A DNA stretch of 45,909 nucleotides from the NCBI GenBank assembly GCA_021827665.1, contig JAKAUR010000025.1:1-45909 (forward strand), read 5' to 3'. The first letter of the stretch is position 1, and each line of letters starts with the position of its first letter. The DNA is from Microcaldota archaeon. GTDB taxonomy: Archaea > Micrarchaeota > Micrarchaeia > Micrarchaeales > Micrarchaeaceae. The position numbers and the translations under genes were made by a program. The notes below the pieces were generated by a model. That model did no database searches, was not told the origin of the DNA, and worked only from the letters and a program-made list of their open reading frames with translations. Of this stretch, positions 1 through 45,909 are shown in pieces.

Positions 1-226
1 ACGAATGAGACATTTCTATCGAATTTAAAAATTAGACTATAAATAAAGTAAAATTATTTTCCAGAATCAAATAAATTTTCTGTAGCAAAAGATATCTTTG
101 CTTATTTGATAGAGCATTATCACATGCACGCTGAAATATTTAGGCCTAAAAATTTACGCTATCTTTCTTCTTATTTTCCAAGTATTACATAAATCTTTGT
201 GGATGGGCATTAAACATTAAGCCATT

Positions 227-338
227 AGCCCTGAGAGGGAATTGAACCCTCAACCTCCTGTTATCTTGGTTCTTGATCAAACTTCTTTTCAAGAAGTCTA
301 CTTACAAGACAGGCGCTCTGCCATTGAGCTACCAGGGC
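227..338 (-). tRNA. tRNA-Thr (anticodon TGT) with a 40-nt archaeal intron
   Basis: The reverse complement folds as a full cloverleaf. The acceptor is GCCCTGG/TCAGGGC with a T discriminator, the D stem is GCTC/GAGC, the anticodon stem is CCTGT/ACAGG and the T stem is GAGGG/CCCTC. The loop reads CT-TGT-A, then a 40-nt intron, then A, so the intron sits between positions 37 and 38. Exon CTTG pairs with intron CAAG, leaving 3-nt bulges on each side (TAA and ATA). This is the bulge-helix-bulge shape cut by the archaeal splicing endonuclease. The intron has its own hairpin (ACTTCTT/AAGAAGT). Exons total 72 nt and CCA is not encoded. A TATA-like AATTTATAGG lies upstream near 370. The 226 bases beyond the gene are AT-rich and show no gene. 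Confidence 0.95.
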
Positions 339-386
339 ACCTTTCGCTCTTTTATTTACCTGTTAAACCTATAAATTATTTCCTTT

Positions 387-1949
387 TTAGCCTATGAAAA
401 AGCCAATGTACCTTATGGCTATTGAAGCGGGCTTCTTCAGCTGCTTTATCCTTGACATGGACTCTGCTATGAAATCCAGATTCCTCTTCTCTATCGCCTT
501 TGTGGCTGCAAGCATTGGCGGATATAAGAGCAATGCAACTATTATGTTTACAAGCACTGCCGCTCTGCTGTAATGCATTGCAATGGTCAACGCGAAAAGA
601 ACAATGAAGAGCATAATTGCAGATAGCGTTAACCTTCCGAGCCTTTTCCACTCCATTCTTATGGAAAACTGGCTGCGCAGGGCCTTTATGTAGAGCAGGT
701 CCATCAATATCGGGCCAACGGCGAATACCGCAATAAGCGCTCCTGCAACCTTTTCATATGGCACAAGTATGGCCAGAAGGGCTACTTCTGCAATCACTAC
801 TACGAGCTGGTATTTCATGAACCTCTTTGTATCGCCGTTGCCTATTATGAGCTGGCCTGCAAAGCTGCCTATAAGCCCTATTACGGTTCCAACTGATATG
901 AAAGCGAAGTAGAATGGGGCTCCTATGTACGCGCTCCCGAACAGCAGCCTTGTCAGAGGCTTTGTCGTAGCCACAGCATAAGCGAGTATCGGCAAAAGGA
1001 AGGCGAACGCATAGAATATGCTGTTGTTGTAGATGCTTGCAATCCTCTTGCTTATGGATTCGTTGGTTAGCGTATACGAGAATGCCGGGAGTATTACGAA
1101 TGTCATGGAGGTCATAAGCAGCTCGAAGAACCTTCCAAGCCTGTATGCTGCACCGTAGCTTCCCACCACCGCAGTAGTGGCGAACACGCCCAGCAGCAGT
1201 ATCGCCAGGCTTGTGGTTCCGGATATCGCTATGTTGGAAGTTACGACCGGGATTGAAAACGAAGCCAGCTCCTTGGATATCGCCCTCTTGAATTTCGGTA
1301 TGAATGTTCCTACGGCTCCGTATATGTGCAGCATTGCGTATACGAAGCCTATGAGCAGGCTTGCAGCCAATCCTGCAACCGCCCCGAGAACTCCGTAGCC
1401 AAGCAGCACCAATGCGACAACGAATATCGCCTGTGATACAGCATAGACTATGTTGGCAATCGAGGAATGCCTTGTGGATCCCAGGCCCACCAGGGTAGCC
1501 ACTGAAAGGTTGAAAAGCACAGACAGGAGTACGCACACCGCAGCTATTATTATCGGATAGTACATGCTCGCATTATGGTAAACCGCTGTGGCAAGCAATC
1601 CGCTTATTGCTATGCCGATTATCATTATAATCAAGGATATGATGCCTGCGATAGCGAAGCCGTTTGAAACTAGCTCACTCTTTCTCTCCTTGCTTACTTC
1701 CTTTTCGGAGAGTTTCTTCCTAAGCGCAGTTCCCATGCCGAAGTTCCCTCCCATGCCAAGGAGCGTGTAAAGCGCTATTACTATTGTATAAACTCCGTAA
1801 TCCACGGGCTTCAGGTACCTTGCCAGGAAAACCAGGAGAAGAAGCGTGACCACTGCGCCGATTATCTTGCTCGAGACGAAAAAGCTGCCGCTCCTCAATG
1901 CCTTTGAGCCAAGCTCGCGCACTTCCGCAGTTCCCTCTTGGTACTCCAT
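387..1949 (-). CDS. Oligosaccharide flippase / polysaccharide biosynthesis membrane protein (Wzx/MATE-like)
   Basis: About 520 residues with some 12-14 hydrophobic segments spread along the whole length. This is the usual size and layout of the MATE/MVF-superfamily exporters that flip lipid-linked sugars across the membrane. The N-terminus has the family look: a helix with the run SSKIIGAVVTLLLLVFLARYL, cut here as SSKIIGAVV and FLARYL, followed by DYGVYTI. The likely role, by family, is flipping polyprenyl-linked oligosaccharide for surface glycan or glycoprotein assembly. The cis-prenyltransferase and dolichol-kinase-like genes at 38.8-42.5 kb would supply such a carrier. I prefer the ATG at 1949; a TTG lies one codon upstream at 1952. 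No ribosome binding site is visible, and a TTTAAAC element just upstream suggests a leaderless or short-leader transcript. The exact substrate cannot be read from sequence. Confidence 0.85.
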   Translation of the reverse strand: MEYQEGTAEVRELGSKALRSGSFFVSSKIIGAVVTLLLLVFLARYLKPVDYGVYTIVIALYTLLGMGGNFGMGTALRKKLSEKEVSKERKSELVSNGFAIAGIISLIIMIIGIAISGLLATAVYHNASMYYPIIIAAVCVLLSVLFNLSVATLVGLGSTRHSSIANIVYAVSQAIFVVALVLLGYGVLGAVAGLAASLLIGFVYAMLHIYGAVGTFIPKFKRAISKELASFSIPVVTSNIAISGTTSLAILLLGVFATTAVVGSYGAAYRLGRFFELLMTSMTFVILPAFSYTLTNESISKRIASIYNNSIFYAFAFLLPILAYAVATTKPLTRLLFGSAYIGAPFYFAFISVGTVIGLIGSFAGQLIIGNGDTKRFMKYQLVVVIAEVALLAILVPYEKVAGALIAVFAVGPILMDLLYIKALRSQFSIRMEWKRLGRLTLSAIMLFIVLFALTIAMHYSRAAVLVNIIVALLLYPPMLAATKAIEKRNLDFIAESMSRIKQLKKPASIAIRYIGFFIG

Positions 1950-2032
1950 CAAAATCTATGTTTAAAATTTCAAAAACTAAAACTAAATAACAGATGCAAA
2001 GAAAGAAAAAGAAAAGAAAAAGGAAGTATTCA

Positions 2033-2404
2033 CTACTTGCCGAAATACGCTTTGACGTTGGGCCTCGTGAAGTACCAGAGTATTGCTATGCCTATTATCG
2101 TGCCAAAAGGTATGTCTATAAGGTCCAGCGCCCCTCCGATCATTGCAAGTATGCGTGCCCAGTTCTTCCCGGTAAAAAGCGCCAGTCCCGTTATGAGCGC
2201 GAAAAGACCAACTATTATCACGATCGAGCCCAATGCGCCTATCAGCGCGCCAGCCACGAGCCCAACAGCAATATACGCTATGCCTGCAAGTATCTGCAAT
2301 ACGGCCAGTATCGTAACTCCTGTAGGCCTAGGTCCCCTGCTGCCTGCAACATTGGCTTGTGCCTGCATGCCGCCCTGCTTCATACTGTCATCCATCATTG
2401 ACAT
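2033..2404 (-). CDS. Small four-helix membrane protein of unknown function
   Basis: About 123 residues: a Met/Gly-rich polar start, then the segment RPTGVTILAVLQILAG, three to four membrane helices rich in Gly and Ala, and a C-terminus ending FTRPNVKAYFGK. Both the RPxGVT opening and the RPxVKxYF ending recur in a widespread archaeal family of small unknown membrane proteins, as I remember it; no function is established. A TATA-like GATTTAAAAAC near 2432-2442 would place transcription start close to 2410. That favours the ATG at 2404, which follows GGTGA, over the one at 2422. It is transcribed towards the tRNA-Thr end of the window and is separated from the flippase by about 80 bp. Confidence 0.7.
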   Translation of the reverse strand: MSMMDDSMKQGGMQAQANVAGSRGPRPTGVTILAVLQILAGIAYIAVGLVAGALIGALGSIVIIVGLFALITGLALFTGKNWARILAMIGGALDLIDIPFGTIIGIAILWYFTRPNVKAYFGK

Positions 2405-2511
2405 CAATTCACCGTTCAGCATTGAGAAGCAAGATTTAAAAACAGTATTATCCGAAGCTATTCCTACCCATTTGGAAAAAAGAAAAAAAGAAAAAGGGAC
2501 TATTATTGGTA

Positions 2512-2802
2512 CTATTGGTACTCGTTAGGCACTTCCACTTCCTTGTGCCCGTCCTCTTCGAGCTTAACGTTTTCAACCTGCGCGTTGCCCTCCTTGTAAG
2601 CGTAGTGCACTCCCTCTTTTTCGTTCTGGACCTTCATATGGCTCCCGTCGCAAAATGGCTTGTGCTTTGACAGCCCGCACGCGCACATGTGGAGCTCAAA
2701 GTTCTTAAGCTTCTCGTCGTTTGTAAGGTTTGAGAATCCCGGTACCTCTCCAAGCTTCACAACGAACGGACGGTTCCTGTCATGCCTTATATATCTGCTC
2801 AT
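2512..2802 (-). CDS. CDGSH iron-sulfur domain protein
   Basis: 96 residues when started at the ATG at 2802, which follows a good site (CAGGTGAAAGAG). A longer in-frame start at 2874 has no such site. The motif is complete: C40-A-C42-x2-S-x3-P49-x-C51-D-G-S-H55. This three-Cys, one-His set binds a [2Fe-2S] cluster in the mitoNEET/CDGSH family. The N-terminal half (RPFVVKLGEVPGF) is the small beta scaffold seen in single-CDGSH archaeal and bacterial proteins. The C-terminal 35 residues are acidic and probably flexible. The likely role is electron transfer or cluster handling in the cytoplasm, but no partner is evident. The neighbour SpeD lies upstream on the same strand, about 110 bp away. Confidence 0.92.
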   Translation of the reverse strand: MSRYIRHDRNRPFVVKLGEVPGFSNLTNDEKLKNFELHMCACGLSKHKPFCDGSHMKVQNEKEGVHYAYKEGNAQVENVKLEEDGHKEVEVPNEYQ

Positions 2803-2912
2803 CTCTTTCACCTGAATTACTTTTGTTTTTAAGCTTATTAAGCTTTGACGCCAGCTCCGGCATAAAAGAGGCAAAACCTAAAACAAGAAAGAATCAGAAA
2901 CCGAGGAGCAGC

Positions 2913-3317
2913 TCATACGTTGCTCCTGTCGGCGTTGAACATTTTGTACTTTTTTGGCTTGATCTTGCTTATTATGTACCTGAACGCCACTTCAGGGTTG
3001 CTAGCCTCACCGCACGAGTACATGTCCAGGGTGGCGTAGCTGCTCTCAGGCCAGGTGTGCAGGGCTATGTGGCTTTCCTCTATCAGCGCTATTACAGAAA
3101 CGCCCCCCTCTATTCCGTTGTACGGCGAGAACTTCTTTGTCACGAGCTCTACTATGTGCATGTTTCCTATCCTCGCCGAATCTACCACCAGCTTTGTCAG
3201 GTAGTCGAGGTTTGCTATGTATCTCTCATCGAGCTCGTACATGTTGCCGTAAACGTGCTTTCCCACTATTCTTGGGACCTGCTTCTGCAATATCTGTGTT
3301 CCTGCTATCTTTGCCAT
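2913..3317 (-). CDS. speD: S-adenosylmethionine decarboxylase proenzyme (pyruvoyl-dependent)
   Basis: 134 residues, the normal length of the short prokaryotic SpeD/SpeH class. The self-cleavage region is plain: IEESHIALHTWPE, with cleavage expected between E81 and S82 to make the pyruvoyl group. H87 and the conserved Cys in MYSCG (C102) are also present. The enzyme would make decarboxylated SAM for polyamine synthesis. In some archaea this fold is an arginine decarboxylase instead, so substrate is not certain. The start is supported by AGGTGA seven bases before the ATG and by a TATA element (CTTTAAAAGG) about 25 bases further up. No spermidine synthase is in the window. Confidence 0.9.
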   Translation of the reverse strand: MAKIAGTQILQKQVPRIVGKHVYGNMYELDERYIANLDYLTKLVVDSARIGNMHIVELVTKKFSPYNGIEGGVSVIALIEESHIALHTWPESSYATLDMYSCGEASNPEVAFRYIISKIKPKKYKMFNADRSNV

Positions 3318-3464
3318 CTTTTCTTCACCTGCAACCTTTTAAAGTCACAGAAATTTTGACGCTTTATTAAGATACCCAAACGCTTAAAAAGATTATTCCG
3401 CGGTTTTTAAAAACTGCAATTAAAAAGTTTACCGTTATAAACATTTTTGCTTTTTGCGTTAAAA

Positions 3465-3720
3465 TCTGTCGTCGGCGATTTCACGGGCTCGAAAAATGCC
3501 GCGTTTTCCCGCAATGCCATAGATCGGAAATCCGAAATTCTGTCGAGGAGAGCCGTTCTTCAAAAAGCCGTAAAACAGGGCTTTCGATTTTTGGCGCATG
3601 CCTTAATTTTCCCATCAAGCCGAAATCGCCGGCCTAAAACTCCCGGAATACGCCCTGCACTGCGGGAAAATGCCCTGCTGCCTCCGTTGGAGCAAATCTT
3701 TAATAATATTATAATTGCAA
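3465..3720 (+). ncRNA. Candidate structured non-coding RNA (unidentified)
   Basis: 3471-3482 (GTCGGCGATTTC) pairs with 3622-3633 (GAAATCGCCGGC) over 12 bp with one G-U pair, closing a loop of 139 nt. Further local stems lie inside or just after it: AAAGCC/GGCTTT, TCGGA/TCCGA, and CTCC-GTT-GGAG near 3678. A TATA-like GTTATAAAC near 3434 would fit transcription on the plus strand starting near 3460. The region is too GC-rich to be ordinary spacer here. I looked for RNase P RNA and SRP RNA core motifs on both strands and did not recognise either. Strand and ends are guesses. Confidence 0.3.
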
Positions 3721-3779
3721 TAAAAGGGTATTCTGAAGTACTGCCGGGCATATCCGGAGTGCGGGGTATTGTGTTTTTT

Positions 3780-3840
3780 GCGGCCGAGGCCGCTGATAAA
3801 TATATATCTAAAGGAAGATAAAAGAAAAATCAAGGTGTTA
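3780..3840 (+). promoter_or_regulatory. L40e operon promoter: GC palindrome, TATA box and ribosome binding site
   Basis: GCGGCCGAGGCCGC (3780-3793) is an inverted repeat with 6-bp arms. Two bases later comes an AT-rich TATA box, ATAAATATATA (3796-3806). Transcription would start near 3828, giving a short leader with AAGGTG before the ATG at 3845. A very similar GC palindrome stands upstream of the TATA box of the XRE gene at 33.2 kb. Confidence 0.6.
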
Positions 3841-3844
3841 TATA

Positions 3845-3997
3845 ATGGGAAAATTTCCACTTGCAGACGCGGAATTGACTAAGATATGGATATGCAGGAG
3901 GTGCAAGGCCAGAAACAGGGCAGGAAGCAAGATGTGCCGCAAGTGCGGGTACAAGGTCCTGAGGCCGAAGCGCAAGGACGCAAGGGTCAAGAAGTGA
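3845..3997 (+). CDS. rpl40e: 50S ribosomal protein L40e
   Basis: 50 residues, the usual archaeal L40e size. It has a zinc ribbon of two CxxC pairs (C17/C20 and C31/C34) in a strongly basic context: WICRRCKARNRAG, MCRKCGYK, then a tail of Lys and Arg. The protein belongs to the large ribosomal subunit. The ATG follows AAGGTGTTATA, and the same 11 bases stand before the next gene's ATG. It heads a three-gene plus-strand operon with a winged-helix protein and a DUF2666-like protein. Confidence 0.95.
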   Translation: MGKFPLADAELTKIWICRRCKARNRAGSKMCRKCGYKVLRPKRKDARVKK

Positions 3998-4020
3998 GCG
4001 ATTAGCTTGAAGGTGTTATA

Positions 4021-4239
4021 ATGGCAGAGCTTACAGTCATAGAACAAGCAATACTGAAGGCCCTGGAGGATCTGGGAGCCACCAACGAAAAGTCGATAAA
4101 GACGGCTGACGACATAATGAAGAAGGCGAACAGGCCAAAGGGGCTTGTAACCAACACTCTTGTCGAGCTGACAAAGAAAGGCTCCATAAAGAGGGTAGCC
4201 AGGGAAAAGGCTGCAGGATACTACGTGCTTAAGCAATGA
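4021..4239 (+). CDS. Small winged-helix DNA-binding protein
   Basis: 72 residues that read as one winged helix-turn-helix: a first helix (VIEQAILKALEDLGA), a polar linker with TADDIMKKANRPKG, a recognition helix (LVTNTLVELTKKGSI) and a wing (KRVAREKAAGYYVLKQ). The family resemblance is to small MarR-type archaeal regulators; it is not recognisable as ribosomal S25e. Targets are unknown. It starts 23 bp after L40e behind the same AAGGTGTTATA leader, so it is almost certainly co-transcribed and translated at a similar rate. That pairing hints at a role near the translation apparatus, but this is inference only. Confidence 0.7.
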   Translation: MAELTVIEQAILKALEDLGATNEKSIKTADDIMKKANRPKGLVTNTLVELTKKGSIKRVAREKAAGYYVLKQ

Positions 4240-4251
4240 TTGGTGGTTTGA

Positions 4252-4719
4252 GTGGCTGAAGATAGACCGGATGAATTCATAGACTTCTCCGCAAAGTACA
4301 AGGAGTGGGTGGCCATAAAGCGCCTGGGCATAACGCCGCAGACCAAGCCGGAGGAGATAGCGTACCATCTTGCGGGCATAAGGGCCACGATAGACTCAAA
4401 GATGTTCAGGGTGCTCGGCATAGACGTCGACGCCATAGACGCTAGAATAAAGCAGATCCCGAAAGCGGGAAAGGGCGCATCCGCGGTTTCGCAGGCTCTT
4501 GCGGAGATCGAAAAGCCTGAGTTCAAGAGGGCGCTTGCGGAATCATGCTCAAGCCAGGCCCTGCTTCCGTTCGCAAAGACATATGCGCTCAACAAGATGA
4601 TAAACGAGACCGGAACGGAAACATCGCTGAGCCAGCTGGCTCTTTCAAAGGTGTTCAAGGAGCTCAAGCCTCCGAAAGCACCGGGCAGGCTCTCGAAAGG
4701 GCTCGGCCCAAAGGCATGA
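4252..4719 (+). CDS. DUF2666-like protein of unknown function
   Basis: 155 residues, soluble, mostly helical. The opening resembles archaeal DUF2666 proteins as I recall them: FIDFSAKYKEWVAIKRLGI, then KPEEIAYHLAGIRATIDSK. I could not check this against a profile. The second half carries two further helical blocks and a Pro/Lys-rich end. Translation starts at a GTG 12 bases after the preceding stop, with GGTGG just upstream, so coupling to the winged-helix gene is likely. No enzymatic motif is visible. Confidence 0.65.
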   Translation: MAEDRPDEFIDFSAKYKEWVAIKRLGITPQTKPEEIAYHLAGIRATIDSKMFRVLGIDVDAIDARIKQIPKAGKGASAVSQALAEIEKPEFKRALAESCSSQALLPFAKTYALNKMINETGTETSLSQLALSKVFKELKPPKAPGRLSKGLGPKA

Positions 4720-4792
4720 AGCTTCGGAGCTAATTAAATTCTTCTTCTTTTCTTTTGTTCTTGTATCGCACTAAAGCACAGCCGATAATCAA

Positions 4793-6535
4793 TCACAGCC
4801 TTGGCCTCAGCACGTTCCTTCTTCCGTTTTCTACAAATTCCGCTTCCCACGTCCCGTTAACGTTGCGCCTCCTTATAAGGAAACCTTCTGGCAGCTTTCC
4901 CCTGAGCAGTTCCGCATCCATGTCTATGAGGCTCTTTTCCTCGCCTATCATGGACCTTCTCGCATCTCCGAGTATGAGCTTTTCGTGAAGTGGCTCGTAA
5001 TTCTGCGCTTCCAAGGGTAGCTCACCCTTTCTGTCGATTCCGATAATGAGGTTTCTTGCCACGGATTCCTGCGTGGCGGTTATCTCCATCTGGTATGCCA
5101 GGGCCACCATTCCGCTGCCGAAGAACGCGCACGCTCCGGTGTCCCCGGGGTAAACCTTTCCGCTCTTTAGCAGGCTTGCTATGGCCACTACTGTCGAGCC
5201 GGTATACGAGTTGCCGACCTGCGACGGCAGAGCGAGAGCGTCCCTTATGTGCATGCGATCGAGAAACTCCTCGAATTCCGGCTGCTTCCTTAGCTTTCCG
5301 AGCCATTCCCAGTATGCGTTTATCTCCTTGTCCGATTCTATGTATGGCACTATGTCTGCATCGTGAACGCCGCGGAATCCGGCGAGCTTTTCGGTGAAAA
5401 GTTCAGCAAGGCTCTTGTCTCCCAACGGGCTGGCCCCCAGGGATTCCCTCTGCTGCATGGCCTCGAATGCATTCTGCTCGTAGTTCTTCAGGTAGTGCTC
5501 GAAGAGGAAGCTAGCGAAGTATATTGCCTGCTTCGGGAAGGGCACGTGGCTTATGAAAAACTTCATTTTCTCCCGGAATTCGTCGCCATCCAGGAGTTTG
5601 TTGAGCTTCCTGCCCCTGTACGTGCCTCCATCATAATCCTCGTCGGCATAATTTGCCTTGAAAGCCTTCCTTTCCTGCCTTGACAGCTTGCTTTCCATGT
5701 CGCCGAGCGCCATGGCCACTGCATAGACGTAGCCCTTCTCGGAGAACTTGCCGTGAACGAACGGGGTATCGACCCCGAATTTTGTGAAATCGGGAAAAGG
5801 AACGTTGAACCTTCCATAAGCTCCCTTGTAGTTTACGCTTACGAGCTCAGGCTCAGTGGTTATCCACATAAGCGTAGCCGCGCTTCCCTGCGTGGTCTCT
5901 GCGTCAGGGGCCCTTTTGCTGTCATATACTGCGGTATCAGCCGAGATTATTATGGCAGAGCTGCCTATGCCAAAGCTCGAATTCGAATACACCTCGCTGA
6001 GGGCGCTTGAAAGTGCCAGCCCGGCGCCTGCGCACGCGAAGGTGTTTTGCTGCAGCCCGGAATTCTTCAGCGCCTCGACATACGGCCTGTACCTTTTCTC
6101 GTCCTCTTCGAGAAGCCTTGAGTACACGAGGCCGAGGGCTATCTCGGCTTCCGGCCTGCTGAAATCCGGATTGCTCTCAGTCGCGTAGTATATGCTCACC
6201 GGTTTTTCGGCGAAAAACTTCTCCCTGTCGTTGGAGTCGGAATCGACGTTCTTTATGAAGGAATATATCGCGTTCGCGGCCATGGTGACGTTGGACTGCG
6301 AATACGTCGGAAGCCTGGCCTTCTCTATCCCGAGCCCGTCCTTTATCTTCATTGGCTCGACCTTTCTGCCCCTGGCGTCCTTGGCATTGAGCGCGTTCGC
6401 GAGCTCCACATAGCTGAAATACGTCTGTGGCGCTTCTACTATGAGCTTGTTTATGCCAATCTTGGGGTCTATCCTGACGCGCATTGCCTCGCTTTCGCTT
6501 TCCAATTGTCCAAATGCCTCCTTGTAAGCCATCAT
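4793..6535 (-). CDS. mvaS: Hydroxymethylglutaryl-CoA synthase, long bacterial/eukaryote-like form
   Basis: About 580 residues. Diagnostic segments are LGIEKARLP followed by VTMAANA, the acylated cysteine in NTFACAGAGLAL (C168), the catalytic histidine in ISHVPFPKQ (H330), and a late GSGMVALAY. The enzyme condenses acetyl-CoA with acetoacetyl-CoA to HMG-CoA, the entry to mevalonate and so to archaeal isoprenoid lipids. By segment order it resembles bacterial MvaS and eukaryotic HMGS rather than the roughly 350-residue archaeal form, and it is much longer than bacterial MvaS (about 390). Extra material lies around residues 260-320 and at the C-terminus. I chose the ATG at 6535 because a TATA-like TTTTTAATATG lies about 30 bases upstream, which fits a leaderless start; the next codon is also ATG, and 6484 is a shorter alternative. 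Confidence 0.9.
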   Translation of the reverse strand: MMAYKEAFGQLESESEAMRVRIDPKIGINKLIVEAPQTYFSYVELANALNAKDARGRKVEPMKIKDGLGIEKARLPTYSQSNVTMAANAIYSFIKNVDSDSNDREKFFAEKPVSIYYATESNPDFSRPEAEIALGLVYSRLLEEDEKRYRPYVEALKNSGLQQNTFACAGAGLALSSALSEVYSNSSFGIGSSAIIISADTAVYDSKRAPDAETTQGSAATLMWITTEPELVSVNYKGAYGRFNVPFPDFTKFGVDTPFVHGKFSEKGYVYAVAMALGDMESKLSRQERKAFKANYADEDYDGGTYRGRKLNKLLDGDEFREKMKFFISHVPFPKQAIYFASFLFEHYLKNYEQNAFEAMQQRESLGASPLGDKSLAELFTEKLAGFRGVHDADIVPYIESDKEINAYWEWLGKLRKQPEFEEFLDRMHIRDALALPSQVGNSYTGSTVVAIASLLKSGKVYPGDTGACAFFGSGMVALAYQMEITATQESVARNLIIGIDRKGELPLEAQNYEPLHEKLILGDARRSMIGEEKSLIDMDAELLRGKLPEGFLIRRRNVNGTWEAEFVENGRRNVLRPRL

Positions 6536-6608
6536 GCAAATCCTAAGTGATTGCAAACGGCATATTAAAAAGACGAAGTTGGGGTTAGACAATAAGCAAT
6601 CATGGCGG

Positions 6609-8114
6609 CTAGCGCTTTTTCTTGCCTTTATCTTTCATCTCAGGTATGGTATGCTTGTTCCAGAAAATCTTGTAGAGCTTGAGCTTGTCGGGTATGCTCC
6701 TAAGCCCAGGTATGAACGGGAAGAACACCAGAATCGCAAACGCGAAAAGCGCAATCAGTCCGTTTTCCAGGTCGCCCCACCAGGGTATGCCTGCGGTGAG
6801 TATCTCCATGTAGTTGTAAGGCGCGGTCCAATAGCTGCCTATCTGCCACCACTCGCTTCCGGCCTTGAGCATGCCCCACTGCGCGGTCCTTAGCCCGTAT
6901 TTTGTGCCGTACGAATACAGGGCCTTTGAATCCGCAAGGAACCTTATCTCATAAGTCTCGTTGAGCGGATTTTGGAGGCTGCCCGATAGCGCATCCTGGT
7001 AAAGGCCTGTCTGCGCCATGTACGTAAGCTGGGAGAAAAGGACGATTGCAGGATTGGAAGAGTTGAGCCCTTTAGAGATGGAGCCGTTCGATTCGAAGTA
7101 GGAGTAGGCTGAAGCCAGGCTCGAATTAAGCTCCGACGGAGATTCGTCGAGCAGCATGCTTTCGTAGTTCTTTGAGCCAGTAACCTCGATGTACTGTCCG
7201 TAAGGCTCGGTAACGTACGCGTTCCTAGTGCTGAAAGTGTAAGGGTCTATCGTATCAAGATAGGTTGCGGTCCCGGAGCTATAGTTGAATTCGCTTATCA
7301 GCGTCATGGCCATTACGTTTGGCGTGGTGTTTGCCACCTGTTGTATCGTGAGCGGGGCAATATACGGCGAGCGCAGGAATACCGCAAAGAGAAGAACTAT
7401 TATTAAAACATAAACCATGCGCTTATACATCGTCCTGTGGTTTGCCGGGACCATGCCGTATGGTATCTCCTTGCGGTAGGGCTTGCTCAACCCCTTCTGC
7501 TTGACCAGCATGTAATGCGCGAACATCAGTATGGCGAGCAGTATCGGGACTATGGCAATATGCCAGCTTAGCACAGCGGCCATGTTGAGCGGGTTTATCC
7601 AGTAGCCAAGGCCCATCCCATTCCACAGGTCCGCTCCTGCATTGGCGTTCCACTGTGCGACGAAGCCGCCCTGGACCCCTATGCCGAAAGCGTATTCGAG
7701 GAATACGAGGAAGAGCATCAGGCTCCCGAGCATCCACACCAGCTTCTTCCTTTTGAAGGAGGACGTTGCGAACTGTACGAAAAGATGCACAAATATAAGA
7801 GTCACGAATGCCTCCGCGGCCCAGAGATGTATGCTCCTGAAGAATGTGCCGACAGTGGTAAGGTTCCACCAGTACGGCCCGAATATTACCATCACCATGC
7901 CGGTGATTGCGAGCACGCCGAAAAGCTCGAGCAGGTATATCCCTATGGTGAAAAAGAAGTTGTTGCCGTAAGAGGGGACGTCCTTTATGTAGAAGAACTC
8001 CACGAGGGACTTGACGCTGTCGAGCATCCCGCGAAGGCCTTTGCCCTCGCTATCATCGTCCTCACTCGGATGTTCCTGGTTTGTAATATCAACGCTGCCG
8101 GGCAATGGGTGCAC
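6609..8114 (-). CDS. Cytochrome b (b6-type, di-heme) membrane subunit
   Basis: 501 residues. After a polar N-terminus come four helices of a cytochrome b core. Heme-ligand histidines are H96 and H110 in the second helix (SIHLWAAEAF, FVHLFVQF) and H185 and H200 in the fourth (LSWHIAIV, MFAHYML). The 15-residue step between the last two matches cytochrome b6 rather than mitochondrial cytochrome b. A fifth helix near residue 235 is followed by a roughly 190-residue outer loop rich in Asn, Ser and Tyr, then a final helix and a basic tail. It would pass electrons between quinol and an outer acceptor, but no Rieske protein or cytochrome c lies nearby. A GTG start is favoured by a TATA-like run about 30 bases upstream. 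Confidence 0.85.
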   Translation of the reverse strand: MHPLPGSVDITNQEHPSEDDDSEGKGLRGMLDSVKSLVEFFYIKDVPSYGNNFFFTIGIYLLELFGVLAITGMVMVIFGPYWWNLTTVGTFFRSIHLWAAEAFVTLIFVHLFVQFATSSFKRKKLVWMLGSLMLFLVFLEYAFGIGVQGGFVAQWNANAGADLWNGMGLGYWINPLNMAAVLSWHIAIVPILLAILMFAHYMLVKQKGLSKPYRKEIPYGMVPANHRTMYKRMVYVLIIVLLFAVFLRSPYIAPLTIQQVANTTPNVMAMTLISEFNYSSGTATYLDTIDPYTFSTRNAYVTEPYGQYIEVTGSKNYESMLLDESPSELNSSLASAYSYFESNGSISKGLNSSNPAIVLFSQLTYMAQTGLYQDALSGSLQNPLNETYEIRFLADSKALYSYGTKYGLRTAQWGMLKAGSEWWQIGSYWTAPYNYMEILTAGIPWWGDLENGLIALFAFAILVFFPFIPGLRSIPDKLKLYKIFWNKHTIPEMKDKGKKKR

Positions 8115-8355
8115 CTATACGGCAAATAAGCTCAGCAAAAATTAAAAAAGGGTAGCTTACATCAATGAAAGCACGTATAAAGCACGATATGAATATCGAC
8201 GCGTCAGATTTTCAATGCCTAAATGCGCTCCCGCATTCGGCACGCAACCCCAACTCTAAATCCATGCAGCCGTCCAGCATGCCCTTGGTATTGTCACAGC
8301 ATATATCCTTAAATATGTGCGATTGGATTTTGTATCAGGCTAATGAGGTAATGCA
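8115..8355. promoter_or_regulatory. Divergent promoter region between cytochrome b and the DUF981 gene
   Basis: This 241-bp spacer holds promoters for both directions. On the minus strand an A/T run at about 8140-8150 serves cytochrome b. On the plus strand CTTAAATATG (about 8309-8318) followed by GAGGT six bases before the ATG at 8356 serves the DUF981 gene. An 82-codon open frame from 8165 runs into the next gene out of frame and is not convincing as a protein. Confidence 0.5.
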
Positions 8356-8970
8356 ATGGTTTTCATTGATGACTTGGCATTGGAGCTTTTCATGCTTGCG
8401 CTCGCAGGCATAGTCTCATTGTACACTACGGCTTCTGCATACATGTATTACAAAACCAACGGAGTAAAAGGCATAAAGGATGCGATGAGGCCCGGAGCTG
8501 TTCCGCTTGGGCTTCTGGGCATACTTATGCTTATACTTGGGCTATTTGGGGAGATGACATGGCCGCTCCCAGGCAGCTACAACACGCTTTTCTACGATCC
8601 GTTCCTGCTGATAGGCATAGCGATAACCGGGATATCGATAGCTTTGTGGTTCAGGCAGAACATGCAGTACGTAGGCATATTCGCCCTTTTCTCAGGCCTT
8701 CTCGCAATATACTACGGCTTCAGCGCATACTTCATAAAGATGACATCCAGCCCTCTGGCAACGCTCGGGCTTTACATAGGATTCGGATTGGCCGGGGTTT
8801 TTACGTATCCTGCAACGCTGATATACGACAGGCTGCCGGCAAAGAGCAAGGCTTCGAACACATATACGGCGCTGCTGGTCATATTCTGGATATTCCTCCT
8901 GCTCGCATCGCTTCTTGCGGTGGTAGTAGGAGTGGCTGCAGTACCACAGCACCTGCTGTCGCCTCCGTGA
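8356..8970 (+). CDS. DUF981 family integral membrane protein
   Basis: 204 residues with about six membrane helices. The stretch EMTWPLPGSYNTLFYDP between helices two and three is what I associate with DUF981 archaeal membrane proteins. Function is unknown. It is divergent from cytochrome b, sharing a 241-bp regulatory spacer, so some link with membrane electron transport is conceivable but not shown. The start is set by GAGGT six bases before the ATG. The C-terminus ends in a short Pro-rich tail after the last helix. Confidence 0.75.
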   Translation: MVFIDDLALELFMLALAGIVSLYTTASAYMYYKTNGVKGIKDAMRPGAVPLGLLGILMLILGLFGEMTWPLPGSYNTLFYDPFLLIGIAITGISIALWFRQNMQYVGIFALFSGLLAIYYGFSAYFIKMTSSPLATLGLYIGFGLAGVFTYPATLIYDRLPAKSKASNTYTALLVIFWIFLLLASLLAVVVGVAAVPQHLLSPP

Positions 8971-9005
8971 GTGTGCCTGTACGCGCATAGCGCCTGCAAA
9001 GGCGC

Positions 9006-10295
9006 ATGCCATGCAGCGCATCGAAAAGCAGCAAGATCAGAACGCAAAAACGCTATGGCGGAACCTTGCCCATTACGGCGAACTTGGTGCTCGTCAGCAA
9101 CTCCCTTCCAATACAGATAAACGGCGCAAACGCAATTCCAGGAACTACTTACAACACGATTGTACTCGGTGTCGGAAGTGCAGAGCCCAACACCATAACC
9201 TTTAATTCGCTCCAATTGAACACTACCAGCACTTCAGGGGGCGATGTTGTATTTGCAGTGAATGCAGTAGATGACGCCAGTTCTCCATTCTCCTTCAATT
9301 CCGTACCAAGCGCGATAATAATAAATGCAGTTCACCATTCAGGCGGCGGACCTGCAACATACTCATTTACGCTTTCCGACAACATAAACTCGACGCTTGC
9401 GTCTGCGCAGCCCGTTTATACCGTATATGAGAGCAACGGAAGCGTGTCTTACTACCAGAATCAACTGCCGATTACCGTCTCCCTGCTTACGCCTTACATC
9501 AATGTGAGCTGGGCATGCAGCGTTTCCATTGGCTCTAACGCATATGCCTACCAGAACGACGTGTACGGACTGGGCTCTGGAATCCCGTGCGGCAAACTTT
9601 ATTCAACCTATATACATAACATAAAGAGCATATATTCCATATCCGCTCCAACGATAACTAACGTGACAAGCACCTCTACAACAACCATACCCCCGACAAC
9701 CACCATAACGCCTGCAAGCAGGTTCACCACCCAGAGTGGCAACGTCTCTTCCCCATCGCCGCTTTCGATAAACTTTACTAACATGCACGTTTTTGTAGTG
9801 CTCACTACGCCATCATCAACACAAGTGCAGGCATCCGTCAACATGACCAACGAGACGTCATACTCGCTGCCTTACCTTGCAAACTACACGCTCATAAGTG
9901 CGCTCAACATCAGCGTTTCCACAGGCGGCAACGTCTCTACCGAAGTGACATCACCATACCTGTGCGGAATCAACTCATCTCTTATCAAGCCATTCGAGAT
10001 TGTCAACGGCACGTGGATTGCTATAATGCCTTTCTCGGTAAACGCCACATCGTGCACGGTCTCTTTCGTAGTGCCAAAAGACCCGATACTGGGCATTTTC
10101 CAGAAGACCGTTCCAGCAACAACTACTGCAACAACAACGATCAAGACAACTACGACAATCCCTTCTGCGCCTGTAGCGCCATCCCATGGGTCGCAAACAA
10201 TACTGCCGCTAACCGCAATACTAATCGTAATAATCATCATTGCGGCAATAGCCGCATACGGCTACAGCAGGAAGGAGCATAAGAAGCATAGGTAA
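9006..10295 (+). CDS. Thr/Ser-rich cell-surface protein, apparently missing its N-terminus
   Basis: About 429 residues that look like an exposed surface protein: many Asn-x-Ser/Thr sites, beta-rich sequence, mucin-like Thr runs around residues 221-237 and 370-385, then one membrane helix (about 398-420) and a basic tail (SRKEHKKHR). This is a C-terminally anchored, probably glycosylated wall protein. The oddity is the front. The open frame begins only 15 bases before the ATG, after a stop at 8988-8990, and there is no signal peptide, so nothing would send the domain outside. I found no signal sequence in the other frames of the 35-bp spacer. It is either a 5'-truncated gene or a remnant. No clear ribosome binding site precedes the ATG. 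Confidence 0.6.
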   Translation: MPCSASKSSKIRTQKRYGGTLPITANLVLVSNSLPIQINGANAIPGTTYNTIVLGVGSAEPNTITFNSLQLNTTSTSGGDVVFAVNAVDDASSPFSFNSVPSAIIINAVHHSGGGPATYSFTLSDNINSTLASAQPVYTVYESNGSVSYYQNQLPITVSLLTPYINVSWACSVSIGSNAYAYQNDVYGLGSGIPCGKLYSTYIHNIKSIYSISAPTITNVTSTSTTTIPPTTTITPASRFTTQSGNVSSPSPLSINFTNMHVFVVLTTPSSTQVQASVNMTNETSYSLPYLANYTLISALNISVSTGGNVSTEVTSPYLCGINSSLIKPFEIVNGTWIAIMPFSVNATSCTVSFVVPKDPILGIFQKTVPATTTATTTIKTTTTIPSAPVAPSHGSQTILPLTAILIVIIIIAAIAAYGYSRKEHKKHR

Positions 10296-10354
10296 CTTTC
10301 ACAGCTGGCAAGCCGAAGACCAAGGGTTTAAGAGCCAATCTAGAAGTTAGCATA

Positions 10355-10407
10355 TTTTGGTAATAGAATACCCAAAAGTATTTATATTTTGGTATTTAAA
10401 TACCAAA
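10355..10407 (+). promoter_or_regulatory. Promoter with a 20-bp perfect palindrome and a second half-matching copy
   Basis: TTTGGTATTTAAATACCAAA at 10388-10407 is a perfect 20-bp palindrome ending one base before the ATG at 10409. Upstream, TTTTGGTA (10355-10362) and TACCCAAAA (10369-10377) repeat the same half-sites with a one-base insertion. An AT-rich TTTATATTTT (10381-10390) lies between them and can act as TATA box, so the start site would fall inside or next to the palindrome. This is the layout of a repressor operator. Confidence 0.6.
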
Positions 10408-10408
10408 T

Positions 10409-11725
10409 ATGCTTAATACAAATTTTGTGAATGAACAGAATCCTTGGTGGATTGACTACCACACGATAGAAAAAGATGAAAAAGTAAAGGCGGCAATGGC
10501 TAATAAGCCGGGCAAGCAGTACGACTTTCCCACAGGTGATAATCTAATAATACTTGGGCCCAGGCAAGTTGGCAAAACTACATATATGAAGCTGGCCGTG
10601 CTCGAACTTCTCGAGAAAAACCGCGTGGATCCAAAAAACGTGCTGTTCTTTTCCTGCGATGCGCTTTCCGATAAACAGGACATCTTGGAGCTTGTGCAAT
10701 ATTTCGACAGCATAAGCGATAAAGCCTCTAGGCGTTACCTTTTTCTCGACGAAATCACGTTTGTGAAGGACTGGAACGTTGCGCTGTTGGCTCTGTTCAA
10801 CTCCGATTACCTGAAAGATAAGACCATCTGGGTAACCGGCTCTTCCTCCATGTCTCTGCAAAAGGAAACGCTGCCAGGCAGGAACATAAAGAAGAGGTAT
10901 TTTTATCCGTTGAGCTTCAGGGAGTACGTTGATTTGTTTTACGGAAAGATTAAAAATGCGAAAACCATAGACCTAAACAATATAGAAGAGGCATATAAAG
11001 CGTCTACAAATCTTATGCCCCATCTCTCAGAAATAAACAGGCTGTTCGAAAGCTACTCTTTTGTAACTGGGGGATTGCTTTCGACATCTTACCTGTTTTT
11101 CAATGCGAAAAAGGACCCTTTCAATGTATACGGAGAAATATACAGGGACGCGCTTTTGAGCGATCTTTTCAAGACAGGGCTTAGCGAAACCACATTTAAA
11201 GAGACTTTGTACGGAATATTCGAAAGCTATGGTTCGTGCTATTCGTCGAACAGCATAGCAAAGCGCACATCTATCGGTTCCCACAAGACCGTCGAAGCGT
11301 ACATCGAAGCGATGGGCAAGCTTTTCATATTGAATACGATTTACAAAATACAAGACAAAAGGGTAATGTACAGAAGCAACAAAAAGAGCTACTTTGTCGA
11401 TCCGTTCATTTACCGGGTAATGCACTTATATTCGGCTGGAGCAAATGCTATATCAGAAAGCGACAAACCTAAGATAGTTGAAGGGGTGGTCGGATCGATG
11501 CTTAGCAGGAAATATCAAGATGGGCTGAACTACCTGCGCACGAAACAGGATAAGGAAGTCGACTTCGTAGTGAACGGAGTGGGTATAGAGGTAAAGTACG
11601 GAAATGGGAAAACTTCGGATCTTAACACGGAAAAAGGATACGTTCTTACCAAGTCCGGAGCCACTGTTTTAGACGGAAAAAGAGCGTCGATGCCGATATC
11701 AATATTTCTCTACCTGTTGTCTTAA
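10409..11725 (+). CDS. AAA-type ATPase with C-terminal DUF4143 nuclease-like domain
   Basis: 438 residues. The N-terminal ATPase has Walker A GPRQVGKTT (50-58), Walker B YLFLDEI (110-116) and a sensor TGSSS (143-147). The remainder is the helical and DUF4143 region. It ends with D385 and E394-V-K396, the spacing of a PD-(D/E)xK-like core (VDFVVNGVGIEVKYG). Such AAA_14/DUF4143 proteins are common in archaea, often in many copies, and are usually found as stand-alone genes. Their role is not settled; links to mobile DNA and toxin-like behaviour have been suggested. The ATG touches the palindromic operator, and transcription is probably leaderless. Base composition is closer to the chromosome than to the AT-rich island that follows. 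Confidence 0.85.
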   Translation: MLNTNFVNEQNPWWIDYHTIEKDEKVKAAMANKPGKQYDFPTGDNLIILGPRQVGKTTYMKLAVLELLEKNRVDPKNVLFFSCDALSDKQDILELVQYFDSISDKASRRYLFLDEITFVKDWNVALLALFNSDYLKDKTIWVTGSSSMSLQKETLPGRNIKKRYFYPLSFREYVDLFYGKIKNAKTIDLNNIEEAYKASTNLMPHLSEINRLFESYSFVTGGLLSTSYLFFNAKKDPFNVYGEIYRDALLSDLFKTGLSETTFKETLYGIFESYGSCYSSNSIAKRTSIGSHKTVEAYIEAMGKLFILNTIYKIQDKRVMYRSNKKSYFVDPFIYRVMHLYSAGANAISESDKPKIVEGVVGSMLSRKYQDGLNYLRTKQDKEVDFVVNGVGIEVKYGNGKTSDLNTEKGYVLTKSGATVLDGKRASMPISIFLYLLS

Positions 11726-12066
11726 ATGGTATATTCACTGTTCCACAGCACCTACTGTTTAATTTATAATTACGCATGCGCGCACATCGTATCTGCAAAC
11801 ACACCTTGCCGTGGTAGTGGACTAAAGGCAACAAAAATCAAGTGCGATCGCCCAACTTCGTGGCTAAAGCGTAATTCACTTAAGACATACAACACTATTC
11901 GTTTAATAAATATACTCAATAATATACATTTTACTTAATTATTTAGCATTTTCATTTATACAACGCTTTGCTCTAAATTTAAACGATTGCCTTTAAGCAA
12001 GTATTTGCTGATTTGGGTAAAGACTGTTTAGTTAAACACGAATAAACAATAGTTTTTAAAGGAAAT
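11726..12066. other. AT-rich intergenic region at the edge of the island
   Basis: This 341-bp stretch has no supported gene; short frames here have no start site and a chance-like composition. Sequence becomes distinctly AT-rich from about 11,880. It contains the 10-bp copy of the tRNA-Gly 3' end (11843-11852), which I take as the possible left boundary of the AT-rich island. Confidence 0.6.
11843..11852 (+). repeat. Possible attachment-site copy of the tRNA-Gly 3' end (left)
   Basis: TGCGATCGCC here is identical to 14444-14453, which is the discriminator base and acceptor end of the tRNA-Gly gene plus two T-stem bases. The two copies are in the same orientation and enclose 2.6 kb of AT-rich sequence. 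Only ten bases match, and flanking bases differ, so this is suggestive rather than proven. Confidence 0.4.
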
Positions 12067-12567
12067 TTACCTCTCTTTATTATTTTTATTAACTGATTCC
12101 CTTCTTTTTTTCAAGTATCTAACAAACGGTGTTAAAAATGCCCGAACGAGCTTTTTTGAGAACTCTGATTTTTCTATTAACTTTGCAATAGGTGGACTGA
12201 TATGATAGTAAAAGTTAACAAAAACATGCCCTAATGGATTTTTTAGCAGGCTTTCGTCTCTCCACTCCCTTAATACATTAATTTCATATGCAAATGGTGT
12301 CCCATATGCAGCTGTTGCAATAAAGCACGCTGTACCACCAGCAATTTTCCATTTATGCCCGCACTCCTTACAATATTCATAAGTAACAGTATAAGGTTTA
12401 TAAATAGCCCTTCCTGATTTTGTTTCACCAGTATACTGTTGTTTTTGCTCCGTTATTATGGTTGTATGATTGCATTTACAAGGACAAGGCTTAGTTGCAA
12501 ACATGTTCCCAAGTCCACCTTTTTTCCTTGCTTCCATGTCTGGAACACGAGGGCATTTATTGCACAA
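12067..12567 (-). CDS. CFI-box-CTERM domain protein with N-terminal zinc-binding cysteines
   Basis: 166 residues. The C-terminal half is a clear CFI-box domain: ACFIATAAYGTPFAYEI, then LREWRDESLLKNPLG and a helical run ending in a Lys/Arg tail. The N-terminal half has Cys pairs: CNKC at the start, CPCKC, and YCKECGHKW, which look like a zinc ribbon. The function of CFI-box domains is unknown; they occur at C-termini of varied proteins. The gene is AT-rich compared with its chromosomal neighbours, in keeping with acquired DNA. It is transcribed on the minus strand behind a perfect 11-bp inverted repeat at 12670-12695. A start at the next Met (M11) would lose the first Cys pair. Confidence 0.75.
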   Translation of the reverse strand: MCNKCPRVPDMEARKKGGLGNMFATKPCPCKCNHTTIITEQKQQYTGETKSGRAIYKPYTVTYEYCKECGHKWKIAGGTACFIATAAYGTPFAYEINVLREWRDESLLKNPLGHVFVNFYYHISPPIAKLIEKSEFSKKLVRAFLTPFVRYLKKRRESVNKNNKER

Positions 12568-12669
12568 TTCATCACTTAAAACTTTTATATGAAACTATTG
12601 GGTGTTAAATCTTTAAACTTTAGCTATAACTATTTAAAATCAATAATAAAATATATACCTTTTCTTATC

Positions 12670-12695
12670 GTAAATAAAATAACTATTTTATTTAC
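12670..12695. repeat. Perfect 11-bp inverted repeat
   Basis: GTAAATAAAAT-AACT-ATTTTATTTAC. The arms match fully with a 4-nt loop. It lies between the end of the nuclease-like pseudogene and the start of the CFI-box gene, both on the minus strand. It could be an operator or TATA-overlapping control site for the CFI-box gene, or a weak AU-rich terminator for the gene upstream. Confidence 0.6.
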
Positions 12696-12710
12696 TAGCC
12701 GAAGGTAAAA

Positions 12711-13174
12711 TTAAAGCTTCTCTATAAAACCTAAGTATTTGTCAGTAGTGGTCGATAGTATTCCAGCATTGGTGTACGGTGCAAGAAGCTTTGCCTTTTG
12801 TGCTTTTACATAATTCAATGTGTTTAAATCTGTCTTTCCACAAAAGACAGTTATTACACCATACTTATAATCACTCAAAAAATTCATTAATTGCCCACCA
12901 AGTCTATCTGCTTCTGCTTTATTGTGTAAGTCTTTCTTTACCTCTATACTTATCCTACTACCAACACCTATATCCGCTAGACGCCTTCCTGACTCCTTTT
13001 GAGGGGATACTTCTTCGCCTTGCTACTTAAAAACTTGAACAAGTCTTCATGATATTTGTTTTCGGAATTATAATTCTGCTCAGGCTGCCACTCATTTATA
13101 AAATTGTATGCTACTTCAAACACCTCATACTTATCTTCATCAAATATGCCCATAGCATCACAAGTAATTACCAT
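12711..13174 (-). pseudogene. Frameshifted PD-(D/E)xK nuclease-like gene
   Basis: An open frame starts at 13174 and stops near 12977 after ...KKYPLKRSQEGV. The coding signal continues at once in another frame: SGRRLADIGVGSRISIEVKK, then a further 65 or so residues to a TAA at 12711-12713. Joined, the product would be about 150 residues with the pattern D-(I)-x8-E-V-K (ADIG...IEVKK), typical of restriction-endonuclease-like nucleases, followed by alternating beta and helix segments (YKYGVITVFCG, LNYVKAQKAKLL). The switch occurs around 12985-13000. It may be a real inactivating frameshift, a sequencing error or, less likely, programmed frameshifting. Composition is AT-rich like the rest of the island. 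Confidence 0.7.
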
Positions 13175-13208
13175 AGATGTCTTTTTATTTTTTCGCTTTG
13201 ATTTATAG

Positions 13209-13300
13209 ATAGGCTAAAGAAAGAGAGTACTCTTTCAGAAAATGGGAGACAATAGCCTATTAATCTAGAAGCGTAACGCAATGGCTAAAAAGCCTGACAA
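13209..13300 (+). other. Cluster of nested hairpins upstream of the island membrane protein
   Basis: ATAGGCTA (13209-13216) pairs with TAGCCTAT (13253-13260). Inside it GAAAGAG (13219-13225) pairs with CTCTTTC (13230-13236) around AGTA. Just downstream are GCGT-A-ACGC (about 13272-13280) and GGCT-AAAA-AGCC (about 13283-13294). A 15-codon open frame begins at the ATG at 13281. This may be a small RNA, a leader, or the remains of a recombination or replication site; I cannot choose. Confidence 0.4.
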
Positions 13301-13345
13301 GGAGGTTTATAGGTTAAGAAGGAAATAAAAGATTTAGGTAATAAA

Positions 13346-14368
13346 ATGAAAAAATATTCGCCAAATGTTAGATCACCTTTAGAAAAGAAAGCAATCTTAA
13401 AAATAACTATAAAATCTGTAGTTTTTGCCATAATTGTATTTATTCTTTCCTTGGGAACTTTGGGCCTCATAAAAGAAAACTTAAATCTTGGTATATCAAG
13501 CTATTTTACAAGCCTTGTTTTCTTGACGAATTTTATTGTATTAATTTTTATCATGGCTTTATATGATATTATAGCTTCTAGACGTCTGTATATGTATGAA
13601 AACCTTATCTCTGTAATGATAATATCTTTAGCGATATCTTATATTAGTTTAAGTTTATTTTTAGTTGCGATAATTGTATTTGTTAGTGTCTTATTTGGTT
13701 CTATTATTGGTGGATTCTTAAGGATGTATGCCATAAAGACACATATAAAAAGAAATGTATCTGCAGCAATCTCTCTGATTGTGTTAATTCTGTTTGCTTA
13801 TGTTATTGCGCTTCATACAAATTATTTTGTTTCACCGACTGTGGTATCAAATATTAATAAACCCTACTTAACACAAATACAATTAAGTGGCATATTTGGA
13901 TATGGATTTTATTCAGAAAACCCTCTTTCTATAAATGCGACTGGCATCGGTGGTTCGTTTTATGTATTTCCTACCCCTATAAAAGAAGACTTGTCATACG
14001 GGGTTTCTCTAGCAGATATAACTGCGAATGGTGGGTTTTTAGTCACCTTTTATAACTTCACTTTTGTAAATAGTTCAAGAACAATGTATGCGAATATAAC
14101 CGCACAGACTTGGGATACGCCTCAAGCGAGTTTGCTTTTTAGCGAATATGCGTTATCCTTGAAGAAGACCCCTAACACTTATATAACTTTGGGATCTGCA
14201 AACGGCACACAATATGTGCTTGAAGAAGGGGTTGTAAACAATACTGCACCGAGCTTTCTTATCGTAGCCCAGCGATCAAACTACATAACTTTTCTTAGTT
14301 GTTATGGTTTATTATGCACAAGTAAAAATGCTTTCGCTTTAATAAATCAAACTTCTAGTGATATATAA
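13346..14368 (+). CDS. Membrane protein of unknown function with a large extracytoplasmic domain
   Basis: 340 residues, with five predicted membrane helices in the first 155 residues (for example around 24-45, 53-75, 88-103, 105-125 and 138-155) and then a roughly 185-residue outer domain with several Asn-x-Ser/Thr sites. I do not recognise the family. The gene is strongly AT-rich (TTA, ATA, AAA codons) unlike chromosomal neighbours, supporting foreign origin for the island. Its stop lies about 75 bp from the tRNA-Gly 3' end. The spacer includes a strong palindromic TATA-like TTTATATAAG near 14400, which has no gene to serve in either direction. No obvious partner for this protein exists in the island. 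Confidence 0.65.
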   Translation: MKKYSPNVRSPLEKKAILKITIKSVVFAIIVFILSLGTLGLIKENLNLGISSYFTSLVFLTNFIVLIFIMALYDIIASRRLYMYENLISVMIISLAISYISLSLFLVAIIVFVSVLFGSIIGGFLRMYAIKTHIKRNVSAAISLIVLILFAYVIALHTNYFVSPTVVSNINKPYLTQIQLSGIFGYGFYSENPLSINATGIGGSFYVFPTPIKEDLSYGVSLADITANGGFLVTFYNFTFVNSSRTMYANITAQTWDTPQASLLFSEYALSLKKTPNTYITLGSANGTQYVLEEGVVNNTAPSFLIVAQRSNYITFLSCYGLLCTSKNAFALINQTSSDI

Positions 14369-14443
14369 TGCATAAAATAGTATGGAAAAATACAAAAGCC
14401 TTTATATAAGGGAACTGCACACGCCTCTCTCGTAAAGCATAAA

Positions 14444-14453
14444 TGCGATCGCC
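14444..14453 (+). repeat. Possible attachment-site copy inside tRNA-Gly (right)
   Basis: TGCGATCGCC covers the discriminator and acceptor end of tRNA-Gly and matches 11843-11852. Integration at a tRNA 3' end normally restores the gene on one side and leaves a partial copy on the other, which is the arrangement here. No integrase gene remains in between. Confidence 0.4.
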
Positions 14454-14516
14454 GGGATTTGAACCCGGGTTTTTGCCTTGGAGGGGCAAAGTCCTACCAG
14501 GCTAGACTACGATCGC
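14444..14516 (-). tRNA. tRNA-Gly (anticodon TCC)
   Basis: The reverse complement gives a 73-nt cloverleaf: acceptor GCGATCG/CGATCGC with an A discriminator, D arm GTC/GAC, anticodon stem TTGCC/GGCAA around CCTCCAA (anticodon TCC), and T arm CCGGG-TTCAAAT-CCCGG. There is no intron and CCA is not encoded. Its 3' end faces the AT-rich island. Confidence 0.97.
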
Positions 14517-14642
14517 CTATCTACAATAAGGATATTCAAGAATAAGTTTTATTGATAAGCTTAAAATGGCTTTCTATAAGGATGCAAAATAAAGAGAAAC
14601 AAAGAAAAAGAAAAAATTAAAGCCGAAATGATGAGGGTGAAT

Positions 14643-14662
14643 GGTGCCGCAATCGCGGCACC
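14643..14662 (-). terminator. Perfect hairpin downstream of the 14681-14983 gene
   Basis: GGTGCCGC-AATC-GCGGCACC: an 8-bp GC-rich stem with a 4-nt loop, 18 bp past the stop of the minus-strand gene. A T-rich tract in transcript sense follows about 20 bases later. Placement suggests a transcription end or an mRNA 3' stabiliser. Confidence 0.5.
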
Positions 14663-14680
14663 GCATTTGCTAGCTCAGAT

Positions 14681-14983
14681 TCATTCCTTTGCAGCTATTA
14701 CCACTGCGGCTGGGCCGAATCTAATCTGCTTTTTCTTCCTTATCGCGTTCGCCTTTTTCACCATGCGTATTGTGCTTTGCGCTATCGCGTTGGATATCGC
14801 TGCTTTTGTATTCTGGTCCGGTTCCTCCTTTATTATTGCAGCAATCATGGCCCCAAGGTCCACGGTCTCCTGCAATTCGCTTGCAAAGGACTGCTCCAGT
14901 TCCTGCTCGTCGCATATTTCATCTGCGAGCTGTTTTATGCTATCCCCCAGTTCTTGTACCCCACGTTTTTGTTTGGACTCCAT
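14681..14983 (-). CDS. Small helical protein of unknown function
   Basis: 100 residues, predicted almost fully helical. The first half is acidic (KQLADEICDEQELEQSFASEL), the second becomes basic (RMVKKANAIRKKKQIRF) and the end is hydrophobic (GPAAVVIAAKE). I do not recognise a family. The opposite strand has an open frame of similar size, but its Ser/Cys/Pro-rich translation looks like a shadow. The gene ends before a strong hairpin and is preceded by an AT-rich promoter framed by the inverted repeat at 15023-15063. The charge split could suit nucleic-acid or protein scaffolding, but that is speculation. Confidence 0.55.
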   Translation of the reverse strand: MESKQKRGVQELGDSIKQLADEICDEQELEQSFASELQETVDLGAMIAAIIKEEPDQNTKAAISNAIAQSTIRMVKKANAIRKKKQIRFGPAAVVIAAKE

Positions 14984-15022
14984 ATGGAATCAACTTCGCT
15001 TCTCGCTACATAATTAGTTGAA

Positions 15023-15063
15023 TCTTGTTATATTTATTGGTTTTGTGGAACTTTCTAACAAGA
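15023..15063. promoter_or_regulatory. Inverted repeat around a TATA-like element
   Basis: TCTTGTTA (15023-15030) and TAACAAGA (15056-15063) are perfect 8-bp arms 25 bp apart. The left arm runs into AATAAATATAAC on the minus strand, which would be the TATA box of the 14681-14983 gene. The spacing is wide for a simple operator. Confidence 0.35.
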
Positions 15064-15148
15064 ATTTAGAAATAGCTGCGTAATCGGCAAAAAAGTGACA
15101 AGGGCAAATTATTTTGTCGTCGGAAAACAAAAGGGAGGGGCAAAACGC

Positions 15149-16012
15149 CTATCCTATGGTAATTACCGCGTTGGCGCTATAGCCGTCAAACGATGCGGTA
15201 ACCTTCACGGTACCTGCATGCACTGCGTACAGGGTGTCAGTCGCGTTTCCTGAAGAGCCTGTGAATCCCTTGGCGTTTTCAAGCTTTGCGTCGGTATTGT
15301 TAAGCGTGTAGTTTATTGTTATGTCGTGCGTAGGCACTCCTGCAAAATAGAACGTGCTGTTGATGTTGTAATCCTGCCCTGCTGCAACTGTTGCAGTGCT
15401 CGGGCTTATCCCCATCCTCGTGGGCCTTGAGGTTATGTTCTGGTCAAAGGTATCGTATATCGCTCCCTTGTAAATCTGCATTGGCGGATCGGCGCACGTG
15501 CCGTTGAACTCACCGTACTTGCTCAATCCGCAGTTATATTCCTTTATGTAAACGTCAGCCTTAAGGTGGTTGCCAAAGCTGTCTGGCATCTGGGCCGAGC
15601 ATACGTATGTGGCTCCAGGATTGACAAAAGAGGGCGAGCACGCAACGCTGTAATTGCTTGTGCCTACCCCCACCACCATAACAGGATCCTCTATCGGGTA
15701 ATACTCCGGGTTTTCAAGCATCAGGCTTACATTTGCGGTATTCTTGGAAACCGGGCTAAGCGCAACGTTGTAGTTCGAGCATGATACCCCTACTATGACC
15801 TCGCAATTGTTCGGAGGAACCGACATGGGCACTATCAGGTAGAAATAAAGCATTCCGACGACAGCCACTATTATGAGTATCGCCCAGCCGTAGGTTATCA
15901 GATACTCCAATGCACTCTGACCCTTGTAATTGGGTCTATGCCCACCACCCACTACACCACCATTATAAACATTTCTTTTTTCAGATATATTAACCTTTTG
16001 CCTGTCCGCCAT
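15149..16012 (-). CDS. Type IV pilin-like protein with class III signal peptide
   Basis: 287 residues from the ATG at 16012. The N-terminus has a positively charged leader ending NYKG, then QSALEYLITYGW and a hydrophobic helix (AILIIVAVVGMLYFYL). That is a class III signal, cut by an archaeal prepilin peptidase between G31 and Q32. The rest is a surface domain with at least seven Cys and several glycosylation sites. Residues from about 200 onward (RMGISPSTATVAAGQDYNI) look like an Ig-like beta domain. It probably assembles into, or caps, a pilus. The start is favoured by a TATA element (GATATAATAAAC) about 30 bases upstream, indicating a leaderless transcript. No pilus ATPase or platform gene lies in the window. 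Confidence 0.82.
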   Translation of the reverse strand: MADRQKVNISEKRNVYNGGVVGGGHRPNYKGQSALEYLITYGWAILIIVAVVGMLYFYLIVPMSVPPNNCEVIVGVSCSNYNVALSPVSKNTANVSLMLENPEYYPIEDPVMVVGVGTSNYSVACSPSFVNPGATYVCSAQMPDSFGNHLKADVYIKEYNCGLSKYGEFNGTCADPPMQIYKGAIYDTFDQNITSRPTRMGISPSTATVAAGQDYNINSTFYFAGVPTHDITINYTLNNTDAKLENAKGFTGSSGNATDTLYAVHAGTVKVTASFDGYSANAVITIG

Positions 16013-16065
16013 AAATACAAGAGGCAAACAAGTTTATTATATCTTGCGCAATTTATTGCCTGGGC

Positions 16066-16632
16066 TCAGCCCTCGGCCCTGTGCCACAGCTCGTCGAAAT
16101 GCCTCCTGAGCTCGCCTATCTCCTTCCTGTCGTCTATTATGCTTATCCTTTCCGTATTTTTGTGCATTCCCGAATAGGTGAGGTTTGCGCTGCCAGTTAT
16201 CGCCATCGAGTCGGATATGTAGACCTTTTCATGGACGAAGTTGCCCCTGACGACCCTGACGTGCATCCTGCCCTTCTTAGATCTGCCCGCCATCCCAATC
16301 GGATAGAACATGCACCATGCCGCCATCACGTCTAAAAAGATGAGCGCGATTATGTACTCGCTTGCCAGGTACGACGCAACGAACATAGCAAGCACTGCTG
16401 CGGCGTGCGCCGCCTTTGGCTTGCCGAAGGGCCTGGATCCTGATATCTCAACAGATTTTTTGAACGCGCTTTCGCTCGTTATAAGGTAGACGTTCTTCCT
16501 GGAGGATATCCTCTTCAGGATTTTTAGGTAATAGGTGCTCACGAACGGGGATATTACGTAAAGATTCCTGCCTTTGGAAAAAAGAAGCCTCTCTACGCTT
16601 TTGTATGAGCTCTCCGTGCTCATCGCACGCAT
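16066..16632 (-). CDS. Phospholipase D-like (single HKD motif) protein
   Basis: About 188 residues with one HKD-type motif: VHEKVYISDSMAITGSANLT, where H, K and the GSAN turn are the usual catalytic elements. The N-terminal strand-helix unit (RNLYVISPFVSTYYLKILK) fits the PLD fold. Between the two is an insert with two membrane-like helices (about 78-115), so the protein may be anchored. One HKD motif implies a dimeric active site, as in the Nuc nuclease subgroup. Substrate, whether nucleic acid or lipid, cannot be told. It overlaps or abuts the end of ileS on the same strand. ATGs at 16632 and 16623 and a GTG at 16638 are all possible starts. Confidence 0.75.
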   Translation of the reverse strand: MRAMSTESSYKSVERLLFSKGRNLYVISPFVSTYYLKILKRISSRKNVYLITSESAFKKSVEISGSRPFGKPKAAHAAAVLAMFVASYLASEYIIALIFLDVMAAWCMFYPIGMAGRSKKGRMHVRVVRGNFVHEKVYISDSMAITGSANLTYSGMHKNTERISIIDDRKEIGELRRHFDELWHRAEG

Positions 16633-16634
16633 TG

Positions 16635-19600
16635 TCACATCCCTGTCTTCTTGATCGCAATTCTGAGCTTTGTATCCATAAGGTCGAGCGGCACCGGCTT
16701 CAGCGATCCAGGTATTTCCGGGACGAACTCGACCTTTTTAGCGTTTATGTCCTTGGCAAACTGCTCCGAGAACTTCCTTATCGTCGAAACGGTGTCATCG
16801 TCCGCGCTTATGTACGCCTCTATCTTGTCCGATCTCTTAAGCCCTTCCGCCTTGCGCTCCATCTGTATCCTGCGCTCCAGCTCCCTGAGGAAAGCCTCGT
16901 CCGCGAGCTCCCTGCTTATCTCGCTGTCAACCTTGGCGTAGCCGTACTTGAACTTCTTCATTCCTTCGCTCGTGTTGAATTCCGATATCACAACGTGCTC
17001 AGGGCCTATGTCAAAGACTCCCTTCTCCGTATGCACTGCGTACTTTCCGTAGGAATCCAATGCCGACTTTATCTCTTCAGGGTTAGCTTCGGATATCGAC
17101 TTCGCTATAAACGAGGCGTTCTGCTTGAAGTCAGGCCCCAAGCGCTGGAACTGCGGCTTAGCCTCAAGCCCTATGCTGCTGACCTTCTTTACGAGCACCT
17201 CCTTGGCGTTGGTGTAATCCCCTATTATGTCCGACATTCTAGAGAGCGTGTTGTAAACCTCGTCGCTGGTCGTCTCTATGAGCGCCTGCTTGACCGGCCA
17301 CCTTAGCGGAACCTTCACCGCTTCCCTGTTGTTAAGCAAAGCGCTTATCGATTCCTTGACCATGTCGAAAGTGCTCTCCAGCTCCCTGTTTATGAGTTCG
17401 GTCTTCGCCTTAGGCCATTTCTGCATTGACACGCTGTCGTCAACGCTTTTCAGCATGCGCAGCGCTATGTAATCCGAAGTGAACGGTATCACAGGCGACG
17501 AAAGCGTAAGCACGGCGTTCAGGCAATAGCTTACGACGTTAAGGACCTTCTTCTGCTGGCTCTTGTCGTAGCCCAGCAGCTTCCTCTTTGCAACCTTGAG
17601 GTAGAACCTGCTGAAGTCGTCGCTTATGAACTCCTTGAGCGCGGAAACCGCATTGTGCGCCTCGTAATTTTCCAGGGCAGTTGTTACCTTCTCTATTAAG
17701 CTCTGGACCCTGGAAAGTATCCACAGCTCTTCCCTCTCGAGCCCTTCGGATTTAGGTAGCGTCCACTTTGGCTTTGTGCCTATTAGCTTTCCGTATTCGT
17801 CTATGAGGTTAGCGGCGTTGTAAAGCACGTTTATGGTCCTCTCGGAATCCCTTATCTCGCTCCTGTTGAACGAAAGGTCGAGCCACGGCGTATGCCCTGA
17901 GCTCCATATCCTGAACGAATCCGCGTTGGTTAGCTTAAGCAGTCCGGCTATCGCTATGTAGTTTCCGAGCTTCTTGTGCATCTCGCGTCCGTCCTCGCTC
18001 AGGAGCATTCCGTCGACTCCGACGTTCTTGAAGGGCCTTTTGCCATAAGCGAGCACGCTTATCTTCAGCAATCCTGAAAACCATCCCCTGAGCTGGTCCT
18101 TGCCTTCTATTATGTAATCTATCGGGAAAAGCCTCTCGAACTCCTTCTCCGAATCTATGCTCGCCCTAGAGGCTATGCTCGAATCGAACCACACGTCTGT
18201 GACGTCCTTTACCCTGCGCATTATGCCTCCGCATTTTTCGCATTTAAGCTCTATTTCGTCTATGTACGGCCTGTGCAGGTCGTCCAGATGCTCTACTTTT
18301 TCCTTGTTCGTCGCGTGCTTTGCCAGCTCTTCCATCGAGCCTATGACCTTTGTGTCTCCGCATTTTTCGCACTCCCATATCGGTATCGGTATGCCCCAGT
18401 ACCTCTGCCTGGATATGCACCAATCAGGGGAGCTTTTGAGCACGTCGGCCTGCCATTGCATGGCTTCCTGTGGGTGCCAAGAAACTTTCGAATTTTCAGA
18501 AAGCAGCTTAGTTTTCACCTTGGCTATGTTGAAAAACCACTGCGGGGTTGCTATATAAATGAGCTTCGAATCGCACCTCCAGCAGTGAGGATAGCTGTGG
18601 GTTATGCTGCCCTTGTAAAGAAGCGCCCCCATTGACTTCAAATCGTCCATTACTGCCTTGTTGGCCTCTTCGGGGACCTTCATGCCTTCGTATTTGCCCG
18701 CATCCTTTGTGTATTCCGCCTTTCCATTTACCGGACAGAATATCGGAAGGCCTAGCTTCTTTCCGAGGTTGTAGTCCTCGAGCCCGTGTCCTGGCGCTAT
18801 GTGCACCAGTCCGGTCCCGTCGTCCATTGTAACCAGCTCCTCCGAAAGCACCACCTTGTGGTATTTCCTGAGCTCCTTCTGCTTCGGCGAGTTTTCCTCA
18901 AGCGGGTTGGCGTACGCCATGCCCTCAAGCTCGGAGCCGTAGAATTCCTCAAGAACGACGTGGCTCTCGTCAAGCATGGAAGCGGTTTCATCAAGCCTCT
19001 TCTTTGCTACTATGAAATTTTTGCCTCCGAACTTCGCAAGAACGTAAAGCTCCTTCGGGTTGACCGCTATCGCGACGTTTGCCGGAAGGGTCCACGGCGT
19101 GGTCGTCCATATTAAGAGAGAATAACTCCCGTCCGCAAGGCTTATCCTGGCCTTGGAATCGTTTTTTATCACAGTGAAAGGAACCGCTATCGAAGGATCG
19201 TTGTCCTGCATATACTCGGCTTCCATCGTGCCTTGGGAAACCGATGTCTGGCAGTGGGGACAGTAAAGCGTTGCCTTCGTATCCCTGTACAAAAGCCCCT
19301 TGTCGCTTATCTGCTTGAATATGCTCCATCCGGTCTCTATGTATTGTTTGTTGAACGGTATGTACGGGTGCGCGAAATCAAGCGTTATGCCGAAGCGTTC
19401 GAAGTCGCTGTCCATCCTGCCTATGCCGGCCTCCACGTAAGCCCTGCACTGCTTTATGAATTCCGCTACGCCTATCTTGTCCTCTATGTCCTGCTTGGAC
19501 TTGAGCTCAAGCTTCTTCTCCACTTTATTCTCTATCGGGAGGCCGTGCACGTCGTATCCAGGTATGTCCCTTACGTCGTATCCGCGCATCCTCCTGTATC

Positions 19601-19787
19601 TAAGCGTTATGTCTTTTACAGTCTTGACCCACATCTGCCCTGGGTGCAGGTCTCCTGTGGTATATGGAGGCCCGTCGAGAAAATAGAAGGGCTTCCTGCC
19701 CTTGTTTCTAGCCCTGAGCCTTCCCAGGACGTCGGTTTCCTTCCAGTAGTTAAGCATTTCTAGTTCGTTAGCATTGAGGTCCAACAC
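16635..19787 (-). CDS. ileS: Isoleucyl-tRNA synthetase
   Basis: About 1050 residues, the normal class Ia length. The catalytic opening reads GPPYTTGDLHPGQ, so the HIGH signature is HPGQ here. DVHGLPIENKVEKKL identifies an Ile rather than Val or Leu enzyme. SRQRYWGIPIP follows, with a CxxC pair (CEKC) after it and another further on, then an editing (CP1) domain. The KMSKS loop is EMHKKLGN (about 602-609), keeping the fourth-position Lys but not the first. These signature changes are, from memory, usual in DPANN-type IleRS and need not mean loss of activity. A GTG at 19787 follows GGTG by six bases and is my preferred start; a GTG at 19796 fits a leaderless start from the TATA box near 19820. 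Confidence 0.95.
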   Translation of the reverse strand: MLDLNANELEMLNYWKETDVLGRLRARNKGRKPFYFLDGPPYTTGDLHPGQMWVKTVKDITLRYRRMRGYDVRDIPGYDVHGLPIENKVEKKLELKSKQDIEDKIGVAEFIKQCRAYVEAGIGRMDSDFERFGITLDFAHPYIPFNKQYIETGWSIFKQISDKGLLYRDTKATLYCPHCQTSVSQGTMEAEYMQDNDPSIAVPFTVIKNDSKARISLADGSYSLLIWTTTPWTLPANVAIAVNPKELYVLAKFGGKNFIVAKKRLDETASMLDESHVVLEEFYGSELEGMAYANPLEENSPKQKELRKYHKVVLSEELVTMDDGTGLVHIAPGHGLEDYNLGKKLGLPIFCPVNGKAEYTKDAGKYEGMKVPEEANKAVMDDLKSMGALLYKGSITHSYPHCWRCDSKLIYIATPQWFFNIAKVKTKLLSENSKVSWHPQEAMQWQADVLKSSPDWCISRQRYWGIPIPIWECEKCGDTKVIGSMEELAKHATNKEKVEHLDDLHRPYIDEIELKCEKCGGIMRRVKDVTDVWFDSSIASRASIDSEKEFERLFPIDYIIEGKDQLRGWFSGLLKISVLAYGKRPFKNVGVDGMLLSEDGREMHKKLGNYIAIAGLLKLTNADSFRIWSSGHTPWLDLSFNRSEIRDSERTINVLYNAANLIDEYGKLIGTKPKWTLPKSEGLEREELWILSRVQSLIEKVTTALENYEAHNAVSALKEFISDDFSRFYLKVAKRKLLGYDKSQQKKVLNVVSYCLNAVLTLSSPVIPFTSDYIALRMLKSVDDSVSMQKWPKAKTELINRELESTFDMVKESISALLNNREAVKVPLRWPVKQALIETTSDEVYNTLSRMSDIIGDYTNAKEVLVKKVSSIGLEAKPQFQRLGPDFKQNASFIAKSISEANPEEIKSALDSYGKYAVHTEKGVFDIGPEHVVISEFNTSEGMKKFKYGYAKVDSEISRELADEAFLRELERRIQMERKAEGLKRSDKIEAYISADDDTVSTIRKFSEQFAKDINAKKVEFVPEIPGSLKPVPLDLMDTKLRIAIKKTGM

Positions 19788-19839
19788 AGCCAGCACCAGA
19801 AGGATTTCGGATTAATCCTATAAAAAGGCTATGTGCAAC

Positions 19840-20052
19840 TCACTTCTGCTGCTGAGCTACAACCAGCCTCTTTGACTTGTAGGCCTTGCGCTTCGCCATG
19901 TTGCTCCAGCAGTCCTTGCATATCGTCATTTTGAGTATTTTGGTGGCCGTCTGCGAGCTCTTTATGCAGCTGCTGCATATGGTCCTGCCGCAATAATCGC
20001 ACTTGTACTGCCTGTATATCTCCTTCTTGCATCTTTCGCAATATGTAACCAT
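19840..20052 (-). CDS. Small zinc-finger protein
   Basis: 70 residues with three Cys pairs: YCERC, CDYCGRTICSSC and CKDCW. The alternating pairs (CxxC, CxxC, CxxC, CxxC) resemble a cross-braced two-zinc finger of the FYVE/B-box kind. A basic tail follows (KRKAYKSKR) with a Gln-rich end. It could bind nucleic acid or protein; no family is recognised. The ATG lies behind AAGGTAAGATAA. A near-perfect inverted repeat (20073-20095) sits between its TATA-like sequence and the start. Confidence 0.75.
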   Translation of the reverse strand: MVTYCERCKKEIYRQYKCDYCGRTICSSCIKSSQTATKILKMTICKDCWSNMAKRKAYKSKRLVVAQQQK

Positions 20053-20072
20053 TTTATCTTACCTTCTAAGCC

Positions 20073-20095
20073 AATGCACATCGATGATGTACATT
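20073..20095. promoter_or_regulatory. Inverted repeat in the zinc-finger gene promoter
   Basis: AATGCACAT-CGATG-ATGTACATT: 9-bp arms with one mismatch. It lies about 20 bases upstream of the ATG at 20052 and downstream of a TATA-like CTAAATACAT near 20110, so a bound protein would block initiation. Confidence 0.4.
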
Positions 20096-20171
20096 AAGAA
20101 TCATAGCATGTATTTAGGCATGGCAAATAATAAATAGCTTCTGTGGCTTGTGCTCCGAGCCGACAAGAGCC

Positions 20172-20396
20172 CTATCGCCCGGCAGACTTGCTTGAAAGGT
20201 ACTCCTCATACTCCTTCAGCATTGCCTCTGCCCTTTTCCTCTTGAACTCCATGTAAGCGTCAACCTCATCCTTCCTGATCCTGCTGAGCATGTTTCCCTC
20301 CTTTATTACGATGTATTCCCCTTCAACCGGCTTCGAAAGCTCTTCCAGGAGCCTGTCGTTGTCGAAGTGCCTGTAGTACCAATGCCTTATCTTCAT
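20172..20396 (-). CDS. Small charged protein of unknown function
   Basis: 74 residues, Lys/Arg/Glu-rich. The middle (GEYIVIKEGNMLSRIRKDEV) looks like a small beta unit and the C-terminal 35 residues like one long charged helix. The start codon overlaps the stop of the preceding gene (ATGA), with GAGGTG seven bases upstream, so the two are translationally coupled. No family recognised. An in-frame start three codons earlier is possible but has no binding site. Confidence 0.65.
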   Translation of the reverse strand: MKIRHWYYRHFDNDRLLEELSKPVEGEYIVIKEGNMLSRIRKDEVDAYMEFKRKRAEAMLKEYEEYLSSKSAGR

Positions 20397-20731
20397 TTTG
20401 CGCACCTCTTGAAATTTATATAACTTACAAGGGTCCCGTAATCCTTAGAAACATTTTTTTCAATGTAACGTGCAACTTGCTCTGGCTCTTTTTCTCCATC
20501 AAACCTTGCCTTTACCATGAAGCCAATGGTTCCTTCAGTCGCATAAACCTCGAGTACGTCGGGAAGAGAAGCAAGATCGTTAGCAAGCATGTTTAGGTCC
20601 ATTCCTTCTTTGGGCTTTATGAGGAAGAATTTATGATAAATCTTGCCGTTCTTCCTAACAACAAAGAACTTCTTCGGATCCTTAATGCGCTGCTTCGCAG
20701 CGCTCCCGCTCTTGTTTTGTTTTTGACTCAT
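20393..20731 (-). CDS. RAM/Lrp ligand-domain-like small protein
   Basis: 112 residues. A basic N-terminus with RKNGKIYHKFFLIKPKEG leads to an alternating pattern, MLANDLASLPDVLEVYATEG then GFMVKARFDGEKEPEQVARYI and a last strand (YGTLVSYINFKR). That order resembles the ligand-binding (RAM) half of Lrp/AsnC regulators without a DNA-binding domain. Such stand-alone RAM proteins are known in archaea, but here the assignment is by eye only. The ATG is behind GGTGGGG. It overlaps the next gene by four bases and follows a 37-residue reading frame 28 bases upstream, forming a three-gene operon of small proteins. Confidence 0.6.
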   Translation of the reverse strand: MSQKQNKSGSAAKQRIKDPKKFFVVRKNGKIYHKFFLIKPKEGMDLNMLANDLASLPDVLEVYATEGTIGFMVKARFDGEKEPEQVARYIEKNVSKDYGTLVSYINFKRCAK

Positions 20732-20759
20732 TTCCCCACCTGATTAATTATCAGCGCTA

Positions 20760-20873
20760 TTATTCGTCAGCCCAGACGAATCTGTAGACATTCTCGGATA
20801 TCTGCACCATCTTCACTGGCCTACTGTCGTTGTTTTCTTCAACCAAGTTCTTTTTCCTATTCCATCCGAACAT
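20760..20873 (-). CDS. Very small protein (37 residues), first in a small-protein operon
   Basis: Reads MFGWNRKKNLVEENNDS, then RPVKMVQISENVYRF and an acidic end (VWADE). It has a good ribosome binding site (GGTGGGAG) just before the ATG, no overlap with other genes, and lies 28 bases ahead of the RAM-like gene on the same strand. The NVYRFVW ending resembles a beta strand. It is short enough to be missed by routine gene finding. Function unknown. Confidence 0.5.
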   Translation of the reverse strand: MFGWNRKKNLVEENNDSRPVKMVQISENVYRFVWADE

Positions 20874-21177
20874 GACTCCCACCTATTAACGTAATACAAT
20901 GTGCGGAGGAAACGGTACATGGGTGGAAAACAAGAGGCATAGCGAAAAGCATTATCCTACCATTCTTCATTAGAATCCCCCACACATTGCTTGAGTAAGA
21001 TTATGGGTTTCTCCTTATAAATAAAATTTGCCTTTATGCTACCCGTGCCCTCAAACTGCCTTTTTAAAAATCATATTTTTTAAAAGAATCATATAATATT
21101 TTAAATACATATACCCATAGGAACCAATAAATAACCTATCCGCGCCAATATTATCAAAATAAAAGATTGGCTTTTGC
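20874..21177. promoter_or_regulatory. Divergent AT-rich promoter region
   Basis: About 300 bp between the small-protein operon (minus) and the AsnC-like regulator (plus). On the minus strand, CTTATAAATAAAAT near 21015-21030 can serve as promoter. Towards 21060-21110 there are two near-direct repeats beginning AATCATAT, each followed by a T/A-rich run, in the promoter of the plus gene. I see no gene here; a 24-codon plus frame at about 20898 is not supported. Confidence 0.5.
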
Positions 21178-22575
21178 ATGGTGGAAGCGCCAGGAAAGAT
21201 AAAAGAGGTCTTCGAAGAGCTCAAAATGTCTTATGGAGAGCATATAGAGCTTAAATTCCTTAACAAAAGATTCTGCATATTCGAAGCCACGAGCAAATGG
21301 GACAGCAAAAGGCAAAAGCCAGTAAAGATAACTCATTATATTGGTTGGATAACCGATAACGGGGTAGTAGTCCCTGCTAAGCCGAAGAACAGCGAGGCAA
21401 GGCTGAAGGCCCTGGAATTCGAGTATAACAAAATGCTCAAGCACCAAAAAGAGCTGGAGGAAAAGAGAAAAAGCGCTTCTGAAAGGCCCATGGAAGAGGC
21501 ATTCGGCAATGAGGACATTCTACTGCTCCAAGCGTTAAGCATGAATTCAAGGCTTCCGCACGCAAAGCTGTCAAAGATAACAGGTATACCGATACATGCG
21601 CTGGAATACAGGATATCAAGGCTCGAGAAGATTCTAAGCATCAAGTACACCCTCGAATTGAACATGAACAATCTTGGCTTCTCGGAGTACATGGTCCTTG
21701 CAAGGTTCATAAGCAGCAAGCCAAGCCACGAAGATGTGAAGAAAGCTTTATCCTCGTTTCCAAGAGTCCAACTTGCATTGGTAACCAAAGGAAATTACGA
21801 CCTGATCATATTCTACGAGGCCGAGAATAATACTATACTCTCTTTAGATTTGGACTCTATAAGAAATAGTTCGGCATTATCTAAGATAGATTCTGAATGG
21901 TACGTAACGCCTATCGCAACTGACTATGGCTTCGTGCCCTTGAGGCAGGAGTTTTTCGAAGTCCTTAAGGAAAAGGTCTGGCACAGAAAGAAGCACGGAG
22001 AAAAGCCTAACGCAAACAGCCTTATGCAGAGGGAATATGCTTTGCTTCGTGAATTAAACCAAGACAGTGCAAAAAGCTTTGCGTCAATAGAAAGAGGATA
22101 CAACCTGCCTGAAGGCAGCCCAAAAAGGGCTTACAGTGACCTATGCAACGAAGACGGAAAGAACATAATAATAAGACCGACATTATTGGCAACCTCATTA
22201 AACAAAAAGTATGACGGGATAATAATCGCAAATATAAATAATAAAGAAAAGTTCATAACGTCTAGAGACAATCACCGCAGATATATAATAAATGAGTCTG
22301 GCAGTGTAATTAGCAAATTCTCTTACATCTGCGACATGGAAACCCCTGACGGTATATTTTACTTATTCCCAGTATTGAAAGAGGACGATATGGAAAGAAT
22401 AGAACATGAACTTTCTAATACGATAAAAGGCGTAAAATTCGACTCTTTAATCGTTGAAAGCGCTATAATGGGCGACATCTGCTACAGAAAGTTTGACAAC
22501 CTATACAGTGACCAATACGCTAGCCTAGTTAAAAGGAAATCGATACCTGCGCAAACTAGAACACTATACTCCTAA
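21178..22575 (+). CDS. Lrp/AsnC-like transcriptional regulator with an extended C-terminus
   Basis: 465 residues. Residues about 112-160 form a Lrp/AsnC helix-turn-helix (ILLLQALSMNSRLPHAKLSK, then GIPIHALEYRISRLEK). After it comes a RAM-like ligand domain (FSEYMVLARF ... QLALVTKGNYDLIIFYEAE). In front is a roughly 110-residue section with a basic beta unit and a coiled coil. Behind is a second, partly degenerate HTH-like part and a C-terminal domain (ETPDGIFYLFPVLKE onward) whose last 80 codons are tandemly repeated downstream. Role: presumably DNA-binding regulator responding to a small molecule; the target is unknown. The ATG is preceded by an AT-rich promoter without a clear ribosome site. 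It is divergent from the small-protein operon. Confidence 0.75.
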   Translation: MVEAPGKIKEVFEELKMSYGEHIELKFLNKRFCIFEATSKWDSKRQKPVKITHYIGWITDNGVVVPAKPKNSEARLKALEFEYNKMLKHQKELEEKRKSASERPMEEAFGNEDILLLQALSMNSRLPHAKLSKITGIPIHALEYRISRLEKILSIKYTLELNMNNLGFSEYMVLARFISSKPSHEDVKKALSSFPRVQLALVTKGNYDLIIFYEAENNTILSLDLDSIRNSSALSKIDSEWYVTPIATDYGFVPLRQEFFEVLKEKVWHRKKHGEKPNANSLMQREYALLRELNQDSAKSFASIERGYNLPEGSPKRAYSDLCNEDGKNIIIRPTLLATSLNKKYDGIIIANINNKEKFITSRDNHRRYIINESGSVISKFSYICDMETPDGIFYLFPVLKEDDMERIEHELSNTIKGVKFDSLIVESAIMGDICYRKFDNLYSDQYASLVKRKSIPAQTRTLYS

Positions 22576-22752
22576 AGAAAATATTATTACAAAGAATAAT
22601 TAAAGAGAATACTTAACTCAAATTTATTATTTATCATCCGCCGTTTGCTCCTCCCATCATATTTTCACCCAATATTTTATACTTCACAGCAAAATGGAAT
22701 AGTCGCGTTTAAATATGTTTGCATATTTGCATGTTTAACAATGTAAAAGGCA
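22336..22752. repeat. Tandem duplication, unit 1
   Basis: This unit holds the last 80 codons of the AsnC-like gene plus about 175 bp of 3' flank. It matches 22772-23178. The coding parts are offset by 437 bp, the later flank by 428. Within it 22649-22700 is identical to 23077-23128 over 52 bp. Similarity fades after the shared TTTAAA near 22709. Confidence 0.85.
22634..22687 (-). CDS. Possible micro-ORF in duplicate unit 1
   Basis: A 17-codon frame from a GTG, reading VKYKILGENMMGGANGG then stop. The frame is preserved in unit 2 as a 24-residue version with an ATG. It could equally be chance within a conserved promoter or 3' region. Confidence 0.25.
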   Translation of the reverse strand: MKYKILGENMMGGANGG

Positions 22753-23012
22753 CAAAGCCAAGCATGCTTTTATGGAAAACCCCTGACGGAATCTTTTACC
22801 TTTTTCCAGTATTAAAAGAAGAAGATATGGAAAGAATAGAACATGAACTTTCTAATACGATAAAAGGCGTAAAATTTGACTCTTTAATAGTAGAAAGTAT
22901 AATTGTAGGCAACATCTGTTACAGAAAGTTCGACAACTTATATCGTGATCAATATGTTAGTCTTGTAAAAAGAAAATCAATACAAGTGCAAACTAGGATA
23001 ATATACACTTAA
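22731..23012 (+). pseudogene. Duplicated C-terminal fragment of the AsnC-like regulator
   Basis: About 93 codons. After 16 unrelated residues it matches the end of the upstream regulator from TPDGIFYLFPVLKE to the stop, with about 64 of 78 residues the same. It has lost the DNA-binding part. Many of the base differences are silent, and the frame has stayed open, so this could be a small expressed domain rather than dead DNA. A stretch of more than 50 bases in the middle is unchanged. Confidence 0.6.
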
Positions 23013-23178
23013 ACGCAAATTACGAATAGCAATAATAAAAAGAATACTCAAATCTTACTTATCATCCTCCTTTTGGTCCTCCCATCATATTTTCACCCAA
23101 TATTTTATACTTCACAGCAAAATGGAATGGTTGCATTTAAACAGGTTTCTGCTTTTTGGCGTATAATCATGTAAACGC
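22772..23178. repeat. Tandem duplication, unit 2
   Basis: Second copy of unit 1, beginning at the shared GGAAA-CCCCTGACGG. It runs through the stop at 23010-23012 and the 52-bp block at 23077-23128 to about 23178, just before the methylthiotransferase gene. Confidence 0.85.
23062..23136 (-). CDS. Possible 24-residue micro-protein in duplicate unit 2
   Basis: An ATG frame reading MQPFHFAVKYKILGEN then MMGGPKGG and a stop. Unit 1 keeps the same frame with MMGGANGG before the same TGA; the Gly-Gly pairs are kept even where the base changed (GGC to GGA). A GGTGA also precedes an internal ATG pair. The alternative is that the conserved block is a plus-strand promoter (AATATTTTATAC). Confidence 0.3.
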   Translation of the reverse strand: MQPFHFAVKYKILGENMMGGPKGG

Positions 23179-23268
23179 TTAAATTCCTGCTAATTTATGT
23201 GCCTGCCTATGTTTTTCATAAGGGTTTTAGCTTTTTACGGCTATTATAACGTATCTACGGGTGCGTTT

Positions 23269-24555
23269 TTGAAGGTATACATAGAGACGTACGGATGCAC
23301 TTTCAACCAGGCCGACAGCGAGCTCATAGCCAGCGCAATGAAGGGCGAAGGCATAGAGACGTGCTCCAGCGAAGCGGATGCCGACGTGGTGCTGCTCAAC
23401 ACGTGCACGGTCAAAGGCGCGACGCAGAACAGGATAACCTACAGGCTTTCAGGGCTGGAGAAAAGCGGCAAAAAGGTGCTTGTTACTGGATGCATGGCAG
23501 GGGCCAACAGCGACATAATAAGCAAATATGCCCCAAGCGCCAGCATAGCGAAAATCCAGAACGTAGCTGGCATGCCACAAGCGGCCAAGGATACTGCCTC
23601 TAGCAAAAGAGTCATGCTGATGGAAGAGAGCAGGTACGACAGGATAGGCCTCTACGCGCCAGGCAAATCCGTTATAGCCAAGATACCTCTCAGCGACGGA
23701 TGCCTGAGCTCGTGCTCGTTCTGCGAAACAAAATTCGCAAGGGGAAGGCTCAACAGCTTCTCGGAATCCGGTATACTCAACGCGATATCATACAGCATAA
23801 GGAACGGCGCCAAGGAGCTTGAGCTCACAGCCCAGGACACAGGCGCATACGGCATAGACAAGGGCACAAACATAGCCGAGCTCGTAAGCAGGGCTTGCTC
23901 CTTCGAAGGGGATTTCAGGCTCAGGATAGGCATGCTCAATCCCGAGCACCTGCACAGGTATTACAGGGAGCTCATAGATGCAATGCAGGATCCCCACGTA
24001 TACAAGTTCCTGCACCTGCCTTTGCAGTCCGGAAGCGATTCCGTTCTTGCTTCCATGCGCAGGGGCTATACCGTTGAAAAATACCTTGAAATGGTCAAAG
24101 AGATACGGGAAAGCGTGAAGGACATAACCATAGAGACCGACATAATAGTCGGCTTTCCAGGAGAGACTGACTCGGATTTCGAGGCTACGCTTAAGGCCAT
24201 AAACGAATTCAAGCCCGAAGTCACAAACATATCGAAGTTCACAAAAAGGCCGCACGCTCCCGCATCAAGGATGAGGCAGCTTGACGATAAGCTCATAAAG
24301 GAGAGGAGCTCGGAGCTTTCAAGGATTGTAAGGGCCATGCAGGCTTCCAAGAACGCCAGCGCAATCGGCACGGAGGAGAGCGTGCTTCTAACGGAAAGCA
24401 GCAGCTCTTCGGTAAACGGCAGGGACGAAAGCTACAGGCAGGTTGTCATACCGAATTCGAAGAACGCTTCGGGAATGGCCTCTGGCTCAAGGCTTATGGC
24501 AAGGATTTATAATGCAACATCCAATGCATTGTATGCTGAGCCAGTCAACGCTTGA
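23269..24555 (+). CDS. Archaeal MiaB-like tRNA methylthiotransferase (t6A to ms2t6A, MtaB type)
   Basis: About 428 residues. The N-terminal UPF0004 domain has C10 in ETYGCTFNQAD and further Cys in LLNTCTVKG and VTGCMAG, binding one Fe-S cluster. The radical SAM motif is C145-x3-C149-x2-C152 (DGCLSSCSFCETK). The C-terminal 60 residues form a TRAM domain. The enzyme methylthiolates N6-threonylcarbamoyladenosine at position 37 of tRNA. The family's usual first residues are (M)KVYIETYGC, which points to a TTG at 23269, with GGTG eight bases upstream and a TATA-like ATTATAA about 25 bases before. ATGs at 23197 and 23209 are alternatives that would add an unusual N-terminus. Confidence 0.9.
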   Translation: MKVYIETYGCTFNQADSELIASAMKGEGIETCSSEADADVVLLNTCTVKGATQNRITYRLSGLEKSGKKVLVTGCMAGANSDIISKYAPSASIAKIQNVAGMPQAAKDTASSKRVMLMEESRYDRIGLYAPGKSVIAKIPLSDGCLSSCSFCETKFARGRLNSFSESGILNAISYSIRNGAKELELTAQDTGAYGIDKGTNIAELVSRACSFEGDFRLRIGMLNPEHLHRYYRELIDAMQDPHVYKFLHLPLQSGSDSVLASMRRGYTVEKYLEMVKEIRESVKDITIETDIIVGFPGETDSDFEATLKAINEFKPEVTNISKFTKRPHAPASRMRQLDDKLIKERSSELSRIVRAMQASKNASAIGTEESVLLTESSSSSVNGRDESYRQVVIPNSKNASGMASGSRLMARIYNATSNALYAEPVNA

Positions 24556-24572
24556 AAAGGTGCGATAAGAAA

Positions 24573-25907
24573 ATGTACGGAAAGAAGATAATGGAGTTCC
24601 TCAAGTCGAATGGCATAGAGTTCGGGGACATAATAAAGGTGGAAGCCGAAGGCATAAGCGAAGAGGGCGAGCTAATGCCTAGCACCGAAGCGAATTCCGA
24701 AGACATCATAATTCTTAAAATGAAAAACGGCTACAACGCAGGGATAAGGTTCGACGGGGCTAAAATAAGCAAAATAAGGAAGGGAGTTCCAGTACACGAA
24801 TTTCCGCATTCGGAAATAACGCAGAAAAAATCGCTGCCAAAAGTCACGCTCATATACACCGGGGGCACCATAGGCAGCAAGCTCGATTACAAGACCGGAG
24901 GGGTATACATGCTCCTGAAGCCGGAAGAGCTACTCTACGAAGTTCCCGAATTGGCCAACGTGGCGGAGCTAAAAGTCGATCCGCTCTTCAGCATATCGAG
25001 CGAGGACATGTCGTACCTTGAATGGCAGGAGATAGCCAAGAGGGTCCACGAAGCAGAGAAGGAGGGTTCTCGCGGGGTCGTAGTTACGATTGGCACGGAC
25101 ACAATGCATTACGCATCAGCCGCCTTGTCATTCATGCTTAACGGGATAGGCATACCTGTTGTGCTTACCGGCGCGCAAAGGAGCAGCGACAGGGGCTCTT
25201 CAGACGCTTTCATGAACCTTTTCTGCTCGGTGGTTCTTGCTGCACGCTCGGAAATAAAAGGCGTGGGCATATGCATGCACAAGACCTCTTCGGACAGCGA
25301 GTGCGGCTTCATAAGGGGCACTAGGGCCAGGAAGATGCACACGTCCAGAAGGGATGCCTTCAGGCCGATAAACGACGGCTACATTGCCACTGTTTCATAT
25401 TCAGGGGAGATAACCTACGTTTCAAAAGATTATGCAAATCCCAAGCGCGATAAAAAGGGTAACGAACCTCTTGTCGGGTTCGAAAAGAACGTGGCTTTGG
25501 TCAAGGCCTATCCAAATTCGGATCCTGGCATAATAGACTATTACGTAAGCAAGGGCTACAAGGGCATAATAATAGAGGGCACTGGCTTGGGGCATACTCC
25601 AGTGTCAACGGAGCACGAGCATTACTCGTGGCTTCCGAACATAAAGAATGCTGTTGAAAAGGGAGTAATTGTGGGCATGACTTCGCAATGCCTTTACGGC
25701 AGGGTAAATCCAAACGTGTACAGGAATCTAAGGCTGCTATCCGGTGCCGGAGTGGTGTACTGCGAGGACATGACTCCTGAAACCGCATACGTTAAGCTAG
25801 CATGGCTTCTTGGGAATTACGATGCCGATACTGCAAAAAAGATGCTTAATTCCAACGTGGCCGGAGAGATAAGCTCCAGAAGCGATTATGAAGACTTCCT
25901 TGTATGA
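24573..25907 (+). CDS. gatD: Glutamyl-tRNA(Gln) amidotransferase subunit D
   Basis: 444 residues. After a roughly 90-residue N-terminal domain the asparaginase-like core begins with YTGGTIGSK (T96, T99) and continues with TIGTDTMHY (T175-D176). These are the two catalytic Thr sites and the Asp. AQRSSDRGSSDAFMN is also typical. GatD frees ammonia from glutamine and passes it to GatE to convert Glu-tRNA(Gln) to Gln-tRNA(Gln), the archaea-specific route. The ATG at 24573 is preceded by AAAAGGTG; a TTG at 24552 overlapping the previous stop is possible but less likely. The gene follows the methylthiotransferase directly, so both may be in one operon. Confidence 0.95.
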   Translation: MYGKKIMEFLKSNGIEFGDIIKVEAEGISEEGELMPSTEANSEDIIILKMKNGYNAGIRFDGAKISKIRKGVPVHEFPHSEITQKKSLPKVTLIYTGGTIGSKLDYKTGGVYMLLKPEELLYEVPELANVAELKVDPLFSISSEDMSYLEWQEIAKRVHEAEKEGSRGVVVTIGTDTMHYASAALSFMLNGIGIPVVLTGAQRSSDRGSSDAFMNLFCSVVLAARSEIKGVGICMHKTSSDSECGFIRGTRARKMHTSRRDAFRPINDGYIATVSYSGEITYVSKDYANPKRDKKGNEPLVGFEKNVALVKAYPNSDPGIIDYYVSKGYKGIIIEGTGLGHTPVSTEHEHYSWLPNIKNAVEKGVIVGMTSQCLYGRVNPNVYRNLRLLSGAGVVYCEDMTPETAYVKLAWLLGNYDADTAKKMLNSNVAGEISSRSDYEDFLV

Positions 25908-25916
25908 GTGATTAAA

Positions 25917-26279
25917 ATGCAATCGGAGAAAACATTGGCATACGCCGCATTTGCGATCGGGGTATTGATAATATTATTCACGCTTTACATGGGATACGGC
26001 CTCTACGGCACCATAATGGCAAAGGCCAACGCTCCGTCCAGCGTGACTACATCATCATCGGCAAGCAGCCTGAACCAGAGCATAAGCTCTGCTATTAGCA
26101 GTGCGATAGGGGCCCACCTGCCTTCCAGCGGCACATTCCTGCTGCTGCTCGAAATAATACTGCTCTTCCTGTTCGCAAACATAGGCTACAAAATTGCGAT
26201 ACTTGGCGTGCATATGAACGCATCGGCAAAGGCCAGGCAGGAAAACATTTCCAGGGATAAGAATGGAAAAAAATCATGA
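25917..26279 (+). CDS. Small two-helix membrane protein between gatD and gatE
   Basis: About 120 residues: a helix at 9-31 (AYAAFAIGVLIILFTLYMGY), a Ser/Thr-rich outer segment of about 45 residues, a second helix (LLLLEIILLFLFANIGY) and a charged end. The ATG at 25917 follows GAGTGATTAAA; a GTG at 25908 directly abuts the gatD stop. The 3' end overlaps gatE by 17 bases. No known role in tRNA amidation. Tight packing suggests co-expression with gatD and gatE, perhaps only by position. Confidence 0.7.
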   Translation: MQSEKTLAYAAFAIGVLIILFTLYMGYGLYGTIMAKANAPSSVTTSSSASSLNQSISSAISSAIGAHLPSSGTFLLLLEIILLFLFANIGYKIAILGVHMNASAKARQENISRDKNGKKS

Positions 26280-28158
26280 CGAAGCATATTACAAAAGCCT
26301 GGGCTTTATGTGCGGGCTCGAGATACACCAAAGGCTAGCTACCGAAGAAAAGCTTTTTTGCAGCTGCAGCGCCAGCTTGGACGAATTGCCGCCTAGGCAC
26401 GAGGTCACGAGGCATCAGCGCGCCGTTGCTGGAGAGCTCGGGGAGATAGACCGCTCTGCAAAGTTTGAGGAGCTCAAGGACCGGAGCTTCATGTACAAGC
26501 TCAACGACGAGCACGCATGCCTGGTCGACATAGACGAGGAGCCTCCTCATACAATGAACAGGAAGGCGTTGGACATAGCACTTCTGCTTGCTGCGTCCAT
26601 GAACATGAAGGTCCCTGCGGAGCTAGAGCCAATGAGGAAGGAGGTTGTTGACGGGAGCAATCCCAGCGCTTTCCAAAGGAGCACGCTTGCAGGGCTAAAC
26701 GGCCGCATAACTGTCAACGGTAACGAAATAGAAATACCATCGATGTTCCTAGAAGAAGAAAGCGCGGGAATAATAAAGAACGCGGAATCCTACGCTGAAT
26801 ATGACACGTCAAGGATAGGCATACCGCTGATAGAGATAGACACGTTCCCATACATAAAGACCCCGCAGGAGGCCAAATCCGTTGCATTGCACATAGGCAC
26901 GCTGCTAAGGCTCACGGGCTTGGTGCAGAGGGGCATAGGCTCGATAAGGCAGGACGTGAACGTCTCAATAAAAGGCGGCTCGCGCATAGAGATAAAGGGG
27001 CTTCAAGAGCTTGCAGACATGGACAAGTATATAGAGAACGAAGTGGTGCGCCAGCAGAAGCTTCTCGAGATTGCAAAATTATTAAGATCGAGGAACGCAG
27101 AGGTTTCGGAAAGCCAAATGGATCTAACTGAAATATTCGCTTCCACGGAATCGAAGCTCATACTCTCCTCAATGAAAGCCGGAGGCTCCGTATTAGGGTT
27201 CAGGCTCAAGAACTTCAGGGGCGTAATCGGCATGGAGGTCAATCCTGGCAGGAGGCTCGGGAGCGAAATAAGCGACTATGCGAAAATGGCAGGCGTCAAG
27301 GGCATAATACACGGAGACGAAGACATGGGGAAATACAGCATAAGCGGAAGCGAATTAGGGGAGATAAGGAAAAGGTTGTCGCTTTCGGATAACGACTCGT
27401 TCATAATGGTTGCCGCAAAACAGGATGTCGCGGAGAAGGCGCTGGCGCTTGCGATCGAAAGGGCCAAAATGGCCATGGACATAGTGCCTCCAGAGACCAG
27501 GGCTGTCGACAACAGGGAGCTTTACACTACAAGGTTCATGAGGCCGCTTCCGGGCGGCTCAAGGATGTATCCGGAGACGGACACCAAGCCCATATATGTG
27601 ATGGAAGAGATGCTCATTTCTGCAAAAAGGCGCAGGATAAGCGTCGAGGAGGAACGCTCCAGGCTCAAATCCGAGCTTGGCTCTGAGGATATGGCCGAGC
27701 GCATGATGCTTTCAACCGGGCTGCCCCTCTACAGGGAAATAACTGAAAACAAGTCCATAGACAAGCAGTTCGTGGCAAACGTGCTGCTTCAGAAATTCAG
27801 GGAGCTCCAGCGCGACGGAGTTGACGTGGAGTCGATAGAAGGGGAAAGAGTAAAGCAGATATTCGACATGTTTTCCGAAGGTGCTGTTGCCAAGCAGGCG
27901 GTGGAGCAGCTGCTCAGGCTCGCAGCAAAGGAGCCCAAAACACCAATAACGGATATAGTAAAGTCAAACGGGCTCGGCAGGGTTGCCGGAAAGAAACTCG
28001 AGGACCTGGTCTCAAAGGAGCTAAAGGGAAGGAACCTTTCAGATAAAAACGAACTGTCGCTTTTCATAAAGTCGTTCATGTCGGAGCACAGGCTTAACGT
28101 AGACGGATCTGAGCTTAACGAAATAATCGCCAAGCTGTCTAAAGGCTCAAAGAAATGA
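26263..28158 (+). CDS. gatE: Glutamyl-tRNA(Gln) amidotransferase subunit E
   Basis: 631 residues, the usual GatE length. It opens with CGLEIHQRLATEEKLFCSC, the cradle-domain signature of the GatB/GatE family, with a zinc site (CSCS and later Cys). A middle AspRS-like GAD insertion (about 270-400) separates GatE from GatB. The end is a YqeY-like helical domain (VSKELKGRNLSD). GatE phosphorylates Glu-tRNA(Gln) and uses the ammonia made by GatD. It starts inside the preceding small membrane gene and its stop overlaps the convergent M24 peptidase gene by 12 bases. Confidence 0.96.
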   Translation: MEKNHDEAYYKSLGFMCGLEIHQRLATEEKLFCSCSASLDELPPRHEVTRHQRAVAGELGEIDRSAKFEELKDRSFMYKLNDEHACLVDIDEEPPHTMNRKALDIALLLAASMNMKVPAELEPMRKEVVDGSNPSAFQRSTLAGLNGRITVNGNEIEIPSMFLEEESAGIIKNAESYAEYDTSRIGIPLIEIDTFPYIKTPQEAKSVALHIGTLLRLTGLVQRGIGSIRQDVNVSIKGGSRIEIKGLQELADMDKYIENEVVRQQKLLEIAKLLRSRNAEVSESQMDLTEIFASTESKLILSSMKAGGSVLGFRLKNFRGVIGMEVNPGRRLGSEISDYAKMAGVKGIIHGDEDMGKYSISGSELGEIRKRLSLSDNDSFIMVAAKQDVAEKALALAIERAKMAMDIVPPETRAVDNRELYTTRFMRPLPGGSRMYPETDTKPIYVMEEMLISAKRRRISVEEERSRLKSELGSEDMAERMMLSTGLPLYREITENKSIDKQFVANVLLQKFRELQRDGVDVESIEGERVKQIFDMFSEGAVAKQAVEQLLRLAAKEPKTPITDIVKSNGLGRVAGKKLEDLVSKELKGRNLSDKNELSLFIKSFMSEHRLNVDGSELNEIIAKLSKGSKK

Positions 28159-29235
28159 GGAATGGCCCTTTCCCACAAGGACGTCGTCTTCGAATCGCGC
28201 CCCTCCGAATCCGGTTATGTATATGCCAGGCTCGTCGCTTACAACCATGCCTTTCCTAAGGATTTTGCTCCTTGTCGTCAATCCCGTTCCGTCGTGCACG
28301 TCTATTCCTACCTGGTGGCCCAGGGAGTGTATGAAGCGCCCCTTGTAAATCCCGTCCCTTGCACTGTCTATGAATTTTGCTACTTCGACGTGCGCTGTCA
28401 TGCCGTCTGCGCCGTCCTTGACGTAGCTCAAGCCAAGCGCCTGGGCCTCCTTAACCGTATCGATTATGGCCTCCATGCGCTTGTATTTCATTGTGGATTT
28501 GTCCGGCTTGAACAGGAATGTCCTGGTCACGTCTGCGCAATAGTTCTGATATCTTGCGCCCACGTCCAAAAGCACGAACTCGTTGCCCTTTAGCCTGGTT
28601 TCGTCAGGCATGTGGTGAGGCAGGGCGGCGTTCTGCCCGAACGAAACTATGCTGTCGAATGCAAGGCCCTCTCCTCCTTTTTCTCCCATGAGAAATTCGA
28701 ATCTCGCCCTGAGCTCCTTCTCTGTCATGTTGTCCTTGAAATAAGCAGGTATCTCCCTGAGCGATTCCTTTGTTATTGCGACCGCCTTCTTCATTAGGGA
28801 TATCTCGTATTCGTCCTTTATCTCCCTGGCATCCGCGAATCTTTCAGTAGCATCCTTGAAATCGGCACCTTTCAGGTTCTTCCTGAGTTCCAGGGCATAG
28901 CCGTATGGCAGGAATCCATAATCAAGCCCTACCGCGCTTTTTCCCACGGCCTTTCTTATCTCGTCCCACTGCTCTTTTCCAGAACTTACGCATTTTACCT
29001 CCATTGAGCTGGGCGCCTGCTCCATTGCTATGTCGTATTCCAGGACGCTGGTCAGCAGCGTCATCCCCCTCCTGTCGGCTACGAGCACGCTGTCCTCGAA
29101 AACGCCGCTCGTGAAACCGCTGAGATAAAGAAAGTTGCTGTCCTTTGACCCTGTATTTATTATTACCGCCTTGTCGAATTCAGCCCCTGTGAAAATCCGC
29201 TTGAGTCTTGAACCCACATCGTGCCTTTTTGCCAT
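28147..29235 (-). CDS. pepQ: M24 family metallopeptidase (Xaa-Pro dipeptidase-like)
   Basis: 362 residues, standard for prolidase. An N-terminal creatinase-like domain (1-135) precedes the pita-bread catalytic domain. All five metal ligands are present: D224 and D235 (LLDVGARYQNYCADVTRTF), H307 (HSLGHQVGIDVHD), E335 (DEPGIY) and E349 (ARFEDD). The two-metal enzyme would remove or split Xaa-Pro bonds in the cytoplasm. The ATG follows AGGTGGCGG. It is divergent from nreA, with starts about 50 bp apart, and converges on gatE. Dipeptidase or aminopeptidase cannot be told apart here. Confidence 0.92.
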   Translation of the reverse strand: MAKRHDVGSRLKRIFTGAEFDKAVIINTGSKDSNFLYLSGFTSGVFEDSVLVADRRGMTLLTSVLEYDIAMEQAPSSMEVKCVSSGKEQWDEIRKAVGKSAVGLDYGFLPYGYALELRKNLKGADFKDATERFADAREIKDEYEISLMKKAVAITKESLREIPAYFKDNMTEKELRARFEFLMGEKGGEGLAFDSIVSFGQNAALPHHMPDETRLKGNEFVLLDVGARYQNYCADVTRTFLFKPDKSTMKYKRMEAIIDTVKEAQALGLSYVKDGADGMTAHVEVAKFIDSARDGIYKGRFIHSLGHQVGIDVHDGTGLTTRSKILRKGMVVSDEPGIYITGFGGARFEDDVLVGKGHSSFL

Positions 29236-29286
29236 GCAACCGCCACCTGTAAGACCCTTTGCAAAGGAAGTCTAAAAAAGTTCCCA

Positions 29287-30582
29287 ATGGCCAACCCAAA
29301 CGATAAATATATTGAAGTGGAAATATCCTTGATGGTTTTTGACAGGCACAGCGCAATAAAGGAGATAGGGGAGATGGACATACCGGTAAAACGCTCCGCG
29401 ATAGCGTACGCCCACATGCGCGATCCCGCACTTCTAAGATACTACTACAACGCAAAAACCCTGCACATACTAAAATCAAGCGAGATAGTCGGAAGCTCCC
29501 CTACCGACATATTCATAGGCAGGTTCGGATATCCAAAGGTTTTCATAGGGCCCATGGTGCCTCCGGAGTTCGGGGATACGTCGCTTATGGGCATGCCCGA
29601 GCGATGGAGGCCCTTCGACATAGAAAAGATAGTCGAGATGAGGTCAAAGCTTGTCAGGGGCATGCAGATATCCAACATACACGACGTGGAAAAGAGGGGA
29701 GTCCCGGAATACGTGCAGAGCCTGGCAATGGCGGAAAAGCCTGCAGATACCGAACTGGGGTTTGCCGGAAAGCCGTTCATGAAGCCTGAAGTTCTCGACG
29801 AGGCGCAGCCTTTCGGCCCAAGCGCCAAGATAAGCAACTTCAAGGTGTACAATTTCAAGGCCGACCGCATGATAGAATCGATGCATTTCGACACGGATGC
29901 AAAGGCCACCACTGCCATAAACGAGCTTTACAAGAAAGGCATGGAGGTCTCTTCCATACAGAAGGCGCTGTCTGCCGGTCTTTTCGGCCTTAAGAATTCG
30001 CGCAAGTTCGTTCCCACGAGATGGAGCATAACTGCTGTGGACGACACCATATCAAAAACAATGAGGGAGGAGATAAAGGGATACGAAAGCATAGACGCGA
30101 TTCACGCGTTCTACAACGTGGCGCTCGACAACCGCTGGCTCATATTCCTTATACCAGGGTCATGGCAGTACGAATCCATAGAGGCATTCTACCCGAAGAC
30201 GGTGTGGAATGCCGACGGGAAAAGCATATCGATATACGGCTCGTATGAGGGCTACAAGGGCAGGAAAACCTATGCCGAGATAGGCGGCTGTTACTATTCC
30301 GGAAGGCTTGCCACAACCGAAAAGCTGCAGGGAATGAAGAAGCAGGCAATGGCCTTGATACTAAGGGAGGTCCACGAAGGCTACATAATGCCCGTGGGCG
30401 TATGGAACGTAAGGGAGCACGTCAGGGAGACCCTTGAAACCAAGCCAACGATACTGCACGACACTGCGGAAATGCTTCAGTTCATATCGCAGAAGATGGA
30501 GATAAAGCCGTCAAACTGGATAGCGAACAGCAGGCTCCTGAGGGAGATAATAATGCAAAAAAGGATAAGCGCGTACATGTAA
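29287..30582 (+). CDS. nreA: DNA repair protein NreA
   Basis: 431 residues. Recognised by the linked blocks SSPTDIFIGRFGYPKVFIGP, GMPERWRPF and RKFVPTRWSITAVDDTISK, then LIPGSWQYESIEAFYP and GGCYYSGRLATTEKL, typical of the archaeal Nre family. These proteins protect against DNA damage and bind PCNA. The C-terminus ends QKRISAYM, which fits Q-x2-I-x2-Y of a PIP box but ends in Met rather than a second aromatic. The N-terminal zinc finger found in some Nre proteins is absent from this start. I prefer the ATG at 29287; a frame extension to 29221 would add Cys residues but overlaps the divergent gene's start. Confidence 0.9.
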   Translation: MANPNDKYIEVEISLMVFDRHSAIKEIGEMDIPVKRSAIAYAHMRDPALLRYYYNAKTLHILKSSEIVGSSPTDIFIGRFGYPKVFIGPMVPPEFGDTSLMGMPERWRPFDIEKIVEMRSKLVRGMQISNIHDVEKRGVPEYVQSLAMAEKPADTELGFAGKPFMKPEVLDEAQPFGPSAKISNFKVYNFKADRMIESMHFDTDAKATTAINELYKKGMEVSSIQKALSAGLFGLKNSRKFVPTRWSITAVDDTISKTMREEIKGYESIDAIHAFYNVALDNRWLIFLIPGSWQYESIEAFYPKTVWNADGKSISIYGSYEGYKGRKTYAEIGGCYYSGRLATTEKLQGMKKQAMALILREVHEGYIMPVGVWNVREHVRETLETKPTILHDTAEMLQFISQKMEIKPSNWIANSRLLREIIMQKRISAYM

Positions 30583-30623
30583 CGTACGTGCTTCTAAAAC
30601 AAAAAAGAAAAGGATTCTAAAAA

Positions 30624-30956
30624 TCAGGGATAGTCCTTGCGCAGCATTCCAAGCCTTTCCCCTTCTACGTTCCATATGAGGAGCTCAACGTCCCCGTCGC
30701 AGTTCTCATACAGCGACACCAGCGAATTTCCGGTAAAATCGTTCTTTTGCAATTCCTCAAGTATGTCCATGACGAAGCCCTTCTCGTTGTTGTGCGCCAG
30801 TATTATGTCGTTCACCACGCGCAAAGCGTCTTTGCTGTCGCCTGCAAGATCCTTTATGACTGCAATTTCGTCTTTGTCGAATACCATCTTCGCGTTGCTT
30901 TTCTCAAGAACCTTATCTATAACCTCTTTCTCCACGGAATTGTTTTTCCTATCCAT
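30624..30956 (-). CDS. Small acidic protein of unknown function
   Basis: 110 residues from the ATG at 30956, which follows GGTGA by five bases; an upstream ATG at 30986 has no such site and overlaps the previous gene. The protein is alpha/beta: helical and charged at first (VEKEVIDKVLEKSNAK), ending in two strands (VELLIWNVEGERLGML). A central acidic part (KDLAGDSKDALRVVND) is predicted helical. No family recognised. It follows the 30979-31554 gene closely and is probably in the same operon. Confidence 0.6.
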   Translation of the reverse strand: MDRKNNSVEKEVIDKVLEKSNAKMVFDKDEIAVIKDLAGDSKDALRVVNDIILAHNNEKGFVMDILEELQKNDFTGNSLVSLYENCDGDVELLIWNVEGERLGMLRKDYP

Positions 30957-30978
30957 TGATTTCACCGTTTTAGCATAG

Positions 30979-31554
30979 TTATTCATCAGCCCTCAACGTT
31001 ATTACCTGGACGAAGTTGTTCGGGAACTTTATCTCCTCCAATACGTCATCGCCCCTGAATCCAGAGTCTACATACAGCTTTGTTGTCTGCCTGTTCCCCT
31101 GCTTAAGTATCACGGTCACGCTTGTCGGATGCGCCTCGAAAGACCTTTTGTAGCCGTCCTGCGTCTCATTCACTTCATAAACCGCGCTTACGTGCTTCCC
31201 TCCTAAATCCCTGTCTTCCGTGGCTGCGCATATCCTTCCATTTGCATCGAAGGAAACGCTGTACTCAGAAACATAAGCCTTCCTTTCGGTTGTTATGTCG
31301 TAAAGCCCTATGCTTCCGCTCGGCAGCTCTTCCGCAACAAGCCTCCTTATGTATCCGAAGCCCGCTCTGTCCTCTATAATGGTATCTACCGGAACAGATT
31401 CGCGCTTATGCGCGAACGGGAGCACCACGCTTATGAGGTACTCCTTTTTTATGTCAAGCTCCTTCAGGTTGTATAAATCGTTTCTTGAAACCGGAACCAC
31501 TTCGGTGCCCTTGTAATCGGCGCTCTTTGGTTTTCTGCCAGTGCCTTCTACCAT
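30979..31554 (-). CDS. Beta-rich soluble protein of unknown function
   Basis: 191 residues with a pattern of short strands (KEYLISVVLPF, GSIGLYDITTERKAYV, SVTVILKQGNRQTTKLYV) and no membrane segment or Cys pairs. I do not recognise a family. The ATG at 31554 lies six bases after GGTGA, which decides it over the ATG at 31560. It is divergent from the flavoprotein gene at 31757 across a 200-bp spacer with TATA elements in both directions. Confidence 0.6.
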   Translation of the reverse strand: MVEGTGRKPKSADYKGTEVVPVSRNDLYNLKELDIKKEYLISVVLPFAHKRESVPVDTIIEDRAGFGYIRRLVAEELPSGSIGLYDITTERKAYVSEYSVSFDANGRICAATEDRDLGGKHVSAVYEVNETQDGYKRSFEAHPTSVTVILKQGNRQTTKLYVDSGFRGDDVLEEIKFPNNFVQVITLRADE

Positions 31555-31756
31555 AAACATTCACCGTTCCAATGGGGACGAATATGATTCTGCACTGGCA
31601 ATATTTATAGGTTTTCGCATTCGCTCGCAGGATTCAGCAGCAACGCACTGCTTCAAGCAGGACGCACTTAGGTCAATGCAAAGCTACAAATCCTTTATAT
31701 TCATTGCATATAAAAAAGAGAATCATAAAAACGAAAATCCCGGCTTAGTGGTAATC

Positions 31757-32491
31757 ATGGAAGGAAAAATGTATTCGGTTTCAAAAAAAATATACGAGCT
31801 TACCAAATCCGAGAGCGAAACTCCGGAGGTGCAGCTGGTGAGGCTAAAGGCCGTTGACTCAAGCACCATGGATTTTGACGCCGGCATGTTCGCGATGATA
31901 TCCGGTATCGACAAGGACACCGGGAAGCTCTACATAGGCAGGGCGTTTTCCATAGCGTCTGAGCCCAACTCCGAAGAGATGGAATTCTACGTTGTCAAGG
32001 AGCACGGCGGCCACGTATCGTATTTTACCACTTCCAAGCCTGGAGACAAATACCAGATAACCGGCCCATACGGCCAGTTCAAGTTCGTGCCCGAAGAGAA
32101 CAAGAAAGTGCTTTTCATAGCAGGCGGCACCGGCTTTGCCCCTTTCATGTCCATGCTCAGGCACATAAAGAAGATAAATGCGGGCACCGACGTAATACTG
32201 ATATACAGCATAAAGTTCCCATCCGAAATAATCATGAAGGACGAGCTCATGAAACTCAGGGACGAGCTAGGCATAAAGCTGCTAATAACCGTGACAAGGC
32301 CCCAGGAGGGCGACGGCTGGACGGGAAAAACGGGCCACGTGAATGCAGACATGATAAAGGAGGCAGCACCGGACATCGACGACAGGACGACTTACGTATG
32401 CGGCCCGCTGCCGTTCGTCCAGGCGATAAAAAACGCGCTAGTGCAGCTCAACGTCCCGCAGAACGAAATACGCGCAGACGTGTGGGGCTGA
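31757..32491 (+). CDS. Ferredoxin-NAD(P)H reductase-like FAD oxidoreductase
   Basis: 244 residues, the size of the FNR-like module. The FAD-binding barrel has GRAFSIAS (Arg-x-Phe-Ser), then the nucleotide-binding part has FIAGGTGFAPFMSML and a closing YVCGPLPFVQAIK. It ends EIRADVWG. There is no C-terminal Cys-rich [2Fe-2S] site of the PyrK kind, so this resembles ferredoxin, flavodoxin or phenol-hydroxylase-type reductases. It would pass electrons between NAD(P)H and a small carrier. The ATG at 31757 is followed four codons later by another ATG (31769) with GGAAGG before it, a good alternative. TATA-like TTTATATTC lies near 31694. Confidence 0.85.
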   Translation: MEGKMYSVSKKIYELTKSESETPEVQLVRLKAVDSSTMDFDAGMFAMISGIDKDTGKLYIGRAFSIASEPNSEEMEFYVVKEHGGHVSYFTTSKPGDKYQITGPYGQFKFVPEENKKVLFIAGGTGFAPFMSMLRHIKKINAGTDVILIYSIKFPSEIIMKDELMKLRDELGIKLLITVTRPQEGDGWTGKTGHVNADMIKEAAPDIDDRTTYVCGPLPFVQAIKNALVQLNVPQNEIRADVWG

Positions 32492-32507
32492 AGCCCGCAT
32501 GTCGCAT

Positions 32508-33200
32508 TTATACCTTGCTTAGCCTTTCCTCTATCTCCTCCATCGAGAGCTTGCTAGTCAGAAGAGGTATCTTCTCTATCTGCGCTATCTTGACGGCGAG
32601 CTTGTCTATGTTCGTCAGGTTGTGTATGACAACTATTCTCGGCTTTATCGGGGCTACCCTTATTACAACTAGCGGCGACCTTCCGGTGCTCACGTTCTGG
32701 AATATGAACACGCGCTCTGTGGTAGAGCCGAAGAGCTTCGGGTAGTCGGCCGGCTGCATTTCAAGTATGATCCTAAGGCTGTCGAGCTTGGTATATCCGA
32801 AAAGCTTTATGTTGTCGAGCTGGTTGGGGTTCGCTATGACCTTGCCCTCTATTATCCTGTTGAAATCCGAGCCGGTTATCGGCATGCTGAAATCGTGTAT
32901 TATATAAGGCAATTCCTCGTTCTTCTGCTGCCCGGCGAATTTCTCCAGGCTGGCCTTTACTGTGCTGCCCCTGCTCTCGTCTATATCGAAAAGCGCCCCC
33001 ACGAACCTCTTTATTATGGCCACTCCGGGGCTCAGCCTCCTGTTGCTTTCGTAATCGCTTATGGTGGATGCGGATATCTTTATGGCTCCAGAAAGCTCCG
33101 CCTGGGTCACTCCGAAAAGCTCCCTCCATTTCTTCATGACGCTTCCGGGGCTTTCGGACAAGGCTATCTCTCCTGCTATTTTTTCGGCTAGTTCATCCAT
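32508..33200 (-). CDS. XRE-family HTH transcriptional regulator (COG1709-like)
   Basis: 230 residues. An N-terminal XRE helix-turn-helix spans about 20-72: WRELFGVTQAELSGAIKIS, then ASTISDYESNRRLSPGVAI. The rest (about 100-230) is an alpha/beta domain with IRVAPIKPRIVVIHN and a helical end, which I associate with the archaeal COG1709 predicted regulators. The gene is preceded by a TATA box and an inverted repeat over the expected start site, suggesting self-control. It is convergent with the flavoprotein gene, with 16 bases between stops. Confidence 0.8.
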   Translation of the reverse strand: MDELAEKIAGEIALSESPGSVMKKWRELFGVTQAELSGAIKISASTISDYESNRRLSPGVAIIKRFVGALFDIDESRGSTVKASLEKFAGQQKNEELPYIIHDFSMPITGSDFNRIIEGKVIANPNQLDNIKLFGYTKLDSLRIILEMQPADYPKLFGSTTERVFIFQNVSTGRSPLVVIRVAPIKPRIVVIHNLTNIDKLAVKIAQIEKIPLLTSKLSMEEIEERLSKV

Positions 33201-33218
33201 CGTATCAACTTTGGCTAT

Positions 33219-33273
33219 TGTCTAACTACGTATAGACAGGAAACGTATAAATAGCTTATGCGGCCGCGGCCGT
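33219..33273 (-). promoter_or_regulatory. XRE gene promoter: operator-like repeat, TATA box and GC palindrome
   Basis: Reading towards the gene: a GC-rich palindrome CGGCCGCGGCCG (33261-33272), then a TATA box (CTATTTATA, 33246-33254), then TGTCTA-N8-TAGACA (33219-33238). The last would cover the start of transcription, about 20 bases before the ATG at 33200. The GC palindrome resembles the one before the L40e TATA box. Confidence 0.55.
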
Positions 33274-33278
33274 AAACC

Positions 33279-34064
33279 CTATCTGCGCCCGCTTTTCTTA
33301 GCCTTGCCCCTTTTGGCTCCATGCCTGCTCGCGTCCGGCTCTGCAGAGCTGGAGTTCCTGATGCCCCTATAAAGCTCATCGACGGCTTCCGGCTTTATAT
33401 CGTCGTCGTGCTTTTTTGCGTCCTCCTTCATTATGCCTATCAATATGAGTATCAGCCCGGCAACTAGCGTTATGGTGACTGCCATTCCGGCAAAGCTGAA
33501 TTCGCCGGCTATGCCAGAGCTGCCGTAAAGCGATATCCCCTCCGCAAGCGTGCTTTTTACGGTGGCATTGCCGGCTTCAGAGCGCGGTGACATCGCAGAC
33601 AGGACGTAGAACCTACCGCTGCCCAATATCCCGAGGGAGAGATTGGATTCGTTCTGGGCATAAACAGGCTTGGAAAAAACCACAGGTATAGTGGCGTTAG
33701 TGACGTTGTAATATATCATCAGTGCCCCTTTTCCTTCGAGCCTTTTGGCCAGCGCCATGTATCCGGAAGCGTTTTCGGAACCGTTGATTGCGGCTTTCCA
33801 CCTGCCGTATCCTGTGCCGTTAAGCAGGAACACCTCAAGTGGCGAATTTGACCTTTCAAGATATATGCTCGCATTGCCTGCCGTGGAGTTGAAGCCGAAA
33901 ACGTTTATGGAGTTGCCGCTGAGGCTGTAGTTGTCATAAATTCTGGTGACGTTCTGGCCCAGGGCCGAGCCCGCCTGAGACGACACGCTCGAGAATATCG
34001 CGTAATAAGAGACTATGCTTATCGCGACCAGCAGGAACCCTAGGTAAATCAGGCGCTTCATCAT
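33279..34064 (-). CDS. Membrane protein with extracytoplasmic domain, unknown function
   Basis: 261 residues: an N-terminal helix (IYLGFLLVAISIVSYYAIF), about 165 outer residues with nine or so Asn-x-Ser/Thr sites and beta-like sequence, a second helix (about 190-212, VTITLVAGLILILIGIM) and a basic cytoplasmic tail rich in Lys and Arg at the end. I do not recognise a family. Two Mets in a row start it; GAGTG stands five bases before. The tail (AKRGKAKKSGRR) could contact nucleic acid or membrane lipid. Divergent from the KaiC-like gene. Confidence 0.65.
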   Translation of the reverse strand: MMKRLIYLGFLLVAISIVSYYAIFSSVSSQAGSALGQNVTRIYDNYSLSGNSINVFGFNSTAGNASIYLERSNSPLEVFLLNGTGYGRWKAAINGSENASGYMALAKRLEGKGALMIYYNVTNATIPVVFSKPVYAQNESNLSLGILGSGRFYVLSAMSPRSEAGNATVKSTLAEGISLYGSSGIAGEFSFAGMAVTITLVAGLILILIGIMKEDAKKHDDDIKPEAVDELYRGIRNSSSAEPDASRHGAKRGKAKKSGRR

Positions 34065-34144
34065 GTTAGCACTCTTTCAATGAATTATAATCCGTTGAAA
34101 ACCTATTTAAATGTGCGATTGCAATTCAATCTTGGCGTGGTAAA

Positions 34145-34885
34145 ATGAGCGAGCTGGCGAGAATAAAATCGGGAATAGAGGGACTTGACTCAATGCTCGA
34201 CGGCGGGGTACCTGAGCACAACCAGACTATAATAGCCGGCGGTCCCGGAGCAGGAAAGACGCTTCTATCGTTCGAGATACTGTACCACAACGCCAAGGCT
34301 GGAATACCGGGGGCCTTCATAGCCCTCGAGGAAAAGCCGGAGGTCCTGCTCAGCAACGTGAAGCAGGCCTTCAAGGGGTTCAAGGACATAGACGACCTCA
34401 TCAAAAAACAGATGATAATAATAGACGGGGAGGACCCGTCCTCCAGGATCCAGACAGAAAGCGATTCCGCATCGTATTCGTTCGGAAACATAATATCCGA
34501 CATAGAAGCGATAGTCAGGCGCAACAACGCCAGGTGCGTAGTCATAGACTCCATATCGCTGCTCAAGCTCATGCTTGTGGACAAGTACCACTACCGCAGG
34601 TCCATGCTAATGCTCATGTCAAACCTGCGCAGGCTGAACGTGACCACGTTCCTTACCGTCGAGATAAATTTCGCCGACAGGGACAAGCTCAAGTATTCTC
34701 CGGAATTCTTCATATTCGACGGCATAATCATGCTCTACCAGATGAGCAGGGAGGACCGCAGAACCCTTACCGCGGAAGTTGTGAAGATGCGCGGCACCAA
34801 CCACAGCTGGGCGCTCGCCCCCTACGAAATAACTTCCGGAGGGTTCAACATATATACCGTAGACCAGATGGGTGAAATTCCTTAA
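34145..34885 (+). CDS. KaiC-like RecA-superfamily ATPase
   Basis: 246 residues, one KaiC domain. It opens with KSGIEGLDSMLDGGVPE, then Walker A GGPGAGKT (32-39), the paired catalytic glutamates in ALEEKPE (E62-E63) and Walker B VVIDS (132-136). The end (VVKMRGTNHS) is also typical. Such single-domain archaeal KaiC proteins are thought to be signalling or regulatory ATPases; they are not clock proteins. GGCGTGG lies before the ATG, and the promoter includes TATTTAAAT and a GATTG-N5-CAATC repeat. Its stop (TAA) shares a base with the ATG of the next gene, so they are translationally coupled. Confidence 0.9.
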   Translation: MSELARIKSGIEGLDSMLDGGVPEHNQTIIAGGPGAGKTLLSFEILYHNAKAGIPGAFIALEEKPEVLLSNVKQAFKGFKDIDDLIKKQMIIIDGEDPSSRIQTESDSASYSFGNIISDIEAIVRRNNARCVVIDSISLLKLMLVDKYHYRRSMLMLMSNLRRLNVTTFLTVEINFADRDKLKYSPEFFIFDGIIMLYQMSREDRRTLTAEVVKMRGTNHSWALAPYEITSGGFNIYTVDQMGEIP

Positions 34886-35919
34886 TGCAGCTCAAAGGAA
34901 AAGAGGACAGGGGCGCATCCGTGGCAAAGGCGCAGGGAAATCCAAGCGGCAAGAACCAAGCTCCCAAGCCTCAGAAATCAAGGGCCGAATACGCAAGGAT
35001 AGGGATTCTTGTAGCCATAGTGCTCGCCGCAGCCATAGCTTCCTCAATATACATAGATTCCCCGAAGGGCTGCTCCGGCGTGGTCTTCTCTGTGCAGCGC
35101 AACGCCTGTTTCACCAAAGCCGCCATAGCCTCGGGAAATTCAACAATGTGCTACAAAATATCCCCGCCGCAGCTTCAGTCCTCGTGCCTAGAGGGCGTCG
35201 CCTATTCCACCAAGAACGCTTCGGTCTGCGCTCTGATATCAGACAACGCCTCTGACTACTCGTGCGCGCTCAACGTCAGCATAATGACCGGCAACGAGAG
35301 TGCGTGCAACAGCCTAAGCAGCAGGACTCTGGCATCGGACTGCATGTACTCGTTCGCAAGCTCCAAGGATTTCAGCAATGTTTCTTACTGCTCAGGAATA
35401 ACCGATTCGGCCCTTTACGGCAGCTGTACTGGCTCAAGCCTGTACCTGCTTGCGGTGAAGACAGGGAATCCGTCCTACTGCTCCGTCATGGATTCCGCAA
35501 GCGGCGGCATACCCGCCTCAAGCCTGCTAAAATCCCTGCCTTTGAACGAAAGCTCAAAGCTCTCTAGCTCAAGCATAACGCTTCTCAACATGTCAGACGC
35601 TGACATATGCTACTACTCGGTGGCATTGGCAAACGGCGAGCCCAGCGTCTGCGGCAACCTTCCGGGCACTATATCTTCGGGATGCGCATACGCGGTCAAT
35701 TCGACATCAACGAGAAACAAGGTGCTCAGCCTGCCTTCCGTCATATCAGAATGCAACGCAGCCGGGGTGTACGGGGGCAATGTTACAACCGACGCGTGCC
35801 TTATAGGCTTCGCGGTTTCGTACGACAACGTGACATACTGCTCCCCCATAACAAATTCAAGCACCGAAAACGCCTGCGTTTCAGAAGTGGCAAGCAGCCA
35901 TGCTAATTCTTCCACGTAA
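34885..35919 (+). CDS. Anchored surface protein with repeated Cys motif
   Basis: 344 residues. A basic, Gln/Lys-rich cytoplasmic start of about 35 residues, one membrane helix (IGILVAIVLAAAIASSIYI), then about 285 outer residues with a repeated pattern of roughly 30-35 residues: small residues, then NxSxC, about ten residues, then C. Some 20 Cys occur in total, probably as disulfides, together with many Asn-x-Ser/Thr sites. Repeats of this style are frequent in DPANN surface proteins, as I recall, but have no known role. The gene overlaps the KaiC-like gene by one base, so an ATPase and a membrane surface protein are made together. Confidence 0.75.
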   Translation: MQLKGKEDRGASVAKAQGNPSGKNQAPKPQKSRAEYARIGILVAIVLAAAIASSIYIDSPKGCSGVVFSVQRNACFTKAAIASGNSTMCYKISPPQLQSSCLEGVAYSTKNASVCALISDNASDYSCALNVSIMTGNESACNSLSSRTLASDCMYSFASSKDFSNVSYCSGITDSALYGSCTGSSLYLLAVKTGNPSYCSVMDSASGGIPASSLLKSLPLNESSKLSSSSITLLNMSDADICYYSVALANGEPSVCGNLPGTISSGCAYAVNSTSTRNKVLSLPSVISECNAAGVYGGNVTTDACLIGFAVSYDNVTYCSPITNSSTENACVSEVASSHANSST

Positions 35920-36035
35920 GGCGAGCGCACGATTCGGCATTGCCTCCGCGGTTGCGTTGCAATCCGGATTCCAAATACATAAATACAAATATCTGCGGAT
36001 AAAAAGTAAAACCTGCGGCATCGCATTGCAAAACA

Positions 36036-37433
36036 ATGATATTGATGGAGGAGTTCATAATTTCTAGCGTGAAGGACACTTCAAACGGCATGCAGCTCTG
36101 CACGCTCCTGGGCAAGACCCAGCTGCAGCTGTATTCCGCTGCGATAGCCGAGCCGCTGGACATAGTGGCAATAAGGGATTCAAAGTCCGACCTCCAGCTA
36201 GAGGCCAAGGACATAACCGGCAAAAAGGCCGGCATGCAAGATTTCGAAAGCACCATCACAACCCTGGTTTCAAGGGCGGAGATGCACCCTCTGCAGAAGA
36301 CAGGTATAAAGCCGCTTGACGAGGCGCTCTCATCAATGGAAGAAAAGCTCACCATGCTAGCGCGGAGGATTATGCTAAGCTTCATATCTGGCTCACCGAT
36401 AATGATACGCTTCCACAACGATGGCGACGGAGCCTCCGGGGCTGTCGCGCTGTACAAGGCTTTTGAGAAGCTGGCCAAGGAGACCAGGCTCGGCACGTCC
36501 AACTGCATATGGACAATGAACAAGGGCGTAGCCTATACTCTGCAATCGCTGTCATACGACAGGCTCAGGCTTTCCCCATATCATTCAGTGATAAAGCCTC
36601 TCTTGCTGATTACCGATTTCGGCACTCTTGAGGAGAGTGAAACCGCCATAAAGAACGCTCAGGATTCCATGGACATAGCGTGGCTCGACCACCACCCAGT
36701 GTACGACGGCTTCGACAGCGGCATCGTCCATTCCTACGTCAATCCTTGGCTTGAGGGCTTCGGCTCGGATGTCACTGCCGGGGCGCTGACGTGCGCAGTG
36801 GCCGGCATGCTTTCCGGCATCAGGGTAAAGAACCTTACAAAGGCATCGCTCCTTAGCGACCACAGCGCCTATGCCGAGGACGAACCTGAGCCGTCGGAGC
36901 TTGCAGTGATAATGGACGCCATTACAACGGACGCGAGCGCAAGGGGCAGCAACGTGACGCCGAAAAACATAATAACGACGATAGAGGACGAATCATCGTA
37001 CAAGCTTGTTTTCACGCAGGCGAAGTCGCAGATGGACGAAGCGGTATCCAAGGGCATGAAATACCTGAAGGCCCGCAAGGCCGGCAATGCCACCGTAGCC
37101 ACGCTTGATTACTCCCACATATCGGAAAACTACTACGGCTACGTCAGGCACGGCAGATTCACTTCGATATTCAGCGATTCGGTAGAGGCCAAGTTCGGCC
37201 CATCCATAACGATAGTCTACAACAAGAGCCTTGCATCGATACGCGTGAGCAAGGAGCTTTCGGAAAAGCTGCGCCTGCTTTCGCTCATATCAAAAATGAA
37301 GGAGGACACGGACTACATATCCAACGGCGGCGGCCACAACGAGGCTGCAAGCGTAAAGCTTGAGGACGAATACGCAATGAGCGATTTTCTGGCGCTTCTT
37401 TACAATGAGATAGAATCAAGGCTGGACGATTAG
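36036..37433 (+). CDS. DHH-family phosphoesterase (RecJ-like nuclease)
   Basis: 465 residues. An OB-like front (1-60) precedes the DHH domain, which has HNDGDGASG (D129, D131), TDFG (D194) and WLDHHP (D218-H219-H220). The DHHA1 domain near the end has GGGH (431-434). These are the metal- and phosphate-binding residues of RecJ-type exonucleases; archaeal relatives include GAN, which joins the GINS replication complex. Coming beside RFC large subunit, a replication or repair role is likely. The 3' end overlaps rfcL by four bases tail to tail. A second ATG at 36045 is an alternative start. Confidence 0.85.
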   Translation: MILMEEFIISSVKDTSNGMQLCTLLGKTQLQLYSAAIAEPLDIVAIRDSKSDLQLEAKDITGKKAGMQDFESTITTLVSRAEMHPLQKTGIKPLDEALSSMEEKLTMLARRIMLSFISGSPIMIRFHNDGDGASGAVALYKAFEKLAKETRLGTSNCIWTMNKGVAYTLQSLSYDRLRLSPYHSVIKPLLLITDFGTLEESETAIKNAQDSMDIAWLDHHPVYDGFDSGIVHSYVNPWLEGFGSDVTAGALTCAVAGMLSGIRVKNLTKASLLSDHSAYAEDEPEPSELAVIMDAITTDASARGSNVTPKNIITTIEDESSYKLVFTQAKSQMDEAVSKGMKYLKARKAGNATVATLDYSHISENYYGYVRHGRFTSIFSDSVEAKFGPSITIVYNKSLASIRVSKELSEKLRLLSLISKMKEDTDYISNGGGHNEAASVKLEDEYAMSDFLALLYNEIESRLDD

Positions 37434-38644
37434 ACTTTCATGGCCTTAAGGAAATCTATCTGCTTCTGCTCGAGCCCGTACTTGCTTTCCAGGAAATCGC
37501 TGATCTCATCGTCATCGGAATTCTTCACCATTGCGGCTATGAGCGGTATGTAGTGTTCCTTTATCTTCGACAGGCTTTCGTGTATCCGCCTCTGGAGCCT
37601 CTTCGCTATCTCGTTGCCAACAGACCTCTCCCCCTTCGTGGCGCTGAGCTCCTTTATGGCCTTCGGGAATTCGTAGCGCGCCGTAACCCTGGGGTAAACG
37701 TTTTTGGACAGCGCCACTCCGCTAGACATCATCACGTTCATGTACCTCCAATAGGTGTAATACTGTGCCCTTATCGCCCTATTGTAATATATCGTGGCAT
37801 CGGACAGGTTCTCGTAAGCCGTGGCTATGTCGGATATGTAGGTGTACCTTTTGGGTATGTTCTGGTCTATCCATTTTATCAGCATGTCGCCAGCATCCTC
37901 GGCATTGGTTATGGCCCTCAGCGGCGCGGCCATGGTGTTGGAAAGGAATATCCTGTCAAGCGTCTCGAATATGTAGCCCTTTCTGTCCCTGATCCCTATG
38001 TAGTCAAGCGCCTCGTCAGGAGCATCTCCTAATATTAGTAGGTCGCCTATGGCGCTCCTCACGTCTCCATTGGAGCGCCTTGCTATTGCTGTAATCACGT
38101 CCTTGTTCGCCTTTATTCCCGCTTCGGCTGCGACGCCTGCGAGTATCTCTTCGACTACGAACTGCTTGGGCTTCTTGAACTCCACAGGAGTCGTGGCGCC
38201 CCTAAGGAACGTAATCTTCTGGTCCCACATGTCGTTAGCAATCATTATGACTGGGTTCTTCGAGCTGCTTATGAGCTCGCCTATGGCAGTGCTGGCTCCC
38301 TTGTCGAACCTCGGGCTCAGCTCGTCTATCTCGTCCAGCATTATCAGGTTCCTTCCGCCGAAGAGGCCCCTCGACTGCGAAGCAGCAGCCAGCGTTCCGC
38401 TTATCGCGTTCTTGTCCCTGTAATCGCTGGCGTTGAGCTCGACAATATTCCAGCCGTTTTCCTTTGCGAGCAGTCTTACTGCAGAGCTTTTGCCCGTGCC
38501 GGTGGGCCCGTAGACCAGCAGGGGCTTCTCGCGCCTGCCCATCTTGTAGGAAAGCGCGAAGCGCCTGAGCTCCGCTATGGCGCTCTCGTTCCCCTTTATC
38601 GAGTCAAGGTTTTCGGGCTCGTAAAAAAGCGTATCCCTGATCAA
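37430..38644 (-). CDS. rfcL: Replication factor C large subunit
   Basis: About 404 residues. The AAA+ module has Walker A GPTGTGKS (49-56 counted from the GTG at 38653) and Walker B LIMLDEIDEL. NASD after the first strand is RFC-specific, and SNGDVRSAIGDL is the sensor-2 helix. It loads the PCNA clamp together with four small subunits. The C-terminus (QKQIDFLKAMKV) is only loosely like a PIP box, and the long charged tail of many RfcL proteins is missing. I favour a TTG at 38644 because GGGGTG stands six bases before it; the GTG at 38653 lies inside that site. A hairpin precedes the site directly. Confidence 0.92.
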   Translation of the reverse strand: MIRDTLFYEPENLDSIKGNESAIAELRRFALSYKMGRREKPLLVYGPTGTGKSSAVRLLAKENGWNIVELNASDYRDKNAISGTLAAASQSRGLFGGRNLIMLDEIDELSPRFDKGASTAIGELISSSKNPVIMIANDMWDQKITFLRGATTPVEFKKPKQFVVEEILAGVAAEAGIKANKDVITAIARRSNGDVRSAIGDLLILGDAPDEALDYIGIRDRKGYIFETLDRIFLSNTMAAPLRAITNAEDAGDMLIKWIDQNIPKRYTYISDIATAYENLSDATIYYNRAIRAQYYTYWRYMNVMMSSGVALSKNVYPRVTARYEFPKAIKELSATKGERSVGNEIAKRLQRRIHESLSKIKEHYIPLIAAMVKNSDDDEISDFLESKYGLEQKQIDFLKAMKV

Positions 38645-38656
38645 AAAATGCACCCC

Positions 38657-38696
38657 AGCAAGCCGCGCTTGCTTATTATATTATTACGTTGTAATA
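38657..38696 (-). promoter_or_regulatory. rfcL leader hairpin and inverted repeat
   Basis: AGCAAGC-CGC-GCTTGCT (38657-38673) is a perfect 7-bp hairpin placed directly upstream of the GGGGTG ribosome site of rfcL. Next to it TATTAC-GTT-GTAATA (38682-38696) is a perfect inverted repeat in the AT-rich promoter. Confidence 0.5.
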
Positions 38697-38803
38697 GTTT
38701 ATAAGTGAAACGGTTTTGCATTTATTCCTGCAAAGATTTTTAGTAAAGAATTTAAACTAATAGCAATAAAAGGTATTTGAAGTGGCGTTAACTAGGTGCA
38801 GTA

Positions 38804-39511
38804 ATGTCTAACAGAGAGCTCATAATCCCCGCAAACGTAGCATTGATTCCCGATGGCAACAGGAGATGGGCCAAGTCCAACAAGATGAATCTCTTCAACG
38901 GCTATAACTACGGAATAAAGAAGTTCGTAAAGTTCTCGCTGTGGCTGAAGGGCTTCGGCTCCAAGAGCCTGACGGTCTGGGCACTCTCAACGGAAAACAT
39001 ACAGAAGAGGACCAGCCAGGAGCTGGGCATACTCTACAAGCTTTATGTCCGTGCCGCCTACGACAAGGAGATACTCAAGATGCTCGACGACACGCAGGCG
39101 CGCGTGAAGATAATAGGCAACAGGAAGCTCATACCAAAGGCAGTGAACAAGGCGCTTTCCTACGTGGAGAGATACACGGCCAAATACGACAAGTTCTACA
39201 TAAACGTGCTTCTCGCATACGGGGGCCATGACGACATACTATACGCTGCGAAGAAGCTTCTGTCAGAAGGCGTTAACCCCCGCTCAATAAGCGAGGATGC
39301 GCTCAAAAGGAACCTCAGGACAGCGAAGGTATCCGATCCCGACCTCATAATAAGGACATCGGGAGAGGAAAGGCTTTCCGGGCTACTTCCGTGGCAGTCA
39401 TCTTACTCAGAGCTCTATTTCAGCAAGAAGTACTGGCCGGACTTCGGCAAGGCAGACCTCAGCGACGCAATAAGCGAATTTTCAAGGCGCAAGAGAAGGT
39501 ACGGAAAGTAG
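38804..39511 (+). CDS. uppS: cis-Prenyltransferase (undecaprenyl/polyprenyl diphosphate synthase family)
   Basis: 235 residues. IPDGNRRWAK carries the catalytic Asp and the conserved Asn-Arg-Arg-Trp. LTVWALSTEN is the next signature. RTSGEERLSGLLPWQS and SELYFSKKYWPDF close the family pattern. The usual GHxxG after the first motif is GYNYG here. The enzyme extends farnesyl or geranylgeranyl diphosphate with IPP to make the long polyprenyl carrier for protein glycosylation. The ATG follows AGGTGCAGTA. It is the first of three plus-strand genes (with DUF2070 and a dolichol-kinase-like protein). A palindrome, AGCTTA-A-TAAGCT, lies just after the stop. Confidence 0.93.
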   Translation: MSNRELIIPANVALIPDGNRRWAKSNKMNLFNGYNYGIKKFVKFSLWLKGFGSKSLTVWALSTENIQKRTSQELGILYKLYVRAAYDKEILKMLDDTQARVKIIGNRKLIPKAVNKALSYVERYTAKYDKFYINVLLAYGGHDDILYAAKKLLSEGVNPRSISEDALKRNLRTAKVSDPDLIIRTSGEERLSGLLPWQSSYSELYFSKKYWPDFGKADLSDAISEFSRRKRRYGK

Positions 39512-39613
39512 CCACCGGAGCCAAGCGGCAAAACAGCTTAATAAGCTATTCGCTGCATTTTTTAAGCGTGGCATTTAAGCCTCGCGCAACTCATCAAGCA
39601 TACAGTGCATTTC

Positions 39614-41467
39614 ATGGCAGATAAAAGTTATACAGGTGCCCTGAGCCACGTTGGCATGTTCGCCAAGAGCCTTCCAGGCTCCGCCAGCCTATATGCGATG
39701 CTAGTGGTTCTCGGCCTCGTAGCAGGCCCCATAACCGCATACGTCGCCCACATCTCCGATCCGCTTTACGGCCCTGCCTATGCCATAATAAGCGGTGCAA
39801 TAGGCGGCATACTCGCGATAATAGTCCCGACAACGATAAACATAATGCTCTTCAAGGCAATACGCAGCTACATACGCGTGAAATACATAATATTCGTTTC
39901 ACTCCTCGCAGAGCTCACCTACGGCATATTCCTGATATTCTCAGGTGCGATATTCTACATATCCCATTCATACGCCTTCGCGCTCGCCGCCATAATAGTC
40001 GGTGACGCCAGCATATTCGCATGGTGGATCTTCGTAAACAAGCTCGTAATGAACAGGTCCAAGAACGCGTCAATGTTCTCGCTGCTGCAGCCCACGATAA
40101 ACCTGATATTCTTCCTCCCCGCCAGCATAATATTCTTCGGGGTTACTCTCCCCATAGGCGTGCTCCTGATAAAGCTCTATGCCGCAATATTCGTGTTCCT
40201 TCTCATAAGCTACACAATAATATACTTCATAGACTCGCCCATAAAGAAAAGCCTAGGCTTCAGCGGCATAGATACCTTATCCCAGATGATACAGAACTGG
40301 CTCTTCAGCATAAACATCGCAGTCCCTAACAGGAAGGTGAAGAAGCCGTTCGGCGAAAAGGCAGACATAGCGGTCGATTCGATAGTGTGCACGGGAAAAT
40401 CCGGAAAGCCAATATTCGTCATAAACGTGCCAAACATACACTTCGGCCCAGTGGGCACGCTGGGCAGCAGCAACTTTCCATTTCTCATAGAACGCCACAT
40501 AAATTCGCGCTACAAGGCCAACGGCGTAGTCCTGCACTCCGCTATAAACGAGGACTACAATGCCATATCCAGCGACCAGTTCTCCCAGCTCAGGCGCACT
40601 ATAGACGACACTATGAAGCACTCAAAGCAAGCGCCTGGAGACCAGGATTATTCGTACTATTACGGCGAATCCAACGGCGCCATGGTCAAGCTCATAAAAT
40701 TCGGGGATTCGGCAATCGCCACGCTGACAAGAGCACCGCGCGTAACTGAAGACATAACTCCGGAAGCCTCTGTAATAATAAAGCATGCGCTTTCCGACTT
40801 CGCCAAGAACGTAACCGTTGTCGATGCGCACAACTCCAGGTACGAAAGCGCTCCTGCAGATGAGCTCGCAGCCGTAAAATTCGATTCCAAGGTGCTCAAG
40901 GACTACCTGGAGGCGATAAAGGGCTTGTCGCAGGTATCCTCATCAAAGACGTTGGAAGTAGGCTCAGCATCCGCCAACCTGTTTGAAAAGCTTGGGAACC
41001 CGAAGGATTTAGCCCCGGGGAATTCTAACGTGATAGTGTTCCGCATAGGCAACAAGGACATAGGCATAATACAGTTCAACGCAAACAACATGAACCCCAA
41101 GTTCAGGGAAAGGGTACTGGCCCACCTTTCGGAAAAGTTCAATGTAGATTTCGAGCTTTATACAACAGACACCCACTACGTCAATTCGCTAAGGCAAACG
41201 GCGAGCAACGTCCTGGGGAGCACATCCGGCTATTCCAAGATGAGCTCGGAGCTTGACAAAATGGTCGAATCAGCAATGTCCAACATGAAAGCGGCCAACA
41301 TGCTCTGGTATTCAGAGACGATGAAGAATTTCTACATCTGGGGGATAAATCAGAGGGAGAAGATGCTGACCGCAATGGATTCAATGATAGCCACGGCAAA
41401 GATACTCATACCGGCCATAATAGCTGCCGGCTTCTTCGTTGCCGCGTGGATAATAACATTAATATAG
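39614..41467 (+). CDS. DUF2070 family membrane protein
   Basis: About 617 residues. Six or seven membrane helices occupy the first 200 residues, a soluble domain follows (about 225-590; KPIFVINVPNIHFGPVG is distinctive) and one last helix closes the protein (LIPAIIAAGFFVAAWIITL). This is the layout of DUF2070, an archaeal family without a known role. HFGP and a later VVDAHNSR suggest a metal- or phosphate-handling site, though that is a guess. I prefer the ATG at 39614 to the GTG at 39605. Its position between cis-prenyltransferase and a dolichol-kinase-like gene suggests a link with polyprenyl lipids. Confidence 0.8.
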   Translation: MADKSYTGALSHVGMFAKSLPGSASLYAMLVVLGLVAGPITAYVAHISDPLYGPAYAIISGAIGGILAIIVPTTINIMLFKAIRSYIRVKYIIFVSLLAELTYGIFLIFSGAIFYISHSYAFALAAIIVGDASIFAWWIFVNKLVMNRSKNASMFSLLQPTINLIFFLPASIIFFGVTLPIGVLLIKLYAAIFVFLLISYTIIYFIDSPIKKSLGFSGIDTLSQMIQNWLFSINIAVPNRKVKKPFGEKADIAVDSIVCTGKSGKPIFVINVPNIHFGPVGTLGSSNFPFLIERHINSRYKANGVVLHSAINEDYNAISSDQFSQLRRTIDDTMKHSKQAPGDQDYSYYYGESNGAMVKLIKFGDSAIATLTRAPRVTEDITPEASVIIKHALSDFAKNVTVVDAHNSRYESAPADELAAVKFDSKVLKDYLEAIKGLSQVSSSKTLEVGSASANLFEKLGNPKDLAPGNSNVIVFRIGNKDIGIIQFNANNMNPKFRERVLAHLSEKFNVDFELYTTDTHYVNSLRQTASNVLGSTSGYSKMSSELDKMVESAMSNMKAANMLWYSETMKNFYIWGINQREKMLTAMDSMIATAKILIPAIIAAGFFVAAWIITLI

Positions 41468-41532
41468 GGTCAGACCGTATAGAATACATTGGCTCCCCAA
41501 TATGAAAATCGGGGAACGGGCGCGGTGCTTGA

Positions 41533-42459
41533 TTGTACTATTACCTGATATCAATAGTCGTGCTGGCTGCGGTTTTTCTTACTGAATACTACACGCGCAG
41601 GCACATCTCCGTAATAGGCATGCTCGCATTCGTGGCGATTTCGTTCGCAAGGTACGGGATTTCTTACCTGTCGGCATCGCTGTCTGCCATGCTGCTGCTC
41701 GCATTTTTACTGATGTACGCTTATGCCACCAAGAGATACGCCGCCTTCTATGGGGCCCTCGGAGCCGTAGCAGTGCTGTTCCTTCTATGCGTGCATTACG
41801 GCATAGCCACCACTTACGCCACGATGGCTTTCGGCATGGGCGCACTCTACGGGATAGCCTCTTCAGGCATAGAATCCAGCAGGTCAAAGCCGCAGAAGCA
41901 GGACATAGGCACCGAGCTGCGCAGGGACTATCTGCAGATACTCATGGGCGCGGCGCTTGTAGCAGCGCTAGGGTTAATGGGCATTTCGGGATTCTATCTC
42001 TCATTCTATCTCGTCCTTCTTGGGATATTCGGGATAGCGTTTTCAGCAAATTCCAAATCAAAGTCCCTATCCGTGCTGCGCAATCTTGAGAAGAACGGCG
42101 TGTTCTACGGCAGGGGCGCGATATTCCTTGCCATAGGCTTTACGATACTGATGTCGCTTTACCCCGACTTCAGGGTTGCCATGTTCGGGATAGCGGTATT
42201 GCTGTTCTGCGATCCGATTGCGACAATATTCGGGCTCAGGTTCGGAAGGAAGGCCAAGCTTCCTTACAATAAGAAGAAGAGCTATGCCGGCACCTTGTCC
42301 TACTTCATTCTGGGATCTGTATTCGGAGTGCTTCTCATAGGCTACATTGGCATACCCATAGCGCTTCTTTTGGCCCTTTTCGAAAGCCTGGGAAACAAGC
42401 TTGACGACAACGTAACCGTGGCCATAGCCTATGGCATAATCGGCGCGCTGCTCGCATGA
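41533..42459 (+). CDS. Dolichol kinase-like / CTP-dependent lipid kinase or cytidylyltransferase
   Basis: 308 residues with about nine membrane helices. The C-terminal part has the SEC59/dolichol-kinase and CdsA-type pattern: RGAIFLAIGFTI, then FCDPIATIFGLRFGRKAKLPYNKKKSYAGT and FESLGNKLDDNVTVA (each shown only in part in the family). These enzymes use CTP to phosphorylate or activate prenyl alcohols or phosphatidate. With cis-prenyltransferase two genes upstream, a polyprenol kinase is the likelier role. Start: a TTG at 41533, five bases after GGTG; there is no better codon nearby. The N-terminal 130 residues are less conserved helices. Confidence 0.75.
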   Translation: MYYYLISIVVLAAVFLTEYYTRRHISVIGMLAFVAISFARYGISYLSASLSAMLLLAFLLMYAYATKRYAAFYGALGAVAVLFLLCVHYGIATTYATMAFGMGALYGIASSGIESSRSKPQKQDIGTELRRDYLQILMGAALVAALGLMGISGFYLSFYLVLLGIFGIAFSANSKSKSLSVLRNLEKNGVFYGRGAIFLAIGFTILMSLYPDFRVAMFGIAVLLFCDPIATIFGLRFGRKAKLPYNKKKSYAGTLSYFILGSVFGVLLIGYIGIPIALLLALFESLGNKLDDNVTVAIAYGIIGALLA

Positions 42460-42564
42460 CGCAACACCTATACTGCCGCTATTAGCAATGATTTAATCCC
42501 CTTTAAAAACCTTCGTTTTAATAACTATTTGCCAACTTGTCTTGGCTTATTTTGGGGTGTTGAA

Positions 42565-42888
42565 TTGGTAAAACAAAGGAGTTTCAGCTTATATGACATC
42601 GAGCAGTTCCTCAAAGAAGCCGGTGCTGAGAAGATAAACGAGAAAGCAGTAATAACATTGGAACAGGAGCTCGAACAGACGGTAAAAGAGCTAGTGGGTG
42701 AGGCCTCTTTCTACGCCAATTATGCCGGAAGGAAAACGGTCATAAAATGCAGCGACCTGGCGCTTGTGCAGCCCAAGCATCCTATTTCGGGCTCAAGGGT
42801 TTTGTACGCGCACGACATTCGCAAAAGGGCCATGGCGCGCAAAAGGTCCAAGAACAGGATAATCCTCAGGCGCGTAAGGCTGCAGTAA
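42565..42888 (+). CDS. Archaeal histone-fold protein with a basic C-terminal tail
   Basis: 107 residues from a TTG that follows GGGGTG. Residues 9-67 are a histone fold: YDIEQFLKEAGAEKINEKA, a long middle helix (EQELEQTVKELVGEASFYA), then AGRKTVIKCSDLAL, which matches the loop-2 and last-helix signature of archaeal histones. Residues 68-107 form an extra tail with about fourteen Lys or Arg (for example RKRAMARKRSKNR). Most archaeal histones end soon after the fold. The protein presumably packs DNA; the tail would add electrostatic contacts or a second binding site. A TATA-like TTTAAAAA lies near 42500. Confidence 0.8.
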   Translation: MVKQRSFSLYDIEQFLKEAGAEKINEKAVITLEQELEQTVKELVGEASFYANYAGRKTVIKCSDLALVQPKHPISGSRVLYAHDIRKRAMARKRSKNRIILRRVRLQ

Positions 42889-42978
42889 AATCAAATCCTA
42901 TAATGGTAATGCTGTAAAAGTCCCTGTTGGAAACACTATTTAACCTTAAACGCCGCATAGCCCGCTTGGAGTGTTCAG

Positions 42979-43698
42979 ATGAAGATTAATCTCAATTTCC
43001 TGAAAAAGAAATCAAGCTACAGCGGCGACATAACTGGCATAAGCCTATACTGGAAGAACTCCATGCACGGTCTTCCCGGAAGGAAGATAACGGAGCGCGA
43101 GTTCAATGTCAAGATCCCATTCGCAAACAAGAACTACGAAAGCCTTTCCTTCCTCAAGAAAGCAGACACTACCGAAATAGTGCAGGGCATAGAGGTAAGG
43201 AGTCCATTCAAGCTCGTGAGCGTCGAGCCGCAGCTTCCGGCCTCAATAAAAGCGGGGGAATCGGTGGAATTCGACATAAAGGTCAGCGCCCCGGAATACA
43301 ACTACAATGGGCCGTTGGTTCTCAAGATGGTGCCAAAGCCCGTCGAAATGGTGCACGTCGAGCTCCCTGACATAATGGCCGTCAACGGGGACAAGAGGGT
43401 CAAGGTAAACGAGCACGGAGAGGTAAAGAGCGTGGAGAAAGGCTCCAACTTCGAGATATCGATGCAGATGTACAGGATACTCACGTACAACGACACGGTA
43501 ACAGGCGTTTCCGTCAACAAGCCCTTTGAATTCGTTGGGTCGGAGCCCAAGCTGCCGTTTACCATAGACAACAAGAGCAGCTTCGTCGCAAGCTTCTATA
43601 TAAAAGCTCCCGAATTCGACTACGCTGGTACATTGGAGCTTATTTTTGAAAAGCAGAATTCCGAGCATAAGCAAGAGCCTTCGGCTCCTGCCTCATAA
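42979..43698 (+). CDS. Two-repeat beta-sandwich-like protein of unknown function
   Basis: 239 residues, soluble. Two related units are visible: FKLVSVEPQLPASIKAGES ... APEYNYNGPLVLKM at about 75-117 and FEFVGSEPKLPFTIDNKSS ... APEFDYAGTLELIFE at about 183-225. Each looks like half of an Ig-like sandwich, so the protein probably arose by internal duplication. No signal peptide or membrane segment is seen, which is unusual for Ig-like domains, so it may act in the cytoplasm. No family recognised. It is convergent with rfcS, ending 21 bases from it. Confidence 0.65.
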   Translation: MKINLNFLKKKSSYSGDITGISLYWKNSMHGLPGRKITEREFNVKIPFANKNYESLSFLKKADTTEIVQGIEVRSPFKLVSVEPQLPASIKAGESVEFDIKVSAPEYNYNGPLVLKMVPKPVEMVHVELPDIMAVNGDKRVKVNEHGEVKSVEKGSNFEISMQMYRILTYNDTVTGVSVNKPFEFVGSEPKLPFTIDNKSSFVASFYIKAPEFDYAGTLELIFEKQNSEHKQEPSAPAS

Positions 43699-43719
43699 AT
43701 TTAATCTTTCCACTCCTGC

Positions 43720-44685
43720 TCACTGCCCCTTGGCTATGAGCGACAGGTTGGCAAGGAACGCCTCCAACTGTATGCGCTCGTTAGCGCCCTCCACTACCCT
43801 GAAGTTGCATTCGCCTATGTAGCTTATGGTCTTGAGCTTTGCTCTCTCGTCTATGTTCATTGCCTGTATTTCCCTGTAGCATTGCGTAAGTATGTCCTCC
43901 GCTCCTAGCCCGTGCTTCAGCATAAGCGTGTCTAGCTCCTCCCTCGCCTTCTCGAAGTTGCCCTCTACGCTGTATTTGAGCATGGATATTATCTCAGTGG
44001 GCCTTGCCCTAGAAGCCACGTTGTAGACTTCAGATTCTGTTATTTTCTTTGAGAACATGGCTGCGCTCTGCAGAACGTTGGTGAGCTTCCTCATGTCTCC
44101 GTCGCCCACGTATATGAGCGCCTCGATGGCCTTGTCGTCCATCTCCAAGCTCTCTTCCGTGGCTATCCTTTCGACGTATTTGCGCATGTCCGCGGAGGTG
44201 AGCTGCTTGAACCTGAAAACCACGCACCTGCTCTGTATGGGCTCTATTATCTTGCTAGCATAGTTGGCGCTGAGTATGAACCTGGTTTCCGAGGAATACT
44301 TCTCCATGGTGCGCCTGAGCGCGTGCTGCGCGTCTGCGGTAAGGGAGTCCGCCTCGTCCAAGAATATGATCTTGACCGGAACCTTGGCTATGGACATGGT
44401 CCTTGCAAAGTTCTTAACCTCTCCCCTTATGACGTCTATGCCCCTTGCGTCGCTTGCGTTGAGCTCCTTGAAGGCTCCCTCAAGGTCGGTTCCGTAAAGG
44501 TCCCTGGCGAGAGCGATCGCGCAGGTCGTTTTTCCTATTCCTGCGCTCCCTGCAAATATCATATTAGGGAAATTGCTTCCCTTTATGAAGGATTTTAGCC
44601 TTTCAACTATCGGCTTCTGGCCTATTACCTCCTCAAGGCTTTTGGGCCTGTACTTTTCCGTCCAAGGCAAATCAAGATTCGGCAT
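43720..44685 (-). CDS. rfcS: Replication factor C small subunit
   Basis: 321 residues. WTEKYRPKSLEEVIGQ opens it, then Walker A GSAGIGKT (46-53), NASD, Walker B IFLDEAD (108-114) and the arginine finger SRC (152-154). GDMRKLTNVLQ is the sensor-2 segment. Four copies plus RfcL form the clamp loader. I chose the ATG at 44685 because homologues begin there; a TATA box near 44722-44733 would put transcription start near 44700, so ATGs at 44694 and 44700 are possible leaderless starts. With rfcL in this same window, both loader subunits are present but about 5 kb apart. Confidence 0.95.
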   Translation of the reverse strand: MPNLDLPWTEKYRPKSLEEVIGQKPIVERLKSFIKGSNFPNMIFAGSAGIGKTTCAIALARDLYGTDLEGAFKELNASDARGIDVIRGEVKNFARTMSIAKVPVKIIFLDEADSLTADAQHALRRTMEKYSSETRFILSANYASKIIEPIQSRCVVFRFKQLTSADMRKYVERIATEESLEMDDKAIEALIYVGDGDMRKLTNVLQSAAMFSKKITESEVYNVASRARPTEIISMLKYSVEGNFEKAREELDTLMLKHGLGAEDILTQCYREIQAMNIDERAKLKTISYIGECNFRVVEGANERIQLEAFLANLSLIAKGQ

Positions 44686-44826
44686 GGTAATCATCAGCAT
44701 TAGCACTGACTATTTTCGGGTAAAAATATTTAACTATGCCTTCGCGTTATCAAAAAGCCGAAACGATGCGCGAAAATACGCCGATTTTTGCGAAACGGCT
44801 AAATCATTTGGTTGCCAAAAGCCATT

Positions 44827-44997
44827 ATGTCAATTTTAAAGCGCAAGGAAGCAAGGCAGGAGAAGCAAAGCGAAGGCATGAGTGGCATTGCCCATGCCGT
44901 GGCACTTAAGGAAACTCCCGTGAAAACTGCAGATTCTAAAACTCTTCAAAGACGCGGTGGAACCAAAGCGGAAAGATGCGGCAGGGTCCAAAAGTGA
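44827..44997 (+). CDS. Possible small basic protein (uncertain)
   Basis: A 56-codon frame opening MSILKRKEARQEKQSEG, rich in Lys, Arg and Thr. It ends within two bases of a GTG that is in frame with the M13 peptidase gene. There is no clear ribosome site and no recognised family. It may be chance, or an upstream frame coupled to the peptidase gene. Confidence 0.25.
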   Translation: MSILKRKEARQEKQSEGMSGIAHAVALKETPVKTADSKTLQRRGGTKAERCGRVQK

Positions 44998-45020
44998 AAG
45001 CAATGCCGAAGGGTAATCGC

Positions 45021-45909
45021 ATGGCAGCCTCCGAAAAATCAACGCTTGACAAGATAGGGTTCTCTGTAAAAAACATGGACAGGTCCGTTGACCCGTTCGA
45101 TGACTTCTACAAATATGCGTGCGGAACCTGGCTGAAAAAGCACGAGATTCCCAAAGACAAGGCAAGGATAGGCTCGTTCAACGAGCTCTATGACGCCAAC
45201 CTGCTCATACTCAAAGACATAGCCGAGAAGTGCGCAAAGAATGCGACAGGCAAAACCGAAAGCCTTGTGGGGAATTTTTACTCCTCATACATGAACGAAG
45301 CCCTCGCGGAAAAGCTGAAATTCAAGCCGTTAATGCCGATAATGAAAAGGATAAGGGACCTGGAAAGCACGGAAGAGCTCCCAAAGCTCTTGGCAGAGAT
45401 GTCCAGGATGGGCGCGGACGCTTTTTTCGACTCTTATGTTACATCAGACATCAAAAACAGCGGCATATACGCCCTTTACACCTGGCAGGGAGGCACAACG
45501 CTGCCCGACAGGGATTATTATCTCAATCCGAAGTTCGCAAAGCTCAGGAAGGAATACGTAAACCATATAAGGAACATGTTCGTGCTCTACGGCTCAAAGC
45601 CTTCGTACGCAATGGCCGACGCAAAGTCCGTAATGGAAATAGAGACCGAGCTGGCAAGGGTCCAGAGGACAAACGTCCAGCTTAGGGACGACATTAAGAA
45701 TTACAACAAGATGGCAATAAGGCAGATAAGCTCAAGGTATAAGAAAATCGGCTTGGCGGAGTTCTACAAGGCAATGGGCGCAAAGAAAATAAGCTACGCG
45801 ATAATAGGCCAGCCGGAATTCTTCGACAAGCTCGAAAAGATGATTCCCAAGCTTAAGCCCGCACAGCTCAAGGTGTATCTCACATGGTCCGTCCTTCACC
45901 AATACTCCG
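45021..45909 (+). CDS. M13 family metallopeptidase (neprilysin/PepO-like), cut by the window end
   Basis: The first 296 codons are present. The opening SVDPFDDFYKYACGTWLKKHEIP is, apart from length, the hallmark start of M13 peptidases (here cut for quoting: DPFDDFYKYACGTWL). Further family blocks follow: IYALYTWQGGTTLPDRDYYL and LAEFYKAMGA. The zinc motif HExxH should lie beyond the window. No signal peptide or anchor is seen, so it may be cytoplasmic, as in bacterial PepO. M13 enzymes are mainly bacterial and animal, and rare in archaea, so acquisition is likely. The ATG at 45021 lacks a strong site; an in-frame ATG at 45003 or GTG at 44994 is possible. Confidence 0.88.
   Translation, partial: MAASEKSTLDKIGFSVKNMDRSVDPFDDFYKYACGTWLKKHEIPKDKARIGSFNELYDANLLILKDIAEKCAKNATGKTESLVGNFYSSYMNEALAEKLKFKPLMPIMKRIRDLESTEELPKLLAEMSRMGADAFFDSYVTSDIKNSGIYALYTWQGGTTLPDRDYYLNPKFAKLRKEYVNHIRNMFVLYGSKPSYAMADAKSVMEIETELARVQRTNVQLRDDIKNYNKMAIRQISSRYKKIGLAEFYKAMGAKKISYAIIGQPEFFDKLEKMIPKLKPAQLKVYLTWSVLHQYS

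Follow-up and report, generated by a model that had tools for sequence, protein, structure and literature searches.

Miniature genes convergent with tandem-Lrp regulators suggest an undescribed peptide-regulator system in Micrarchaeota

In the RRNPP systems, peptides are cut from secreted pro-peptides and the receptors are TPR proteins. In these systems and in the arbitrium pair AimR-AimP, receptor and peptide genes are adjacent and co-diversifying, and several paralogous pairs are found per genome. In the LCP/RopB system of Streptococcus and other Firmicutes, a 24-bp ORF encodes the mature 8-residue signal (PMC10518010). Regulators of the Lrp/AsnC type, such as LysM and LrpA, combine a wHTH with a RAM domain and have archaeal representatives. 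Their RAM domain is the ligand site, where amino acids or other small molecules bind; for several archaeal Lrps it has been predicted or shown that amino acids are not used (PMC2995911).

The window considered here is a stretch of 45,909 nucleotides from a Microcaldota archaeon (assembly GCA_021827665.1, contig JAKAUR010000025.1). It contains a tandem-Lrp ('AsnC-like') regulator gene followed, on the opposite strand, by what appear to be miniature peptide genes. Pairs of this kind resemble LCP/RopB in that an unannotated ORF of less than 30 bp, whose product is a leaderless peptide of about 8 aa in its mature form, adjoins the gene for a transcription-factor receptor of the cytosol (PMC10518010), and in that each receptor has a distinct peptide code. 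They differ in that RopB is a TPR-type RRNPP receptor whereas the putative receptor here is a tandem Lrp protein, in that LCP peptides are hydrophobic whereas those found here are hydrophilic and rich in Gly, Asp, Asn and Ser, and in their convergent arrangement, mini-ORF arrays and archaeal host. The best explanation by analogy is that the Micrarchaeota pairs work like LCP/RopB but are not members of that system. With RRNPP and arbitrium they share the adjacent, co-diversifying genes and the several paralogous pairs per genome, but neither a secreted pro-peptide nor a TPR receptor holds for them. The regulator shares the wHTH, the RAM domain as ligand site and an archaeal host with Lrp/AsnC proteins, but its single chain contains the wHTH-RAM unit twice, with a beta domain added at the N-terminus, and the known ligands of Lrp/AsnC proteins are amino acids or metabolites, not peptides.

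The regulator gene occupies positions 21178..22575 of the plus strand and encodes 465 aa. In its AlphaFold2 model (pLDDT 81), a predicted N-terminal beta domain (residues 1-67) is followed by wHTH1 (105-153), RAM1 (155-251), wHTH2 (284-323) and RAM2 (331-431). The succession of a wHTH and a RAM (ferredoxin-like) domain that marks Lrp/AsnC proteins was thus found in the model, and also in its fold matches. The best of these was NirDL, a double-Lrp protein (Z 16.7), with single Lrp/AsnC regulators next (Z 8-9), and a profile match to LrpA 1i1g was obtained at 1.7e-11. The NirDL/Ahb siroheme decarboxylases have the same double Lrp-like architecture, but they are enzymes of tetrapyrrole synthesis whose identity to the regulator in the fold alignment is only 13%, and we know of no association between them and mini-ORFs. 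The window protein stayed below the curated Lrp-family cut-offs (Pfam HTH_AsnC, 21.7 of 27 bits; NCBIfam LysM, 35.9 of 180, E 5.5e-9), and its paralogues pass HTH_24 or MarR. TPR repeats were not found in the putative receptor, the predicted fold being a tandem wHTH-RAM, and the N-terminal domain had no significant match in Pfam or the PDB. Upstream of the regulator, at 20393-20731 on the minus strand, lies a gene for a stand-alone RAM-like protein (112 aa, AsnC_trans_reg below cut-off) that is kept at this place in one related genome (G002, 90%) and found near another paralogue in a second (G005, 81%).

An earlier note on this DNA had reported that 52 bp behind the regulator gene recur without change, and this proved exact: 22649-22700 equals 23077-23128, and the identity cannot be extended by one base. 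The host genome (852 kb in 40 contigs, archaeal) holds exactly five copies of this block, each behind a member of one gene family that encodes tandem-Lrp proteins of about 450 aa. Three copies lie outside the window, one on contig C14 and two on C34. All follow paralogues of the window gene, and the encoded proteins share only 28-29% identity with the window regulator. Searching with the inner 24-mer of the block at up to 3 mismatches returned exactly these five places, and the reversed control pattern returned 0. The block also occurs behind homologous genes of related species. In all pairs of six units, compared within and between species, it was 84-98% identical, whereas the gap before it (41-77%) and even the coding part (67-83%) had diverged, so that it does not drift like its surroundings. 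A block profile located the element directly behind the 3' end of nearly all copies of the gene in the same genus, always on the opposite strand. Judged by these alignments, the 52-bp block is a conserved element, one of the two explanations that the earlier note had offered for it.

What that note had missed is the reading of the block on the minus strand, where it would comprise the leader and start of a mini-gene. Copy 1 (22649..22700) contains a leader with an operator-like sequence, a Shine-Dalgarno motif and the first codons of mini-ORF 1, ATGATGGGAGGAGCAAACGGCGGATGA (22634..22660), which reads MMGGANGG. The Shine-Dalgarno motif GGGTGA lies at 22665..22670, and GGTGA precedes most mini-ORFs. 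The most conserved leader stretch, TTCCATTTTGCTGTGAAGTATAAA (22676..22699), is an imperfect inverted repeat between this motif and a TATA box, TATTTAAA (22708..22715), which is itself preceded by purine-rich, BRE-like bases. In other genera the place of this leader stretch is taken by CATTCCA-TTT-TGGAATG. Further upstream, CTTTTACATTGTTAAACA (22732..22749; genus consensus TTTACnnnntTAnaCA) keeps a fixed distance before the TATA box in 28 copies of the genus. Copy 2 of the block (23077..23128) belongs to a second set of such features on the same strand: mini-ORF 2, ATGATGGGAGGACCAAAAGGAGGATGA (23062..23088), which reads MMGGPKGG, its GGGTGA (23093..23098), its TATA box TGTTTAAA (23136..23143) and its upstream element GTTTACATGATTATAC (23161..23176). 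Both copies therefore have the order upstream element (TTTAC-n-TTAnAC), TATA, TTCCATTTTGCTGTGAAGTATAAAATATT, GGGTGA and mini-ORF, and in the 28 same-genus elements the upstream element, a BRE-like AgAAA, the TATA box and the leader stand in fixed register. Block and TATA box together very probably supply the promoter, the leader and the start codons for a mini-gene convergent with the tandem-Lrp regulator. At four other loci (L050, L072, L094 and L124) a perfect inverted repeat, CATTCCA-TTT-TGGAATG or CATTCCA-GTT-TGGAATG, lies between TATA and start and is a candidate operator; a pattern search found no operator copies before regulator genes. We also considered a longer micro-ORF with a GTG start that runs through the Shine-Dalgarno motif (VKYKILGEN...), and dropped it because other genera keep only the Shine-Dalgarno-preceded ATG ORF.

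To count such ORFs we used a strict criterion, namely an SD-like motif a short way ahead of the start, no more than 12 codons and at least 30% Gly, within 270 nt behind the gene. An ORF of this kind was present on the convergent strand at 39/69 gene ends, compared with 0/69 on the sense strand, 0.45/69 in shuffled sequence and 14/2246 other windows. In a second set, gathered after the criterion had been fixed, the antisense strand carried one at 23/62 gene ends (sense 0, shuffled 0.9). With a TATA criterion instead (a TATA box plus an ORF of 4-25 codons rich in small or polar residues), the count was 80/130 convergent, 1 sense and 1.6 shuffled, the 130 gene ends coming from one order of Ca. 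Micrarchaeota, in which they represent two families. An ultrasmall ORF with a ribosome-binding site thus adjoined the regulator gene in all three counts. At the other 50/130 gene ends the automatic search returned none; by eye some of these have one, outside the count (e.g. MNGSY, MKGEH), and some have none. The mini-ORFs span 4-25 codons, mostly 5-12, have no hydrophobic segment, and showed neither a secretion signal nor cleavage sites. Behind 20 sister tandem-Lrp genes that lack the N-terminal domain (335-408 codons, same genomes) we found mini-ORFs in 0/20 cases, and the linkage is therefore confined, among the genes tested, to the subfamily with this domain. Matches to the gene family were present in 31/31 related genomes searched, mostly 2-10 divergent ones per genome; full-strength matches came only from two families of one order, those elsewhere in the phylum being distant and weak.

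Some loci depart from this pattern. At three (L035, L037 and L038) no mini-ORF was found behind the regulator; in its place the opposite strand there encodes a similar small protein (..YVSRNRIVFVSSPNGCPRINIAGETAKFRDDFSKGFKTSKGIAKLIF). At L045 (2371-2635, minus strand) the mini-ORF behind a regulator fragment is enlarged by internal repeats, MKGGTNGGKIIGGPHSGIVGGPHGG. Another family member is represented only by its N-terminal part, truncated by a contig end of the host genome (G000:C20 4134-4835, L082), and the genome therefore probably holds a fourth regulator.

Several observations point to translation of the mini-ORFs. Among the closest mini-ORF pairs, each used once, 35/68 single-base codon differences were synonymous, where 16.2 were expected (p = 8e-7). 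The excess persisted in non-Gly codons alone (17/30 against 4.9 expected), which answers the objection that the ORFs had been selected for Gly. In frame controls over all pairs, there was no excess in the +1 frame (51 vs 51.9) and little in the +2 frame (79 vs 62). The peptide MDGAY is written with different codons at two places (GAT GGT GCA TAC TAA and GAT GGA GCC TAT TAG), and indels remove or add whole codons in frame, as in MDPGKSGGD/MDPGKSGD and MNGGPNGGG/MNGGPGGANGGG. Mini-ORFs also occur in arrays, each preceded by an SD motif: five at L113 with a 45-nt period, at least four at L117 and three each at L115 and L047. L054 is likewise among the loci with a tandem array of 3-5 mini-ORFs behind one regulator. 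Stop codons are TAA in 87/113 mini-ORFs. On this evidence, a translated mini-gene very probably has its leader and start in the 52-bp block.

We next consider how the encoded peptides vary with the regulators. Over 77 pairs, peptide distance was correlated with RAM1 distance (Mantel rho 0.35, or 0.28 in a partial test that controls for all other domains), with RAM2 (0.24) and with HTH2 (0.22), and showed no correlation with the N-domain (0.01) or HTH1 (0.02). Related sequences are not independent, and relatedness inflates Mantel tests, but it should do so for all domains alike. The best windows, residues 221-245 and 341-365, lay above the permutation max-statistic (0.22), and window 221-245 exceeded the max-statistic of all 300 permutations. 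The covariation was limited to one family (f1; RAM1 0.39, with the N-domain also at 0.16 there), and the 24 sequences of family f2 showed none. Among 74 pairs of loci within one genome none shared a peptide, bar two that are one ORF seen from both gene ends. In alignment columns 200-250 of the regulator (RAM1), DNA identity of the window gene to the syntenic genes at L044 and L045 falls to 44-59%, compared with 68-93% in most other parts; this appears to be a hypervariable or recombined segment, and it coincides with the best peptide-covarying window. The last 25 columns of L044 are 83% identical to the L045 fragment and 68% to the L045 gene, which gives only a hint of cassette exchange between regulator and fragment in these two genomes (G002/G003).

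The strongest alternative makes the block a convergent antisense promoter. Control of the regulator would then come from the RNA made there, or from the passage of transcription through the 3' end of the regulator's gene, and the mini-ORF would do no more than mark or stabilise that RNA. The orientation is convergent in every case, and the stops of mini-gene and regulator lie a median 34 nt apart, so that the two transcripts must meet or overlap. Such control would not call for the synonymous excess, the in-frame indels and the SD-preceded arrays described above, nor for peptide variation that tracks the RAM domains. Nor did the RNA itself have recognisable features: the predicted transcripts showed no structure (mean fold z +0.37 over 83 transcripts), a search of Rfam gave no match near the gathering score, and terminator T-runs were in no excess over composition, although the stretch is 44% T. 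We consider antisense control unlikely.

It is also conceivable that the mini-ORFs are translated but the peptide itself is inert, translation serving to sense the supply of glycyl-tRNA or GGAGG serving to titrate ribosomes. The high Gly content fits this, as does the fact that Lrp proteins answer to amino acids. Gly codons are moreover biased to GGA in mini-ORFs (67% vs 30% in regulators), and because of this bias a nucleotide-level role of GGAGG is possible. Sensing or titration is nevertheless improbable: mini-ORFs with a single Gly are conserved (MDGAY twice, MNGSY/MEGSY, MKGEH), third-base synonymous changes away from GGA are tolerated, and there is nothing downstream to attenuate.

Could regulator and mini-gene instead form a selfish unit, either an addiction pair or the remnant of a transposon with the block as its end? 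The several divergent family matches in most genomes and the repeated tandem partial duplications would suit such a unit, and so would the N-terminal domain, which recalls some transposase N-termini, although it gave no significant Pfam or PDB match that would make it a transposase domain. The surroundings speak against mobility. The window locus is syntenic in G003 (L044) and G002 (L045), where the MtaB-like gene that follows shows 87% and 86% identity, respectively. Three further loci (L059, L060 and L061) are collinear at 85-93% DNA identity, and no relative was found on viral contigs. A mobile element is thus disfavoured by synteny and by the absence of viral relatives, and we regard the selfish unit as very improbable.

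The same syntenic loci bear on the history of the repeat. The tandem duplication that the earlier note had described was recovered as 22340-22576 versus 22777-23013 (83%) and 22627-22747 versus 23055-23175 (83%). Its further claims of mostly silent coding differences and of an unchanged coding run of more than 50 bases also held, with 26 synonymous and 14 non-synonymous differences over 77 codons and a run of 53 bp (22387..22439, plus strand, equal to 22824-22876). The second unit contains a C-terminal regulator fragment, the second half of RAM2, at 22764..23012 on the plus strand (ORF open from 22719). Compared with its parent its dN/dS is 0.08 at a dS of about 1.0 (77 codons), from which we conclude that the fragment is kept by purifying selection. 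Since the fragment and two blocks are present at the same place in G003 and G002, the duplication is old. At several loci the mini-gene and the regulator's C-terminal end were duplicated jointly, and purifying selection acts on most of the resulting fragments: dN/dS is 0.08 for the window fragment and 0.14-0.24 for seven more, with one at 0.46. The 53-bp run is found only in the window pair, the longest identical runs in the coding part of the syntenic pairs being 15-21 bp, and the coding parts of the two window units resemble one another more than they resemble their orthologues; for these reasons this run is likely the product of local gene conversion. The earlier note's choice between conversion and a conserved element was thus right on both counts, for different islands. 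That conversion alone made the 52-bp block identical, without any function, deserves almost no credence, for although the mutual closeness of the window coding parts would agree with it, the block is conserved across species and among paralogues with proteins only 28-29% identical; sequence comparison refutes this reading for the block and lets it stand for the coding island.

We therefore return to the pairing of peptide and regulator. The mini-gene product would be a leaderless peptide, mature as made and about 5-12 residues long (in the window MMGGANGG and MMGGPKGG), and would serve as the cognate intracellular ligand of the regulator. The RAM domains would bind it in the way that ordinary Lrp proteins bind amino acids. 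We infer this role from the linkage, the co-duplication with the RAM2 end, and the covariation with RAM1 and RAM2, and put it slightly above an even chance. The regulator may control the promoter of the peptide gene, either through the conserved inverted repeat that lies between TATA and start or through the TTTAC element upstream, and peptide binding at the RAM domains would change its DNA binding. Each locus would then be a self-contained feedback unit with its own peptide, tandem mini-ORF copies may raise the dose or broaden the repertoire, and the cassettes of C-terminal fragment and mini-gene could act as spare specificity modules. Towards this peptide-regulator explanation as a whole we lean by a small degree. 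Its main gap is the missing output gene: none is evident, the block motif being found nowhere else in the genome and not upstream of regulators. An oligopeptide-binding protein (PF00496) was found in 0/21 relatives (control positive in 11/14), an OPT transporter likewise in 0/21, and the BPD_transp_1 permease (PF00528) is absent in the genus, which argues against classical re-import. LCP import likewise works without a need for Opp (PMC10518010). A role of the peptide as a cell-to-cell signal appears doubtful.

No archaeal peptide-receptor regulatory pairs and no micrarchaeal Lrp expansions were described in the papers that our searches of an open-access library returned. Miniature genes that stand end to end with most copies of one regulator family suggest an undescribed archaeal peptide-regulator system. 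In its broadest form, which we advance tentatively and at somewhat less than even chances, this would be peptide-based regulation or cell-to-cell signalling with an origin separate from that of RRNPP, in which mini-genes encode mature Gly-rich oligopeptides read by tandem-Lrp RAM domains, with several channels per Micrarchaeota genome, arrays, and cassettes that swap specificity. Because the mini-ORFs fall below every annotation threshold, a large gene family has probably been invisible so far. Should the proposed role of the peptide be wrong, an association, hitherto undescribed, between mini-genes and one regulator family across the order would still remain. Should it be true, the Lrp fold can read peptides, and genes of 5-8 codons that carry promoters of their own can be common. 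Micrarchaeota genomes measure about 1 Mb; if the peptides are ligands, several loci in them are given over to separate peptide channels, which would bear on communication among these archaea or between them and their hosts.
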